From: a virus
Strand: one strand, 5' to 3'
Virus record (IMG/VR): IMGVR_UViG_3300044620_001605
Span: 1 to 43,704 of that record
DNA: 43,704 bases
Position numbers and translations under genes: made by a program. Positions 1 to 43,704 of this stretch are shown here, piece after piece; positions within the stretch are counted from its first letter, which is position 1, and each line of letters begins with the position of its first letter. The notes under the pieces are model-generated. The model saw only the letters and a program-made list of their open reading frames with translations. It did no database searches and was not told the DNA's origin.

Positions 1-127
1 ACCATTTCGCTTTGAAAACACCCATCAAAGCGTAATTACTAACGATCAAATCACTTTGCCTGTGTTGCCTTAAAATCTGCCATACCGCTTCGTCGTCAGA
101 AGCACGCATGGAATCACTGCGCCCAAT
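1..127. repeat. Terminal direct repeat, left copy
   Basis: Bases 1-127 are identical to 43578-43704. A perfect 127-base overlap at the ends of a contig equals the largest k-mer commonly used by de Bruijn assemblers, so it most likely marks a closed circle rather than a biological terminal repeat. The gene read through it (189 codons on the minus strand) is continuous when the ends are joined, which supports circularity. Confidence 0.95.
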
Positions 128-202
128 ATAGCGAATGTTGGCTGCCGGTTCGTCAATTTTGATGAGCCTGATTTCATCGTTTCTGGCGAGTTTTGCCTCC
201 AT
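1..202 (-). CDS. Late structural-region protein, 5' part (continues at 43577-43210)
   Basis: This is the 5' part of a gene that crosses the join of the circular genome. The start is ATG at 202, overlapping by one base the TGA of the preceding gene (TGATG). The frame stays open to base 1 and continues at 43577 down to a stop at 43210, giving 570 nt and 189 residues. The N-terminus begins MEAKLARNDEIRLIKIDEPA. There is no signal peptide and I recognise no domain. It lies between the ejection-protein genes and the fibre genes in the late block, with translationally coupled neighbours on both sides, so a small virion or tail-associated protein is the best guess. Confidence 0.85.
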   Translation of the reverse strand, partial: MEAKLARNDEIRLIKIDEPAANIRYIGRSDSMRASDDEAVWQILRQHRQSDLIVSNYALMGVFKAKW

Positions 203-507
203 CAATCTTCCGCCTCGCCGGACTTCATCTCAGCCATCACCTTGTCATTATATTTTGTTTTCAAATCTTTCAAAGAATTAACGGGCGCTTTGTTTTCTGA
301 TGGCTTAAACAAACCTTCGATCATTTTGTTTTTACTGAGCGCATAGTTTCTTACCATGGCTAAAACTTTTGAATCTGATTCAATTTTTTTACCTTCGACA
401 AAATGACGAAGCATAGTCTCTAATTCGTCTTGATCGTAAGTGCCCTCATTTGACTTTGGTAATTCGTCATCCACCATTTCAGGCTTTGCACTCATGTCCA
501 TTTTCAT
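202..507 (-). CDS. Hypothetical late protein downstream of ejection protein
   Basis: A 101-residue acidic, Lys/Glu-rich soluble protein of unknown family. I choose ATG at 507: it overlaps the TAA of the upstream 677-residue gene (TAATG) and has GGGAGG six bases before it, whereas the longer reading starting at 531 uses a TTG with no good ribosome site. Charged helices dominate (for example MLRHFVEGKKIESDSKVLAM). In phages with a P22-like plan small proteins of this kind sit next to the ejection genes. The role is unknown; coding status is well supported by coupling to both neighbours. Confidence 0.8.
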   Translation of the reverse strand: MKMDMSAKPEMVDDELPKSNEGTYDQDELETMLRHFVEGKKIESDSKVLAMVRNYALSKNKMIEGLFKPSENKAPVNSLKDLKTKYNDKVMAEMKSGEAED

Positions 508-2540
508 TAACGACCTCCCATTAGTTGCCACGCTGATTGCGCCGCAATTGGCGCACTAGTCCATGGATATTTTTGTTGTAATTCCGCCGCACCACGACCG
601 AAAGCTTGTATTGGTTGTGGAATTTTAGACATTGCCTGTTCACCTAGTCGATTTAAAAATGTAGCTCCAGACATATAAGAACTTACTGCTCTAGGCGAGG
701 TGATTAAACCAGCAGAGCCACGACCAAGAGCAGAAGCGGCTTGAGCCGCACCAGGAATTCCTGATGCTAAACCACCCATGTAGGCCATAGTTCCAGCGGC
801 CTCTTGTGCATTGAGAAGCTTACTTGTGCTCGTTGTGCCTTTTGTTGAAACAGCCTGAAGGCTATCATCTCCAAATATTTTAGCCGTATTTGCTATTTTG
901 GTTAGATCCATCAAATTTGTTTTATAATCTTTGTCAAACTTGGTTATTTTTTCTTTCAATATTCTGTTTGATTTATTGTTGATGTTTGACATCAATTTTG
1001 CAGCACTCTCTGGCGTTCTGAAATACTTTTCCAAAGCTCTAAAATCAGATTTGTATTTAGCGTAACGACCCTTCAATGATTCGTCAGGAATTGCATCCCA
1101 GAAATCGTCTGACATTCTTTGAGATGCGTCCATTAAATCTTGTCTTAATCTTTTTGTAGTGATGTCTTTTGTGTCAACAACCATTGGATTTGCTGCAACA
1201 TCAGCTATATCTTTTAATTGTTGTTGAATAGATTGAAACTCTTTTACGTTTACATAAACAGGTCTTTGCCCCCCACGAGCGCGAATAATTTTACCTTCTG
1301 CGTCTATTGGAAGCTCTGTTTCCCTAAAATATTTTCTCAAAATTTCTTTTGCTTTGTCAGCAAGAGCTAATCCTGCTTCAGTTTTTGACTTCATCCCTTC
1401 ATCTACAACGTCTTCGAGTTTGTTTCCGTATTGTGTTAATTCAAATGATTTATCAAGAGGGATATTTCCTTCTATTTCTCTTGAAATTGTCATCTTGTTA
1501 TTTTGAAGCGCGTCTACTGCCGTATTTGCCGCAGTCTGTCCAAATTCACCCATAGCTCCCTGATTATTGAGAACTTTAACAATTTCTTGATTTGTGTATT
1601 TGCCTTGAGGATTAAGACCAACGCCATTTGCTATTAGGTCATCAATAACCTTGCTAGGCGTATTATCTAAAGCATCAGCAATATCTTTAGAGTTTCCAGC
1701 TCCGGTAAACCATTCAGTTAGTTTACCGCCAGCTCCCTTTAAAAATCCCTTTTGTTTATCTATAAACTCTTTTGTTGCTAGTTCTTTGCTTTCAGCCGAA
1801 AGCTTTCCGGCCTCATCAAAAAACATTGGAAGATCAGCTTTGACTAAAAACTTTTCCGCCGCACCAGGTTTACTGATGGCTTTGGCGGCCATTGACTTTG
1901 TAGCACCAGTCCCAAGAGCCGCTATTGGAAGTGCTCCTAAAGCTGTTGCTACACCTATATCCGCAAGGTTTGTTTTACCAGAAGCGCCAAGGCCCTGACC
2001 TATTTTTTGTTTTAAATACTCAAATCCGCCTGAAGCAGCTCCTCCGGCAGCGGCAGCAGATGGCACAGCACCAAGCCCAAATGAACTTAAACCTCCAGCA
2101 AGACCTGCACTGGTTGTTGCTAATCCAGTACCTACAGCCGATGCAAGGTCATATCCAACGTCTGTTATATCTTTTGCAGCTTCTAGTGGTGATGTGACTC
2201 CAGGTGGGTCTAGTTTTTTGTACGCAGACTCGCCTTTTTTCTTTGCAATAATCCCATCTTCATCTGAAGAAATATCAAAATCTTTGTATTTTTTTTGAGA
2301 TTTTAAATAGTTAACTTGAGATGGAATATCACCGCCAAAATTCTTAAGAACAATTCTATCTTTCCACGAAATGTCTGCTGGCTCATTGACAATTTTTATT
2401 TGTTGTTCTTGTGGCTTTTTGATTCCAAGTTCAAAGTCTATTTCTTCCTCTGACATTTGCTCAATAGGCTTTGTTTGACCTGATGATTTTAATAATTCAG
2501 CATCAATTTCAGCTTCGGTCATTTCGTCGATATTTTTCAT
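507..2540 (-). CDS. Large ejection (internal virion) protein
   Basis: A 677-residue protein in the position where P22-type phages carry the proteins ejected with DNA (P22 gp7, gp20, gp16). The N-terminus carries two copies of a short motif, I-x-x-M-(T/S)-E-x-E-I-D-x-E-L (about residues 4-15 and 27-38). Residues roughly 120-215 are Ala/Gly-rich and hydrophobic (for example SAVGTGLATTSAGLAGGL), suited to membrane insertion. The middle is a long charged helical region and the C-terminus is again Ala/Gly-rich. ATG overlaps the TGA of the upstream gene (ATGA). I see no lysozyme or transglycosylase signature. The ejection role is inferred from position and composition. Confidence 0.75.
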   Translation of the reverse strand: MKNIDEMTEAEIDAELLKSSGQTKPIEQMSEEEIDFELGIKKPQEQQIKIVNEPADISWKDRIVLKNFGGDIPSQVNYLKSQKKYKDFDISSDEDGIIAKKKGESAYKKLDPPGVTSPLEAAKDITDVGYDLASAVGTGLATTSAGLAGGLSSFGLGAVPSAAAAGGAASGGFEYLKQKIGQGLGASGKTNLADIGVATALGALPIAALGTGATKSMAAKAISKPGAAEKFLVKADLPMFFDEAGKLSAESKELATKEFIDKQKGFLKGAGGKLTEWFTGAGNSKDIADALDNTPSKVIDDLIANGVGLNPQGKYTNQEIVKVLNNQGAMGEFGQTAANTAVDALQNNKMTISREIEGNIPLDKSFELTQYGNKLEDVVDEGMKSKTEAGLALADKAKEILRKYFRETELPIDAEGKIIRARGGQRPVYVNVKEFQSIQQQLKDIADVAANPMVVDTKDITTKRLRQDLMDASQRMSDDFWDAIPDESLKGRYAKYKSDFRALEKYFRTPESAAKLMSNINNKSNRILKEKITKFDKDYKTNLMDLTKIANTAKIFGDDSLQAVSTKGTTSTSKLLNAQEAAGTMAYMGGLASGIPGAAQAASALGRGSAGLITSPRAVSSYMSGATFLNRLGEQAMSKIPQPIQAFGRGAAELQQKYPWTSAPIAAQSAWQLMGGR

Positions 2541-3637
2541 TGCGCTTGCCCCGCAGCTCTTTTTTGTCTTAAAGCCTCTCTTTTTTGATCAAGTGTAGGA
2601 ACTTCCCTAATTTTTTTGTAATTATCATATTGTGCAGTAAATTTGGTATCTGCTAATCCACTAAATCGATTAGTAACTCTGCTTTTGTTCTCTTCCATTT
2701 TTTTGTCTGCGGCTTTTATTAAATCATCCAAGACGGCAATAACGCCAGGAGTTCCGCCCCTGAAATTTGTTAAGTAAGCATCAACGATACCAACATCTCC
2801 ACCAATTGCCCTTGTCAATAATTCCTTGTCTGCCCCTGCGAGTGCTCCAAGTTTTGCTACATCTCTGTTATAACCTGTAATCATATCAGAAATTAGCTTT
2901 GTATATTGCGCTCGTGCTGGATCTGATGGGTCTGTTGGAATACCACCGGACTGGTTAATAATGTTTTTAATTTGTTGAGCAGCAGATGTTACATCTGTAA
3001 GTCCAGAAATTGCATTGCCATAATCTGCATCGTATTCTTTCCCAACTTTTAAATCTCTCTCAAGTTCTTTTCCAGCCTGCGACGCAGATTTCACAAGTTT
3101 ATTTTGATCTCTGGCCGCAAGTCTTGCTTCTTTTGTTGCTGCAATTTGCTCTAGTTGAGCTTGTGCATACATTCTATCTTTAACAGCTTGCCGTTGTGTT
3201 TCAGTTAATTGGCCTTGAGACTTAAGCAATGCTTGCTCAAGCTCTGCCATGACTTTTTGTTTGCTCTCAGGGCGTTTATAATATTGAGCCAAATTACTTC
3301 CGGTCCATGTATCAACAAGAGCGGCAAGAGGCGAAATATCAAGTTTTGACGGACCTTTTTGAGTCTGCTGTAACCTTGTTCGAGCCTCTTCTATTTGTGC
3401 TCTTTGATTTTGAACACTCTCAAGATAGGATTTTTCTAGTTCTTGTAAAACATCATGATTTACATCAGCACGTTGATTCATCATGTTGATAGTCTTTTGT
3501 GGCGCTTGCATAGATGCTTCAGGAGCCATCATTACCTGTTGGGGCTGTGCAGCGTAACTTTGATCTACAATTAAGTCTTGAGGACTAAATTGCGGTTGAT
3601 TCATCAACATCCAAGGTTGAATTTGCTGATTTGCCAT
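2537..3637 (-). CDS. Ejection (internal virion) protein, Gln/Ala-rich
   Basis: A 366-residue protein with a Gln/Pro/Met-rich N-terminus and a long helical, coiled-coil-like stretch (about residues 60-190, rich in Gln, Glu, Lys and Arg). ATG at 3637 follows a GGGGGATAA ribosome site. Gene order (adaptor, three Ala/Gln-rich proteins of rising size) matches the ejection-protein cassette of P22-like phages. No enzymatic motif is visible. It could equally be called an internal core protein. Translation is coupled to the next gene through an ATGA overlap at 2537-2540. Confidence 0.7.
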   Translation of the reverse strand: MANQQIQPWMLMNQPQFSPQDLIVDQSYAAQPQQVMMAPEASMQAPQKTINMMNQRADVNHDVLQELEKSYLESVQNQRAQIEEARTRLQQTQKGPSKLDISPLAALVDTWTGSNLAQYYKRPESKQKVMAELEQALLKSQGQLTETQRQAVKDRMYAQAQLEQIAATKEARLAARDQNKLVKSASQAGKELERDLKVGKEYDADYGNAISGLTDVTSAAQQIKNIINQSGGIPTDPSDPARAQYTKLISDMITGYNRDVAKLGALAGADKELLTRAIGGDVGIVDAYLTNFRGGTPGVIAVLDDLIKAADKKMEENKSRVTNRFSGLADTKFTAQYDNYKKIREVPTLDQKREALRQKRAAGQAQ

Positions 3638-3641
3638 GACA

Positions 3642-3986
3642 TTATCCCCCGTAATTACCTTTTCTTAAATTCAACCAAGTCATGAAATCATCACTATAAC
3701 CGCTTTGTGGACTCATAGGGCCTTGTGGAGCAGCGCCAGCAGCTTCAGCACCAGCAGCTTCTCCGCCGCCCATATATTGACTCATCATGGCTCCGGTTAA
3801 TGCTCCTTGCATCACAGGACTAGCTAAATCGGCCTGCTGTGGTATCTGAGCTTGCATACCCGTCCAAGGAGACCAACGCGCTGTTTCAGCAGCAAGCGCT
3901 CTTTGCTTTCCTTCTTTATCTTTGTCCATTAAATATTTTGCAAGACCAGTTCCGCCACCGATCATTGCCATCGTAATTGGTTCCAT
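3642..3986 (-). CDS. Small ejection-region protein
   Basis: A 114-residue Gly/Ala/Met/Gln-rich protein. Its N-terminus (MEPITMAMIGGGTGLAKYLM) is short and hydrophobic, followed by a charged turn and a disordered Ala/Pro/Gly-rich second half with a MTWLNLRKGNYGG tail. The start has AGGTGAGG upstream at good spacing. It lies inside the ejection cassette, so it is probably a minor internal virion protein or a chaperone for one. I recognise no family. Confidence 0.65.
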   Translation of the reverse strand: MEPITMAMIGGGTGLAKYLMDKDKEGKQRALAAETARWSPWTGMQAQIPQQADLASPVMQGALTGAMMSQYMGGGEAAGAEAAGAAPQGPMSPQSGYSDDFMTWLNLRKGNYGG

Positions 3987-4013
3987 TATTTACCTCACCT
4001 TTTTTTAACTTTA

Positions 4014-4670
4014 TTAACCAAACCAACCGCTCATAGCTTTACCCGGATTGTCAAAAAATCCGCCGCCTCCGCCGCTTTTCTTAATTGCCTCGGCGGTTGC
4101 GCCAGCACCGAGTTGTTTCATCTTCTCTTGATAATCAAGAATGTTGCGAGCATTGATTCCAGCCACATTTTGACCAACCGTCTGAGCAGCAATGCCTAAG
4201 CCCTGCATACCAAGTTGTCCTCGTTCTGCTGCTCCTTGAGCACGAATACCTTGCCCAGCCATCATGGCGCTTTCAGCACTTGCACCAGCTAATCTCTCAG
4301 CAGCACCGCTACGGAGTCCGCCGCCGCGCATTAGATTTGCTCTTGCCATCGCCGCCTGAGTGCCAGCTTGTGCTCCGGCTTGATTTAACTGCAATGCTTG
4401 CTCTGCTTGCTGACGTTGAGTAGCCATTCTCATCCACGGGCTGGATTCAAATTCTTGTTGAACAGCCGCCCCGGTTAGAGGTTGATATTCCGCAAGCTTT
4501 GGCGTTGTATCAACTGGAGGGGGATTTGGTGCCAATGGATTTTTTATTTGATTTGGCTTTGCTCCACTTGCTCTTACCCTTGCCGCTTTAACATCGGGCC
4601 GCATATTATAAGCCGCAAGAGTTTCACTTGGTCGCCTTTTGATTCCCGCTATTTCGCCATATCCAATCAT
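4014..4670 (-). CDS. Ejection (pilot) protein, Ala/Gln/Gly-rich
   Basis: A 218-residue protein whose central part (about residues 80-190) is almost entirely Ala, Gln, Gly, Met and Arg, followed by a Lys/Gly-rich C-terminus with a poly-Gly run and an aromatic end (KAMSGWFG). This composition and length, directly downstream of the head-tail adaptor, resemble P22 gp7-class pilot proteins. ATG overlaps the TGA of the adaptor gene (TGATG). The function is inferred from context and composition, not from a domain. Confidence 0.65.
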   Translation of the reverse strand: MIGYGEIAGIKRRPSETLAAYNMRPDVKAARVRASGAKPNQIKNPLAPNPPPVDTTPKLAEYQPLTGAAVQQEFESSPWMRMATQRQQAEQALQLNQAGAQAGTQAAMARANLMRGGGLRSGAAERLAGASAESAMMAGQGIRAQGAAERGQLGMQGLGIAAQTVGQNVAGINARNILDYQEKMKQLGAGATAEAIKKSGGGGGFFDNPGKAMSGWFG

Positions 4671-5371
4671 CAGTCCATTCTCCCAGTCATCTCGCTATAA
4701 AGTCTGTAATCAGGCTCTATATTGTTTTCGTTGTCAGAATACATGTCAGCTAATGTGGTCAATGTTTCTTGCTTTTCTTGCTCCACATCTTGAATGGCTT
4801 TTGCAAGATTTGGGTGCATCTCTTTTTCCATGCACCTCATTTTAATATGAGCAATGACGTAATTAATGGCTTCTGGAATATCGCAAATCGAGGCGTCATT
4901 TATTAGCGCATTTGCATTGCGAATGTACCAAATCTGTAAATATGATCCGGCCTCTGTTGGCGTTGGAGTGATAAGTATTTCGGGCGCGCCGGGTGTGCTG
5001 TTGACTACAAAATAACCATACTGCTGCGTGCCTGAGAAATTGGCCTTTTCTGTCTCATAAATACCAAACTTGTGCCAATCTTTTAATCGCTCTAACTTCC
5101 AAACTTGCGCCCCGTTTCGGTAGATTATTTGCCTTATCTTTAAAGCATAGATGTTGTCTGGAATGGCATAAAGTTCCTCGCCCGGAATTAAAGTCATGGT
5201 TCCACGAGTGACAAAATAATCTTCGTAAAGCGTGTGAATTGTTCTCTCAACCGTATCGACAGCCTCATTTGCATAGCCTAACATTTCATCGGGAGTGACA
5301 AATGTTTCGCCTTCCATGTCCAAATCACGCAGGACTTTGCTTTTTATTTCACCATAAGTCCAAAATTTCAT
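4670..5371 (-). CDS. Head-tail adaptor (P22 gp4 / T7 gp11 type)
   Basis: A 233-residue protein opening with a helical segment (MKFWTYGEIKSKVLRDLDME), then a family-like stretch around 'TPDEMLGYANEAVDTVERTI', an aromatic beta-rich middle (NIYALKIRQIIYRNG; LQIWYIRNANAL) and a C-terminal helix around 'IPEAINYVIAHIKMRCMEKE'. This helix-beta-helix arrangement and length are those of podovirus adaptor (connector) proteins that dock under the portal. It is flanked by the tail hub and ejection genes as expected. ATG overlaps the upstream TGA. The assignment comes from recognising the pattern and the context; a structure comparison would be needed to fix it. Confidence 0.7.
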   Translation of the reverse strand: MKFWTYGEIKSKVLRDLDMEGETFVTPDEMLGYANEAVDTVERTIHTLYEDYFVTRGTMTLIPGEELYAIPDNIYALKIRQIIYRNGAQVWKLERLKDWHKFGIYETEKANFSGTQQYGYFVVNSTPGAPEILITPTPTEAGSYLQIWYIRNANALINDASICDIPEAINYVIAHIKMRCMEKEMHPNLAKAIQDVEQEKQETLTTLADMYSDNENNIEPDYRLYSEMTGRMD

Positions 5372-5685
5372 TCAAATCTCCCGACCAGACAGCGCAGGGT
5401 TGTCTTTTCAGATGCCGTTATATCTAAATTCTTCAGATCAAATTTAGAATAATTAAATGTTACAGATACGTTGTTATAATTGTGCATTATTATAATATCT
5501 TTTGGAAGGAAATCCAATTGATGCGGAAATTTAAAATTAGTTACCGCGCCCGGAATTTCAATTGTTAAAAACTCAAACCGACATCGAAACAATGGATTAT
5601 TTTCAGCATAGTCTCCGAGACGCTTAAAGTTTTCTTGAGCGAATTGATCTCCGATTTCTTTTTTAAATAAGTACGGAAATGTCAT
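5368..5685 (-). CDS. Small tail-region protein
   Basis: A 105-residue, beta-rich protein with no signal or membrane segment. Core motifs include FEFLTIEIPGAVTNF and LDFLPKDIIIMHNYNNVSV. It lies between the large hub/nozzle protein and the adaptor, coupled to both by ATGA-type overlaps, which argues for a structural part of the neck or tail. I do not recognise the family. Confidence 0.65.
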   Translation of the reverse strand: MTFPYLFKKEIGDQFAQENFKRLGDYAENNPLFRCRFEFLTIEIPGAVTNFKFPHQLDFLPKDIIIMHNYNNVSVTFNYSKFDLKNLDITASEKTTLRCLVGRFE

Positions 5686-7967
5686 GTTCCAACCTCACCG
5701 CTTTCTGATGATCTAAATGGATTTAGTGTTGGACCGCTCATCTCGTAAATAATGCTCATGTTGAGCAAATTTAAAACTTCACCTTTAGCATACCCGCGCA
5801 AGATCCATTTTTGATTAGTTCCTGATTGACTTGTGCTATAAAAATCATTGTAAATTAAAACATCGCCCGTTCTTAAAATAATCTCGTATTCTTTTGTGAA
5901 GTTGTCATACTCAAAAGCAATGAAATAGCCTACCGACCGGCTAGGCCAATCGTATGTTGTTGTGTTAGTCAATGTTACCGTTTTTGCATTGGCATTAATG
6001 GACGCTGTTCCGATCAAGTCACTACTGATGATGGCTACTTTAGCATTGGTTAGCTTGATGCTTTTAAAATTACAGCGCAGACTTTGCGCGGGCATTCTTC
6101 TTGTCTCATGCAGCAAGCCTTGCTTGTTCCATTCAAGGCTTAGATCGCCCCAATAAACGTCAGGATCGCCCCACAAAATATTGCCGCGATAACGAATCGG
6201 AGATAAATCTCCAATTTTTTTGTTGTCGTCATTATTGCTAATAATTTGTAAACCAAGATTTGTGGTCGTTTCACAAGAAACATTAACTTTGGTAACATAT
6301 TTTCTTGTGGCCGATGTGCCAAAATTAAAAGCAATAGTTTCCATTTGATAGATGATTGTTTCATCGTACCAAGATGCAGGGGGTCTTGTTATGTCTATTT
6401 TGGGATCAACAAAAAGATTGTCTTGATGCAACAAAACATAGCCTCTACTGTCACAGCGTATCAATTCGCCATTGTAAAACTCAATCGCTGTTGGATAAAA
6501 GCTCGTTCCTGATGCGGTTGTAAAAGTGCACTTATCTGAAATTCCCCAATTTAAATCCAAGATGTAACAAAAATCGGTGTCTAAAGAATCATTTCTTTGA
6601 AAGGTCCACCAAACTCGGTTTTTCTTTTTGTCGTATTTTCCTTGAACCTTAAAATTTCTGGAATCTAAAACTTGCCCTGAATTATTGGTGATAAATGATT
6701 TATAGGTTTTATCATAATCAGTGTTTAACTTCTGAACACGAAATCCATCTGTAAAATAAGCGCCGTCAGTGCCCAGCCAGAAAACACCGTCGAGAGCCTG
6801 TACGGCGCACTGTGGACTAATACAGTTAGCAGTATCGCTAATTCTTTCAGTTAAAGTACCGCCTCTTCCTAGTGCATCATACTCACCGTCAACCCTGTAC
6901 ACGCTGTTGTTTCTGCAAAGCAAAACAACATTGCTTTTGGTTGATGAAATACAAATAATCTCATCGTCGATGTCCCCATAAAAGCTTTCAGGAACGGAAT
7001 CAATATCCCCCGGTATGGATTGCATAAATCTAAAATTGATATGCTCTGATCCATAAATCACATTGCCGTAATACGCGGTGTCATTTTTAACATGAACCGT
7101 CAAACACCTTGGAGGCCGATCATTAGCAACCACTCCGCCCGTTGTATAAAGCACTTCATTTGTCGTGATGTCTGTGGTCGGAGTGCTGTCCGGGGTGTTG
7201 TCTTTGTAAGTCGTTTGACCATTATTTATGGTCGCTATTTTGTAAAATACCGTCCCATTATTTACAGTTCTATAGATATCTATTTTAATATTCGTAACAT
7301 CAAAATTTGTTTCAATAGTATTTGCCAAAACGGGAATGTCAGAAAATTCAACATCTAAATGTCCATCAACAGCAAAAGAATCAGATGGTGATCCAACATC
7401 TGAAAACAAAACATTTCCGGTAGTGGCGTAATCATATCTATACACAAATTTATAAAGCCAATTACTATGAGTGCCGCCGCCATGAGTATAGGCCATTCCT
7501 GTCGTGATAAATTTCGGCAGTCCAGCCTCCACAAGAAATGGTGCTGATACTCCAGACACGAGCTTTTTGGGATACATGAAATTACTATTGGAAAATAATG
7601 TGTGGTAATTCCAATGCGCGTAATTGAAATAATGAGCCGTTGTTGTCAACGGGAAGGCATTATTTCCTGTCGGTCCTTGAACCTCTGTCCATCCTGCAAT
7701 TGAATGATAGAAATATATTTTTTGAGCGGATTGTACATACAGTACATTTTTATAAAAAAAACAGGTATTAATCCTTTGCGCGCCTGCTGGAATCTGTGGA
7801 TGGGACGCATCAAACAATCGAGAACCCGGTCTTGTAAAAGGTTTTCCCATCTGTGGATAAACATTTATCAACAAATTATCACAAGACTTTAATTTGTTTG
7901 GAGGTGCGTTAAGATAATAGTCTGTCACGCCGCCAGAAAAATCTTCCAACTCTAATGACTGCGCCAT
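5682..7967 (-). CDS. Tail hub / nozzle protein (P22 gp10 or T7 gp12-like position)
   Basis: A 761-residue beta-rich protein. The N-terminus (LEDFSGGVTDYYLNAPPNKL, with NLLINVYPQMGKPFTRPGSR) is typical of podovirus packaged-DNA stabilisation or tubular proteins. Blade-like repeats follow (VLYVQSAQKIYFY; VLLCRNNSVYRVDG; GVFWLGTDGAYFTDG), consistent with a beta-propeller. The length is close to T7 gp12 (about 790) and longer than P22 gp10 (about 470). It lies upstream of the adaptor gene in the tail module. The propeller pattern and position support the hub/nozzle call; which family it belongs to is undecided. Confidence 0.7.
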   Translation of the reverse strand: MAQSLELEDFSGGVTDYYLNAPPNKLKSCDNLLINVYPQMGKPFTRPGSRLFDASHPQIPAGAQRINTCFFYKNVLYVQSAQKIYFYHSIAGWTEVQGPTGNNAFPLTTTAHYFNYAHWNYHTLFSNSNFMYPKKLVSGVSAPFLVEAGLPKFITTGMAYTHGGGTHSNWLYKFVYRYDYATTGNVLFSDVGSPSDSFAVDGHLDVEFSDIPVLANTIETNFDVTNIKIDIYRTVNNGTVFYKIATINNGQTTYKDNTPDSTPTTDITTNEVLYTTGGVVANDRPPRCLTVHVKNDTAYYGNVIYGSEHINFRFMQSIPGDIDSVPESFYGDIDDEIICISSTKSNVVLLCRNNSVYRVDGEYDALGRGGTLTERISDTANCISPQCAVQALDGVFWLGTDGAYFTDGFRVQKLNTDYDKTYKSFITNNSGQVLDSRNFKVQGKYDKKKNRVWWTFQRNDSLDTDFCYILDLNWGISDKCTFTTASGTSFYPTAIEFYNGELIRCDSRGYVLLHQDNLFVDPKIDITRPPASWYDETIIYQMETIAFNFGTSATRKYVTKVNVSCETTTNLGLQIISNNDDNKKIGDLSPIRYRGNILWGDPDVYWGDLSLEWNKQGLLHETRRMPAQSLRCNFKSIKLTNAKVAIISSDLIGTASINANAKTVTLTNTTTYDWPSRSVGYFIAFEYDNFTKEYEIILRTGDVLIYNDFYSTSQSGTNQKWILRGYAKGEVLNLLNMSIIYEMSGPTLNPFRSSESGEVGT

Positions 7968-7970
7968 GTT

Positions 7971-8258
7971 TCAACTCGTATAAAATATTGTTGCTGATAA
8001 CGTGTTGTCGTTTGAATAGACGTAATACGCGGTTTCAGACGCTTTTTCTATTTTTAAAAAAAGCTGTTCTTTGGTCGTAGGATCTTTAAATGTCATAATC
8101 GAATTATCAAATGTCTTGCCCGTCGGAAGTGTTATAAGTTGACGATACACACCGTTATGAGGCGTCCAATTTGCGGATAAAAGATTGTCTTTTGTCGTGT
8201 TGTATATCTTGGCATTGGTGATAAGCCGCAAAACAAAACGCTCTAAGTTTGTGCTCAT
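7971..8258 (-). CDS. Small virion-associated protein, paralogue of its neighbour
   Basis: A 95-residue protein whose last ~68 residues align end to end with the C-terminal half of the adjacent upstream gene. Shared landmarks are ANW..., a GxYRQL motif, a (P/T)xGKxFDNSI motif and an aromatic stretch AYYVYSN / TYYVFCN. The two genes are adjacent on the same strand and clearly arose by tandem duplication. The N-terminal part (LERFVLRLITNAKIYNTTKD) differs. The beta-rich domain and position among fibre and hub genes suggest a trimerising or decorating tail component. Family not recognised. Confidence 0.7.
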   Translation of the reverse strand: MSTNLERFVLRLITNAKIYNTTKDNLLSANWTPHNGVYRQLITLPTGKTFDNSIMTFKDPTTKEQLFLKIEKASETAYYVYSNDNTLSATIFYTS

Positions 8259-8260
8259 AC

Positions 8261-8641
8261 TTAGCTCACATAATACGCTATGAGATTAATAGAACTATCA
8301 TTGCAAAATACATAATAAGTTGTTGAACTTACTTTTAAAACATCAAGAGGCATCTGTCCCTTGTCTGCTGCGTCTCTAAAAATGATAATTGAGTTGTCAA
8401 ATAGCTTTCCATTCGGAACGGTTACTAACTGACGATAGATGCCATCCGAAACATGGGACCAATTTGCAGATGATAGTGGCTGTTGTACAGAAACAATGTT
8501 GGTTGACAAGATAGGGGCGCTATCAACACCGTCATGATCGTGGTCGTTTTGCTGTTGGAAATTCTCTTCGAGCGCGGGAAAAAAAGAAGACCCCTTATCC
8601 CCCGCTTGTGGCTTTTTAATGGCATAAGATAACGTCTGCAT
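8261..8641 (-). CDS. Small tail protein with DHDHDG motif
   Basis: A 126-residue protein. I place the start at ATG 8641 because AGGAGA lies five bases upstream; a longer frame to 8671 has no such site and overlaps the previous gene more. The N-terminus contains NDHDHDGVDS, an acidic/His turn often seen in head-binding parts of podovirus fibre proteins (from memory). The last ~68 residues are paralogous to the next gene (7971-8258). It overlaps the C-terminus of the lipoprotein gene at 8650. Probably a short fibre or adaptor for a fibre. Confidence 0.7.
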   Translation of the reverse strand: MQTLSYAIKKPQAGDKGSSFFPALEENFQQQNDHDHDGVDSAPILSTNIVSVQQPLSSANWSHVSDGIYRQLVTVPNGKLFDNSIIIFRDAADKGQMPLDVLKVSSTTYYVFCNDSSINLIAYYVS

Positions 8642-8649
8642 AATGTCTC

Positions 8650-9510
8650 CTATAGCTGCCCGGCCACCCATGCCGCAATTAAAAAATCTACGCCGTCATG
8701 TGTTTTATTTTTGTCACACGGCCCCCAATCACTGGGCCTGTCATCGCGCTGCCATAGATACTCTTCACAACGATGCTCCGAAGATGTTGGCAAACTGTCA
8801 GATGGAAATAGTTTTTCATCCATCAAAATTGCAATAGCATCTGACTGATTTCCGTCCTTATACTTGTGGTACAAAGCTTGTGCCAAGGCATTGCGCGGGG
8901 ATTCCTCAACGTAACGTCTCAGGATTTCGTAGTCAGAATCAGATATCCCGCCACGCTTCATTCCTGCCGTCATGATGTGAATTATATCTAAATGTTTCTC
9001 GAAACCTTCCTTGACGATTTCCTTCTCTGCCGCAAATGGAATCATGCCAAGTAATTCTTGTAGAAACAAAATCATTGGCGGCGTCAGTAGCGTGCGCGAC
9101 AAGACGCCTCGCCCCATCACGTTGCCATTTGCTTTAGCGTAGTTATAAATCTCTTTGAGGTTCTGCTTATCACCTGTTGCGTACAGGTAAGGCCATAGCA
9201 TAACGAACATGTCTTTAGAGATGTCAGATTTGCTTTGACCGTCATCAAAACAACGCTTGCCGGGATTGCGATACCAGCGACCGGGTTCTGATTCTGCTTG
9301 CATGATATCAGCGTCAATGCAACCGCCAGAGATCTTACAGAGCGATGTAAACCCTAACGAGTCACAACCGCCTTGGTGCGCCCATCCTTTGTGGAGTGAT
9401 TTATACAGCTCTGCCTTTGCCGCCACTTCTGGAGAACGCTGCTTCGTATCCTTTGCCTTTTGTTTGGCGCAAGATACGAGCAGTAGAATTGTAAGGATGT
9501 AGTGCATCAT
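8650..9510 (-). CDS. Predicted lipoprotein encoded in the tail module
   Basis: A 286-residue protein with an N-terminal lipoprotein signal: MMHYILTILLLVSC with lipobox LVSC and modified Cys14. The mature part has several Cys (GGCDS; LCKISGGCID; KRCFDDG; HRCEEY; GPCDK), suggesting periplasmic disulphides, and a conserved-looking segment around ISKDMFVMLWPYLYATGD and VMGRGVLSRTLLTPP that reads as an alpha-helical enzyme-like core. I do not recognise the family. A lipoprotein inside a structural operon is unusual: it could block superinfection at the envelope, act in lysis, or be virion-borne. Confidence 0.7.
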   Translation of the reverse strand: MMHYILTILLLVSCAKQKAKDTKQRSPEVAAKAELYKSLHKGWAHQGGCDSLGFTSLCKISGGCIDADIMQAESEPGRWYRNPGKRCFDDGQSKSDISKDMFVMLWPYLYATGDKQNLKEIYNYAKANGNVMGRGVLSRTLLTPPMILFLQELLGMIPFAAEKEIVKEGFEKHLDIIHIMTAGMKRGGISDSDYEILRRYVEESPRNALAQALYHKYKDGNQSDAIAILMDEKLFPSDSLPTSSEHRCEEYLWQRDDRPSDWGPCDKNKTHDGVDFLIAAWVAGQL

Positions 9511-9537
9511 TTTTTGCTCAGCTCAAATTTGGGTTTA

Positions 9538-11988
9538 TTAAGCCCACGTTGCCACTGTCTGCATGTAGGTTATGTCACTCAATCTTGCCATTGTAAATAG
9601 CGCAGACCCATCACCTGAAAATGCGGCCCCATTATTTGTACTAACTAAGAACTCAATAGTCGTCGCTGTCGCGACAAAGTTGTGGTCTAAAACTATATTC
9701 CCAACCCATTCATCAGCGTATGCGTACACCGCACCTCTTGCTATAGTCGTTGCCCCGTTTCTAATTAAGACAAGGATGTTTCTTGAGTTTAGTCCTGTTC
9801 CGTTTCTATCGCCGTTTACCTTCAAGTAAATTTTATACCTTCGCCCTATAACCAAATTTGAGAATTTAAAATTAGAATCAACCGTAGATGCTAAGACGCT
9901 TGACACGTTGAGCATTGATCCGTTGAAGTATTTTTCTTGGTATCTAACTATTAAATTTGACTCATCAATCGGAAACCCTACGGCTGCGCCGGAGACTTTG
10001 CGAAGACGCCATTTTGCGCCTAGCCCTGTAAAAGCTGCCGACCAGCTTGTAGAGAAAGCCGTTTCAAATGAAACATAACGGCCAAAATAGACATCTACAT
10101 CTGTGCTATTAACAACCCTGTAACCGACACCTTGACTATCTGTAGTAAGGTTTGAATTATATCCCGCACGAATAGTGCCTATTGAAAATTTACTCCCATC
10201 GGTTGTGACAAATGACTCCATTGGTCGCCAACCAAATCCGTCAAATATTTCAATACTAATTCTATCTGTTTGTAATATAGGAGTGGTAAATCTTACTCTT
10301 TTTTTCCTTAAATCAGTCAATGCCGTCGTTTGCAGTATTCCAGTTGAACCAGAAATCCCGTATTCAAAGCTCGTAGTATCATCAGCATTTGTTGCACTCG
10401 AATTACTCGCAAACTCTTCAACCGCCCTGTCAGCCATGGCAACGTTTGTTTGCCATTGCGAGATTGGAATGCTCGCTGAAATATCTAAGAAATAAAAGGC
10501 GTTTGATGACGCGGTATCATTAAAAGCAGTTCCGTTCAAAGAACTAGAAGGTGAGCTTGCTTGACTAAACTCAATATAGTTTTGACCAGATATTCCTCTA
10601 ACACACAAAGCTCTGTTATTTATGTCTGCGTTTTTAATTCCGCCGTTTCCGCCAGCGTAATCGCCAGCAACAGCAGTTATGCCAGATAAAGGCAGGGTAA
10701 GACGCAAAGGAGACGCGGTAGATCCAGCTCCAGTTACAGCAACAGATAAATTCAATACAAGGCTATTACCTACGCGCTGGTGTTGGCCAGCTCCAGTGAA
10801 TGTCAAACCAGCTGAGTTTGTAAACAATGGAGTAAATGAAGCAGAGTCAGTCATTGCAACGCCTGAACTCAAAGATTGCGGCCCTACAAACAAGCTGTCA
10901 AGACGCAGGGACGTATTATTTGCATTGCGTCTCCAGCGAATCGCGTACTTGTCGGTTGCCGTTGCCGAAGGAATAAAGAATCCACGAAAGCTTGTCGTTG
11001 CCGTGGGAACTCGCGCTGAGTTTGGGCTGGTGGCTGAGGCTGTCCCTGCAATGACAATACGCTCTTGCAGCACGTTGCTTGAGTTATAACGAGCTACGTA
11101 AACTTGCACGTCATCAGCAGTCGCAACGCCCGACACGTCAAATGTTACGGTAAGGGGCTTTGCAAGGTCGCTGCCGTCAATCGTAAATAACGGCGACTCG
11201 ACAAACTGAGCGTTGGCTGTAAATGACACAAGGTAATTTGTCGTTCCACGGAGCGTGCTGTTTGTAGACTGCGCGATCAAAGCCGTCGCGGCAGAGCTAC
11301 CCCACCGCGTCGGGCTTGTGCGTGTCGTGGTCGCCAGCGTATCTCCGACGCTTAATTCAACCGTCCCAAGTGCGTCCGCTGCAAACTGTGCGCTGAGATA
11401 ATTTATGCCAGACGATCCGCTTCCTATTTCCTTCAGCGTGCTTCCGTCGTCAGCGTAAACCTTATTGGTGTCCTCGCCGTAAACAAGCGTAGCTTGCTTT
11501 CTTGTGAGTCCGTCTAAGATTGTTTTGCTGGCTTTAGGCAGTGTCGTGCGGCTTGTGTTGCTCGCCGTCCCGCCGTCGTAATCTTTATTGGTGAAGACCT
11601 CGGCACCGGCCAGAGTCGAAAGCGTTCCCGTGGTCGGCAGTGTAACGGATGTTGGCGCAGTCGTCGTGAGCGTAAGGCCATGGTCGCCCGTTCGTGTTAA
11701 GGTCGCTGCATCGGCGTTGCTGACGCCAGTGCCGCCTTTGCTTGCCGGGAGAACTCCCGTCACGCCGGTGGTCAAGCTCACATTGGTTATGGCGTTGTCT
11801 GCGCCGCTGATGATTTTATTTGTGAATGTTTGCGCAGACGATAAATCCGCTGCCGTCATCCACGCTGTACCGTTATGCCATTTTGGGCCAGTCGTAGTGT
11901 TGAAATAAATTAATCCTGTTGCTGATACAAGATCGGTCGCGGACAATTGAAGCTGCGCCCGTATTAACTCGCCATACACTCTAGCCAT
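9538..11988 (-). CDS. Tail fibre protein
   Basis: An 816-residue protein with fibre hallmarks. The N-terminal domain (ARVYGELIRAQLQLSATDLV) is followed by low-complexity Thr/Ser/Gly-rich repeats including VLPASKGGTGVSNADAAT and PTTGTLSTLAGAEVFTNK, which recur in many phage fibres. The C-terminal half is beta-rich with a likely receptor-binding end (around 'MLNVSSVLASTVDSNFKFSN'). It is co-directional with a second fibre gene three bases upstream. GC content looks higher in the N-terminal repeats than in flanking genes. It is confidently a fibre; the receptor is unknown. Confidence 0.85.
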   Translation of the reverse strand: MARVYGELIRAQLQLSATDLVSATGLIYFNTTTGPKWHNGTAWMTAADLSSAQTFTNKIISGADNAITNVSLTTGVTGVLPASKGGTGVSNADAATLTRTGDHGLTLTTTAPTSVTLPTTGTLSTLAGAEVFTNKDYDGGTASNTSRTTLPKASKTILDGLTRKQATLVYGEDTNKVYADDGSTLKEIGSGSSGINYLSAQFAADALGTVELSVGDTLATTTRTSPTRWGSSAATALIAQSTNSTLRGTTNYLVSFTANAQFVESPLFTIDGSDLAKPLTVTFDVSGVATADDVQVYVARYNSSNVLQERIVIAGTASATSPNSARVPTATTSFRGFFIPSATATDKYAIRWRRNANNTSLRLDSLFVGPQSLSSGVAMTDSASFTPLFTNSAGLTFTGAGQHQRVGNSLVLNLSVAVTGAGSTASPLRLTLPLSGITAVAGDYAGGNGGIKNADINNRALCVRGISGQNYIEFSQASSPSSSLNGTAFNDTASSNAFYFLDISASIPISQWQTNVAMADRAVEEFASNSSATNADDTTSFEYGISGSTGILQTTALTDLRKKRVRFTTPILQTDRISIEIFDGFGWRPMESFVTTDGSKFSIGTIRAGYNSNLTTDSQGVGYRVVNSTDVDVYFGRYVSFETAFSTSWSAAFTGLGAKWRLRKVSGAAVGFPIDESNLIVRYQEKYFNGSMLNVSSVLASTVDSNFKFSNLVIGRRYKIYLKVNGDRNGTGLNSRNILVLIRNGATTIARGAVYAYADEWVGNIVLDHNFVATATTIEFLVSTNNGAAFSGDGSALFTMARLSDITYMQTVATWA

Positions 11989-11990
11989 AG

Positions 11991-14108
11991 TTAAACTCCT
12001 ACAAGCCTATATGTTCCAGCCGGTAATGGTGTTCCGACTTCAATTCTTACATTCGTTGATGATGTGGATTTTATCACAACAAACATACACTCAAAATCAT
12101 TTGCGTTATCTTTTAATTGCCAAATGGCAAGTCTTGCGTCTGTGCCTGACACTGTGACATTCTTTGCGGTTTCTGTGCCGTCCCAAATGGTATCAATATA
12201 AAATCTTGCGCCACCGACTTGCTTGATGGCAGTGCCGGTATCGACATAAACATTTTCGTCTCCTGTGACAAAAACTAATCGACCTTTTTTTTGACTGGAG
12301 GATGATGGCGCAAACTCCAAATTCTCAAGCCTAAGTCCTTTAAACTGACCGGCTGTATAAACATCATTAAATCGTCTTGCGCTATGACCTAAATCTGTCC
12401 CAGACCAATCCGTACTATAAGTCGCATCGGTAAATGGTCTTACTGTGCTTTTGATTTGCAAATAGCCTTTAGTCGAATGAGACGTGCTTTCTAAATCTAA
12501 ATTTTCTCCCGCAGATGTTCCGCCAACCAACGATTGACCACCAGGGCGACCAGACAGCAAAGCAAATTGTGTGTGGCCTGAATCTCCCGTCGTTAAACCG
12601 CTTAAACCGCCATGAGCAATTTCATTATCAGGACTCGAAGCAAGCCATTCTGATCCATTATAAAATAAAGCGTCACCGGATTGAGCGGGTTGTGTTCTGC
12701 CAGAATCTCGGTAATTAACATCTCGCAACGCCAAAAGGTCCGCAATTGTGATCTCTGTTGCGCCGCCGATACTTCCATCAATCCAAAGTTTGTTCCAAAC
12801 ACTTCCAGATTTTCCGATATCGAAAACACTGTCCAAAGACGGAATGGCCGAAGATGCTAAAGATATTAAACCTGTTCCATGTGGAACAATTAAAATATCT
12901 CCATTTAGATTTGTTGCTGAAATCGTGTTTCCGTCAAGTCTAAGATTGTCTACATTAGCTTGCCCTGTGACTGTTAATGTACTGGCGATTTGAACTGAAC
13001 TTGACGTGTTAAGCGAAGAACCAAGCGTAATGACGCCTGTGCCGTTAGCACTGATATCAATATTTCCGTTGGTATTTGTCGCAATTAGAGCATTGCCAAA
13101 AATACGCAAATTTCCGCCATTAAGAAGACTTCCGGTAATATGTCCGGTTGTCGATAGATTTAAATCATTGAAATTTAATGTTTCGCTATCGCTCTCAATA
13201 TTGCCATCTGTAAACGTAAAATCAGCAATTTGTGTCCCCGCTTTGAAAGCAGAAGACGCGCCAAGCGCCGTGATTTTGTTAAATGTACCGTCTCCGGTTG
13301 TTGTGATGTTCCCATTGCCAAAATCTATTGTTCCAGATGAGTTTGTTATTTGATGAGTATCGCCATTGATGACAAAAGCACCGATTGTTATGGTGCCTGT
13401 CGTGCTTAAATTCAATGAATTAAAGCTTAAATTGCCCGATGAATCATTGATTGATCCAGAGCTAATGTTGGCAGTTCCAAATTGACCTTCAAAAAACCAT
13501 CCTTTGAGCCATTGATTTGAAGATGATCCAAAATCTAAAGATAAGTTAGATGTCGGTCTTAATTTGTCTGTGAACTGAATAAATCCAGTATTTGGTCCAA
13601 CGCCGTCACCGCCATTGGCAGATAATGTTAAATTTGTGCCAGCAGACTTGCCGCCAAAGACTCTTTGACCCGCATATAATCCGGTAATTGCGCTGCCTGA
13701 TTGGTCAATATCATCGTAACCATACCGCAGGACAAATAAATCTTGAGTGCGGTTTTGCCACGCTTGAAGAATCGTATCACTGCCCCAATCGAAATCACTT
13801 ATTTTGTGCCAGCTTGCCGATCCTTCGCCTTCTCGCTGCTCCCATCGATACCCTGCCGATTTTCCATCGCCGTCATCTAAAACAACGCGGTAATCATTTA
13901 AACTATTGCCAGCTAATGGAAGGCTTGCAGGATTTGCTACGGCCTCTTTGCTGTTGGGATATAAAACAGCAACAACGTAATTAAGCGCCCCTTCCATGTC
14001 AATCACTCCGGGGAGCGCCGGATTTGCATAACCAAAGTCGGATAAATTATGCACAAAGGGATGCTGATTTTGGTTCCAAATTTGAAATCTGGCGTGATTG
14101 AAAATCAT
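11991..14108 (-). CDS. Tail fibre / long structural protein with beta repeats
   Basis: A 705-residue protein. Residues ~1-150 form a distinct N-terminal domain (NHARFQIWNQNQHPFVHNLS). Residues ~190-460 consist of repeated Asn/Gly/Thr-rich beta units such as SLNLSTTGTITIG, DLNLSTTGHITGS and IDISANGTGVITLGSS. Copies resembling 'LGHSARRFNDVYTAGQFKG' occur near residue 200 and 590. The C-terminus is a compact beta domain ending in ATYRLVGV-like residues (GTYRLVGV). It sits right after coat and a 74-residue gene. Such repeats are typical of fibrous virion proteins; I infer a fibre shaft. Confidence 0.75.
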   Translation of the reverse strand: MIFNHARFQIWNQNQHPFVHNLSDFGYANPALPGVIDMEGALNYVVAVLYPNSKEAVANPASLPLAGNSLNDYRVVLDDGDGKSAGYRWEQREGEGSASWHKISDFDWGSDTILQAWQNRTQDLFVLRYGYDDIDQSGSAITGLYAGQRVFGGKSAGTNLTLSANGGDGVGPNTGFIQFTDKLRPTSNLSLDFGSSSNQWLKGWFFEGQFGTANISSGSINDSSGNLSFNSLNLSTTGTITIGAFVINGDTHQITNSSGTIDFGNGNITTTGDGTFNKITALGASSAFKAGTQIADFTFTDGNIESDSETLNFNDLNLSTTGHITGSLLNGGNLRIFGNALIATNTNGNIDISANGTGVITLGSSLNTSSSVQIASTLTVTGQANVDNLRLDGNTISATNLNGDILIVPHGTGLISLASSAIPSLDSVFDIGKSGSVWNKLWIDGSIGGATEITIADLLALRDVNYRDSGRTQPAQSGDALFYNGSEWLASSPDNEIAHGGLSGLTTGDSGHTQFALLSGRPGGQSLVGGTSAGENLDLESTSHSTKGYLQIKSTVRPFTDATYSTDWSGTDLGHSARRFNDVYTAGQFKGLRLENLEFAPSSSSQKKGRLVFVTGDENVYVDTGTAIKQVGGARFYIDTIWDGTETAKNVTVSGTDARLAIWQLKDNANDFECMFVVIKSTSSTNVRIEVGTPLPAGTYRLVGV

Positions 14109-14120
14109 TTTAAATTACTC

Positions 14121-14345
14121 TCAAAATAAATCCCATGAGGAATCCCAAACATCAGTTAGCTCTTTCATGAAAATCACTTTACTTGATGTTCCCGCATAAC
14201 CATAACGCACAACACTGCAAGGAGTTCCATGATCGGCGTCTGCTCTTACTGTATAGACAAATGACAATCGACCATTGCCGTCATATTCACAATGTTGCTT
14301 TATCAACTCATTTAATTGAGTTTTCAAATGGCCCGTATCAGCCAT
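14121..14345 (-). CDS. Small protein between coat and fibre genes
   Basis: A 74-residue soluble protein (MADTGHLKTQLNELIKQHCE at the N-terminus, aromatic acidic C-terminus DVWDSSWDLF). TTCGGAGGC precedes the ATG. A hairpin that looks like a terminator lies between it and the coat gene. No family recognised; a head-completion or decoration role is possible from position only. Confidence 0.65.
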   Translation of the reverse strand: MADTGHLKTQLNELIKQHCEYDGNGRLSFVYTVRADADHGTPCSVVRYGYAGTSSKVIFMKELTDVWDSSWDLF

Positions 14346-14369
14346 AAAGCCTCCGAAGGTTAAGGGAAA

Positions 14370-14393
14370 TAGAGCAACGTCCCTGTTGCCCTA
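14370..14393 (-). terminator. Stem-loop after the coat gene
   Basis: On the minus strand TAGGGCAAC and GTTGCTCTA pair over nine positions (one G-T) around the loop AGGGAC, followed by TTTCCC. It lies in the 69-bp gap after the coat stop. A weak terminator or an mRNA-stabilising hairpin here would let coat be made in excess over the fibre genes. Confidence 0.45.
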
Positions 14394-14414
14394 CTTCCCC
14401 GCCCGCACAATGAA

Positions 14415-15671
14415 TTAGTAGCTGATTCCGTACATAATTGCGTTATGTCCCGGAGCATTAATTTCTAGCTCTCCAAAAAGACATGCATCAACAATGTACT
14501 GATATCCATTAACTCCTCTGGTCTCAAAATATTCTCGTCCGTCTGGAGCTTTGCGCTTACGGAATCCGCCACGAGTGCGGAATACCATTGTTTTCATATC
14601 GAGAAAGAAGATTGCGTCATCATCCATCTCCAAAATTCCAACGATTTTTAACGACCCGGAGACAGAAGTTATTTCGATCTCCGTCCAGCCATAAATCGAG
14701 GCCGAAGGCTGTTTTGTGACCGAAAATGGTCCCTTTTGTGTCTCAAGCAGCTTCATGATTGAGCCAAGATGCTTAAAGCTCATGACTATTGTGCTGGCAT
14801 TTCCCTTCGCTTTGCGGCGAACAGTGGTGTATCCGTCAAACAATTTTTCCAAAATATTCGAGGCTGTAACCGATGCGCCCGGAATTTGCACCGCCTGTAA
14901 AATTGGATAGGCGAGCTTACTTTGTCCATGCACTGTGGCAGATCCGCCGTTTGCCAAGGAAAGAAGTGTTGACTTGATGCTTGTGAAAGCGCCATTCGAC
15001 AACACGCCGGGATGGTAACACTTAGCAGCTTGTGCCGTCGTGTATGCAGACACGTCGGCAGCAACACCACCGCGAGCCAACGATACTGTGACAGTGCCAG
15101 TTCCAACAGTCGCAGTGTTAATGTCAATAGATATGACATAAACAGCGAGAGGAGCAGAGTTGCCGTCATCAAGTTCAAATTTTTGGCCAATTTGGAAACG
15201 GTCAATGTGATCGACTTCAAATGTACCACTAACAGTTCCGCTCGTTGCAAGTGTCGCAAAGTGCGAGCCGTTACCGAGTTGAGTTGAAACAACCTGCTTG
15301 AAGTAATCAACCATGGAATCAACTTCGCCCGGTAGAATTTTCAGAAAAGTCGCCTCTGGAATACGACCTTCGGAATCCATGAGATCCCTGTGGTTAAATA
15401 CAAGTGAAGACCATGCTTCAACGTAGCTGTCAATCGAACCGCGCACATAAGTAGACTGGCTGATATCGTTAGAAGCTGCCAATTGACCAAATTCTACGGT
15501 CGATGCGCCCGCTCCCTTGAAAGGAACTACTAATTTTCCACCTGTCCAACCGTTATCGATTTCGATGTTAGAAAGAAACCAATCGCGCTTGGTTAGTTCT
15601 TCCATAATCATTTTGTTTGGTAGATTTTCGTTCAGCATTGACTGAAACGAACTATTTACTGTCGTCGCCAT
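14415..15671 (-). CDS. Major capsid (coat) protein
   Basis: A 418-residue protein directly after the scaffold gene, close in length to P22 coat (430). The start ATG has an excellent ribosome site (AAGGAGTGAGAA). Motifs such as NLPNKMIMEELTKRDWFL, GGKLVVPFKGAG, TYVRGSIDSYVEAWSSLVF and RTRGGFRKRKAPDGREYFE match a family of podovirus coat proteins; an HK97 fold is expected but cannot be shown from sequence alone. Position, length and strong ribosome site make the call reliable. Confidence 0.85.
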   Translation of the reverse strand: MATTVNSSFQSMLNENLPNKMIMEELTKRDWFLSNIEIDNGWTGGKLVVPFKGAGASTVEFGQLAASNDISQSTYVRGSIDSYVEAWSSLVFNHRDLMDSEGRIPEATFLKILPGEVDSMVDYFKQVVSTQLGNGSHFATLATSGTVSGTFEVDHIDRFQIGQKFELDDGNSAPLAVYVISIDINTATVGTGTVTVSLARGGVAADVSAYTTAQAAKCYHPGVLSNGAFTSIKSTLLSLANGGSATVHGQSKLAYPILQAVQIPGASVTASNILEKLFDGYTTVRRKAKGNASTIVMSFKHLGSIMKLLETQKGPFSVTKQPSASIYGWTEIEITSVSGSLKIVGILEMDDDAIFFLDMKTMVFRTRGGFRKRKAPDGREYFETRGVNGYQYIVDACLFGELEINAPGHNAIMYGISY

Positions 15672-15698
15672 TTCTCACTCCTTGAGAATTGTTTGTTT

Positions 15699-16703
15699 TT
15701 AGTAACCTTCTAAACTCGTCAGTTCTCTTGCTTTTCTTTTTAAATCATCCAAAGACCTGACAGTTGTTTTAACAGCACTTGTCCCACGGCCCTGAATATT
15801 CGGGATCGTTGGCTTGCTAGACGGTTGAACAACTGGCGCTTGCGTAGACATCGAAACACCAAGGCTAGGATTAATAGCCTTCAAATGCTTCATAGCCTCT
15901 GCAACGGCTTGCTGCGCAGGAATATCCTGTTTACGCGCCGCAAACGATTGTCCAATTTGAATAACATACTCTTTAAATGCGTCCGGGCTTCCCATTCCAG
16001 CATTGTACGCTTCAACAATCGGCTTGGCCTCTGCTGACTGTAGTGCGTTATCTAGCTCGAATGTTCTTTGCTGAACCGCAAATGCTTGTTGGTTTGCTAA
16101 CAATTGCTCGTTCTGCGCCTGATAAAACTTAGCCGCGTGTCGGGCTTGCTGGTTGGCTTCCCATTGCTGTCTCTGGTCTGGAGACATTTGCTCACGCTTT
16201 ACTAATTCTAAAGCATACTCTAAAACTTTATTTTTTGGAATATTAAGACCTTCAAAAAATGAATCAAAGTCATTTTCTTGTACATATCCTGATAAAATTG
16301 TAAGAGCTTTATCAGTTTGGTCATGAGTTTCACGGACTTTTTCAAATTCTGACTTTAACTCGTCATGTTTTTGTGACTTAAAGTCATAGCCATAGGCCCT
16401 TTCGTATAATTTCTTGAATTTCTTTTCTGTTTCTTCATCTTTGATGTAAGGTCTTGCCCATTCATCAATTTCGTACTCTTTTTGATAAGCTTTAAACTTA
16501 TAATTTGGGTTATATACTGGTTTTTCAGCCCCAGAATCAGCAGAAACCATCTGTTTTGGCGCTGCTTTTAGCGATTCTAGGCCGGTCGGATCTGGTGCCG
16601 GTTTTGCCACGGTTTCCGTCACAGACGCCGTTTGTGCCGCGTCTGGCGCTGTTGTTTGGCTCGATTCTACTGCCGCTGTTGATACTGTTGATTCAATTTC
16701 CAT
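15699..16703 (-). CDS. Scaffolding protein
   Basis: A 334-residue protein between portal and coat. Start chosen at ATG 16703, with AAGGAG seven bases upstream and TGATG overlap with the portal stop; the GTG one codon earlier is less likely. The N-terminus (~60 residues) is Ala/Thr/Val/Pro-rich and probably disordered, the middle is charged helical (YIKDEETEKKFKKLYERAYG), then Gln-rich coiled coil (RRQWEANQQARHAAKFYQAQ-like), and a basic C-terminal helix (DDLKRKARELTSLEGY) of the type that binds coat. This architecture is classic for internal scaffolds. Confidence 0.8.
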   Translation of the reverse strand: MEIESTVSTAAVESSQTTAPDAAQTASVTETVAKPAPDPTGLESLKAAPKQMVSADSGAEKPVYNPNYKFKAYQKEYEIDEWARPYIKDEETEKKFKKLYERAYGYDFKSQKHDELKSEFEKVRETHDQTDKALTILSGYVQENDFDSFFEGLNIPKNKVLEYALELVKREQMSPDQRQQWEANQQARHAAKFYQAQNEQLLANQQAFAVQQRTFELDNALQSAEAKPIVEAYNAGMGSPDAFKEYVIQIGQSFAARKQDIPAQQAVAEAMKHLKAINPSLGVSMSTQAPVVQPSSKPTIPNIQGRGTSAVKTTVRSLDDLKRKARELTSLEGY

Positions 16704-18799
16704 CACATAACTCCTTGAGGGTTGGTTTGCCCTTGTTGTTGAGCGCCTTGTCCGAGCAGCAGTCCCGCCACTTCAGACATTTGCGCTTGATTCATTTGTT
16801 CCATGCTTTGCATCGACATTCCTTGCGTCTCAAGATGCTTTACAAGCCAATCGAGTGCTTGGTATGGGATGCGCACACGCTTAGGAGTCTTGGCCGGATC
16901 TTCATTTGGAACGTACATGTCGCACGCTACCATTGCTCCCCCGGTTGGGATGAACTCAGACTGTGCTGCTTTGAGTGCTGCCGCTTCATCTGCTTGCTTT
17001 TGTGTGTGGTAATCTTCAAACTGTTGGTACATGTCTTGAATGTCAGGAGACAGCAGAGAAAAATCGCGCTCTTTCTTGCGTTTTGCCACTTGTTTAAGCG
17101 CATAAACAGAGTCGTCGCTTGGAGATATCTGTGGCATCTCGCCGCGCTCAATGGCAAGAAAGTCGTTTTTGATATTTTTCTCATTAATGGTGAAATCACC
17201 AAATGCGTCTTGCCAATTGCCAAACGGCATTGCGTTAATCAGCTTGCCAATGTCGTCACGTTCGAGATTTGTGCCTACATATTGCAAAATCTGGTTAAGC
17301 ACCAACTGTTTTCCAAGTTGAGATTCAATGGTATCCTCTTGTTCTTGCACTTGAATCTGATGATTTAATGGAACGGTTGACTTAAACTCATCAATGTTAA
17401 TCAACTCGGAACGACCAATCGCTGCGATCAATTCGTCTCCGTTCAAGTAAAATTTCGCAAGATCAAGATATATCTCAACCATATCCACCAAAAACTCGCC
17501 AAATTTGTCAGAGTAAAAACTAAACTTTTGACTCTGAGACATGCTTCTAAATAGCATAGCCATTGGGTCTAAATTTGATGTTTTTTCCTCATTGACTAAA
17601 TCAATACATAACGCTCGATTCATCTCTTGTTCTTGAATGGCAATGTATTCAAAGAATTGCTCGCCAGTTCTACCGGGAAGTATCGTCGGAGCCATGCCCT
17701 GATAGGTGATACCGCGCACACCGGGGAGCAATGATCCTTGCGTGACCTTTGTGCCGCTTTGGTAAAGGATTTTATCCTCTCCGATCGTTATCGAGTGAAG
17801 CGCGGCCTGACTGCTCGCTCTATTTATTTCGGCGTTCCACGGCCTTGCAACTTTGACAATAGAGCTTGCCCGCGCTTTCGTAGGATGTTCGTCGAAACCT
17901 TTCCAAGCAATCGGAAAACGTTTTGCAGGTAGTGGCCCCTCTTCAAGAATGCCCGCTTTCGTCGTGATGTAAAAATATCCCTCTGGATACTCAAGACAAG
18001 GTTTGAAATAGTATTCGAGGAGTAAAGTTTGATCTTTTTCTCTGCTATAGCCGTTTTTCATAGAATCAAAAACAACAAACTCCTCTGTAGACGCGGTGAT
18101 ATATTTAAGCTTCTCCTCGTCGCCTTTATATCTTTCCTTGAGATGTTTGCTGCTTTCTAGTTTTTCAATGCCAACCCATTTTGCATCGCTCATTTGCATA
18201 CAAGATGGATCTCTAAATATGTTTTGTCCATAAACACGCTCGAATACAAACTCGCCTGTGAATACTGGCTTTGATTCGTCTGCAATGGGATTGCCCATCT
18301 CATCTATGACAGGCTGTCCAGTGGCTTCGTCAATCTGTGGTTCGTAGCCTTTTAAATCACCCTTTGTGTTATCAAAGAAAACTTTAACCGCACATTCTCC
18401 GATTCCACAAAAGTCACTGGCAAAATTTCTAATCGAAGCTTTTAATTTGTATTTGTTTTTTGCATAAAGCCAAACCGCATTATTTAATTCTGCTGACTTT
18501 TGATCTTGAAGTTCAGATGAATTTCTTGGAACGACGGTAACTCCGGGCGATTGACTTAAAATTGAATTGACGTAAATCCTGTGGGCGCGATGCAACCAGT
18601 TTTTTGTGATTCTTAATGAGTATGGATCTTGAGTGCTGCCGTTGACGCGGTTTCTTTGCCACAGTTCATTTAAACGCTTGCTATAATGTTCGCCTGAAAT
18701 TAGCAGAATATTACTTCGCATCTCTGCAACAGTCTCTTTATCCAAAGACTTTGCATCATCGTGAAGCTTATTTAATTCATCAATTTTTAAAGGCTGCAT
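16703..18799 (-). CDS. Portal protein, P22-like size
   Basis: A 698-residue protein downstream of terL, near the length of P22 gp1 (725). The start has AGGAGAG upstream. Recognisable portal features are the N-terminal clip/wing region (RITKNWLHRAHRIYVNSILS), QSPGVTVVPRNSSE, FASDFCGIGECAVKVFFDNT, and the crown/barrel-like helical C-terminus rich in Gln and Met (MEQMNQAQMSEVAGLLLGQG). Portals form a dodecamer at one capsid vertex through which DNA passes. Its gene overlaps the preceding small gene by 20 bp. Confidence 0.85.
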   Translation of the reverse strand: MQPLKIDELNKLHDDAKSLDKETVAEMRSNILLISGEHYSKRLNELWQRNRVNGSTQDPYSLRITKNWLHRAHRIYVNSILSQSPGVTVVPRNSSELQDQKSAELNNAVWLYAKNKYKLKASIRNFASDFCGIGECAVKVFFDNTKGDLKGYEPQIDEATGQPVIDEMGNPIADESKPVFTGEFVFERVYGQNIFRDPSCMQMSDAKWVGIEKLESSKHLKERYKGDEEKLKYITASTEEFVVFDSMKNGYSREKDQTLLLEYYFKPCLEYPEGYFYITTKAGILEEGPLPAKRFPIAWKGFDEHPTKARASSIVKVARPWNAEINRASSQAALHSITIGEDKILYQSGTKVTQGSLLPGVRGITYQGMAPTILPGRTGEQFFEYIAIQEQEMNRALCIDLVNEEKTSNLDPMAMLFRSMSQSQKFSFYSDKFGEFLVDMVEIYLDLAKFYLNGDELIAAIGRSELINIDEFKSTVPLNHQIQVQEQEDTIESQLGKQLVLNQILQYVGTNLERDDIGKLINAMPFGNWQDAFGDFTINEKNIKNDFLAIERGEMPQISPSDDSVYALKQVAKRKKERDFSLLSPDIQDMYQQFEDYHTQKQADEAAALKAAQSEFIPTGGAMVACDMYVPNEDPAKTPKRVRIPYQALDWLVKHLETQGMSMQSMEQMNQAQMSEVAGLLLGQGAQQQGQTNPQGVM

Positions 18800-19118
18800 C
18801 TGTTACTCTCCTTTGCTCTGCATTTATAATCTCACGCTCAAATGCAAATGGATCGTCAATCATTAATTGAGACATTCGCATGTCATCGATCAATTCTTTA
18901 TCAATCGGATTTGGAGCTTTAGGACTATCGACAGCTTCAAATTGACCAACCTCAAGTGAACGCTCTAAAAAAAACTCCACCTCAAAATCAATCGTCTTGA
19001 TCTTGCTCACTCCAAGATTTCGACAACCCTCAATAATTTTAAGTAAATTTAAATCTGTCTTAATTTCCGTAAGCCTCGTTCCACGCGTCGATTTCTTGGG
19101 AGAAATTATGCCACTCAT
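18780..19118 (-). CDS. Small protein between terL and portal
   Basis: A protein of about 112 residues if it starts at ATG 19118 (MSGIISPKKSTRGTRLTEIK). A reading from 19223 would overlap terL by 164 bp and is basic, unstructured shadow sequence. No strong ribosome site precedes 19118, so the exact start is uncertain, but residues from TEIKTDLNLLKIIEGCRNLG onward look like real protein and extend past the terL stop. The 3' end overlaps the portal gene by 20 bp. Family unknown. Confidence 0.6.
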   Translation of the reverse strand: MSGIISPKKSTRGTRLTEIKTDLNLLKIIEGCRNLGVSKIKTIDFEVEFFLERSLEVGQFEAVDSPKAPNPIDKELIDDMRMSQLMIDDPFAFEREIINAEQRRVTDAAFKN

Positions 19119-20697
19119 CTTTTTGTTCGTCAGACATTTCGCCTCGCCTTTGTCTGATTTCCCACGCCTGGTACTCTTGGGCGCTCCACTCTTGCTTCGG
19201 TACTTCATCTTTGACCTCTTCATCCATTTTTAAATGTGGCGATATCTTTGGAAAATCCCAAGGAATTAATTTAACAACGTATCTTAAAGCATCTGTCAAA
19301 TCGTCTTGATACTTACGATTTTTTTCGCCAACTGGGACAGACATTAATTCAGTCACTAGCTTTTGATTGTCAAATTCACCATGAGCAATCATTAATGCTC
19401 TGCTCTGAAATAACGTGTTCATAATTTGTGTGCCGCTATCTCTTTCCTTATCAGCAGCAAGAAATGGCTCGCCAGACCTAGCAGCAATTAAACCAAACTC
19501 ACGAGACTGATAGTCATAGCAAGCTTGAGTAATTATGATTCCCTTTTTTAATTCTTTGTATTTTTCGAGAATATCTTTTGCCGTAGTCTCTTCATAGTCG
19601 CCGCGCCAAGTGCGGACGACCTTTCCCTGATCCAACTCAGGTGATACGGCAACAATAACGATAGCGCCAGCAGAGCGACCGCGACCGCCTGAACCAATAT
19701 CCACGCCAGCATAATAACGCCAATTGGCGGGTATTTCATCGCCAGCAGCGTAAGTGCAAGTATCAGGATCAAAGGCCAAGTATTTTCTACCCTCATCTTT
19801 GACGAACCTTCCATCAATACGTTTTAAAATCTCAGATTTACTTGTGCAGTAACTCTCAGCCTCGGCAATCCTCTCAGGAGTCCATTTAGTCGGAGTACCG
19901 TCCTCGTAATACATACAGTCACGCATGGACACGCTTCGCTTCCAAGCTGAGGCAAACATCTCTTCTGATGTGCCGATACATTCCATAGCCCTGTACCACG
20001 CCTGTAAACCACGCGTGGCCGTAAAGACTTGATTGAAATATCCCCTTGTCGCACGAAGTCTCGCAAGACACTCGTTGATGATCTCTTCAGGGGCCTCCTC
20101 GTCGAAGGTCATCATATGCACAGAGCTTGTCTGCAAGTTGATTACCTTCTGACCGTAAGACTTAAAGTAAATACTTACGCCACTACGAAAATGGATTGCC
20201 GCAACATCGCCAGACTTATACTCAATGTCCCAACCATAACTCTCGTGATTTTTCATATCTCCGCGAGGTAAAAACTCTGGAACCCATTTTTTTTCTACTT
20301 CAATCGTAGCTATTTCATCACTCGGATAAAAATACCAAAATTGCTTGGGAGTCGAATCCCACAACTCCGGCCACAACTTCTTATTACATGCCCACTCTAT
20401 ATTCTTACGAATCGCTGCACTGCTCTTACCAATCTGATTTGCAGCACAGAGCAGATTCATTCTGTTGCGTGACTCAAAGAACTCCCTAGCCCACGAATAC
20501 CAACCCCATCCATAGAGGTGCGGTAAATCATCTCGAAGCTCTTTGATTCTGCTCTTAATGATGCTCTGTTGAAATGTGATCGGATCAAGATTCTTCATTC
20601 GTGACATCTCACGACTTAGCTCAAGACGCCTCTCTTGATGATCGCGAACAACGTATGATTCAATGCGCTCCTCTTTAGTCTGCCGCCGCTTTGTCAT
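19060..20697 (-). CDS. terL: Terminase large subunit
   Basis: The DNA-packaging motor ATPase and nuclease, 545 residues from ATG 20697 (GGAGG nine bases upstream; an upstream TTG at 20706 is adjacent to that site and less likely). A deviant Walker A, CAANQIGKSSA, lies near residues 84-94, and Walker B VHMMTFDEE near 193-200 with the catalytic Glu. The C-terminal RNase H-like nuclease carries the expected acidic residues: YYAGVDIGSG (~Asp333), CYDYQSREFG (~Asp395) and YQDDLTDALR (~465-469). The start overlaps the end of terS. With a P22-like portal this suggests headful packaging. Confidence 0.92.
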   Translation of the reverse strand: MTKRRQTKEERIESYVVRDHQERRLELSREMSRMKNLDPITFQQSIIKSRIKELRDDLPHLYGWGWYSWAREFFESRNRMNLLCAANQIGKSSAAIRKNIEWACNKKLWPELWDSTPKQFWYFYPSDEIATIEVEKKWVPEFLPRGDMKNHESYGWDIEYKSGDVAAIHFRSGVSIYFKSYGQKVINLQTSSVHMMTFDEEAPEEIINECLARLRATRGYFNQVFTATRGLQAWYRAMECIGTSEEMFASAWKRSVSMRDCMYYEDGTPTKWTPERIAEAESYCTSKSEILKRIDGRFVKDEGRKYLAFDPDTCTYAAGDEIPANWRYYAGVDIGSGGRGRSAGAIVIVAVSPELDQGKVVRTWRGDYEETTAKDILEKYKELKKGIIITQACYDYQSREFGLIAARSGEPFLAADKERDSGTQIMNTLFQSRALMIAHGEFDNQKLVTELMSVPVGEKNRKYQDDLTDALRYVVKLIPWDFPKISPHLKMDEEVKDEVPKQEWSAQEYQAWEIRQRRGEMSDEQKDEWHNFSQEIDAWNEAYGN

Positions 20698-21550
20698 CCG
20701 TGACAACCTCCATGCTCTCTAAAGATGGAAAGTCAGGTAGCCTCGGCAATGTCTCCCTGTGAGGCGCTAATGTCCGATTCTCTAAATCCTCTAGCATCTC
20801 GTAATCACCAGAGCCAGCATTCATAATCAAATCAAGCTGCTCTTTAGTCGCACCACGCAAATGCTTGTAAGAATCTTTCTTGGCCCTTTCAATGCGAGCC
20901 TCCAAACTCTCAAGCTCTTGAAGATCCATCGCCGATACCTGAGAGCGTAAATGGTCAACGCTTGACTCAGCATTCAAATTTAAGTTCATGGACTTTTGCT
21001 CAATCTGAACCTTCTGCATGACGCCGCCCTTAACTCTCATGTCAGCCAATTGCCATGCTCTGAGAATTAAATTTGCGACCTTGATATCAACCTTGCCTTC
21101 GTCAGTGAGCATCGGGAGATTGATAATCTCAAGTAATCTCTCGGTGCCCCTGTGGAGAATATGCCTCATCTGAGAAACGTAGCTTGTCGGGGGAGTAAAG
21201 ATCCAACACATCCGTTTATCGTGTGGCTCATAAGCTGTTATCCACGACTCCCACGAACAAGTACCGCTTATAATAGACTGGAGGGACATCCTTTTCCCTG
21301 CCGCCGTTGAGGCATTATACTCATCCCAAAAAGCCAACCTTACCCGATCATCCCTATCATCAGGCTCTACATACCGGCGTACAGACTTCTCATCACTTAG
21401 TAACGTCTTAGGCAGCTTGTGCTTCACTCGCTCAAATATCGGAACCAAACGAGCAGGAATCCTGTTCAGCAAGCTATCGGGATTATCACCGTCATAAAGA
21501 GTGTTTAATGCCTCTTCGGTGACTATTCTTTTACGTCCGGGGCCGCTCAT
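20675..21550 (-). CDS. terS: Probable terminase small subunit
   Basis: A 291-residue protein immediately upstream of, and overlapping, terL. Start ATG 21550 with GAAGGG eight bases upstream. It is long for a TerS (often 150-200). The first ~110 residues hold a basic, helical DNA-binding-like region (EALNTLYDGDNPDSLLNRIP; LPKTLLSDEKSVRRYVEPDD), and residues ~190-240 form a coiled-coil segment (SAMDLQELESLEARIERAKK) suited to ring oligomerisation. The C-terminal tail is acidic/Pro-rich, as in TerS proteins that contact TerL. The call rests mainly on position plus this architecture. Confidence 0.65.
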   Translation of the reverse strand: MSGPGRKRIVTEEALNTLYDGDNPDSLLNRIPARLVPIFERVKHKLPKTLLSDEKSVRRYVEPDDRDDRVRLAFWDEYNASTAAGKRMSLQSIISGTCSWESWITAYEPHDKRMCWIFTPPTSYVSQMRHILHRGTERLLEIINLPMLTDEGKVDIKVANLILRAWQLADMRVKGGVMQKVQIEQKSMNLNLNAESSVDHLRSQVSAMDLQELESLEARIERAKKDSYKHLRGATKEQLDLIMNAGSGDYEMLEDLENRTLAPHRETLPRLPDFPSLESMEVVTDDKAAAD

Positions 21551-21704
21551 AAAATAAGCCCTTCAGGGGAGGTTTTTTTTACATTTTTAATACTGTTTTT
21601 TATATTAAACAGGAAAGTTTTAAGAAGGGAAATCTTTTTTGCAATTTTTTTAAGAAGGGCATTGCAAATTGCAAATTGTTCGACCCCCTACCCCCCGGAT
21701 CAGG

Positions 21705-21733
21705 TTTATCTTGAGAATGATTCTCATTATCAA
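21705..21733 (-). promoter_or_regulatory. Predicted late promoter overlapped by a Fur-like box
   Basis: On the minus strand TTGATA (21733-21728), 17 bp, then GATAAA (21710-21705), pointing at terS 155 bp away. The 17-bp spacer lies entirely inside the Fur-box-like repeat unit 1. The -35 matches consensus at 5 of 6 positions and the -10 at 4 of 6. A repressor on the box would block polymerase. Confidence 0.45.
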
Positions 21734-21756
21734 TTGAGAATGATTCTCATTATCAT
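21711..21756. promoter_or_regulatory. Tandem Fur-box-like repeats (2 x 23 bp)
   Basis: Two head-to-tail 23-bp units (21711-21733, 21734-21756) that differ only in the last base. On the minus strand each contains GATAATGAGAATCATTCTC, which matches the enterobacterial Fur consensus GATAATGATAATCATTATC at 17 of 19 positions. Each unit also contains the perfect palindrome GAGAATGATTCTC. Confidence 0.6.
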
Positions 21757-22009
21757 TTCAACTAATTGAAATCATTAAACAATATCAATACCCTCTATTA
21801 ATCGCTAATAGCAATTCTGGCGCTCGCAATCGGAATTCCAATATCTCCCTATACCACGCCGATCGGACCGCAAACAAGGCCGCTCCAGACGCTTTAAACA
21901 CCATCCAAAAACACCAATTAATACACCTGCAAAATAAAGTTCTTATATAACTATCTGATATCACTAAACTTAGCCGTTCAAAAAACATATGTTAATTGAA
22001 CAAGAGAAT

Positions 22010-22065
22010 TTTTATGGTGAGCATAAAAAGATACAGTAATTTTATGGTGTGTATAAAAAGATACA
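22010..22065. repeat. Two direct repeats with 30-bp period
   Basis: Copies 22010-22035 and 22040-22065 match at 24 of 26 positions and are exactly 30 bp apart. The second contains GTAT-N6-ATAC (GTATAAAAAGATAC). The spacing of about three helical turns suggests paired protein-binding sites upstream of the late operon. Confidence 0.6.
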
Positions 22066-22165
22066 TATAAAGGGTTAAGATTATAACTTTTTTGAACGAA
22101 GGGGGAAGTCCAAACGCCATTAATCGAATCAAGGCATTGAACCAGATGTCCATATCACTTTTTCC

Positions 22166-22193
22166 TTGACACGTTTTTGACAAATTGTATAAT
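22166..22193 (+). promoter_or_regulatory. Consensus sigma-70-type promoter, plus strand
   Basis: TTGACA (22166-22171), 16-bp spacer, TATAAT (22188-22193): both hexamers are perfect. The expected transcript start is near 22200. No plus-strand gene follows, so it would make a non-coding or tiny-peptide RNA. Confidence 0.7.
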
Positions 22194-22199
22194 CGATTC

Positions 22200-22312
22200 A
22201 ATTCATCGCAACTAAATAAATAACACACACGGCATCGCAAGATGACTAGGCCAAGCGGCCATGAGCGACTAGACTAATTGGCATTTAGATTCAATGAATC
22301 AGTCTGCCTTTT
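22200..22312 (+). ncRNA. Candidate small RNA downstream of the consensus promoter
   Basis: A predicted ~113-nt transcript. It contains a GGCC-AAGC-GGCC hairpin (about 22239-22250), an 11-codon frame beginning ATGACTAGGCC with a poor ribosome site, and a 3' structure with GATTC-AAT-GAATC enclosed by GGCA (22280) / TGCC (22305), or alternatively AGACT/AGTCT, followed by TTTT at 22309-22312. It does not fold as a tRNA. It is inferred from promoter plus terminator-like end only; it is not homologous to anything I recognise. Confidence 0.4.
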
Positions 22313-22351
22313 CCAAAAGACCACTAAAAAAACCAAAAGTGCTACAAACAC

Positions 22352-22374
22352 AAAAAAACCACCTTCCTGGTGGT
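22352..22374 (-). terminator. Rho-independent terminator of the amidoligase operon
   Basis: On the minus strand ACCACC-AGGAA-GGTGGT is followed by seven T. It lies 27 bp after the last gene of the 22401-24811 operon. Confidence 0.85.
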
Positions 22375-22400
22375 CTCTCTGTTTATTCTTTAGTCACTGT

Positions 22401-22661
22401 TTATTCTTTGATCCCATGAAAGTCTAAAGCTTTCTTGCTTATTCTGTTAGCATCAAAATAGACAAGCTTCTTAAGCATGTCCTCATCAGTAAAGATATCA
22501 TGCAAAAAATCGACTTCGATACTAGCGACAAACAGCTCTCCTGTCTGTTTTTCATAGAGCGAATAAAAATGTGATGCTTTCACGTTTACCTTTTCAATCA
22601 ATTTTGCATTGTTTGTGTCGTATATGCGTTTATTCATAATTATTGATTTAAGCTTCTTCAT
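22401..22661 (-). CDS. Hypothetical protein, last gene of the amidoligase operon
   Basis: An 86-residue soluble protein. ATG 22661 overlaps the TGA of the preceding zinc-ribbon gene (ATGA). A second possible start is MNKRIYDTNNAKLI at residue 9. The stretch IYDTNNAKLIEKV resembles the opening of small phage/plasmid proteins with a YDT(E/N)xAxLI motif, of unknown role. The C-terminal part is charged helical (DIFTDEDMLKKLVYFDANRI). It is followed by a clean terminator. Confidence 0.7.
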   Translation of the reverse strand: MKKLKSIIMNKRIYDTNNAKLIEKVNVKASHFYSLYEKQTGELFVASIEVDFLHDIFTDEDMLKKLVYFDANRISKKALDFHGIKE

Positions 22662-22789
22662 GTTTTTTTCCTCTTTTGCTTCAAAAAATGGTTACACTTT
22701 TGACAAACTAAACAAGTCACTCTATTGATTTTCACCCAAGCGCCATTGTCATTCTTTGGCAGGTCACAACGCATGCAACGATACTTCAT
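22658..22789 (-). CDS. 43-residue zinc-ribbon-like protein
   Basis: A small ORF, MKYRCMRCDLPKNDNG at the start. Cysteines at 5, 8, 26, 29 and 32 give CxxC...CxxCxxC spacing suited to binding one zinc. The tail is strongly basic (LKQKRKKT), suggesting nucleic-acid contact. It is coupled to both neighbours by 4-base ATGA overlaps, which is good evidence that it is translated. Confidence 0.7.
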   Translation of the reverse strand: MKYRCMRCDLPKNDNGAWVKINRVTCLVCQKCNHFLKQKRKKT

Positions 22790-23085
22790 AAATAAACTCC
22801 CATGATACATTCTCTCAGCGTTCTCATTTCATCGTTCCAAGATTGTCCACAATTATACTCGACAGAATCACTATTCAAAATTAGTCGCTGATATATGCCA
22901 TGATTAGTAAAAAGCGATAGCGGCAGCGATAGTCGCCTTCTCAATTTCTCTTTTGTCTCTGATCTACATCCCTTGCCGATCAGAGCCACAATTGACTCTA
23001 TTTCTTTTTCTGACAATCGATCTTTTTTTGACGTTAATTTTTTAGCTTCCCAAATTAAATTGCTCAAACTAATTTCAGTATTCAT
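22786..23085 (-). CDS. Hypothetical 99-residue protein
   Basis: A helical, charged N-terminal half (NLIWEAKKLTSKKDRLSEKE) and a C-terminal half with SLFTNHGIYQRLIL and NCGQSWNDEMRTLRECI. No signal or membrane segment. ATG overlaps the TGA of the upstream membrane peptide gene and its own TGA overlaps the next ATG. Unknown family; co-transcribed with the amidoligase and amidotransferase. Confidence 0.65.
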   Translation of the reverse strand: MNTEISLSNLIWEAKKLTSKKDRLSEKEIESIVALIGKGCRSETKEKLRRRLSLPLSLFTNHGIYQRLILNSDSVEYNCGQSWNDEMRTLRECIMGVYL

Positions 23086-23198
23086 TCAATCCCATCCTCC
23101 GAACTATCATTTAATTTGTCGTGCATCATTGCCATGCCAGCGACAACAATGATCCCGAGAAACGGTATTAAAAACATATAGCCAAGTATCGTGTCCAT
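23082..23198 (-). CDS. 38-residue single-span membrane peptide
   Basis: A tiny ORF, MDTILGYMFLIPFLGIIVVA then a short charged tail (MHDKLNDSSEDGIE). One transmembrane helix spans about residues 4-24. GGGAGAATA precedes the ATG and the stop overlaps the next start (ATGA). It sits right after the amidotransferase, so a membrane anchor or helper for that pair is possible. Confidence 0.65.
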   Translation of the reverse strand: MDTILGYMFLIPFLGIIVVAGMAMMHDKLNDSSEDGIE

Positions 23199-23199
23199 A

Positions 23200-23886
23200 T
23201 TATTCTCCCATTGCAAATTTTGGCTTAGTCCAAGTATCAAAATCATCCAACGATGATGTATATGTATCCCAAGATGGTACTATATATGATTTCTCCCATG
23301 CTATTTGATTAGTATTCTCGCAATCAAAATCATGCGACTCAAAATATTGTTGACTGACGGGCATTGTTATATTGTCGAATTCATTTGTGGAGTAGTTGCC
23401 ATTGCCGTCAGTAAACAATGTTCCCGTCATTGAACGACTAACAACAAAGAATGCTTTGTCCAAGTCAACTAAAAACACATTGGCAAAGGGTTCATTCTCT
23501 AAACGGTCAAGAGTCTCATCGAGGCCGTAAGTATCGAGCCAATACTTAATTGCCATGGAATCAACGTCAAACTTGTCGGCAATTTTAGAACGGATCGATC
23601 CGTTATGGAATACATATGTGCTACCTGAATTCCAGCCATGACAATTCTGCAAAGCAGACTTGCCTTGAGTCGCATATCTCGTGTGAATAAAGACACGATT
23701 ATAATCCATTAGCTCGATCATATTAGTGATTGCTTCAGAATCTAATGAAGTCATAAATAGAGGTTTTCCATTTCCTAAAATCATAAGCATTGCAAAGCCG
23801 TCATTATTTGATATCGAATCGGACTGAATTCTTGATACTAGCGATTGTTTGTTGACCGATGAATCGGCAGTTATAATTGTACACAT
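23200..23886 (-). CDS. Stand-alone class II glutamine amidotransferase
   Basis: A 228-residue Ntn-hydrolase of the class II GATase type, which hydrolyses glutamine to release ammonia. Catalytic Cys2 follows Met1 (MCTIITADSS), as required for an N-terminal nucleophile. Other signatures are in order: HTRYATQG (residues 68-75, the Arg that holds glutamine), FHNGSI (93-98, oxyanion Asn-Gly) and DVDSMAI (107-113, the Asp that holds the substrate amino group). The length equals a lone GATase domain; no synthase domain is attached. AGGAGA lies six bases before the ATG. It follows an amidoligase-like gene, so ammonia is probably passed to that enzyme. Confidence 0.85.
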   Translation of the reverse strand: MCTIITADSSVNKQSLVSRIQSDSISNNDGFAMLMILGNGKPLFMTSLDSEAITNMIELMDYNRVFIHTRYATQGKSALQNCHGWNSGSTYVFHNGSIRSKIADKFDVDSMAIKYWLDTYGLDETLDRLENEPFANVFLVDLDKAFFVVSRSMTGTLFTDGNGNYSTNEFDNITMPVSQQYFESHDFDCENTNQIAWEKSYIVPSWDTYTSSLDDFDTWTKPKFAMGE

Positions 23887-23902
23887 GATATTTCTCCTAT
23901 GG

Positions 23903-24811
23903 TTATGCGCTATGACGTTTGTTATTAATTAGTCTCATTTGTCTAAGTCTCTTAGAAACAGGCATCAAATAGGAAAGGCACTCGTTCAACAATTCAGTAA
24001 TGTCGCCTTCATATGTATCGGTCATAAGGGGTTTACCGAGCTTAGTCACTTCATAAGCATAAGCCATGGCCTCAATTGCGATATTCAGACATGTGATACC
24101 CTCTGACTCGTTTTGAACATTGCCAAAGCATCTAAATTCCCAAGTATTAAGACTGTGCGCGTTGACAAAAGAATACTTGTTTCTGCTTGAAGTGAGACCT
24201 TTGATATATTGATTTTGAGGAGCTGATTTGAACCGCTTTTGAACTGATTTTGGAAGTCTCGGTATTGATTCCACTAAATATTCAACTAGTGCTAGTTGAA
24301 AGCGTTCGCCGTAGCTATGATTTACTCCGGGAATACTTAAATGGATATGAAATGAACATTTCTCATCAATTTTGTGATTTAATTTAAATGTATCTTTAAG
24401 AGCCGAGACAAAATCAATGTACTTCAATCCACCAATGGTACGAATCTCGACTCCCGATACGCTTCCGTCCTCTCCTACTTCGATATTTTCATTATCAATT
24501 TTGTCTGCAATACTTTCATGCGTTGACATCTGGTAATCAGAATAATCAAATGATAACTCAATATTTTCTCTTATATTGTCTCTAATTGTATCTATTGTTG
24601 ACTCACTTAAATGATTTTCAATCCAACGAAGATTAAAATTAATAGCAAGTGCGGATGATACTTCGTTAGAAATTTCCTCATCTGCTGCGTCATAATCAGT
24701 TTCGGTTTCATCCCCCTCAGTTTTTTGCGTCTCAAGCTCAAACCCGCATCTAATTATTGCTCGTCTTTTTATTGCGTTTGCTTCTAAAAATTCCTTAATG
24801 GCCGTATTCAT
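23903..24811 (-). CDS. Amidoligase-family enzyme (glutamine-synthetase-like fold)
   Basis: A 302-residue protein resembling the phage/bacterial 'putative amidoligase' family, ATP-dependent COOH-NH2 ligases related to GCS/glutamine synthetase. Visible family landmarks: CGFELETQ (22-29; the E-x-E metal pair), VEIRTIGG (121-128), CSFHIHLSI (152-160) and TWEFRCFGNVQNESEGI (223-239; the EFR core). Start chosen at ATG 24811 with GGAG eight bases upstream; a longer frame to 24880 has its GGGGG only two bases from the ATG. It is the first gene of an operon with a glutamine amidotransferase. Substrate unknown. Confidence 0.75.
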   Translation of the reverse strand: MNTAIKEFLEANAIKRRAIIRCGFELETQKTEGDETETDYDAADEEISNEVSSALAINFNLRWIENHLSESTIDTIRDNIRENIELSFDYSDYQMSTHESIADKIDNENIEVGEDGSVSGVEIRTIGGLKYIDFVSALKDTFKLNHKIDEKCSFHIHLSIPGVNHSYGERFQLALVEYLVESIPRLPKSVQKRFKSAPQNQYIKGLTSSRNKYSFVNAHSLNTWEFRCFGNVQNESEGITCLNIAIEAMAYAYEVTKLGKPLMTDTYEGDITELLNECLSYLMPVSKRLRQMRLINNKRHSA

Positions 24812-25360
24812 ATTATTGACTCCGATAGTTAGTGGCTTGATTGCCATATCGCTATCGATGCATGCGCTATGCCAAGACATAACCCCCTAGAACCCGGTCA
24901 TATCAAGGCTTTCACTGTCAAAAAACCTGACATTTTTATGCAAACAGTCAAAAATCCTGACAGTGACAGGTTATGGCTCCTAGCAAAATCAATTACTTAA
25001 GGCTTGGCACAGGGGTTGCATCATGTATTGTGTGGTCGAAAAGACCACTAATCGGTGATTATCAAAATCACAAAAAAGCCAATGATTTTCGCTGGCTAAA
25101 GGGAAATTTGCCCTGATCGCCGCATGGACGATTGCACTCAAATTTTCCCTATATAAAATTGGAAAAACACCCCTATAGGGCTTTTCGGGAATTTGAAAAT
25201 TGGAATTTTGGAATTTGAAATTGGATTTTGGAAATTTCAAAAATTCTTGCGCTGAGAAAACTAAGCTTTTCTGTGATTTAAGTTTTGCTGGTTTTTGGCA
25301 GGATTTTGAATTTGGAATTTTGACCAATTTTTTCAATCAGTCGTGATTCCAAAAATATTG
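24812..25360. other. ~550-bp stretch without a confident gene: operators and AT-rich repeats
   Basis: Contains twin dyad sites (24915-24962) ahead of the amidoligase operon, a segment at 25184-25330 made of reiterated GGAATTTTGGAATTTGAAAT-like units, and a minus frame 24989-25336 (115 codons). That frame's N-terminal half is a translation of the repeats (SNFKFQNSNFQIP) and has no good ribosome site; its second half (LSAIVHAAIRANFPLASENH) is more protein-like, so a decayed or atypical gene cannot be excluded. Confidence 0.55.
24915..24962. promoter_or_regulatory. Twin operator-like dyads, 30 bp apart
   Basis: 24915-24932 and 24945-24962 match at 16 of 18 positions (TGTCAAAAAACCTGACA and its near copy). 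Read on the minus strand each is TGTCA-N7-TGACA (second: TGTCA-N7-TGACT). A wider inverted pair CACTGTCA (24913) / TGACAGTG (24958) encloses both. They lie about 100-150 bp upstream of the amidoligase start. Confidence 0.6.
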
Positions 25361-25681
25361 CTATTTTGCTTGATTCTTTGGCTGTAAAGGTCTGTATCTC
25401 CAGAGTGGACATGTTTTGGCCGGACATTCTCCTACGTTCTTTTGTGTGTCCTCATAACCTACGCAATCATAGCATTTAGCAGCTATGGCCTTACGTTTAC
25501 TGGCAGTCCCGTCCCAACAATCAAGCCAGGTTCTTTGATAACGTGTCGGAATTGCTTTGAAAAAAGACTGATAATGACTCCTGACAAAACTTAAATACCC
25601 CTCAATCCTTGCCGACCACCTCTGGTCTGCCTCAGCCTTGAACTTTGCCCGGTCCTCTTTGCTCATTGTTGTGATACTCAT
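25361..25681 (-). CDS. Cys-rich small phage protein (CYDC...CPLWRYRP)
   Basis: A 106-residue protein. Start ATG 25681 chosen for AGGAG eight bases upstream; a TTG at 25699 lacks a site. C-terminal motif CYDCVG (70-75), then Cys86 and CPLWRYRP (91-98) form a four-Cys cluster that I recognise as common in small phage-encoded proteins of unknown function, probably zinc-binding. The N-terminal half is basic and helical (YLSFVRSHYQSFFKAIPTRY). It stands alone between two intergenic stretches. Confidence 0.75.
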   Translation of the reverse strand: MSITTMSKEDRAKFKAEADQRWSARIEGYLSFVRSHYQSFFKAIPTRYQRTWLDCWDGTASKRKAIAAKCYDCVGYEDTQKNVGECPAKTCPLWRYRPLQPKNQAK

Positions 25682-25736
25682 CGCAAATACTCCTACCAAA
25701 TAGTTATTTCGCCGAAGCGGTAGTAACGAAAATCAC

Positions 25737-25876
25737 AAATCGCGTCAAATCAAAAATCATAGGCGATTTTAGCGAGCCGGAAGAAATGAAATTTTCGACA
25801 CCTCCAAACAAGGATCAAATAGTCCATTTCCGACTTCATCGGCAAAATCACAAGCAATCGCAAATTTAAAACGATT
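25737..25876. repeat. Imperfect repeats with inverted halves, ATCG-containing
   Basis: The 250-bp gap holds two related blocks, each opening AAAATCACAA and closing CGATTTTAG (25730-25771 and 25844-25879). Inside each are inverted halves: AAATCGC (25737) / GCGATTT (25763), and AATCG (25856) / CGATT (25872). They may be operators for the divergent genes on either side. Confidence 0.4.
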
Positions 25877-25918
25877 TTAGAGAACTTGCCCCCACCCCAT
25901 CGGACTTGGACCTATCTG

Positions 25919-25927
25919 TGCTAAAAT
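25919..25927 (+). promoter_or_regulatory. Extended -10 promoter of the metallopeptidase-like gene
   Basis: TGC-TAAAAT, an extended -10 element 22 bp before the ATG at 25949. No good -35 is visible, which extended -10 promoters tolerate. Confidence 0.4.
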
Positions 25928-25948
25928 TAGGCAAAAACCGGGGGTGCT

Positions 25949-26245
25949 ATGAAGCTTGCCAAATCTGTCTTGATCGCTGGTCAAAAGATCAAAGTTAAGC
26001 TCGTCGCAGACCTGCAAGACGCTGACGGCAAAATGCTGTGGGGAGTTTTCTACGCCGACGCAAATTTGATCTGCATTGACCAAGATGCTCCGCATGTTGG
26101 CAGAGTGTTTTTTCACGAGTGCTGCCATGCTGCGCTAGCATACACTGGCGCGAATATCGGACTTAGCACTGAACGAGAAGAACAGATTGTTACCGCACTG
26201 GAATATGCGCTGTTTGATCTTGTTGCAAAAATGAAAGACGAGTGA
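25949..26245 (+). CDS. Small zincin-like protein (HECCH)
   Basis: A 98-residue plus-strand protein, isolated among minus-strand genes. FFHECCHAAL (54-63) supplies an HExxH zinc/catalytic motif (His56, Glu57, His60), followed by a downstream Glu cluster (STEREEQIVTALE, 73-85) as third ligand, the arrangement seen in ImmA/IrrE- and SprT-like mini metallopeptidases. GGGGGT lies three bases before the ATG. The stop lies one base from the convergent stop of the next gene. A protease acting on a repressor or host factor is possible, but several phage proteins of this look are uncharacterised. Confidence 0.7.
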   Translation: MKLAKSVLIAGQKIKVKLVADLQDADGKMLWGVFYADANLICIDQDAPHVGRVFFHECCHAALAYTGANIGLSTEREEQIVTALEYALFDLVAKMKDE

Positions 26246-26246
26246 T

Positions 26247-26456
26247 TCATTCCGCGTAGTCTTTGCGAAACGCCAACGGCGGACAATCGCCGCAGCGTTC
26301 GACATAGATGTATTTATTTTTGGGCAACTCGCCGTAACGCTTTGTGCACTTCGGACAAATGAAACCATATTCTTTGGGATCAATTTCATCACGCCATGGC
26401 ATAAACATGGCACGCACATCTTCGATATGAAAAATTCGCTTTTCTTTGAAGCTCAT
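26247..26456 (-). CDS. Small zinc-ribbon protein
   Basis: A 69-residue protein with CPKC (34-37) and CGDC (55-58), a standard four-Cys zinc ribbon, and charged flanks. It lies 77 bp downstream of the helicase gene on the same strand. No strong ribosome site. An inverted repeat (AATGCTTATTA / TAATAAGTATT, 26460-26491) separates it from the helicase and could be an operator or weak terminator. Role unknown; nucleic-acid binding is plausible. Confidence 0.65.
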   Translation of the reverse strand: MSFKEKRIFHIEDVRAMFMPWRDEIDPKEYGFICPKCTKRYGELPKNKYIYVERCGDCPPLAFRKDYAE

Positions 26457-26533
26457 AGTAATGCTTATTAAAAATTTTATAATAAGTATTATTCTTTAGT
26501 ATCAAATGAAATGTCAAATTTTAATATGAACTC

Positions 26534-27802
26534 TCATAGAAATGGCACGTATGTGTTGATATTTAATTTATGTCTTAATTTAAGAGATCCAGTTTTCCCA
26601 TAACGATTTTTTGAAATGCTCATAATCGTTTCTTCGGATGCAATGTCGTCCTTGTGAAGAATCATCACCATGTCGGCATCTTGTTCAAGAGATCCTGAGT
26701 CCTTGAGGTGAGACAGACTTGGTACTTCTTTCACCAAACCTTTTTCTGCCTCGCGATTTATTTGCGCAAGACCTATGACTGGAATGCCCAATTCTCTGCT
26801 TAATTTTTTCATCTCGTCTGAGACAGTGCTGACTTGTTCGTACTTTGTTCTTGCTGACTTTACTCTCACCTGCTGAAGATAATCGACCACCACCAGATCG
26901 CATTCTCCTTTTCTGTGAAGTCGATGTACCGTTGCAAGTAGTGTATCCAAGTCCCATCCATTCTTTTCATCGACAACCGCACGAAGGTTTGCCAAGTCAT
27001 TTGCCGCTGTGACAAGTGCTGACAGTTCCATGTCGTTCATGTCCCCAGTCTGAAACTTATGAGTTGATATCTTCGCCTCTGCGGCAATAAATTTTTCTAT
27101 TAAATCTTCCTTATCCATCTCGTTTGAAAAGAATAGTGGCTTTGCAGATTGCTTGATCGCTTGCAATGTCGCAAATGAGGCAAACGATGTCTTACCCACC
27201 GATGTTCTGGCGGCGATAATGTAAAACCTCCCAGGAATGAAACCTTGCATGAACTCGTCAAGCTTTTGTATGCCAGTTGAATATCCACGCACCTTGCCAT
27301 TCTTTTTCATCATAATACGCTTTTCGATGCGCTCTACCGTCAAAGCAATCATCTCCCGCATGTTGTGAAACTCTACCATTCCGGTAACGCACTTCTCAGA
27401 TTTGTCGTAAATGTTTTTTATCTTGGTAACAATCTTCTCCGGCTTATCTGTGTTCTGAGAACTAAGTATTTCTTGGCAAACAGCACTCATGTCGAGCACA
27501 AGATTTTTTAGATTATGCCAGCTTAGAAGCTGATCCATGAAAAATGTAATGTTTGTTTCAGGAATGTAATTGCCAAGAATAGGGATCAGCATAGTCGCTG
27601 AATGACCATTTAGTTTGTCTTTGAGTACAGCATGATTAAATTCAACATCGCTGTTGAGCAATTCTTGGATCACTGTAGCGATTTTAATCCTGTTTACATC
27701 ACCAAATATTTCTGGGTTCCATTTGTTTTTAACTTCAGGCCAGTATCTTTCTGGACGATAGATAACCATTCCTAAAACCTGATTTTGATATTCGTAGTTC
27801 AT
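26534..27802 (-). CDS. dnaB: Replicative DNA helicase, DnaB type
   Basis: A 422-residue DnaB-family helicase. I start it at ATG 27802, which has AGGTGG five bases upstream and overlaps the initiator's TAA (TAATG); a GTG at 27811 is the alternative. The N-terminal ~150 residues form the primase-interacting helical domain (YEYQNQVLGMVIYRPERYWP). The RecA-like core shows Walker A ARTSVGKTSF (~198-207), SNEMDKEDL, Walker B LVVVDYLQQV, and GLAQINREAE plus the LKDSGSLEQDAD motif. It would unwind the fork 5'-3' after loading by the neighbouring initiator. Confidence 0.92.
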   Translation of the reverse strand: MNYEYQNQVLGMVIYRPERYWPEVKNKWNPEIFGDVNRIKIATVIQELLNSDVEFNHAVLKDKLNGHSATMLIPILGNYIPETNITFFMDQLLSWHNLKNLVLDMSAVCQEILSSQNTDKPEKIVTKIKNIYDKSEKCVTGMVEFHNMREMIALTVERIEKRIMMKKNGKVRGYSTGIQKLDEFMQGFIPGRFYIIAARTSVGKTSFASFATLQAIKQSAKPLFFSNEMDKEDLIEKFIAAEAKISTHKFQTGDMNDMELSALVTAANDLANLRAVVDEKNGWDLDTLLATVHRLHRKGECDLVVVDYLQQVRVKSARTKYEQVSTVSDEMKKLSRELGIPVIGLAQINREAEKGLVKEVPSLSHLKDSGSLEQDADMVMILHKDDIASEETIMSISKNRYGKTGSLKLRHKLNINTYVPFL

Positions 27803-28641
27803 TAAATCCACCTAATTCCCGGTTTATCAAATACCGATTCAGGTTCTTTTGTTGTCTTAGCAATCGCTACTAATATCTTGTTCATGTTTCGTTCGATCAT
27901 CCCTACGGGATAAAATTCCTTGGCTAGGAAGGAGTCGTTTAAATTAAAATACGCTTCCACGATCTGGATCGCCTTGTCCTTGCCATGCTGTTTGGTTAAA
28001 CGAACAAATGTCCCAGCCGCGACTGGAGTTATCGCTGTGTCTGTTCCATACCTTTGCTTAAAAAGTTCACAGTACCTGTCTATGACCTCATTGGTGCCAA
28101 TTGATTCTTTTTTAGGCTTTGGTTCTTTTGGGGCTTTTGGTGTTCTGGTTTTCTTTTGCGGTCTTACCAAATCGATTTCTTGAAATTCTGAGAGAGTATT
28201 TAAGTTAGTTACCTTAGTTACTTTAGTTACCTTAGTTAATATGTTGTGGTCCGTTTGTGGTCCGTTTGTGGTCTGATTGTGGTTTTGATTGTGGTCGTAA
28301 TTTTTAAAATCCTGCATTTCGTCATAATTATTGATGGTTATGATGGTTCCAGTGCTTGTGGTTTTGATTGTGGAAAAATTGAGTTTTTGGAGCAAGTGCA
28401 AACGACCTCGAATTGTGTTTGGCGGCACTTTTAAAGCCTCACTTATCTCTTTTATGCTGGTTACAATTTGACCACGAACCAGCGCGACTCTCTGATGACC
28501 AGCCCTAACAGCACGCTTACTGTCTACAAAATTAGCACGCCCAATCAACCAAACGATCAGAGCCAAATCGATGCCATCAGTCATGTAGTCTTCAATCGCT
28601 GATCGCGGCACAACAAACCATCCGTTGTTAAATCGAGACAT
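27802..28641 (-). CDS. Replication initiator-like protein with winged-helix N-terminus
   Basis: A 279-residue protein. Residues ~20-110 look like a winged helix of phage replisome organisers (LALIVWLIGRANFV; RGQIVTSIKEISEALKVPPN; TIRGRLHLLQKLNF). A low-complexity linker follows (Asn/His-rich, then TKV repeated three times), a Pro/Lys-rich segment, and a C-terminal domain (ELFKQRYGTDTAITPVAAG; GKDKAIQIVEAYF) that probably contacts the helicase. GGGGGGCG precedes the ATG. The linker DNA carries iteron-like repeats, as the lambda O gene does. Placed directly before DnaB. Confidence 0.75.
   Translation of the reverse strand: MSRFNNGWFVVPRSAIEDYMTDGIDLALIVWLIGRANFVDSKRAVRAGHQRVALVRGQIVTSIKEISEALKVPPNTIRGRLHLLQKLNFSTIKTTSTGTIITINNYDEMQDFKNYDHNQNHNQTTNGPQTDHNILTKVTKVTKVTNLNTLSEFQEIDLVRPQKKTRTPKAPKEPKPKKESIGTNEVIDRYCELFKQRYGTDTAITPVAAGTFVRLTKQHGKDKAIQIVEAYFNLNDSFLAKEFYPVGMIERNMNKILVAIAKTTKEPESVFDKPGIRWI
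28205..28296. repeat. Iteron-like tandem repeats inside the initiator gene (candidate origin)
   Basis: Four 9-bp units TTAGTTACC/T (28205-28240), then four units of GTGGTCCGTTT type with an 11-bp period, the last 12 bp (28246-28290), and a partial copy, followed by AT-rich DNA. The 11-bp spacing puts every copy on one helix face. Coding-wise they give the repetitive linker of the protein. Confidence 0.55.
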
Positions 28642-28915
28642 ACGCCCCCCTCATGTCACACAGACCTGTTTTTAAATCATTTTCTAATCTAGTCATGGCA
28701 ATCTCTTCTTCCGTCCAGCCGCTTTGAGCAGAAATTTCTTCAAACTTTTCTTGATCGAATTTGAGTTTCAAAAGCCGCTCGACTTCATTTTTGACGTAGA
28801 ATGCTTGTGCTTCATTTAGTGAGTCCAGATTGACGTCAAAAACATGACAAAGGACTTCATTAGCAATAGCTTTTTGACCTAAGAATTCTTTTAATTTTTC
28901 AAGGTTAGTTTGCAT
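28628..28915 (-). CDS. Hypothetical protein upstream of the initiator
   Basis: A 95-residue, charged helical protein (LEKLKEFLGQKAIANEVLCH; VKNEVERLLKLKFDQEKFEE) without signal or membrane segments. The stop overlaps the initiator start by 14 bp, so the two are co-translated. The ribosome site is weak. It heads the replication operon. Family unknown; a regulator or partner of the initiator is possible. Confidence 0.7.
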   Translation of the reverse strand: MQTNLEKLKEFLGQKAIANEVLCHVFDVNLDSLNEAQAFYVKNEVERLLKLKFDQEKFEEISAQSGWTEEEIAMTRLENDLKTGLCDMRGAYVSI

Positions 28916-28999
28916 GACGCATCTTTTTTGTTGCTGCGTCCGGGCTTACGCTGTATATTCTTTTTAGTAAGTCAATAGCCGCGATTTATTGACCGAATC

Positions 29000-29036
29000 G
29001 ACCTCGGAAGCATGAAATTCCGGGGTCAATTTTTTA
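29000..29036 (+). terminator. Strong stem-loop with U-run, plus strand
   Basis: GACCTCGGAA (29000-29009) pairs fully with TTCCGGGGTC (29018-29027, one G-T) around an 8-base loop, followed by AATTTTTT. It is oriented against the flanking minus-strand genes, so it would stop antisense plus-strand transcription from entering the endolysin gene. Confidence 0.55.
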
Positions 29037-29084
29037 TAGGTGAATTTGATGACGAAATATTTGTAGATGAATATATGTAGTTTT

Positions 29085-29540
29085 TCAAGCCGAAAAAATG
29101 ATCGACCAAAGCGATAATAATCCTTGCTCTTTTGCAATTGTCGCAGCTTTTGAAATCTTTATGCCGCCCGTAATTTGAACGTGAGCTTTTTCAAAAGATA
29201 ATATTTCAAAGCCATGCTTTTTAAAAATTGCATGAACCTTGTCCCACGGATCATCTTTATTCCATTGCCACTTACCGCCCCATTTAAAGCACAAATCACA
29301 AGCAATGCCGTACTGATGATAAGACTGCCCGCCGCGTGCTTTTGTGACTATTTTTCCTTCGCGGGTGCGCCCTTGCGCATAAAGCCAGTCTTGCCGATCT
29401 TCGCTGCGAAACCCCTCGAACATTTCAATTTCAAGATGCTGCGCATGACATTCATCAAGTGCAATTTGCAATCTCTTTGCAAAAAATGGCGCTAATAAAG
29501 TTTTATCGCGATTTATTTGTTGGACATCCTGCTTGTACAT
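29085..29540 (-). CDS. Endolysin, M15-type peptidase (L-alanyl-D-glutamate / DD-carboxypeptidase-like)
   Basis: A 151-residue zinc peptidase that cleaves peptidoglycan peptides. ATG 29540 is chosen because GGTGAG lies seven bases upstream; a TTG at 29558 would add six residues. M15 landmarks: GFRSEDRQDWLYAQGRT (43-59), SYHQYGIACD (73-82, zinc His75 and Asp82) and AHVQ (119-122, third ligand His120). The C-terminus (AKEQGLLSLWSIIFSA) is amphipathic/hydrophobic and could help cross or touch the membrane. It lies far from the holin candidate, between replication and early operons on the minus strand. No signal peptide. Confidence 0.85.
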   Translation of the reverse strand: MYKQDVQQINRDKTLLAPFFAKRLQIALDECHAQHLEIEMFEGFRSEDRQDWLYAQGRTREGKIVTKARGGQSYHQYGIACDLCFKWGGKWQWNKDDPWDKVHAIFKKHGFEILSFEKAHVQITGGIKISKAATIAKEQGLLSLWSIIFSA

Positions 29541-29548
29541 GATATTAC
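29521..29548 (+). promoter_or_regulatory. Predicted early plus-strand promoter
   Basis: TGGACA (29521-29526), 16 bp, TATTAC (29543-29548), 31 bp before the first early gene. It overlaps the start of the divergent endolysin gene, so the two may be mutually exclusive. Confidence 0.45.
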
Positions 29549-29579
29549 TCACCGCCAAATTTCTTGAAAGGAAAAATCT

Positions 29580-29750
29580 ATGTCAGCAGCGCCGACTCAT
29601 TATGAACGAATTAATGTCATTGTATCACGGTCTTTAAAACGAGAGTTAGTAAGACAAGCCAAAGCAGGAAATACAAGCTTGACTTATATTATGAAAAGTG
29701 CCCTCAACTCTTGGCTAAACGAGCCAAAAAAAAAGAGGATTAAGATATGA
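29580..29750 (+). CDS. Ribbon-helix-helix DNA-binding protein
   Basis: A 56-residue ORF that opens the early plus operon. The core RINVIVSRSLKRELVRQAKA, then GNTSLTYIMKSALNSWL, fits the ribbon-helix-helix (Arc/MetJ/CopG) pattern: a short beta strand with alternating hydrophobics, two helices separated by a GNT turn. GAAAGGA precedes the ATG, and the TGA overlaps the next ATG (ATGA). Being first in the operon and next to the divergent endolysin, it probably autoregulates this promoter region. Confidence 0.75.
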   Translation: MSAAPTHYERINVIVSRSLKRELVRQAKAGNTSLTYIMKSALNSWLNEPKKKRIKI

Positions 29751-30304
29751 CAGACACTCTTTCAAATTTGCTTGCTGTGTTACAAGCGACAGAAGCAGAG
29801 ATTGATGCTTCGGTTGAAATCTCGACAGAGATGTGCGAAAGACATTTTCAACAGATGGCGTCAGCGCGTGAAAAGACCGACAGGCTGAAGTATTACATTG
29901 AACATTGCAAGCAAACGAGCGAGGCTTTTGAGTCTAAGTACAAAGAATTTAAGGCAGAATCGGCAAAATGGAAACGCCGTAAAGATTCTTTAGAAAATTA
30001 TGCTTTGTTTTGTTTAAGGAAATTTCCTGAAATTCAATGGCTTGGTTCTGACTATGAACTGACATCTCGAAAAAATCCGCATAGTTTAGTTTGTCCTTAC
30101 AAAAGCGAGAAATCGTTTAGCAATTACGTTCCTGAGGCGTATACAAATTATATACCTGAACAATATTTAGAGACTGTTGAAATAAAATTATTAAAAACCG
30201 ACACGATCAAAGATGATATCAAGTCTGGGATGAAATTATCATTTGCAGACTTAGAGCAAAAATCTCGTATCGTATTCAAGCCTAAAGCGAGGGAGTTAAA
30301 ATGA
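29747..30304 (+). CDS. Gp157-like protein
   Basis: A 185-residue protein resembling the 'siphovirus Gp157' family: a long N-terminal coiled coil ([60 protein letters not shown]) followed by a small beta domain ([50 protein letters not shown]). In many phages this gene precedes recombination functions, as here with Bet. Its role has been linked to resistance or recombination but is not settled. AAGAGGAT precedes the ATG. Confidence 0.75.
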
Positions 30305-31230
30305 ATATTTTGGGTTCGTATGGAAAAGTTGTTGTGGATCAAAAAAACGACCACTTGATGACCAATCAACTTCAATACAATGATTTAGTCGCTGCAAAAC
30401 AGTCTTTTTCGTTTTCGCAAGAACAAGTTGACTTAATCAAAACGACAATATGTCGAGGTGCTAGTGATGATGAGCTTAAAATGTTTATTTATCAGTGCAA
30501 ACGCACAGGTCTTGATCCGTTTGCTAGGCAAATTTATGCAGTCAAGCGTTACGATTCTAAAGAAAAACGCGAAGTGCTCGGAATGCAGACAAGTATTGAT
30601 GGGTTTCGTCTGGTTGCACAACGATCAAATGCATATTGCGGTCAAGATGGGCCTTATTGGTGCGGTGATGATGGTATCTGGAAAGATGTTTGGCTATCTG
30701 ACAAGCCTCCAGTCGCAGCTAAAGTCGGCGTCTACAAGACAGGATTTGCTGCCCCGCTCTTTGCTGTGGCTAAGTTTAGTTCCTATGCACAAAAAAAATC
30801 AGACGGCAGCTTGACTCAGTTTTGGTCAAAGATGCCGGAGTTGATGATTGCAAAGGTCGCAGAGGCGCTGGCATTACGCAAAGCATTTCCCCAAGAATTA
30901 TCAGGACTTTACACTTCAGATGAAATGGAACAATCAAATGTTGCAAAGATTAACACCAAAGAAAAATCTCATACAGCGCATAATAGCGGCGCTTCAAATC
31001 CGACAGACAAAACTCAGGCTGTATCTGACGCTGCCACTGCTTATGAGACTTTCAAACTCGAAAACGAATCACAAATGAAACTGCTTGCCGATTTTCTCAC
31101 AGAGAGAGGTGCATCTAAGATTTTGCCTCAGTTTTCAAGCGCTCTCAAGGGATCGCCGTTTAATCGAACTACGATTGAAGCTTTGTGGGCAAAGTTTAAT
31201 CCTGAAGCGCCAGACGCCGAGCCGGAGTGA
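30301..31230 (+). CDS. bet: Bet/RecT-type single-strand annealing protein
   Basis: A 309-residue phage recombinase of the lambda Bet (RecT superfamily) kind, which anneals complementary single strands. Family landmarks: [20 protein letters not shown] (about 54-73), [31 protein letters not shown], and [20 protein letters not shown] followed by [12 protein letters not shown]. The C-terminal third is a variable tail. ATG overlaps the previous stop. No exonuclease partner is evident unless one of the small nucleases (VRR-NUC or SNase-like) fills that place. Confidence 0.9.
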
Positions 31231-31232
31231 GT

Positions 31233-31415
31233 ATGAATGATGAAAAAAAATCTGGAAAATTTGATTCTTTGCAGCATCTCTTATTTGATTGCGACATTTG
31301 TAATGATTTTCGCTTGCGTCAAAGCAGCGCTTTCAAAGCAGGGAAATTTTTTGTTTTTGTCATCGGTCTTTGCGCGTTTGCGATATTTTACGAATTCCTT
31401 TCGCGGAGGAATTAA
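31233..31415 (+). CDS. Small single-span membrane protein
   Basis: A 60-residue ORF (MNDEKKSGKFDSLQHL start). ATG 31233 has GGAG five bases upstream; a GTG at 31227 is the alternative. An N-terminal soluble part with CDIC is followed by a C-terminal transmembrane helix (FFVFVIGLCAFAIFYEFL). A competing frame starting at 31237 (72 codons) has no better site and overlaps the next ORF; I prefer this one because GGAGGA for the next gene sits exactly at its end. Confidence 0.55.
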   Translation: MNDEKKSGKFDSLQHLLFDCDICNDFRLRQSSAFKAGKFFVFVIGLCAFAIFYEFLSRRN

Positions 31416-31568
31416 GTGTTTTTTTACTTGGTTGTTAATTTTATTGCGATTTTAATAGCATTAATGGTTGTTATTATAAATTGCAACGCAATGGACTTAA
31501 AACTTTATTACATTGTTTTAGCTATTATTATTATTTATTCTTTTTTAAAGAAATTAGTGAGGTTTTAA
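31416..31568 (+). CDS. 50-residue two-span membrane protein
   Basis: A GTG-started ORF with an excellent ribosome site (GGAGGA, five bases before). It consists of two transmembrane helices (YLVVNFIAILIALMVVII; LYYIVLAIIIIYSFL) joined by a short polar loop NCNAMDLK, ending in basic KKLVRF. This is the topology of class II holins or small superinfection-exclusion proteins. The early position between bet and ssb argues for a membrane function early in infection rather than lysis, but this is open. Confidence 0.6.
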   Translation: MFFYLVVNFIAILIALMVVIINCNAMDLKLYYIVLAIIIIYSFLKKLVRF

Positions 31569-31569
31569 A

Positions 31570-31974
31570 ATGATTCAGATCAATTTAATTGGACATGTCG
31601 GCGGCATAGAAGCGAAAGCTAGTAAAAATGGCGAAACGCGGTGGACTGAGTTTTCTGTTGCTGTGAACAAAAAATCAAAAAAGGGTGGGGAACCTGTCGA
31701 AAAAGTTTTGTGGTTTACTTGCAATGCTTTTGGCAACACCGGCGAAAACGCGCTTAGTTTTGTGAAAAAGGGCCATAAGGTTTTCGTCACCGGAGATTTA
31801 GAGGTGACAGCTTATATCAACAAGCAAAATGTTGCAGTGCCAAAAGCGCAAGTGTCAGTGCGGCAGTTTGAGCTTCTGACAACGAAAGATGAGGCGGCCA
31901 CTATTAAATCATCTGTTGTTCAGCCGACGAATCATTATGCAGCAACTAGCAGTTTGGATGAGATACCATTTTAA
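31570..31974 (+). CDS. ssb: Single-stranded DNA-binding protein
   Basis: A 134-residue SSB of the bacterial type: an OB-fold N-terminal domain (IQINLIGHVGGIEAKASKNG; WTEFSVAVNKKSKKG; VLWFTCNAFGNTGENALSFV; KKGHKVFVTGDLEV) and a short flexible tail ending in the acidic tip DEIPF, which recruits replication and repair partners. GTGAGG precedes the ATG. It stands beside bet, consistent with joint action in recombination-dependent replication. Confidence 0.92.
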   Translation: MIQINLIGHVGGIEAKASKNGETRWTEFSVAVNKKSKKGGEPVEKVLWFTCNAFGNTGENALSFVKKGHKVFVTGDLEVTAYINKQNVAVPKAQVSVRQFELLTTKDEAATIKSSVVQPTNHYAATSSLDEIPF

Positions 31975-31978
31975 TTGA

Positions 31979-31993
31979 GCGAGGCGGGGATGA
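31979..31993 (+). repeat. 15-bp stop/SD/start cassette, copy 1
   Basis: GCGAGGCGGGGATGA. The SD GAGG lies five bases before the ATG at 31990, which opens a 9-codon frame rather than a full gene. Confidence 0.85.
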
Positions 31994-32019
31994 TTAATTC
32001 TAAAAATAAAAAGGAATAA
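31990..32019 (+). CDS. Possible 9-residue leader peptide
   Basis: MINSKNKKE then TAA, started by the repeated cassette and ending three bases before the lipoprotein ATG at 32023. Its own last codons (AAGGAA) serve as the ribosome site of the lipoprotein gene. It may be a translation-coupling leader or simply what is left after a gene was lost behind the cassette. Confidence 0.35.
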   Translation: MINSKNKKE

Positions 32020-32022
32020 AAT

Positions 32023-32388
32023 ATGAAAAAAGTTTTGATGTGTTCCGTATTAATGTTGTTTTTGAATGGATGTAGCGGGTGTGTTTATTTTGCGGAAATG
32101 GTAGGTCGTGCAAAACTTGCAGAAGCAGAAGGCTCAACAAAGATTCAGATTGAAGACGCCAAGGGTAAATTGGAGTCAGCAAAATTATTTTCTGATGCAG
32201 AAGTAGAAAGAGCTAAAGGTGTTGCAGCAGCTAATAAGATTATTGGAGATAGTTTAAAAAATAACGAAAGTTATCTTCGGTATCTATATATCCAAAATTT
32301 AGAAAAAGCTGAAGCAGCAGGTTCTTCTGTAATTTATATTCCAACAGAAGCAGGTTTGCCGATCCTTGAGGCAACAAGAAAAAGATAA
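32023..32388 (+). CDS. Phage lipoprotein resembling the C-terminus of SPFH/band-7 proteins
   Basis: A 121-residue predicted lipoprotein: MKKVLMCSVLMLFLNGC with lipobox LNGC (Cys17). The mature part is one long Ala/Glu/Lys-rich helix (AKLAEAEGSTKIQIEDAKGK; AEVERAKGVAAANKIIGDSL) and the end SYLRYLYIQNLEKAE...VIYIPTEAGLPILEA, a pattern I know from phage proteins that copy the C-terminal part of SPFH/prohibitin proteins. It should sit on the inner or outer membrane facing the periplasm. Candidate superinfection-exclusion or anti-protease factor; the function is unproven. Confidence 0.75.
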   Translation: MKKVLMCSVLMLFLNGCSGCVYFAEMVGRAKLAEAEGSTKIQIEDAKGKLESAKLFSDAEVERAKGVAAANKIIGDSLKNNESYLRYLYIQNLEKAEAAGSSVIYIPTEAGLPILEATRKR

Positions 32389-32594
32389 TGAAAATAAAAA
32401 AAGTTAAATTTTCGGTGCCTCAAATCAAAAGCGAACTTACGTTAGAAGTTTCTGTCGGAAAAGATGAAAATGGTAATCCATATTGGATACCTTTAAATCA
32501 TTTGCACCCGGAATTAAGATCCGTGGCTTTAGAAATTTATAATCGTGAAAGTAAAGGTGTTAGGGTGAATAGAAACGAAGCGAGGCGGGGATGA
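32388..32594 (+). CDS. Hypothetical 68-residue protein
   Basis: A basic, beta-leaning small protein (KIKKVKFSVPQIKSELTLEV; YWIPLNHLHPELRSVALEIY) ending in EARRG, which is encoded by the repeated 15-bp cassette. ATG overlaps the previous TAA (TAATG). No recognised family. Confidence 0.65.
   Translation: MKIKKVKFSVPQIKSELTLEVSVGKDENGNPYWIPLNHLHPELRSVALEIYNRESKGVRVNRNEARRG
32580..32594 (+). repeat. 15-bp stop/SD/start cassette, copy 2
   Basis: GCGAGGCGGGGATGA: encodes the C-terminal ARRG-stop of the upstream gene and supplies SD and ATG (32591) of the methylase gene. Confidence 0.9.
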
Positions 32595-33289
32595 TGAGGT
32601 TGAAACCGTTTTTTACATATTATGGTGGAAAGTACAGGATAGCCCCCCGCTACCCTGAGCCGCAGTATTCACGCATAGTGGAGCCGTTTTGTGGGAGCGC
32701 AGGATATGCTCTCACCTATAATAGAAAAATAGTTAATTTGTATGATTTGAATGAGCGTGTCGTTGGGGTTTGGAATTATCTAATTAAGGTAAAAGAGTCG
32801 GAGATTTTAAACCTACCTGAGATATTTGAAGATGTCCGTAATTTGAATATACCGCAGGAGGCGAAGTGGCTTGTTGGCTTTTGGTGCAACAAAGGTTCAT
32901 GTGAGCCGAGGAACAAGCCTTCTACTTGGATGAAATCTCAAATCAGACCGGCCTCTCACTGGGGATCGGCAATAAAGTCACGGATAGCAACACAATTGAA
33001 AGAGATTCGCCACTGGGAATGCAGTCATGGCTCGTACAGTGACATAGAGAATAGTCCGGCAACATGGTTCATAGATCCTCCATACTCATCGAAGGCCGGT
33101 CGGTTATATACCTACGATAAAATAGATTATGAACAATTGGCTTCGTTTTGTTTTTCACGTTGTGGTCAAGTCATTGTTTGCGAAATGGAGGGTGCGTCAT
33201 GGCTTCCTTTCCGGTCGTTTCATACTGCCAAGGCGTTGGAAGGCCCAAGAGGCGGAAAGAGTGTGCGGGAAGTTGTGTGGTGGAAATGA
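32591..33289 (+). CDS. Orphan DNA adenine methylase (Dam/D12 type)
   Basis: A 232-residue N6-adenine methyltransferase-like protein. Order of motifs fits the D12 class: FFTYYGGKYR (7-16), SAM-binding VEPFCGSAGY (30-39), and catalytic motif IDPPYSS (161-167). It is a little shorter than Dam (278). No restriction enzyme is nearby, so it is an orphan that probably protects phage DNA from host nucleases or alters regulation. ATG follows the cassette SD; a second ATG comes next (32594). The stop overlaps the next start (ATGA). Confidence 0.85.
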   Translation: MMRLKPFFTYYGGKYRIAPRYPEPQYSRIVEPFCGSAGYALTYNRKIVNLYDLNERVVGVWNYLIKVKESEILNLPEIFEDVRNLNIPQEAKWLVGFWCNKGSCEPRNKPSTWMKSQIRPASHWGSAIKSRIATQLKEIRHWECSHGSYSDIENSPATWFIDPPYSSKAGRLYTYDKIDYEQLASFCFSRCGQVIVCEMEGASWLPFRSFHTAKALEGPRGGKSVREVVWWK

Positions 33290-33660
33290 AAATAATAGTA
33301 ATTGACGGAATCGAATACGAGTTAAAGCAAGTTGCTGCAACGCCTGAGAAAACGTTTTTGGAGGAAGTCAAATTTCCAAAAATGCAGATACATATAGCGC
33401 CAGAAAAAATGCCATGGGAAAAAGCGATGGACTACGCAGCAGATCTTGGTGACGGGTGGCGATTGCCGACAAAGGAAGAACTTCAAGCATTTGCACCGCA
33501 GCTTAATAAAATGGGAGTTGAAGACGCTCTCTGGTCCGGGTCCACGGTCTCCAACTTCTCCAATAATGCGTGGCTCATGGACCTCGGCAATGGCTACACC
33601 GGCAACGGCGGTAAGTACGATAGCTATGGTGTTGTCTGTGTGCGGCCAAGCTTTACTTGA
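33286..33660 (+). CDS. DUF1566 / C-type-lectin-like protein
   Basis: A 124-residue protein. ATG 33286 overlaps the methylase TGA; a longer frame from 33148 is a shadow of the methylase. The N-terminus (MKIIVIDGIEYELKQVAATP) is a small beta segment. Residues ~41-122 carry the DUF1566/Lcl signature: WEKAMDYAADLGDGWRLPTK, then ALWSGS, SNNAWLMDLGNG, YDSYGVVCVRP. This fold is shared by variable proteins of diversity-generating retroelements. The coding DNA from ~33530 to 33650 is visibly richer in G+C than the flanks. No reverse transcriptase is present in the genome. Confidence 0.75.
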   Translation: MKIIVIDGIEYELKQVAATPEKTFLEEVKFPKMQIHIAPEKMPWEKAMDYAADLGDGWRLPTKEELQAFAPQLNKMGVEDALWSGSTVSNFSNNAWLMDLGNGYTGNGGKYDSYGVVCVRPSFT

Positions 33661-33689
33661 TTATTTAATATTTCAAAACATTAGACGAA

Positions 33690-33704
33690 GCGAGGCGGGG
33701 ATGA
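33690..33704 (+). repeat. 15-bp stop/SD/start cassette, copy 3
   Basis: GCGAGGCGGGGATGA, preceded by TTAGACGAA, so that the out-of-use frame reads LDEARRG-stop, the same C-terminus seen at the other junctions, although no gene ends here. Confidence 0.9.
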
Positions 33705-33856
33705 ATAACACATACTTTCAGATTGAGCACATCAAAGACAAACTCAAGTTACTGAAGCTGGACATTCGCAAGTGTGAGACAGACGAAGCCTACAAAGAGT
33801 ATTGCGAAGGCGTAATTGACGCAGCTATCAAGGTGTTGGAGGTAATTAGCCCGTGA
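33701..33856 (+). CDS. 51-residue helical protein
   Basis: Starts at the cassette ATG (33701) with SD GAGG five bases upstream: MNNTYFQIEHIKDKLKLLKL. Short, charged, helical, ending VLEVISP. The TGA overlaps a following GTG (33853). No recognised family. Confidence 0.65.
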   Translation: MNNTYFQIEHIKDKLKLLKLDIRKCETDEAYKEYCEGVIDAAIKVLEVISP

Positions 33857-34103
33857 GTCAGGATACACCATATTTGCAGTTAAGTCATGGCAAAGTCCTA
33901 AAGAAGACCAGGATATTGTCATTGCCAAACTCAGAAATGAATTAGATGCGGCTTGCCGTCATGTTGAAGCTCTCTGTAAAGAGAGGACGCTATACCGTGT
34001 CGTCGCTGATAGGGCTAGAGAATTTGAGGCGATTACATCAACGTCAAACAGAATTGCTTTGGTTGATGCTTTAAAAGAACTAGACGAAGCGAGGCGGTCT
34101 TAA
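33853..34103 (+). pseudogene. Probable frameshifted small gene
   Basis: A GTG at 33853 overlaps the previous stop and reads VSQDTPYLQLSHGK before running into a stop at 33945. A different frame is open from 33846 to 34103 with protein-like content (QSPKEDQDIVIAKLRNELDA; ALCKERTLYRVVADRAREFE; NRIALVDALKELDEARRS) but has no start codon before residue ~70. The two parts join if one base is gained or lost near 33894. It ends with the cassette-type tail DEARRS. It is a broken gene, a sequencing error, or a programmed frameshift. Confidence 0.6.
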
Positions 34104-34149
34104 CATGTCGGGAAAACGTGTTAAAAAACTTGGGAATATTTAACAGAAA

Positions 34150-34164
34150 GCGAGGCGGGGATGA
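34150..34164 (+). repeat. 15-bp stop/SD/start cassette, copy 4
   Basis: GCGAGGCGGGGATGA with ATG at 34161 opening a membrane mini-protein. Degenerate copies are at 34089-34100 (end of the frameshifted gene) and 34245-34256 (start of the next gene). A 12-codon frame (34105-34143) lies between. Confidence 0.9.
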
Positions 34165-34256
34165 TTATCATAACCGGAACAGAAATGGTGAAGGCGGTGC
34201 TGGCGGTCGGCATTGTATTGGTATTCACCATTGTCCATATACGGGGGCGGGGATGA
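34161..34256 (+). CDS. 31-residue single-span membrane peptide
   Basis: MIIITGTEMVKAVLAVGIVL then VFTIVHIRGRG. One transmembrane helix covers about residues 9-26, with a basic end. The start is supplied by the cassette, and the TGA overlaps the next ATG. Its size makes the call depend on context, but SD, coupling and hydrophobic pattern agree. Confidence 0.5.
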   Translation: MIIITGTEMVKAVLAVGIVLVFTIVHIRGRG

Positions 34257-34456
34257 GTACCGAAATATACTTACATATATCAGCAACACCATATCTCGGT
34301 GAGGATAAGATACACATAATGACGGCTGCTAAGAACTATGCTCATACGCTAGAAGTCATACAGAAGATAGTCGATGCTGATGATAGTGGTAAGTATGAGC
34401 TGGTGGTTATGCCTTCTGCTATGTTGCGGGAAGAGTTTAATCAAAAGAAAGGTTAA
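34253..34456 (+). CDS. Hypothetical 67-residue protein
   Basis: ATG 34253 follows GGGGGCGGGG, a degenerate cassette. The protein (MSTEIYLHISATPYLGEDKI; DDSGKYELVVMPSAMLREEF) is soluble and mixed alpha/beta. A longer frame from 34118 would read through the cassette and the membrane peptide in another phase and is unlikely. No family recognised. Confidence 0.65.
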   Translation: MSTEIYLHISATPYLGEDKIHIMTAAKNYAHTLEVIQKIVDADDSGKYELVVMPSAMLREEFNQKKG

Positions 34457-34457
34457 A

Positions 34458-34586
34458 ATGAAAAAGGAAATCGAACTCTTAAAATTGGCTTTAGCGGAAG
34501 ATATCAGCGATAATTTTCGCCTCTTGGTCGAGGCATTTTTAGAAACTTTAAAAGTCAGAGAAGACGAAATTGGAAGAGAGTTATAA
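34458..34586 (+). CDS. 42-residue acidic helical protein
   Basis: MKKEIELLKLALAEDISDNF then RLLVEAFLETLKVREDEIGREL. AAAGG precedes the ATG. Probably one helical hairpin. Unknown role; the stop overlaps the next start by one base. Confidence 0.6.
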   Translation: MKKEIELLKLALAEDISDNFRLLVEAFLETLKVREDEIGREL

Positions 34587-34696
34587 TGTCAGATGATGAA
34601 TCCTGCTGTATCAATAATTTTGTGGCGACTGAGGCTGGCGTCTGGTGCGAACGTTGCGGAAGCTATTTAGCAGTGAATGAGGAGATATATCATTGA
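34586..34696 (+). CDS. 36-residue Cys-pair mini-protein
   Basis: MSDDESCCINNFVATEAGVW then CERCGSYLAVNEEIYH: CC (7-8) plus CERC (21-24) could bind one zinc. The start overlaps the previous TAA. Very small, so confidence rests on coupling and on the Cys pattern. Confidence 0.5.
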   Translation: MSDDESCCINNFVATEAGVWCERCGSYLAVNEEIYH

Positions 34697-34851
34697 ATGC
34701 GCCCGTCAAAATAATTTGCCAATCTCTTAGTGAGGCTGAAGAACTTGGCAAAGCTCTGCAAGATGCTCGAAAAATTATTCACTATGAGCCGACGATCGAA
34801 ATTGATGACAGCGGCGCTGAAATTTTTGTGATTTATGGGATTTTACATTGA
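34693..34851 (+). CDS. 52-residue protein, TTG start
   Basis: TTG 34693 overlaps the previous TGA; GAGGAG lies eight bases upstream. The sequence (APVKIICQSLSEAEELGKAL; EIDDSGAEIFVIYGILH) reads as a small alpha/beta protein. The alternative ATG at 34697 gives only five codons. Its stop is ten bases from the convergent nuclease stop. Confidence 0.5.
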   Translation: MNAPVKIICQSLSEAEELGKALQDARKIIHYEPTIEIDDSGAEIFVIYGILH

Positions 34852-34860
34852 AATTTTTTT

Positions 34861-35187
34861 TCAATATTTAACTGAAACAGCACAACCAAGGCGGACCATC
34901 TCTTCATTGATGTCGAGGTCGTCCGTTTTTCTGATTAAATCACCGATCCATCGCCCGTACTTGTCGCGCCCTTGGCAAATCAGTTTTATTTCTGCGCCTA
35001 GACAAAGCGCGGATAATTGACTCTTTGATAGCTTGCCCGCTGTTGTTTCAGCCTCAGGCGCATTGATTCTGCCAAGTCTGATTCGCACCTTTGTAAAAAC
35101 AAAAAAGCCGACATCGATGAGCAGATCCACGGTATCCCCGTCAACGATCTTTTCGACTCGGCAATTTTCATAAAATCTGAATTTCAT
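34861..35187 (-). CDS. Staphylococcal-nuclease-like (SNase/TNase) protein
   Basis: A 108-residue OB-fold nuclease homologue. VDGDTVDLLIDVG (15-27) is the metal-side hairpin; VRIRLGRINAPE (34-45) carries the catalytic Arg37 and Glu45 eight residues apart, as in the SNase active site; RDKYGRW (74-80) supplies the second Arg (79). The usual Asp in 'G-I-D-A-P-E' is Asn42 here. No signal peptide, so it should act inside the cell. It lies antisense within the early plus operon, with its own strong promoter and apparently no leader. Confidence 0.85.
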   Translation of the reverse strand: MKFRFYENCRVEKIVDGDTVDLLIDVGFFVFTKVRIRLGRINAPEAETTAGKLSKSQLSALCLGAEIKLICQGRDKYGRWIGDLIRKTDDLDINEEMVRLGCAVSVKY

Positions 35188-35193
35188 GATATA

Positions 35194-35221
35194 ATTATAA
35201 TCATTCTCCCTGAGAGGTCAA
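35194..35221 (-). promoter_or_regulatory. Strong promoter giving a leaderless nuclease mRNA
   Basis: Minus strand: TTGACC (35221-35216), 16 bp, TATAAT (35199-35194). The A of the nuclease ATG (35187) is seven bases after the -10, where transcription should start, and no ribosome site lies between. Confidence 0.7.
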
Positions 35222-35223
35222 GT

Positions 35224-35424
35224 ATGGCAATTATTCCGTATCTGCCAGCGATCTTTGGCGCATTAGTTCAATTAGCTAGACTGCTGTATGACATGGCAAA
35301 AGAAAAATCAGGCGACTCTATTAAAGATTGTGCTCTTGCTATTGAAGAGGCGAGGCGCAGTGGCGACGTTTCAAAACTCACACGTCTTATAGAACAAATG
35401 CGCAAGGGGAAACCATGCGATTGA
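35224..35424 (+). CDS. Small membrane-associated protein
   Basis: A 66-residue protein with an N-terminal hydrophobic/amphipathic helix (IIPYLPAIFGALVQLARLLY) and a charged C-terminal helical part (ALAIEEARRSGDVSKLTRLI). GAGAGGT precedes the ATG. The stop overlaps the next gene by ten bases. Reminiscent of small proteins found beside holins, but without proof. Confidence 0.65.
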   Translation: MAIIPYLPAIFGALVQLARLLYDMAKEKSGDSIKDCALAIEEARRSGDVSKLTRLIEQMRKGKPCD

Positions 35425-36191
35425 TTCTAATCTTCTTATTTTTTTTGGCTTTTTATTCAAACGCAAAAGCTGAAGAAATTGTAAAAACAGACGCGCTTAC
35501 TAAAAATGATTTTAAAGTATCAAGAAAATATGGATATAAATCTAAAGACCTTAAAGGTGTGCATGAAAGAGTTAAGAAATTAACCAACTCACAATCGATT
35601 ATAAAAGAATTTATGAATTCCATTGAAAATGATCCGTTCGACGCAGCACAGTTGTCGGATCAAGCTATGGATCAAATTATCATCACGGCCTCGATTTATC
35701 TTAAAGCCGAAAATCATGACGCTCTGGCAGAAGAAATAGGCTTTGATTATCAGGTTCATTATCGCGGGTACTTCACGCGCATGTTTCTCGGCGAAAAAGA
35801 AATCGGCGATCATCCGCCCGTTAGTGGCTGGCTTGAATCCGTACATGCAAAAACGCACAATGCGATCGGCGACTTCTTATGCCAGTATTCGCATATCCAT
35901 GACATTTATATTCTAAATCACGCCAATGTAGTCTTTAAGCCAGCTATGGCAAAAGATTTAAAAGACTACAAAGACCACTTTGCAGGACACTTAATATGGG
36001 ACTGGTGGTGGGAGCATCACGGTTTCGCAGGTGTCGTGAGCTACTGGCTTGTCAATTCGGCTTGTACGGGCGTCACAGCGGGCATGGGGCTTGTCACGTT
36101 TGCTTGCGGTCCGATTTCGGGCTTTGCAGAAAATCAGGTCGATCGTCGCATTGCGCCAGTTGTTGCTGAGAGAATCTGGAATCGAAATTAG
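35415..36191 (+). CDS. Secreted protein of unknown function
   Basis: A 258-residue protein with a clear Sec signal peptide: basic start, hydrophobic core (LILIFLFFLAFYSNA) and AKA cleavage site before Glu20. The mature part is rich in His and aromatic residues (HFAGHLIWDWWWEHHGF around 187-203) and has a Gly/Cys-rich hydrophobic segment (SACTGVTAGMGLVTFACGPI) near the C-terminus. AAGGGG precedes the ATG. Probably periplasmic. It is the last gene of the early operon, convergent with and overlapping by four bases the end of the HTH gene. Family not recognised. Confidence 0.7.
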   Translation: MRLILIFLFFLAFYSNAKAEEIVKTDALTKNDFKVSRKYGYKSKDLKGVHERVKKLTNSQSIIKEFMNSIENDPFDAAQLSDQAMDQIIITASIYLKAENHDALAEEIGFDYQVHYRGYFTRMFLGEKEIGDHPPVSGWLESVHAKTHNAIGDFLCQYSHIHDIYILNHANVVFKPAMAKDLKDYKDHFAGHLIWDWWWEHHGFAGVVSYWLVNSACTGVTAGMGLVTFACGPISGFAENQVDRRIAPVVAERIWNRN

Positions 36192-36508
36192 GCTGTCTTT
36201 TTTTCAAAAATTAAATCAATCAACATTTTCCCACGTCCTTCGCTAAAAGCGTAAGGCGAGGTTTCTGTGAGTAATTTTAATGAGTCTTTTGCTTTGCTCG
36301 CAAATTGACGACCCTCTACCGTCAACTTTCCTTCACGAGTAATTCTTGAATATATTTTCACTTCAAATGCTGTGTTGATTTTAAATAATCTTTGAGAAAT
36401 AGCGGGCTGTGTAATGCCCATTTCTGCTGCGATATATTTTTGCTCATATCCCGCGAGTAGCAGAGATAGAATTATAAGATCATCGATATCTAATTTTCGT
36501 AATTGCAT
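36188..36508 (-). CDS. LysR-like HTH regulator without effector domain
   Basis: A 106-residue protein. Residues ~10-75 match the winged HTH of LysR-type regulators: LIILSLLLAGYEQKYIAAEM, GITQPAISQRLFKIN, then FEVKIYSRITREGKLTVEGR. LysR proteins normally have a ~200-residue co-inducer domain; here only ~30 residues follow, so it cannot sense ligands in the usual way. The gene ends the late block, has its own strong promoter and an apparently leaderless start. Confidence 0.75.
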   Translation of the reverse strand: MQLRKLDIDDLIILSLLLAGYEQKYIAAEMGITQPAISQRLFKINTAFEVKIYSRITREGKLTVEGRQFASKAKDSLKLLTETSPYAFSEGRGKMLIDLIFEKKTA

Positions 36509-36513
36509 AGTTT

Positions 36514-36543
36514 ATTATAGCATTAATTGAGTTTTTTTGTTAA
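36514..36543 (-). promoter_or_regulatory. Strong promoter giving a leaderless HTH mRNA
   Basis: Minus strand: TTAACA (36543-36538), 18 bp, TATAAT (36519-36514), with TGC just before as an extended -10. The ATG (36508) starts six bases after the -10, so the transcript should begin at or beside the start codon. Confidence 0.7.
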
Positions 36544-36580
36544 AAAAATTATCCTCATGAAAAAGTGGTTTATGGACATG

Positions 36581-36612
36581 GCCTCTTGAGCATTATTGCT
36601 TGAGAGGCTTTT
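36581..36612 (+). terminator. Terminator of the early plus operon
   Basis: GCCTCT-tg-AGCA-TTAT-TGCT-tg-AGAGGC followed by TTTT. It lies beyond the convergent HTH gene, so early readthrough RNA would be antisense to that gene before stopping. Confidence 0.7.
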
Positions 36613-36660
36613 CCGTGTTAGAATCAAAGAAGTTCATGCAATTGAAACTCCAGATTTTAG

Positions 36661-36690
36661 AAATCTTCGCCTTCGGTGAGGATTTTATTT
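36661..36690 (+). terminator. Second plus-strand terminator
   Basis: AAATCTTCGCC and GGTGAGGATTT pair over 11 positions (G-T included) around TTC, followed by TATTT. It overlaps the stop of the VRR-NUC gene and protects the late block from early transcription. Confidence 0.6.
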
Positions 36691-37020
36691 CGTCCGAATT
36701 TTCATTGCTGCTGCCGCAAAATCAGCGATTTCATCAGTCGAGCGCAGGACGATAGCCATCGCGCCCGACATGTTAAGTTTTGTAATCCAATCGGTTTGCT
36801 CAGGACTTAAACGACCTTTTTCGGTTTTTAATTCTATTGCGAAAAATTTGCCGTTTGGAAACACGCCCGCAATGTCAGGAAATCCTTTTATTGGACTTCT
36901 TTTCATAATCATATTGCCGTTGATTTGGTGCATACTAGCTTGATTTTGAACGCGCCAACACAAAATCCCACAGTTTTTCAAAGTGGACATCGCAAAACTT
37001 AATAGTTCTGATTCTTTCAT
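36685..37020 (-). CDS. VRR-NUC domain nuclease
   Basis: A 111-residue stand-alone VRR-NUC (PD-(D/E)xK-like) nuclease. Motifs: RSPIKGFPDIAGVF (41-54; Gly46, Asp49), FFAIELKTEKGRLSPEQ (59-75; Glu63-x-Lys65, then Gln75). Phage members act as structure-specific or Holliday-junction-type nucleases in DNA resolution or packaging. GGCGG lies five bases before the ATG. A terminator-like hairpin separates it from the gene upstream. Confidence 0.88.
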   Translation of the reverse strand: MKESELLSFAMSTLKNCGILCWRVQNQASMHQINGNMIMKRSPIKGFPDIAGVFPNGKFFAIELKTEKGRLSPEQTDWITKLNMSGAMAIVLRSTDEIADFAAAAMKIRTK

Positions 37021-37030
37021 GGTTCCGCCA

Positions 37031-37061
37031 AATATAAGAGGGGGGCTAATGATCCCCCCTC
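37031..37061 (-). terminator. Terminator-like hairpin before the VRR-NUC gene
   Basis: Minus strand GAGGGGGG and CCCCCCTC pair over eight positions around an 8-base loop, followed by TTATATTT. It may damp late transcription before the nuclease gene. Confidence 0.7.
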
Positions 37062-37086
37062 ACAGCCGATTTTGATGATAATTAAT

Positions 37087-37413
37087 TTATGTCCGCATTC
37101 TTTTAATTAAATAATATAAATTCAAAGAAATGTCTATAGCGTCAGAAATGTATGATTCAATGTCATCAGGCAAATCTAAATCCTCTTTGATTATTTTTTC
37201 AATCTGAGCAATTTCATCTTCGCCAAGATCACTCACTTCATCAATCACATCGCTCAACCCATCCATTGCGCTAGGGAGTTGATAAAGAAGCGGGAGAATC
37301 TTAGCAGCATCACCGACACTGATTTTGCCATCTTCCATCGAATCGCTGATAGCAGTAGCCACTGAGCATACAAACTTTACGGCTTCGCTTAATTCTTTGA
37401 TCCCACTCATCAC
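37087..37413 (-). CDS. Hypothetical acidic protein of the lysis-like pair
   Basis: A 108-residue, acidic, helical protein (ELSEAVKFVCSVATAISDSM; DGKISVGDAAKILPLLYQLP; LDLPDDIESYISDAIDISLN). I know similar ~100-residue phage proteins that lie next to holin-like genes, without a proven role. Its ATG overlaps the stop of the preceding membrane protein (ATGA). Soluble or peripheral. Confidence 0.65.
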   Translation of the reverse strand: MMSGIKELSEAVKFVCSVATAISDSMEDGKISVGDAAKILPLLYQLPSAMDGLSDVIDEVSDLGEDEIAQIEKIIKEDLDLPDDIESYISDAIDISLNLYYLIKRMRT

Positions 37414-37625
37414 CTAGCTCCTTTCGTTTCTATTTTGCGCAACCTATTTTCGTGATCTTTCATGATCTCATTAACGTGCCCAATTCTAATATTTAATTCT
37501 TGAACACTAATGGCTATAGACTGCATATTCTTTGAAACATCGGCCATGAAACTGACACCAAGACTTACAACACCGATGATTAGTGCCAACATTAAATGAT
37601 TGACTGAATCGTGTAGGTGTTTCAT
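37410..37625 (-). CDS. Holin candidate / small membrane protein
   Basis: A 71-residue protein with one transmembrane helix (LMLALIIGVVSLGVSFMA, about 11-28) followed by a coiled-coil tail (VQELNIRIGHVNEIMKDHEN...LRKIETKGAR). It is late-transcribed, downstream of the tailspike. One-span proteins with a coiled-coil tail occur among class III-like holins and haemolysin-XhlA-like proteins, so a lysis role is plausible; the endolysin itself is encoded 8 kb away. Confidence 0.55.
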   Translation of the reverse strand: MKHLHDSVNHLMLALIIGVVSLGVSFMADVSKNMQSIAISVQELNIRIGHVNEIMKDHENRLRKIETKGAR

Positions 37626-37633
37626 GCACGATA

Positions 37634-38047
37634 TTATATCAAATCAATGCCTTCAAAACAAACAAGTGGCTCTAATATAGCAAGATCCGCTGCCGATAAA
37701 CCGGCTTTATCTAGTTCTGTTAGTTTCAATTTATGACGATCAACTAATATTTTCTTTTCTCCAAATTCATTAATTTCAGCTTTAACCACATCCTTATCCA
37801 CATTTTCTAAATATACAAAATCTGTTCTTTCTTCGTTTAATTTCCACTGAGTACCATCTTTTTCAACGTACTTTTCAAGCAACGAAATCCATTCTTTTTG
37901 AGTAGAACCCAGACCTCGCTCAAGTTCTTTTGTAATCCGCATAATACGGTAAGCGACTTTGTGATCCAAAGAATCACATGTCGATAATTTGCTGAGAACA
38001 TGTCTAAAATCATCAGAGCGCAAAGCAGCATAATTTAATTCAATCAT
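37634..38047 (-). CDS. Late protein downstream of the tailspike
   Basis: A 137-residue protein with a helical first half (HKVAYRIMRITKELERGLGS; EWISLLEKYVEKD) and a beta second half (KKILVDRHKLKLTELDKAGL; LAILEPLVCFEG). The arrangement resembles DUF1617-type small phage proteins that accompany tail genes, but I am not certain. AGGGG precedes the ATG after the tailspike terminator, so it needs its own promoter or readthrough. Confidence 0.65.
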   Translation of the reverse strand: MIELNYAALRSDDFRHVLSKLSTCDSLDHKVAYRIMRITKELERGLGSTQKEWISLLEKYVEKDGTQWKLNEERTDFVYLENVDKDVVKAEINEFGEKKILVDRHKLKLTELDKAGLSAADLAILEPLVCFEGIDLI

Positions 38048-38082
38048 AAAAAACCCCTATATGTTATTTTTCTCATTCAAAC

Positions 38083-38114
38083 AAAAAAATAAGGGACTGG
38101 CAAATGCCAATCCC
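38083..38114 (-). terminator. Terminator after the tailspike gene
   Basis: Minus strand GGGATTGGCA and TGCCAGTCCC pair (one G-T) around a tiny TT loop, followed by TTATTTTTTT. It closes the main structural transcript. Confidence 0.8.
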
Positions 38115-38137
38115 CTACTTTCTTAAACTAAACTAAA

Positions 38138-41100
38138 TTAGCTTAAAACAACGTCAACAGCTTCGATCTCGATTTCTTTTTGAAGATCAGGGCGAGCCGC
38201 CACGAGCTTCTCAGCTTTTGGCTTCGTGACTTTCACTTCAGAACATCCACCGAGAACTCGCACGCCAACCACTTTTTGATCGCCAAATGGTTGTGCGAAT
38301 TTCCCACCCGCTCCTGCTGTGAGGCTTTCAGCGCGTGGTTTTTCAATCTCGACGTCGATACACTGACCAGCTACTTCAACGCCGAAAACAGATCCGCGAG
38401 AAGTACATTCAGCAACCAAGAGGTCTTCAACGTAGGCTTCGCTCACACCGTTCAACGAAACGCCGTGGATTTCCATTGCGCCAGTCTCAGGACGAGCCGC
38501 TGTGTTGACACCCATGGCCTCTTGTTGAGCGACGCTTCCAAGCCAGCCAATCGGGGCCTTGCCGTGAGTTTCAGCATCACGAACAACGACGCCGCAAGCT
38601 GCAACGCGAGTCGCCTGATCGAAGCGGACGCCGAACACACCTTTGTGCGTGTGGTTTTGTCCATCGAGGTTACGAGCGATTTTGTAAGTGACGGGGCCTG
38701 TTCCAGAGCCAAATCCGAGAAGTGTAATACACTGCTCATAAGTGACCGGGGTTTCAGTGTCAGCCGTTACAAGCGCCATTGTCTCAGCGTCAACGAGCTT
38801 GAGCTTCCAAACGCTGTCGGAAAGATCAGGCAACGCTTTAGCGAGGTAAGCTGTAGTTTGACGACGATCGGTACGAGCCGCAGCTTGTAGCAAGATAACG
38901 TCTTTGTCAGTCGATACAGACTCGTCACCTTTGACATACCAAGGGTAGATTTCGCCGTAGCCGTAGTATGTGCCGTCATCAGCAAAAATATCGCCTTGAA
39001 ATCCGCCTTTCAGACCAACGTGACAAGCTGTCAGCGCGTCGATTGCGTCAAGCATTGTCTTACGACAAGCAAGAACACCGATATCGACGCTTGAGTTATC
39101 AACGCCGCCAAGTTGTGCTTGAGGAATTGCCGCTGTGAAGAATTTCTTCAAGAGAGCAATCGCTTCAACCGCAGCAAGACCAGCTTCTACCACGTCATTG
39201 CCTTTGTACAACCCGTGAGCTTTTTTCGCTGTCCATGCGCTTGTTCCACCTGCCGCTGTGTAGTTTGCAACAGCTTTGAATGCTGTATCAAACGAGTCAG
39301 AAGGTTTTGGCTCAAGCTTAGAAGCAGGAACGGCCTCTTCAATCGCTTCTTTGCTCATCAATACAAGTGAAGGAGCGATAGAAGCAGCGTCAGACAGAGT
39401 GTTTGTATAGCCAAAAGTTCTCAGACCATTACCATTGAAGGTTTTCATTTGACCAGAGGTTGGGCTTGAAATCGACACATGTTCCATTGGGGCGATGTGC
39501 ATACCTTTGAAGCTACAATCCATCACGTAACAGTCTTCAACTGTTCCGCCACGAGTGACAGCAAGAGCGCCGACACCTTCGTCAGACGATCCAAAACGAG
39601 CGCCGTATGCCACTGAATCAGGGTAACGGAACTTGTCGTCAGTCATCGGATTTTGAGCAATCAAGTTTGCAGAGCGCGGAATCTGCTTAACAGATGTCAT
39701 GCGTTGCAAGCTGTCCATAGAAAGTCCAGCACGATTTGCACCAGCGACGTTGAGTGCATTGTGGCCTGTGTTGACTTGGATGTATGTGTCGTCAGCAGAC
39801 TTCATGGATTTTTTGTGCGCCGCCATCATCGCTTTCAGAGCTTTGAGAACTCTTGGAGCTTGAGCAGATGGAACACCGGCAGCAGTCAATTCGGCTTCAG
39901 TTTTGAGGACTGGGTAGCGAGTTGTTTTGCCGTTGCCAAATGTGTCGGTTGCGCCAACAGCGATTGGCTCCCATTTCATCCACGGGCAAGCCAATTTTCC
40001 AGAAGTTTCCCATGTGCTTGGGCGCTCGAAATAGCCGAGAGCGATTTCAACGTTCGCAAGCTGTGCGTAGTGGCTAAGAGCCATTGACGAGTTTGAAACA
40101 GCTTTGTTCAGCATCTTCTGATGAACGTCTTTCATCACAACTTCAGACGGATCATTGAAGATCGCTGTGCCGAAGTATGAACCTTGGTTGACAGTTCCCT
40201 CTTCACCCGATTCGATGCCTTCAATCAACACGCCTTTGACCATGTGTCCACGGATTGCAAAGTGGTTGTTACGAAGCAGACGACCTTTGCCAGTCGAGCT
40301 ATAGATGTGCGCGTTGCGTGCACCTTTGTTCGACAGTCCAAGGAAATGACCGTTAGATAGGTCAATGATGGAGCTAAATGCTGCAATGCGGTTTGGGCGC
40401 TCGTGAGCGCCGATTTTAAAGCCGCAAAGATCGATAACTTGGTTTGCGCCCCACATGCGGATTTCGGAGTTGACACCTAGCAGCATGAAAGGCTGACGGC
40501 TTGCGTCTGTTGTTGCCCAAATGGATGTTGGATCTTTTAGGTATTCAACATCGCCACGGTAGTTGACTGGCTTTGCAAGGCCGCGATGCGTCAAAGACTC
40601 TTGCTCAACAGTGCCTGGCAATGCGTGAGCAAGGCCGGTGTTAAGCACGCCATTTAGCGTGGTGTTTGAAGCTTGGAAACCGGGGAAAACCGCGTTACGG
40701 ATTGAGTTAACGATGTCACCTTGCAGCTTCAGTTGACATTCAACTTCACCAAGGATGATCGTGCCGTAACGAAGTGCGGCGTCATCAGCAAACAAGAGAA
40801 CTGTTTTACCTTCAGCACGTTTTTTAAAGGCGTCAAGCATAGTTCCAGAAGGCACGCCGTCAGCGATGTTAGCCGCTTTGATGGCAGCAAGGTCAAGAAC
40901 AACTCTTGTTCCGACAACAAAACCGTCTTCACGAGCGTCAATGATTCTTGTCTCGCGACGGCCATTGTTTGCAACAGGAGCGCCGCCAACGGCAGCGGGA
41001 GCTTGAGACACGCCGGGGCTTCCACCAACTGGAATCAAACCAATTGCCTCATCGTAACGGATTGTTCCGCCAGCTTCGTATTTTTTTACGAGGCGCTCGC

Positions 41101-41155
41101 GCTCTGCGCGCAGCTTTTGGTACAACGCTTCGCCTTTAAGTTTTGTCTTAGACAT
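38138..41155 (-). CDS. Tailspike / large beta-helix virion protein
   Basis: A 1005-residue protein with a strong ribosome site (GGAGAG). The N-terminus is a short coiled coil (LYQKLRAERERLVKKYEAGG) and a Gly/Pro/Ala linker; long stretches then look like right-handed parallel beta-helix: IDLCGFKIGAHERP, IDLSNGHFLGLSNKGARNAH, NNHFAIRGHMVKGVLIEGIE, GGTVEDCYVMDCSFKGMHIA, and near the C-terminus MEIHGVSLNGVSEAYVEDLL. Such proteins are tailspikes that bind or cut surface polysaccharide. Codon use favours G+C and looks unlike the AT-rich neighbours, suggesting high expression or recent acquisition. Confidence 0.75.
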   Translation of the reverse strand: MSKTKLKGEALYQKLRAERERLVKKYEAGGTIRYDEAIGLIPVGGSPGVSQAPAAVGGAPVANNGRRETRIIDAREDGFVVGTRVVLDLAAIKAANIADGVPSGTMLDAFKKRAEGKTVLLFADDAALRYGTIILGEVECQLKLQGDIVNSIRNAVFPGFQASNTTLNGVLNTGLAHALPGTVEQESLTHRGLAKPVNYRGDVEYLKDPTSIWATTDASRQPFMLLGVNSEIRMWGANQVIDLCGFKIGAHERPNRIAAFSSIIDLSNGHFLGLSNKGARNAHIYSSTGKGRLLRNNHFAIRGHMVKGVLIEGIESGEEGTVNQGSYFGTAIFNDPSEVVMKDVHQKMLNKAVSNSSMALSHYAQLANVEIALGYFERPSTWETSGKLACPWMKWEPIAVGATDTFGNGKTTRYPVLKTEAELTAAGVPSAQAPRVLKALKAMMAAHKKSMKSADDTYIQVNTGHNALNVAGANRAGLSMDSLQRMTSVKQIPRSANLIAQNPMTDDKFRYPDSVAYGARFGSSDEGVGALAVTRGGTVEDCYVMDCSFKGMHIAPMEHVSISSPTSGQMKTFNGNGLRTFGYTNTLSDAASIAPSLVLMSKEAIEEAVPASKLEPKPSDSFDTAFKAVANYTAAGGTSAWTAKKAHGLYKGNDVVEAGLAAVEAIALLKKFFTAAIPQAQLGGVDNSSVDIGVLACRKTMLDAIDALTACHVGLKGGFQGDIFADDGTYYGYGEIYPWYVKGDESVSTDKDVILLQAAARTDRRQTTAYLAKALPDLSDSVWKLKLVDAETMALVTADTETPVTYEQCITLLGFGSGTGPVTYKIARNLDGQNHTHKGVFGVRFDQATRVAACGVVVRDAETHGKAPIGWLGSVAQQEAMGVNTAARPETGAMEIHGVSLNGVSEAYVEDLLVAECTSRGSVFGVEVAGQCIDVEIEKPRAESLTAGAGGKFAQPFGDQKVVGVRVLGGCSEVKVTKPKAEKLVAARPDLQKEIEIEAVDVVLS

Positions 41156-41214
41156 CTTTTCTCTCCAAAAAAATATTCATGACAACCAAACCATTTGATT
41201 GCCAAACAGCACCA

Positions 41215-42534
41215 TTAAATGCGCGGGCGCATATCTTTCAAGTAACGAATCGAAACTCTGTCACCTGATGACAACGCTTCATCACCACCTTGAATCAAGC
41301 TTCCGACAAATGTTAGCCTTGTTTTTCCGTCAACAATACTAAGAGTATAATCATACTCTTCGATAAGAGCTAAACGGTCAACAACGGGCATGACGCTTTG
41401 AGGATATGCTTTAAATTCTAGTTCAACATAATTGTTTGTTATGTCTTGTGCTGTCAATATTTTTCTTTCAAATTTGAATTGATCTGCCAGAGTATCAACA
41501 ACTTCGTAAGCACGAGCCTCGGTGAAATACTTGTTGGACGCGCCTTCTGCGATATCATCAGTATTTAAAACAACAATGCCAGTTTTGCCGTTGACAGAAT
41601 CAACATCAGACTCGGTAACGATATCAAGCCAAGATCCAACTTCAGTCGCATTATCAACAGCCCAAATGTAAGTTCTTGCAAGCTTAACACCAGTCGCAGT
41701 TGTAATAGCTTCGGTGACTTTTACAACGTCACCCTCTTCAACTGTTAAAGCGTCTCTTTCAGCTAATGTTGTAACAACATAAACATCTGTCAATGCTATG
41801 CCGGGAAGTTGAGCAACAGGCAATTTTCCAAAAGCATTCAGAGTTGCGATGCCATTAGGTTGACCATATTTGCTAGTAACTTTTGTGGAAATCTCGCTGT
41901 CAGTATAAGCTTTAGATTCGCTTAATATGCGAATATCTTCAGACGCACGAGTCGCAGCTTCAGCCGCCTCTGCTGCCATTGCACGAGCTTTTTCAACATC
42001 GGTATAAGCCTTAGACTCGCTTAAAATCCGAATGTCTTCAGAAGCGCGAGTTGAAGCTTCAGCCGCCTCTGCTGCCATTGCGCGAGCTTTTTCAACATCG
42101 GTATATTCTTTGGATTCGCTTAATACGCGAACATCTTCAGCGGCGCGAGTGATAGCCTCTTGCGCAATTTCCATTTCAAGTTCATGATCGGCGGCCTGAC
42201 GCGCAGCGGCCTCTTCAGCCACTTTCATGTCGGTATAAGCTTCTGTGCGACCTTCTAAAGCAATGTCGGCAGCAGCAAAGTCTGCGCGAACAACGTTGTC
42301 TTTGTTATCGACGTATGCTTTGTTTGTCAGGTCTTGATCGTGCATTGCTTCATAAGCAACACGAGGCAAAAGTCCAAGTTGAAAAACGTTGCTAGAACTA
42401 AGTTTGAATAGTTCTTGCTCTGTTCCGTCTGTCTTTTTTGCCTTGAAAGCGTGCTCATTTAAAAACAGAAGCTTGTTTCCATCAATTGCCTTATCATCAA
42501 TATTCTTCTTTTTTACGCGCAAATTAACAGTCAT
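41215..42534 (-). CDS. Fibre protein with 33-residue coiled-coil repeats
   Basis: A 439-residue protein. Residues ~100-215 contain near-perfect repeats of the unit ARAMAAEAAEA(S/A)TRASEDI(RILSESKAYTDVEK), about 33 residues each, forming a trimeric coiled-coil stalk. A domain with YGQPNGIATLNAFGKLPVAQ and VNGKTGIVVLNTDDIAEG follows, both common in phage fibres. The last ~90 residues (LTAQDITNNYVELEFKAYPQ; DRLALIEEYDYTLSIV) are homologous to the end of the 42579-43016 protein. Probably the connector that carries the tailspike, whose gene follows. Confidence 0.8.
   Translation of the reverse strand: MTVNLRVKKKNIDDKAIDGNKLLFLNEHAFKAKKTDGTEQELFKLSSSNVFQLGLLPRVAYEAMHDQDLTNKAYVDNKDNVVRADFAAADIALEGRTEAYTDMKVAEEAAARQAADHELEMEIAQEAITRAAEDVRVLSESKEYTDVEKARAMAAEAAEASTRASEDIRILSESKAYTDVEKARAMAAEAAEAATRASEDIRILSESKAYTDSEISTKVTSKYGQPNGIATLNAFGKLPVAQLPGIALTDVYVVTTLAERDALTVEEGDVVKVTEAITTATGVKLARTYIWAVDNATEVGSWLDIVTESDVDSVNGKTGIVVLNTDDIAEGASNKYFTEARAYEVVDTLADQFKFERKILTAQDITNNYVELEFKAYPQSVMPVVDRLALIEEYDYTLSIVDGKTRLTFVGSLIQGGDEALSSGDRVSIRYLKDMRPRI
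41890..42160 (-). repeat. ~99-bp tandem repeats in the fibre gene
   Basis: Two near-identical and one diverged copies of a unit of about 99 bp encode the coiled-coil stalk. They share long runs such as TCAGCCGCCTCTGCTGCCAT on the plus strand. Copy number is likely to vary by recombination. Confidence 0.75.
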
Positions 42535-42578
42535 AGACTCTCCCGCTTGTAATTTTAATGTTTTAAAAATTTATTTGA

Positions 42579-43016
42579 TTATTGTACTGCAAACTGCACA
42601 AAAAACACCATTTCTGCGCTCAGACATTCATTTCCGTTATTTGTCAATTCGCCGGAAAAGGTTATTTTTGAGCGGTTATCGGTGGTTGTGCTAATGATAA
42701 AGTCAATGCCTTCAATGACTACAAGGCGATCCATAGAAGCAAAAACACTGCCATCTAAGGCTTTATGTGTCAAAATGACAAATCCATTATTGATGTCTGT
42801 ATCTGTCAACTGAAAGACGTTTTTTTTAAAAGAAATCGATGGGACGCTTATGGTTTCTTTAAAATCGTCAAGCTCTTTAGAGGACACAAAATCGTAAGAA
42901 ATGCCCGTTTCTTTTTTGTATTTGAATTTTTCTGCGCCGATATCGTACCACATCTCAACGCGATTGGATGGCGGTGATGATGGTTCCTCTGATTTTTTTA
43001 ATCTGATACCGGGCAT
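42579..43016 (-). CDS. Short fibre-related protein
   Basis: A 145-residue protein. The N-terminus (MPGIRLKKSEEPSSPPSNRV then EMWYDIGAEKFKYKKETG) resembles the start of small virion-attached domains; the last ~85 residues (LTDTDINNGFVILTHKALDG; DRLVVIEGIDFIISTTTDNR) match the C-terminal domain of the next fibre gene, with shared LT..DI.N, DRL..IE and LS landmarks. The two are thus paralogous. Probably a small tail component using the same docking domain. Confidence 0.75.
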   Translation of the reverse strand: MPGIRLKKSEEPSSPPSNRVEMWYDIGAEKFKYKKETGISYDFVSSKELDDFKETISVPSISFKKNVFQLTDTDINNGFVILTHKALDGSVFASMDRLVVIEGIDFIISTTTDNRSKITFSGELTNNGNECLSAEMVFFVQFAVQ

Positions 43017-43039
43017 ATAAACTCTAATTATATAATAAT

Positions 43040-43210
43040 CTAGTCTTCTATTATATAGTGACCTTCAATATTTAGTAAACCGAGAATCTCCAGCGTTCCA
43101 AAGGTTACAGATTGTCGAAATTCTGCGATTTTTACGACTTGATTCGCAGGAATAATTGACCAACCGGAATGCCAATCACTGCTGCTAATAATCGGCGTGA
43201 CAATAGGCAT
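43040..43210 (-). CDS. 56-residue small late protein
   Basis: ATG 43210 overlaps the TAA of the preceding gene (TAATG). The sequence MPIVTPIISSSDWHSGWSII then PANQVVKIAEFRQSVTFGTL and EILGLLNIEGHYIIED is beta-rich, without signal or membrane segment. Similar tiny beta proteins occur among fibre genes of other phages. Not long enough for domain recognition, but well placed in a closely packed late operon. Confidence 0.7.
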   Translation of the reverse strand: MPIVTPIISSSDWHSGWSIIPANQVVKIAEFRQSVTFGTLEILGLLNIEGHYIIED

Positions 43211-43704
43211 TATGCGATCTCCTCGACTATAACGCTGGCATTACCAAGCGAGGATCTGCCGTACAAAATAATGCTGTCTTTTATCATGTAAATCCGCTCA
43301 GAAGAGTCTCTTAAAAAGACACCAAAATCAGAAACATTCTCCGCCGTATAATTTATCTTTATGTCAACGCCGCTAAAATTTTGAATCTGGATAGAGTTAC
43401 GATTGGCAAGCGGAACAGGCGGCAGGGCCGTCCATCCGGTGTCGTTTAAAATAACCTCAGTCACTTTGCCGCCAATATTTAAACCAGCTTGAGCCACGCT
43501 TCCATTGATTGTGACTCCGCCTTCCAGCGGCTTTGTGTTGTCTGGAATTGCGGGCAAAAAATAAGAGGTGCGTTCAGACCATTTCGCTTTGAAAACACCC
43601 ATCAAAGCGTAATTACTAACGATCAAATCACTTTGCCTGTGTTGCCTTAAAATCTGCCATACCGCTTCGTCGTCAGAAGCACGCATGGAATCACTGCGCC
43701 CAAT
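43210..43704 (-). CDS. Late structural-region protein, 3' part (begins at 202 across the join)
   Basis: The 3' part of the join-spanning gene; 43578-43704 repeats bases 1-127. The visible frame would start at an internal ATG (43686), but the true start is ATG 202 on the other side, giving 189 residues. The C-terminal half is beta-rich (GGVTINGSVAQAGLNIGGKV; FSGVDIKINYTAENVSDFGV; ERIYMIKDSIILYGRSSLGN), like a small virion beta-sandwich domain. The stop overlaps the next gene's ATG. Confidence 0.85.
   Translation of the reverse strand: MGRSDSMRASDDEAVWQILRQHRQSDLIVSNYALMGVFKAKWSERTSYFLPAIPDNTKPLEGGVTINGSVAQAGLNIGGKVTEVILNDTGWTALPPVPLANRNSIQIQNFSGVDIKINYTAENVSDFGVFLRDSSERIYMIKDSIILYGRSSLGNASVIVEEIA
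43578..43704. repeat. Terminal direct repeat, right copy
   Basis: Identical to 1-127; see the left copy. Removing it gives a 43,577-bp circle. Confidence 0.95.

Follow-up and report, generated by a model that had tools for sequence, protein, structure and literature searches.

A predicted, diverged amidoligase and stand-alone class II glutamine amidotransferase encoded side by side in an uncultured phage

A minus-strand gene series and its small downstream genes

The window analysed here, the whole of IMG/VR record IMGVR_UViG_3300044620_001605 (43,704 bases), derives from an uncultured phage and encodes a terminase, a portal protein, a DnaB-type helicase and a RecT-type protein. The large terminase found no match among 50,697 sequenced phages (tblastn); the nearest relatives of the phage are metagenomic contigs, with terminases that are 73-81% identical. 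As listed in Table 1, six genes form a tight minus-strand series, with a 16-nt gap, a 1-nt gap and three 4-nt ATGA overlaps between them. A first-pass annotation, made from the letters alone, had proposed that the first two genes encode an amidoligase of the GS/GCS-type fold and a free-standing class II amidotransferase within one transcription unit. Both reading frames and their motifs are read directly in the DNA, and the predicted folds (see below) and the gene packing agree with that proposal. The amidoligase start was assigned to the Met at 24811, rather than to the longer frame from 24880, because two homologues (contigs L003 and L005) align from that Met.

Table 1. Features of the operon, in order of transcription
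Feature	Position	Strand	Basis or remark
Amidoligase-like enzyme, 302 aa	23903-24811	-	Predicted GS/COOH-NH2-ligase fold, motifs, profiles
Stand-alone class II (Ntn) glutamine amidotransferase, 228 aa	23200-23886	-	Predicted fold, motifs, profiles
Predicted membrane peptide ORF, 38 aa	23082-23198	-	Co-directional, 1 nt past the amidotransferase stop
99-aa ORF	22786-23085	-	4-nt overlap with preceding gene
Zinc-ribbon-like protein, 43 aa	22658-22789	-	4-nt overlap with preceding gene
86-aa ORF	22401-22661	-	4-nt overlap with preceding gene
Hairpin ACCACC-AGGAA-GGTGGT, then T run on minus strand	22358-22374	-	Likely operon terminator; listed by the hairpin scan on the plus strand only

The four small genes had also been put forward as possible parts of the enzyme system. 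Their tight same-strand packing, the three overlaps and the common downstream hairpin would suit a six-gene system in which all four small proteins work with the two enzymes, and a zinc ribbon indeed follows the pair in L003 and L005. However, these are the two closest relatives, and the zinc-ribbon gene is the sole small gene that recurs with the pair; in the distant pair-bearing contigs none of the four lies beside it. For the membrane peptide and the 86-aa protein, the relatives checked (pair-bearing ones included) yielded no homologue, which makes the membership of the former doubtful. The 99-aa protein has a homologue (50%) in L047, a contig that lacks the pair. We consider a six-gene system very unlikely: the small genes lie mostly outside the enzyme system and may simply share a transcript with the pair, ending at the 22374-22358 hairpin.

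Motifs, predicted folds and profiles of the two enzymes

Counting from the Met at 24811, the amidoligase carries the motifs GFELET (residues 23-28), DGSVSGVEIRT (115-125), CSFHIH (152-157), KYSF (212-215) and TWEFR (223-227), the conserved patterns being GFELET, DGSxxGxExRT, CSFHIH, KYxF and TWEFR. The nine proteins compared share E25, E27, D115, E122, H155, H157, E225 and R227 without exception, and the motif order of the superfamily (GxExE, D-x-S, E, H-x-H, E-x-R) is preserved. The amidotransferase has Cys2, HTRYATQG (68-75), HNG (94-96) and VDS (108-110), so that a Cys directly after the Met, HTR-AT, HNG and the glutamine-binding Asp are all in place; C2, R70, T73, N95-G96 and D109 are invariant in seven proteins. 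The ordered motif sets turned up in 0 of 200,000 shuffles of each protein, a result that merely bounds chance, as the patterns were written after the proteins had been seen.

AlphaFold models of both enzymes were built from the sequences of the window and its relatives only. That of the amidoligase (pLDDT 82, pTM 0.72) matched glutamine synthetases in the PDB (Foldseek, E 8e-4, prob 0.99) and dozens of phage models named "Amidoligase enzyme" in BFVD (E down to 1.5e-7), which, as originally suggested, places the protein inside, not outside, the GCS/GS fold. Global TM-scores were low (about 0.3-0.44, TMq); the fold call therefore rests on the Foldseek E-values, the motifs and the profiles, and the claim made here is one of membership in the superfamily, not in the Pfam family Amidoligase_2 (PF12224).

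Direct comparison of the amidoligase sequence with Pfam, PHROG and the PDB gave nothing usable. A Pfam match to PPP5 (E 0.008) was under its cut-off and biologically implausible, and was rejected. PF12224 (cut-off 22 bits) matched neither the window amidoligase nor anything in the whole contigs of six relatives, and single-sequence hhalign of the window amidoligase against the amidoligase and the COOH-NH2 ligase of phage TC6 was not significant. A profile of 11 phage amidoligases (A5) was needed to make the link: our amidoligase alignment (A3) scored 56.8 against it in hhalign, compared with a maximum of 26.1 for 200 column-shuffled versions of A5, and the profile alignment superposes DGS, E, HxH and ExR. 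The gap to PF12224 is bridged by two tandem amidoligase paralogues in contig L033, which score 17.2 and 13.7 bits, just below the cut-off, and both of which A3 matches strongly (E 8.5e-29 for one of them). The window amidoligase is a diverged sister of PF12224, not a member, and is predicted from model and sequence to belong to the amidoligase/COOH-NH2 ligase superfamily, with a GS/GCS-type fold.

The amidotransferase model matched GlmS, PurF and EgtC with E-values of 1e-7 to 1e-6 (prob 1.00), and the best size-matched structure was EgtC (TM 0.60 in both directions). The protein aligns with the TC6 amidotransferase (hhalign, E 3.5e-8) and with PHROG 4736 (E 2.6e-8). It stays below the Pfam cut-offs for GATase_4 (14.0 against 23 bits) and GATase_6 (12.9 against 27 bits), and its L003 homologue is likewise sub-threshold in Pfam (21.2 against 27 bits). 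Both proteins, for which profile searches had been recommended, are too diverged for the Pfam cut-offs, and it is folds, motifs and profile-profile comparison that place them. About 35 residues at the C-terminus are predicted to be disordered, and the 228-aa protein has no synthase domain, in line with the earlier reading. Model and motifs together indicate that 23200-23886 is a free-standing class II (Ntn) glutamine amidotransferase.

Linkage of the pair and its genomic setting

The two genes are adjacent, in the same order (amidoligase first), in all eight viral contigs in which they were found: the window, L003, L005, L001, L002, L013, L007 and L033. Searches started from either gene converged on this same set, and none of the viral contigs recovered has just one of the two. 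The spacing between them varies from -1 to 27 nt. The L007 amidotransferase is split between the two ends of its contig: the gene runs off the end and resumes at the start, as it would in a genome that is circular or terminally redundant. Across six phages, the pairwise identities of one protein correlate with those of the other (r = 0.92), and both reading frames are under purifying selection relative to L003 and L005, with dN about 0.35-0.41 and dS saturated.

In the window, L003 and L005 the pair sits in the interval that separates the helicase gene from the small terminase gene. Five other relatives (L041, L049, L038, L040 and L047), whose contigs span the corresponding region upstream of the small terminase gene, have other genes there; whole-contig searches of L041, L049, L038 and L047 found neither enzyme gene. 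Within this phage lineage the pair is accessory, the checked relatives having both genes or neither. The two genes are strictly linked and are gained or lost jointly; homologous phages carrying them apart, which would have spoken against the original proposal, were not encountered. The 50,697 phage records gave no match to the window amidoligase and only weak matches to the amidotransferase (tblastn). Neither protein had a relative in two scans of 84,980 prokaryote genomes, which left the pair without a host or prophage context.

In relatives without the pair, the helicase-terminase interval houses different accessory genes and looks like a cargo site. In L041 they include a calcineurin-like phosphoesterase-like ORF, judged by reading (2821-3621, minus strand), and a 231-aa protein of no assigned function (4563-5258). 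In the 187-kb viral contig L033 (4136-7871), two tandem amidoligases, 28% identical to each other, immediately precede a 399-aa amidotransferase; this duplication of the ligase suggests either a heteromer or two ligation steps in succession.

Several candidate sites lie near the operon. Two tandem 23-bp copies of TTGAGAATGATTCTCATTATCA(A/T), at 21711-21756 upstream of the small terminase gene, each differ from the Fur-box consensus GATAATGATAATCATTATC by 2 mismatches on the minus strand (chance expectation 0.01); they were not found in L003 or L005. At 21976-22001 there is a 26-bp palindrome, GTTCAAAAAACATATGTTAATTGAAC. Since this site recurs with 0-2 mismatches upstream of the small terminase gene in nine related contigs, with or without the pair, it is possibly a conserved regulatory or packaging site of the phage lineage. 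No Rfam or tRNA match was obtained in the window. A perfect sigma-70 consensus (TTGACA-16-TATAAT) at 22166-22193 on the plus strand is directed at the operon's terminator hairpin and could give rise to a short plus-strand transcript of about 180 nt.

Relation to known systems and proposed role

In many phages the genes for an amidoligase and a class II amidotransferase share a cluster with those for a COOH-NH2 ligase and an ATP-grasp ligase, frequently joined by a gamma-glutamyl cyclotransferase; a single amidoligase used as query matches 335 phage records. In phiEco32, LUZ24, tf, PA11/TC6, RIO-1, PSA-HP1 and CW02 the cluster is referred to as a "peptidoglycan modification cassette" (Iyer 2009 and Hardies 2013, as cited in PMC5498523 and PMC10580990); this putative function has been proposed to prevent superinfection (PMC5498523, PMC10580990, PMC11945000, PMC3890496). 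The phiEco32/LUZ24-type cassettes share with the window a co-directional, phage-borne cluster that includes a PF12224-type amidoligase and a class II amidotransferase. They differ in their extra enzymes (the COOH-NH2 ligase being PF14395) and in the size of the amidotransferase, 437-667 aa as against 228 aa. PF14395 had no match in the window and six pair-bearing contigs (TC6, the positive control, was found), and an ATP-grasp profile (A6) had none in the eight pair-bearing contigs (control SU7, 3.5e-63). A cyclotransferase profile (A7) matched its control, C75C1, and nothing in seven of the eight contigs; in L033 it found a cyclotransferase about 100 kb from the pair. Several of these contigs are fragments, so that the absences are firmest near the pair. 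The cyclotransferase is not universal in the known cassettes either, none being found in TC6 or Klyazma.

As none of the three extra enzymes was found in the vicinity of the pair, what the window carries is, judging from sequence, a diverged version of the cassette with only two genes, the two-enzyme core lacking its customary partners. Among sequenced phages, Arthrobacter phage Wheelbite comes closest with a similarly simple arrangement (genes 92-94, encoding a cyclotransferase, an amidoligase and an amidotransferase). There, too, a stand-alone amidotransferase directly follows the amidoligase and partners are few, but a cyclotransferase is present and the amidotransferase passes the Pfam cut-off, whereas that of the window does not. 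Because phage cassettes with both enzymes had already been published, the novelty of the locus is lower than the first-pass annotation implied; the pair belongs to a known, ordinary class of phage enzyme pairs, here in a form that is new, diverged and unusually small.

Our leading interpretation, held tentatively and at somewhat less than even confidence, is that the pair carries out glutamine-dependent amide formation, with a host envelope peptide as the likeliest target. The amidoligase would use ATP/Mg in its GS-type active site to turn a carboxylate into an acyl phosphate, while the N-terminal Cys of the amidotransferase would free ammonia from glutamine; the two enzymes would act together, perhaps as a physical complex, and the ammonia would attack the acyl phosphate. 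By analogy, the target would be a cell-envelope peptide carboxylate (the stem-peptide Glu or diaminopimelate), and the altered envelope of the infected cell might, for instance, protect it from superinfection or help to tune lysis. Bacterial parallels for amidation of envelope carboxylates are provided by MurT/GatD and AsnB/LtsA. MurT/GatD, which amidates the peptidoglycan Glu and is an established functional parallel (PMC3267633), resembles the proposed pair in performing glutamine-dependent amidation with two proteins, but its folds (Mur ligase and class I amidotransferase) are unrelated.

Amidation agrees with the folds and catalytic residues, the A3-A5 profile link, the linkage in eight of eight contigs, the joint absence in other phage relatives and the similar divergence of the two proteins. 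By analogy, the recurrence of both enzyme types in putative peptidoglycan-modification cassettes also points to it. On the other hand, GS-type ligases can use free ammonia and do not strictly require an amidotransferase partner, and these two folds in combination would also suit gamma-glutamyl ligation and hydrolysis. In the latter case the amidoligase would couple an amine to glutamate or some other amino acid. The Ntn protein would not donate ammonia but would later take off the gamma-glutamyl group or act as a gamma-glutamyl hydrolase. Mycobacterial EgtA, one of the GCS-type ligases, and EgtC set the precedent, combining such a ligase with a stand-alone partner of the class II amidotransferase fold (~227 aa). 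Other ergothioneine genes are not seen in the window. EgtC, the best size-matched structural match of our protein, is a gamma-glutamyl hydrolase, and the same two folds work together in ergothioneine synthesis, where EgtA supplies gamma-glutamylcysteine and EgtC then strips off the glutamyl part (PMC10805701). The cyclotransferase of the larger phage cassettes likewise acts on gamma-glutamyl compounds. Yet that enzyme was not found in seven of the eight pair-bearing contigs, several of them fragments, and ammonia donors of the GlmS and PurF type match the amidotransferase equally well. The observed residues fit either activity and do not separate the two; we rate this ligase-hydrolase alternative as the main rival, somewhat less likely than amidation.

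Two further roles appear less probable. GS-fold PafA is a protein ligase, and the amidoligase might by similar chemistry place an amino acid or peptide on host proteins, the amidotransferase being supplier or editor; R2K ATP-grasp phage peptide ligases, of another fold, have been proposed to modify host proteins (PMC4431377). An amidotransferase partner would be unusual for protein tagging, however, and no tag-like protein or dedicated target gene lies beside the pair in relatives, where only the zinc ribbon recurs, in close relatives alone. Tagging is in our judgement improbable. The pair might also build an amide on a modified nucleobase, since some phage pathways of DNA modification contain class II amidotransferase domains, for example Gat-QueC for archaeosine. 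Among the window proteins scanned there is a D12-type adenine methyltransferase, but thymidylate-hydroxymethylase, pyrophosphorylase, QueC/D/E, FolE and DpdA are all lacking; the remaining ORFs were judged by reading only. With these pathway genes missing among the proteins scanned, a part in DNA modification seems extremely unlikely.

Returning to amidation, a broader version of the idea can be put forward: a minimal, self-sufficient two-protein phage system, too diverged for current family models, would amidate (or gamma-glutamylate) a host envelope component in the course of infection. The larger phiEco32/LUZ24-type cassettes would have elaborated on this core, and the zinc ribbon would be its adaptor in one lineage. 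We offer this as conjecture and think it unlikely in full. Amidoligase/amidotransferase cassettes occur in hundreds of sequenced phages and their substrate is proposed, not shown, in the literature searched; no experiment on any phage amidoligase was found among the open-licence papers covered. Reconstitution is simplest for a two-enzyme version whose genes always occur together and come and go as one, and such a version could make the substrate question directly testable. If its product is a changed envelope peptide, the pair would represent a phage route to altering the host cell wall by amidation.

Elsewhere in the window, the minus strand at 29085-29558 encodes a VanY/M15-type peptidase (Pfam VanY, E 1.3e-10), possibly the phage lysis enzyme. 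Speculatively, if this peptidase cleaves L-Ala-D-Glu, amidation of the adjacent glutamate could alter its substrate.
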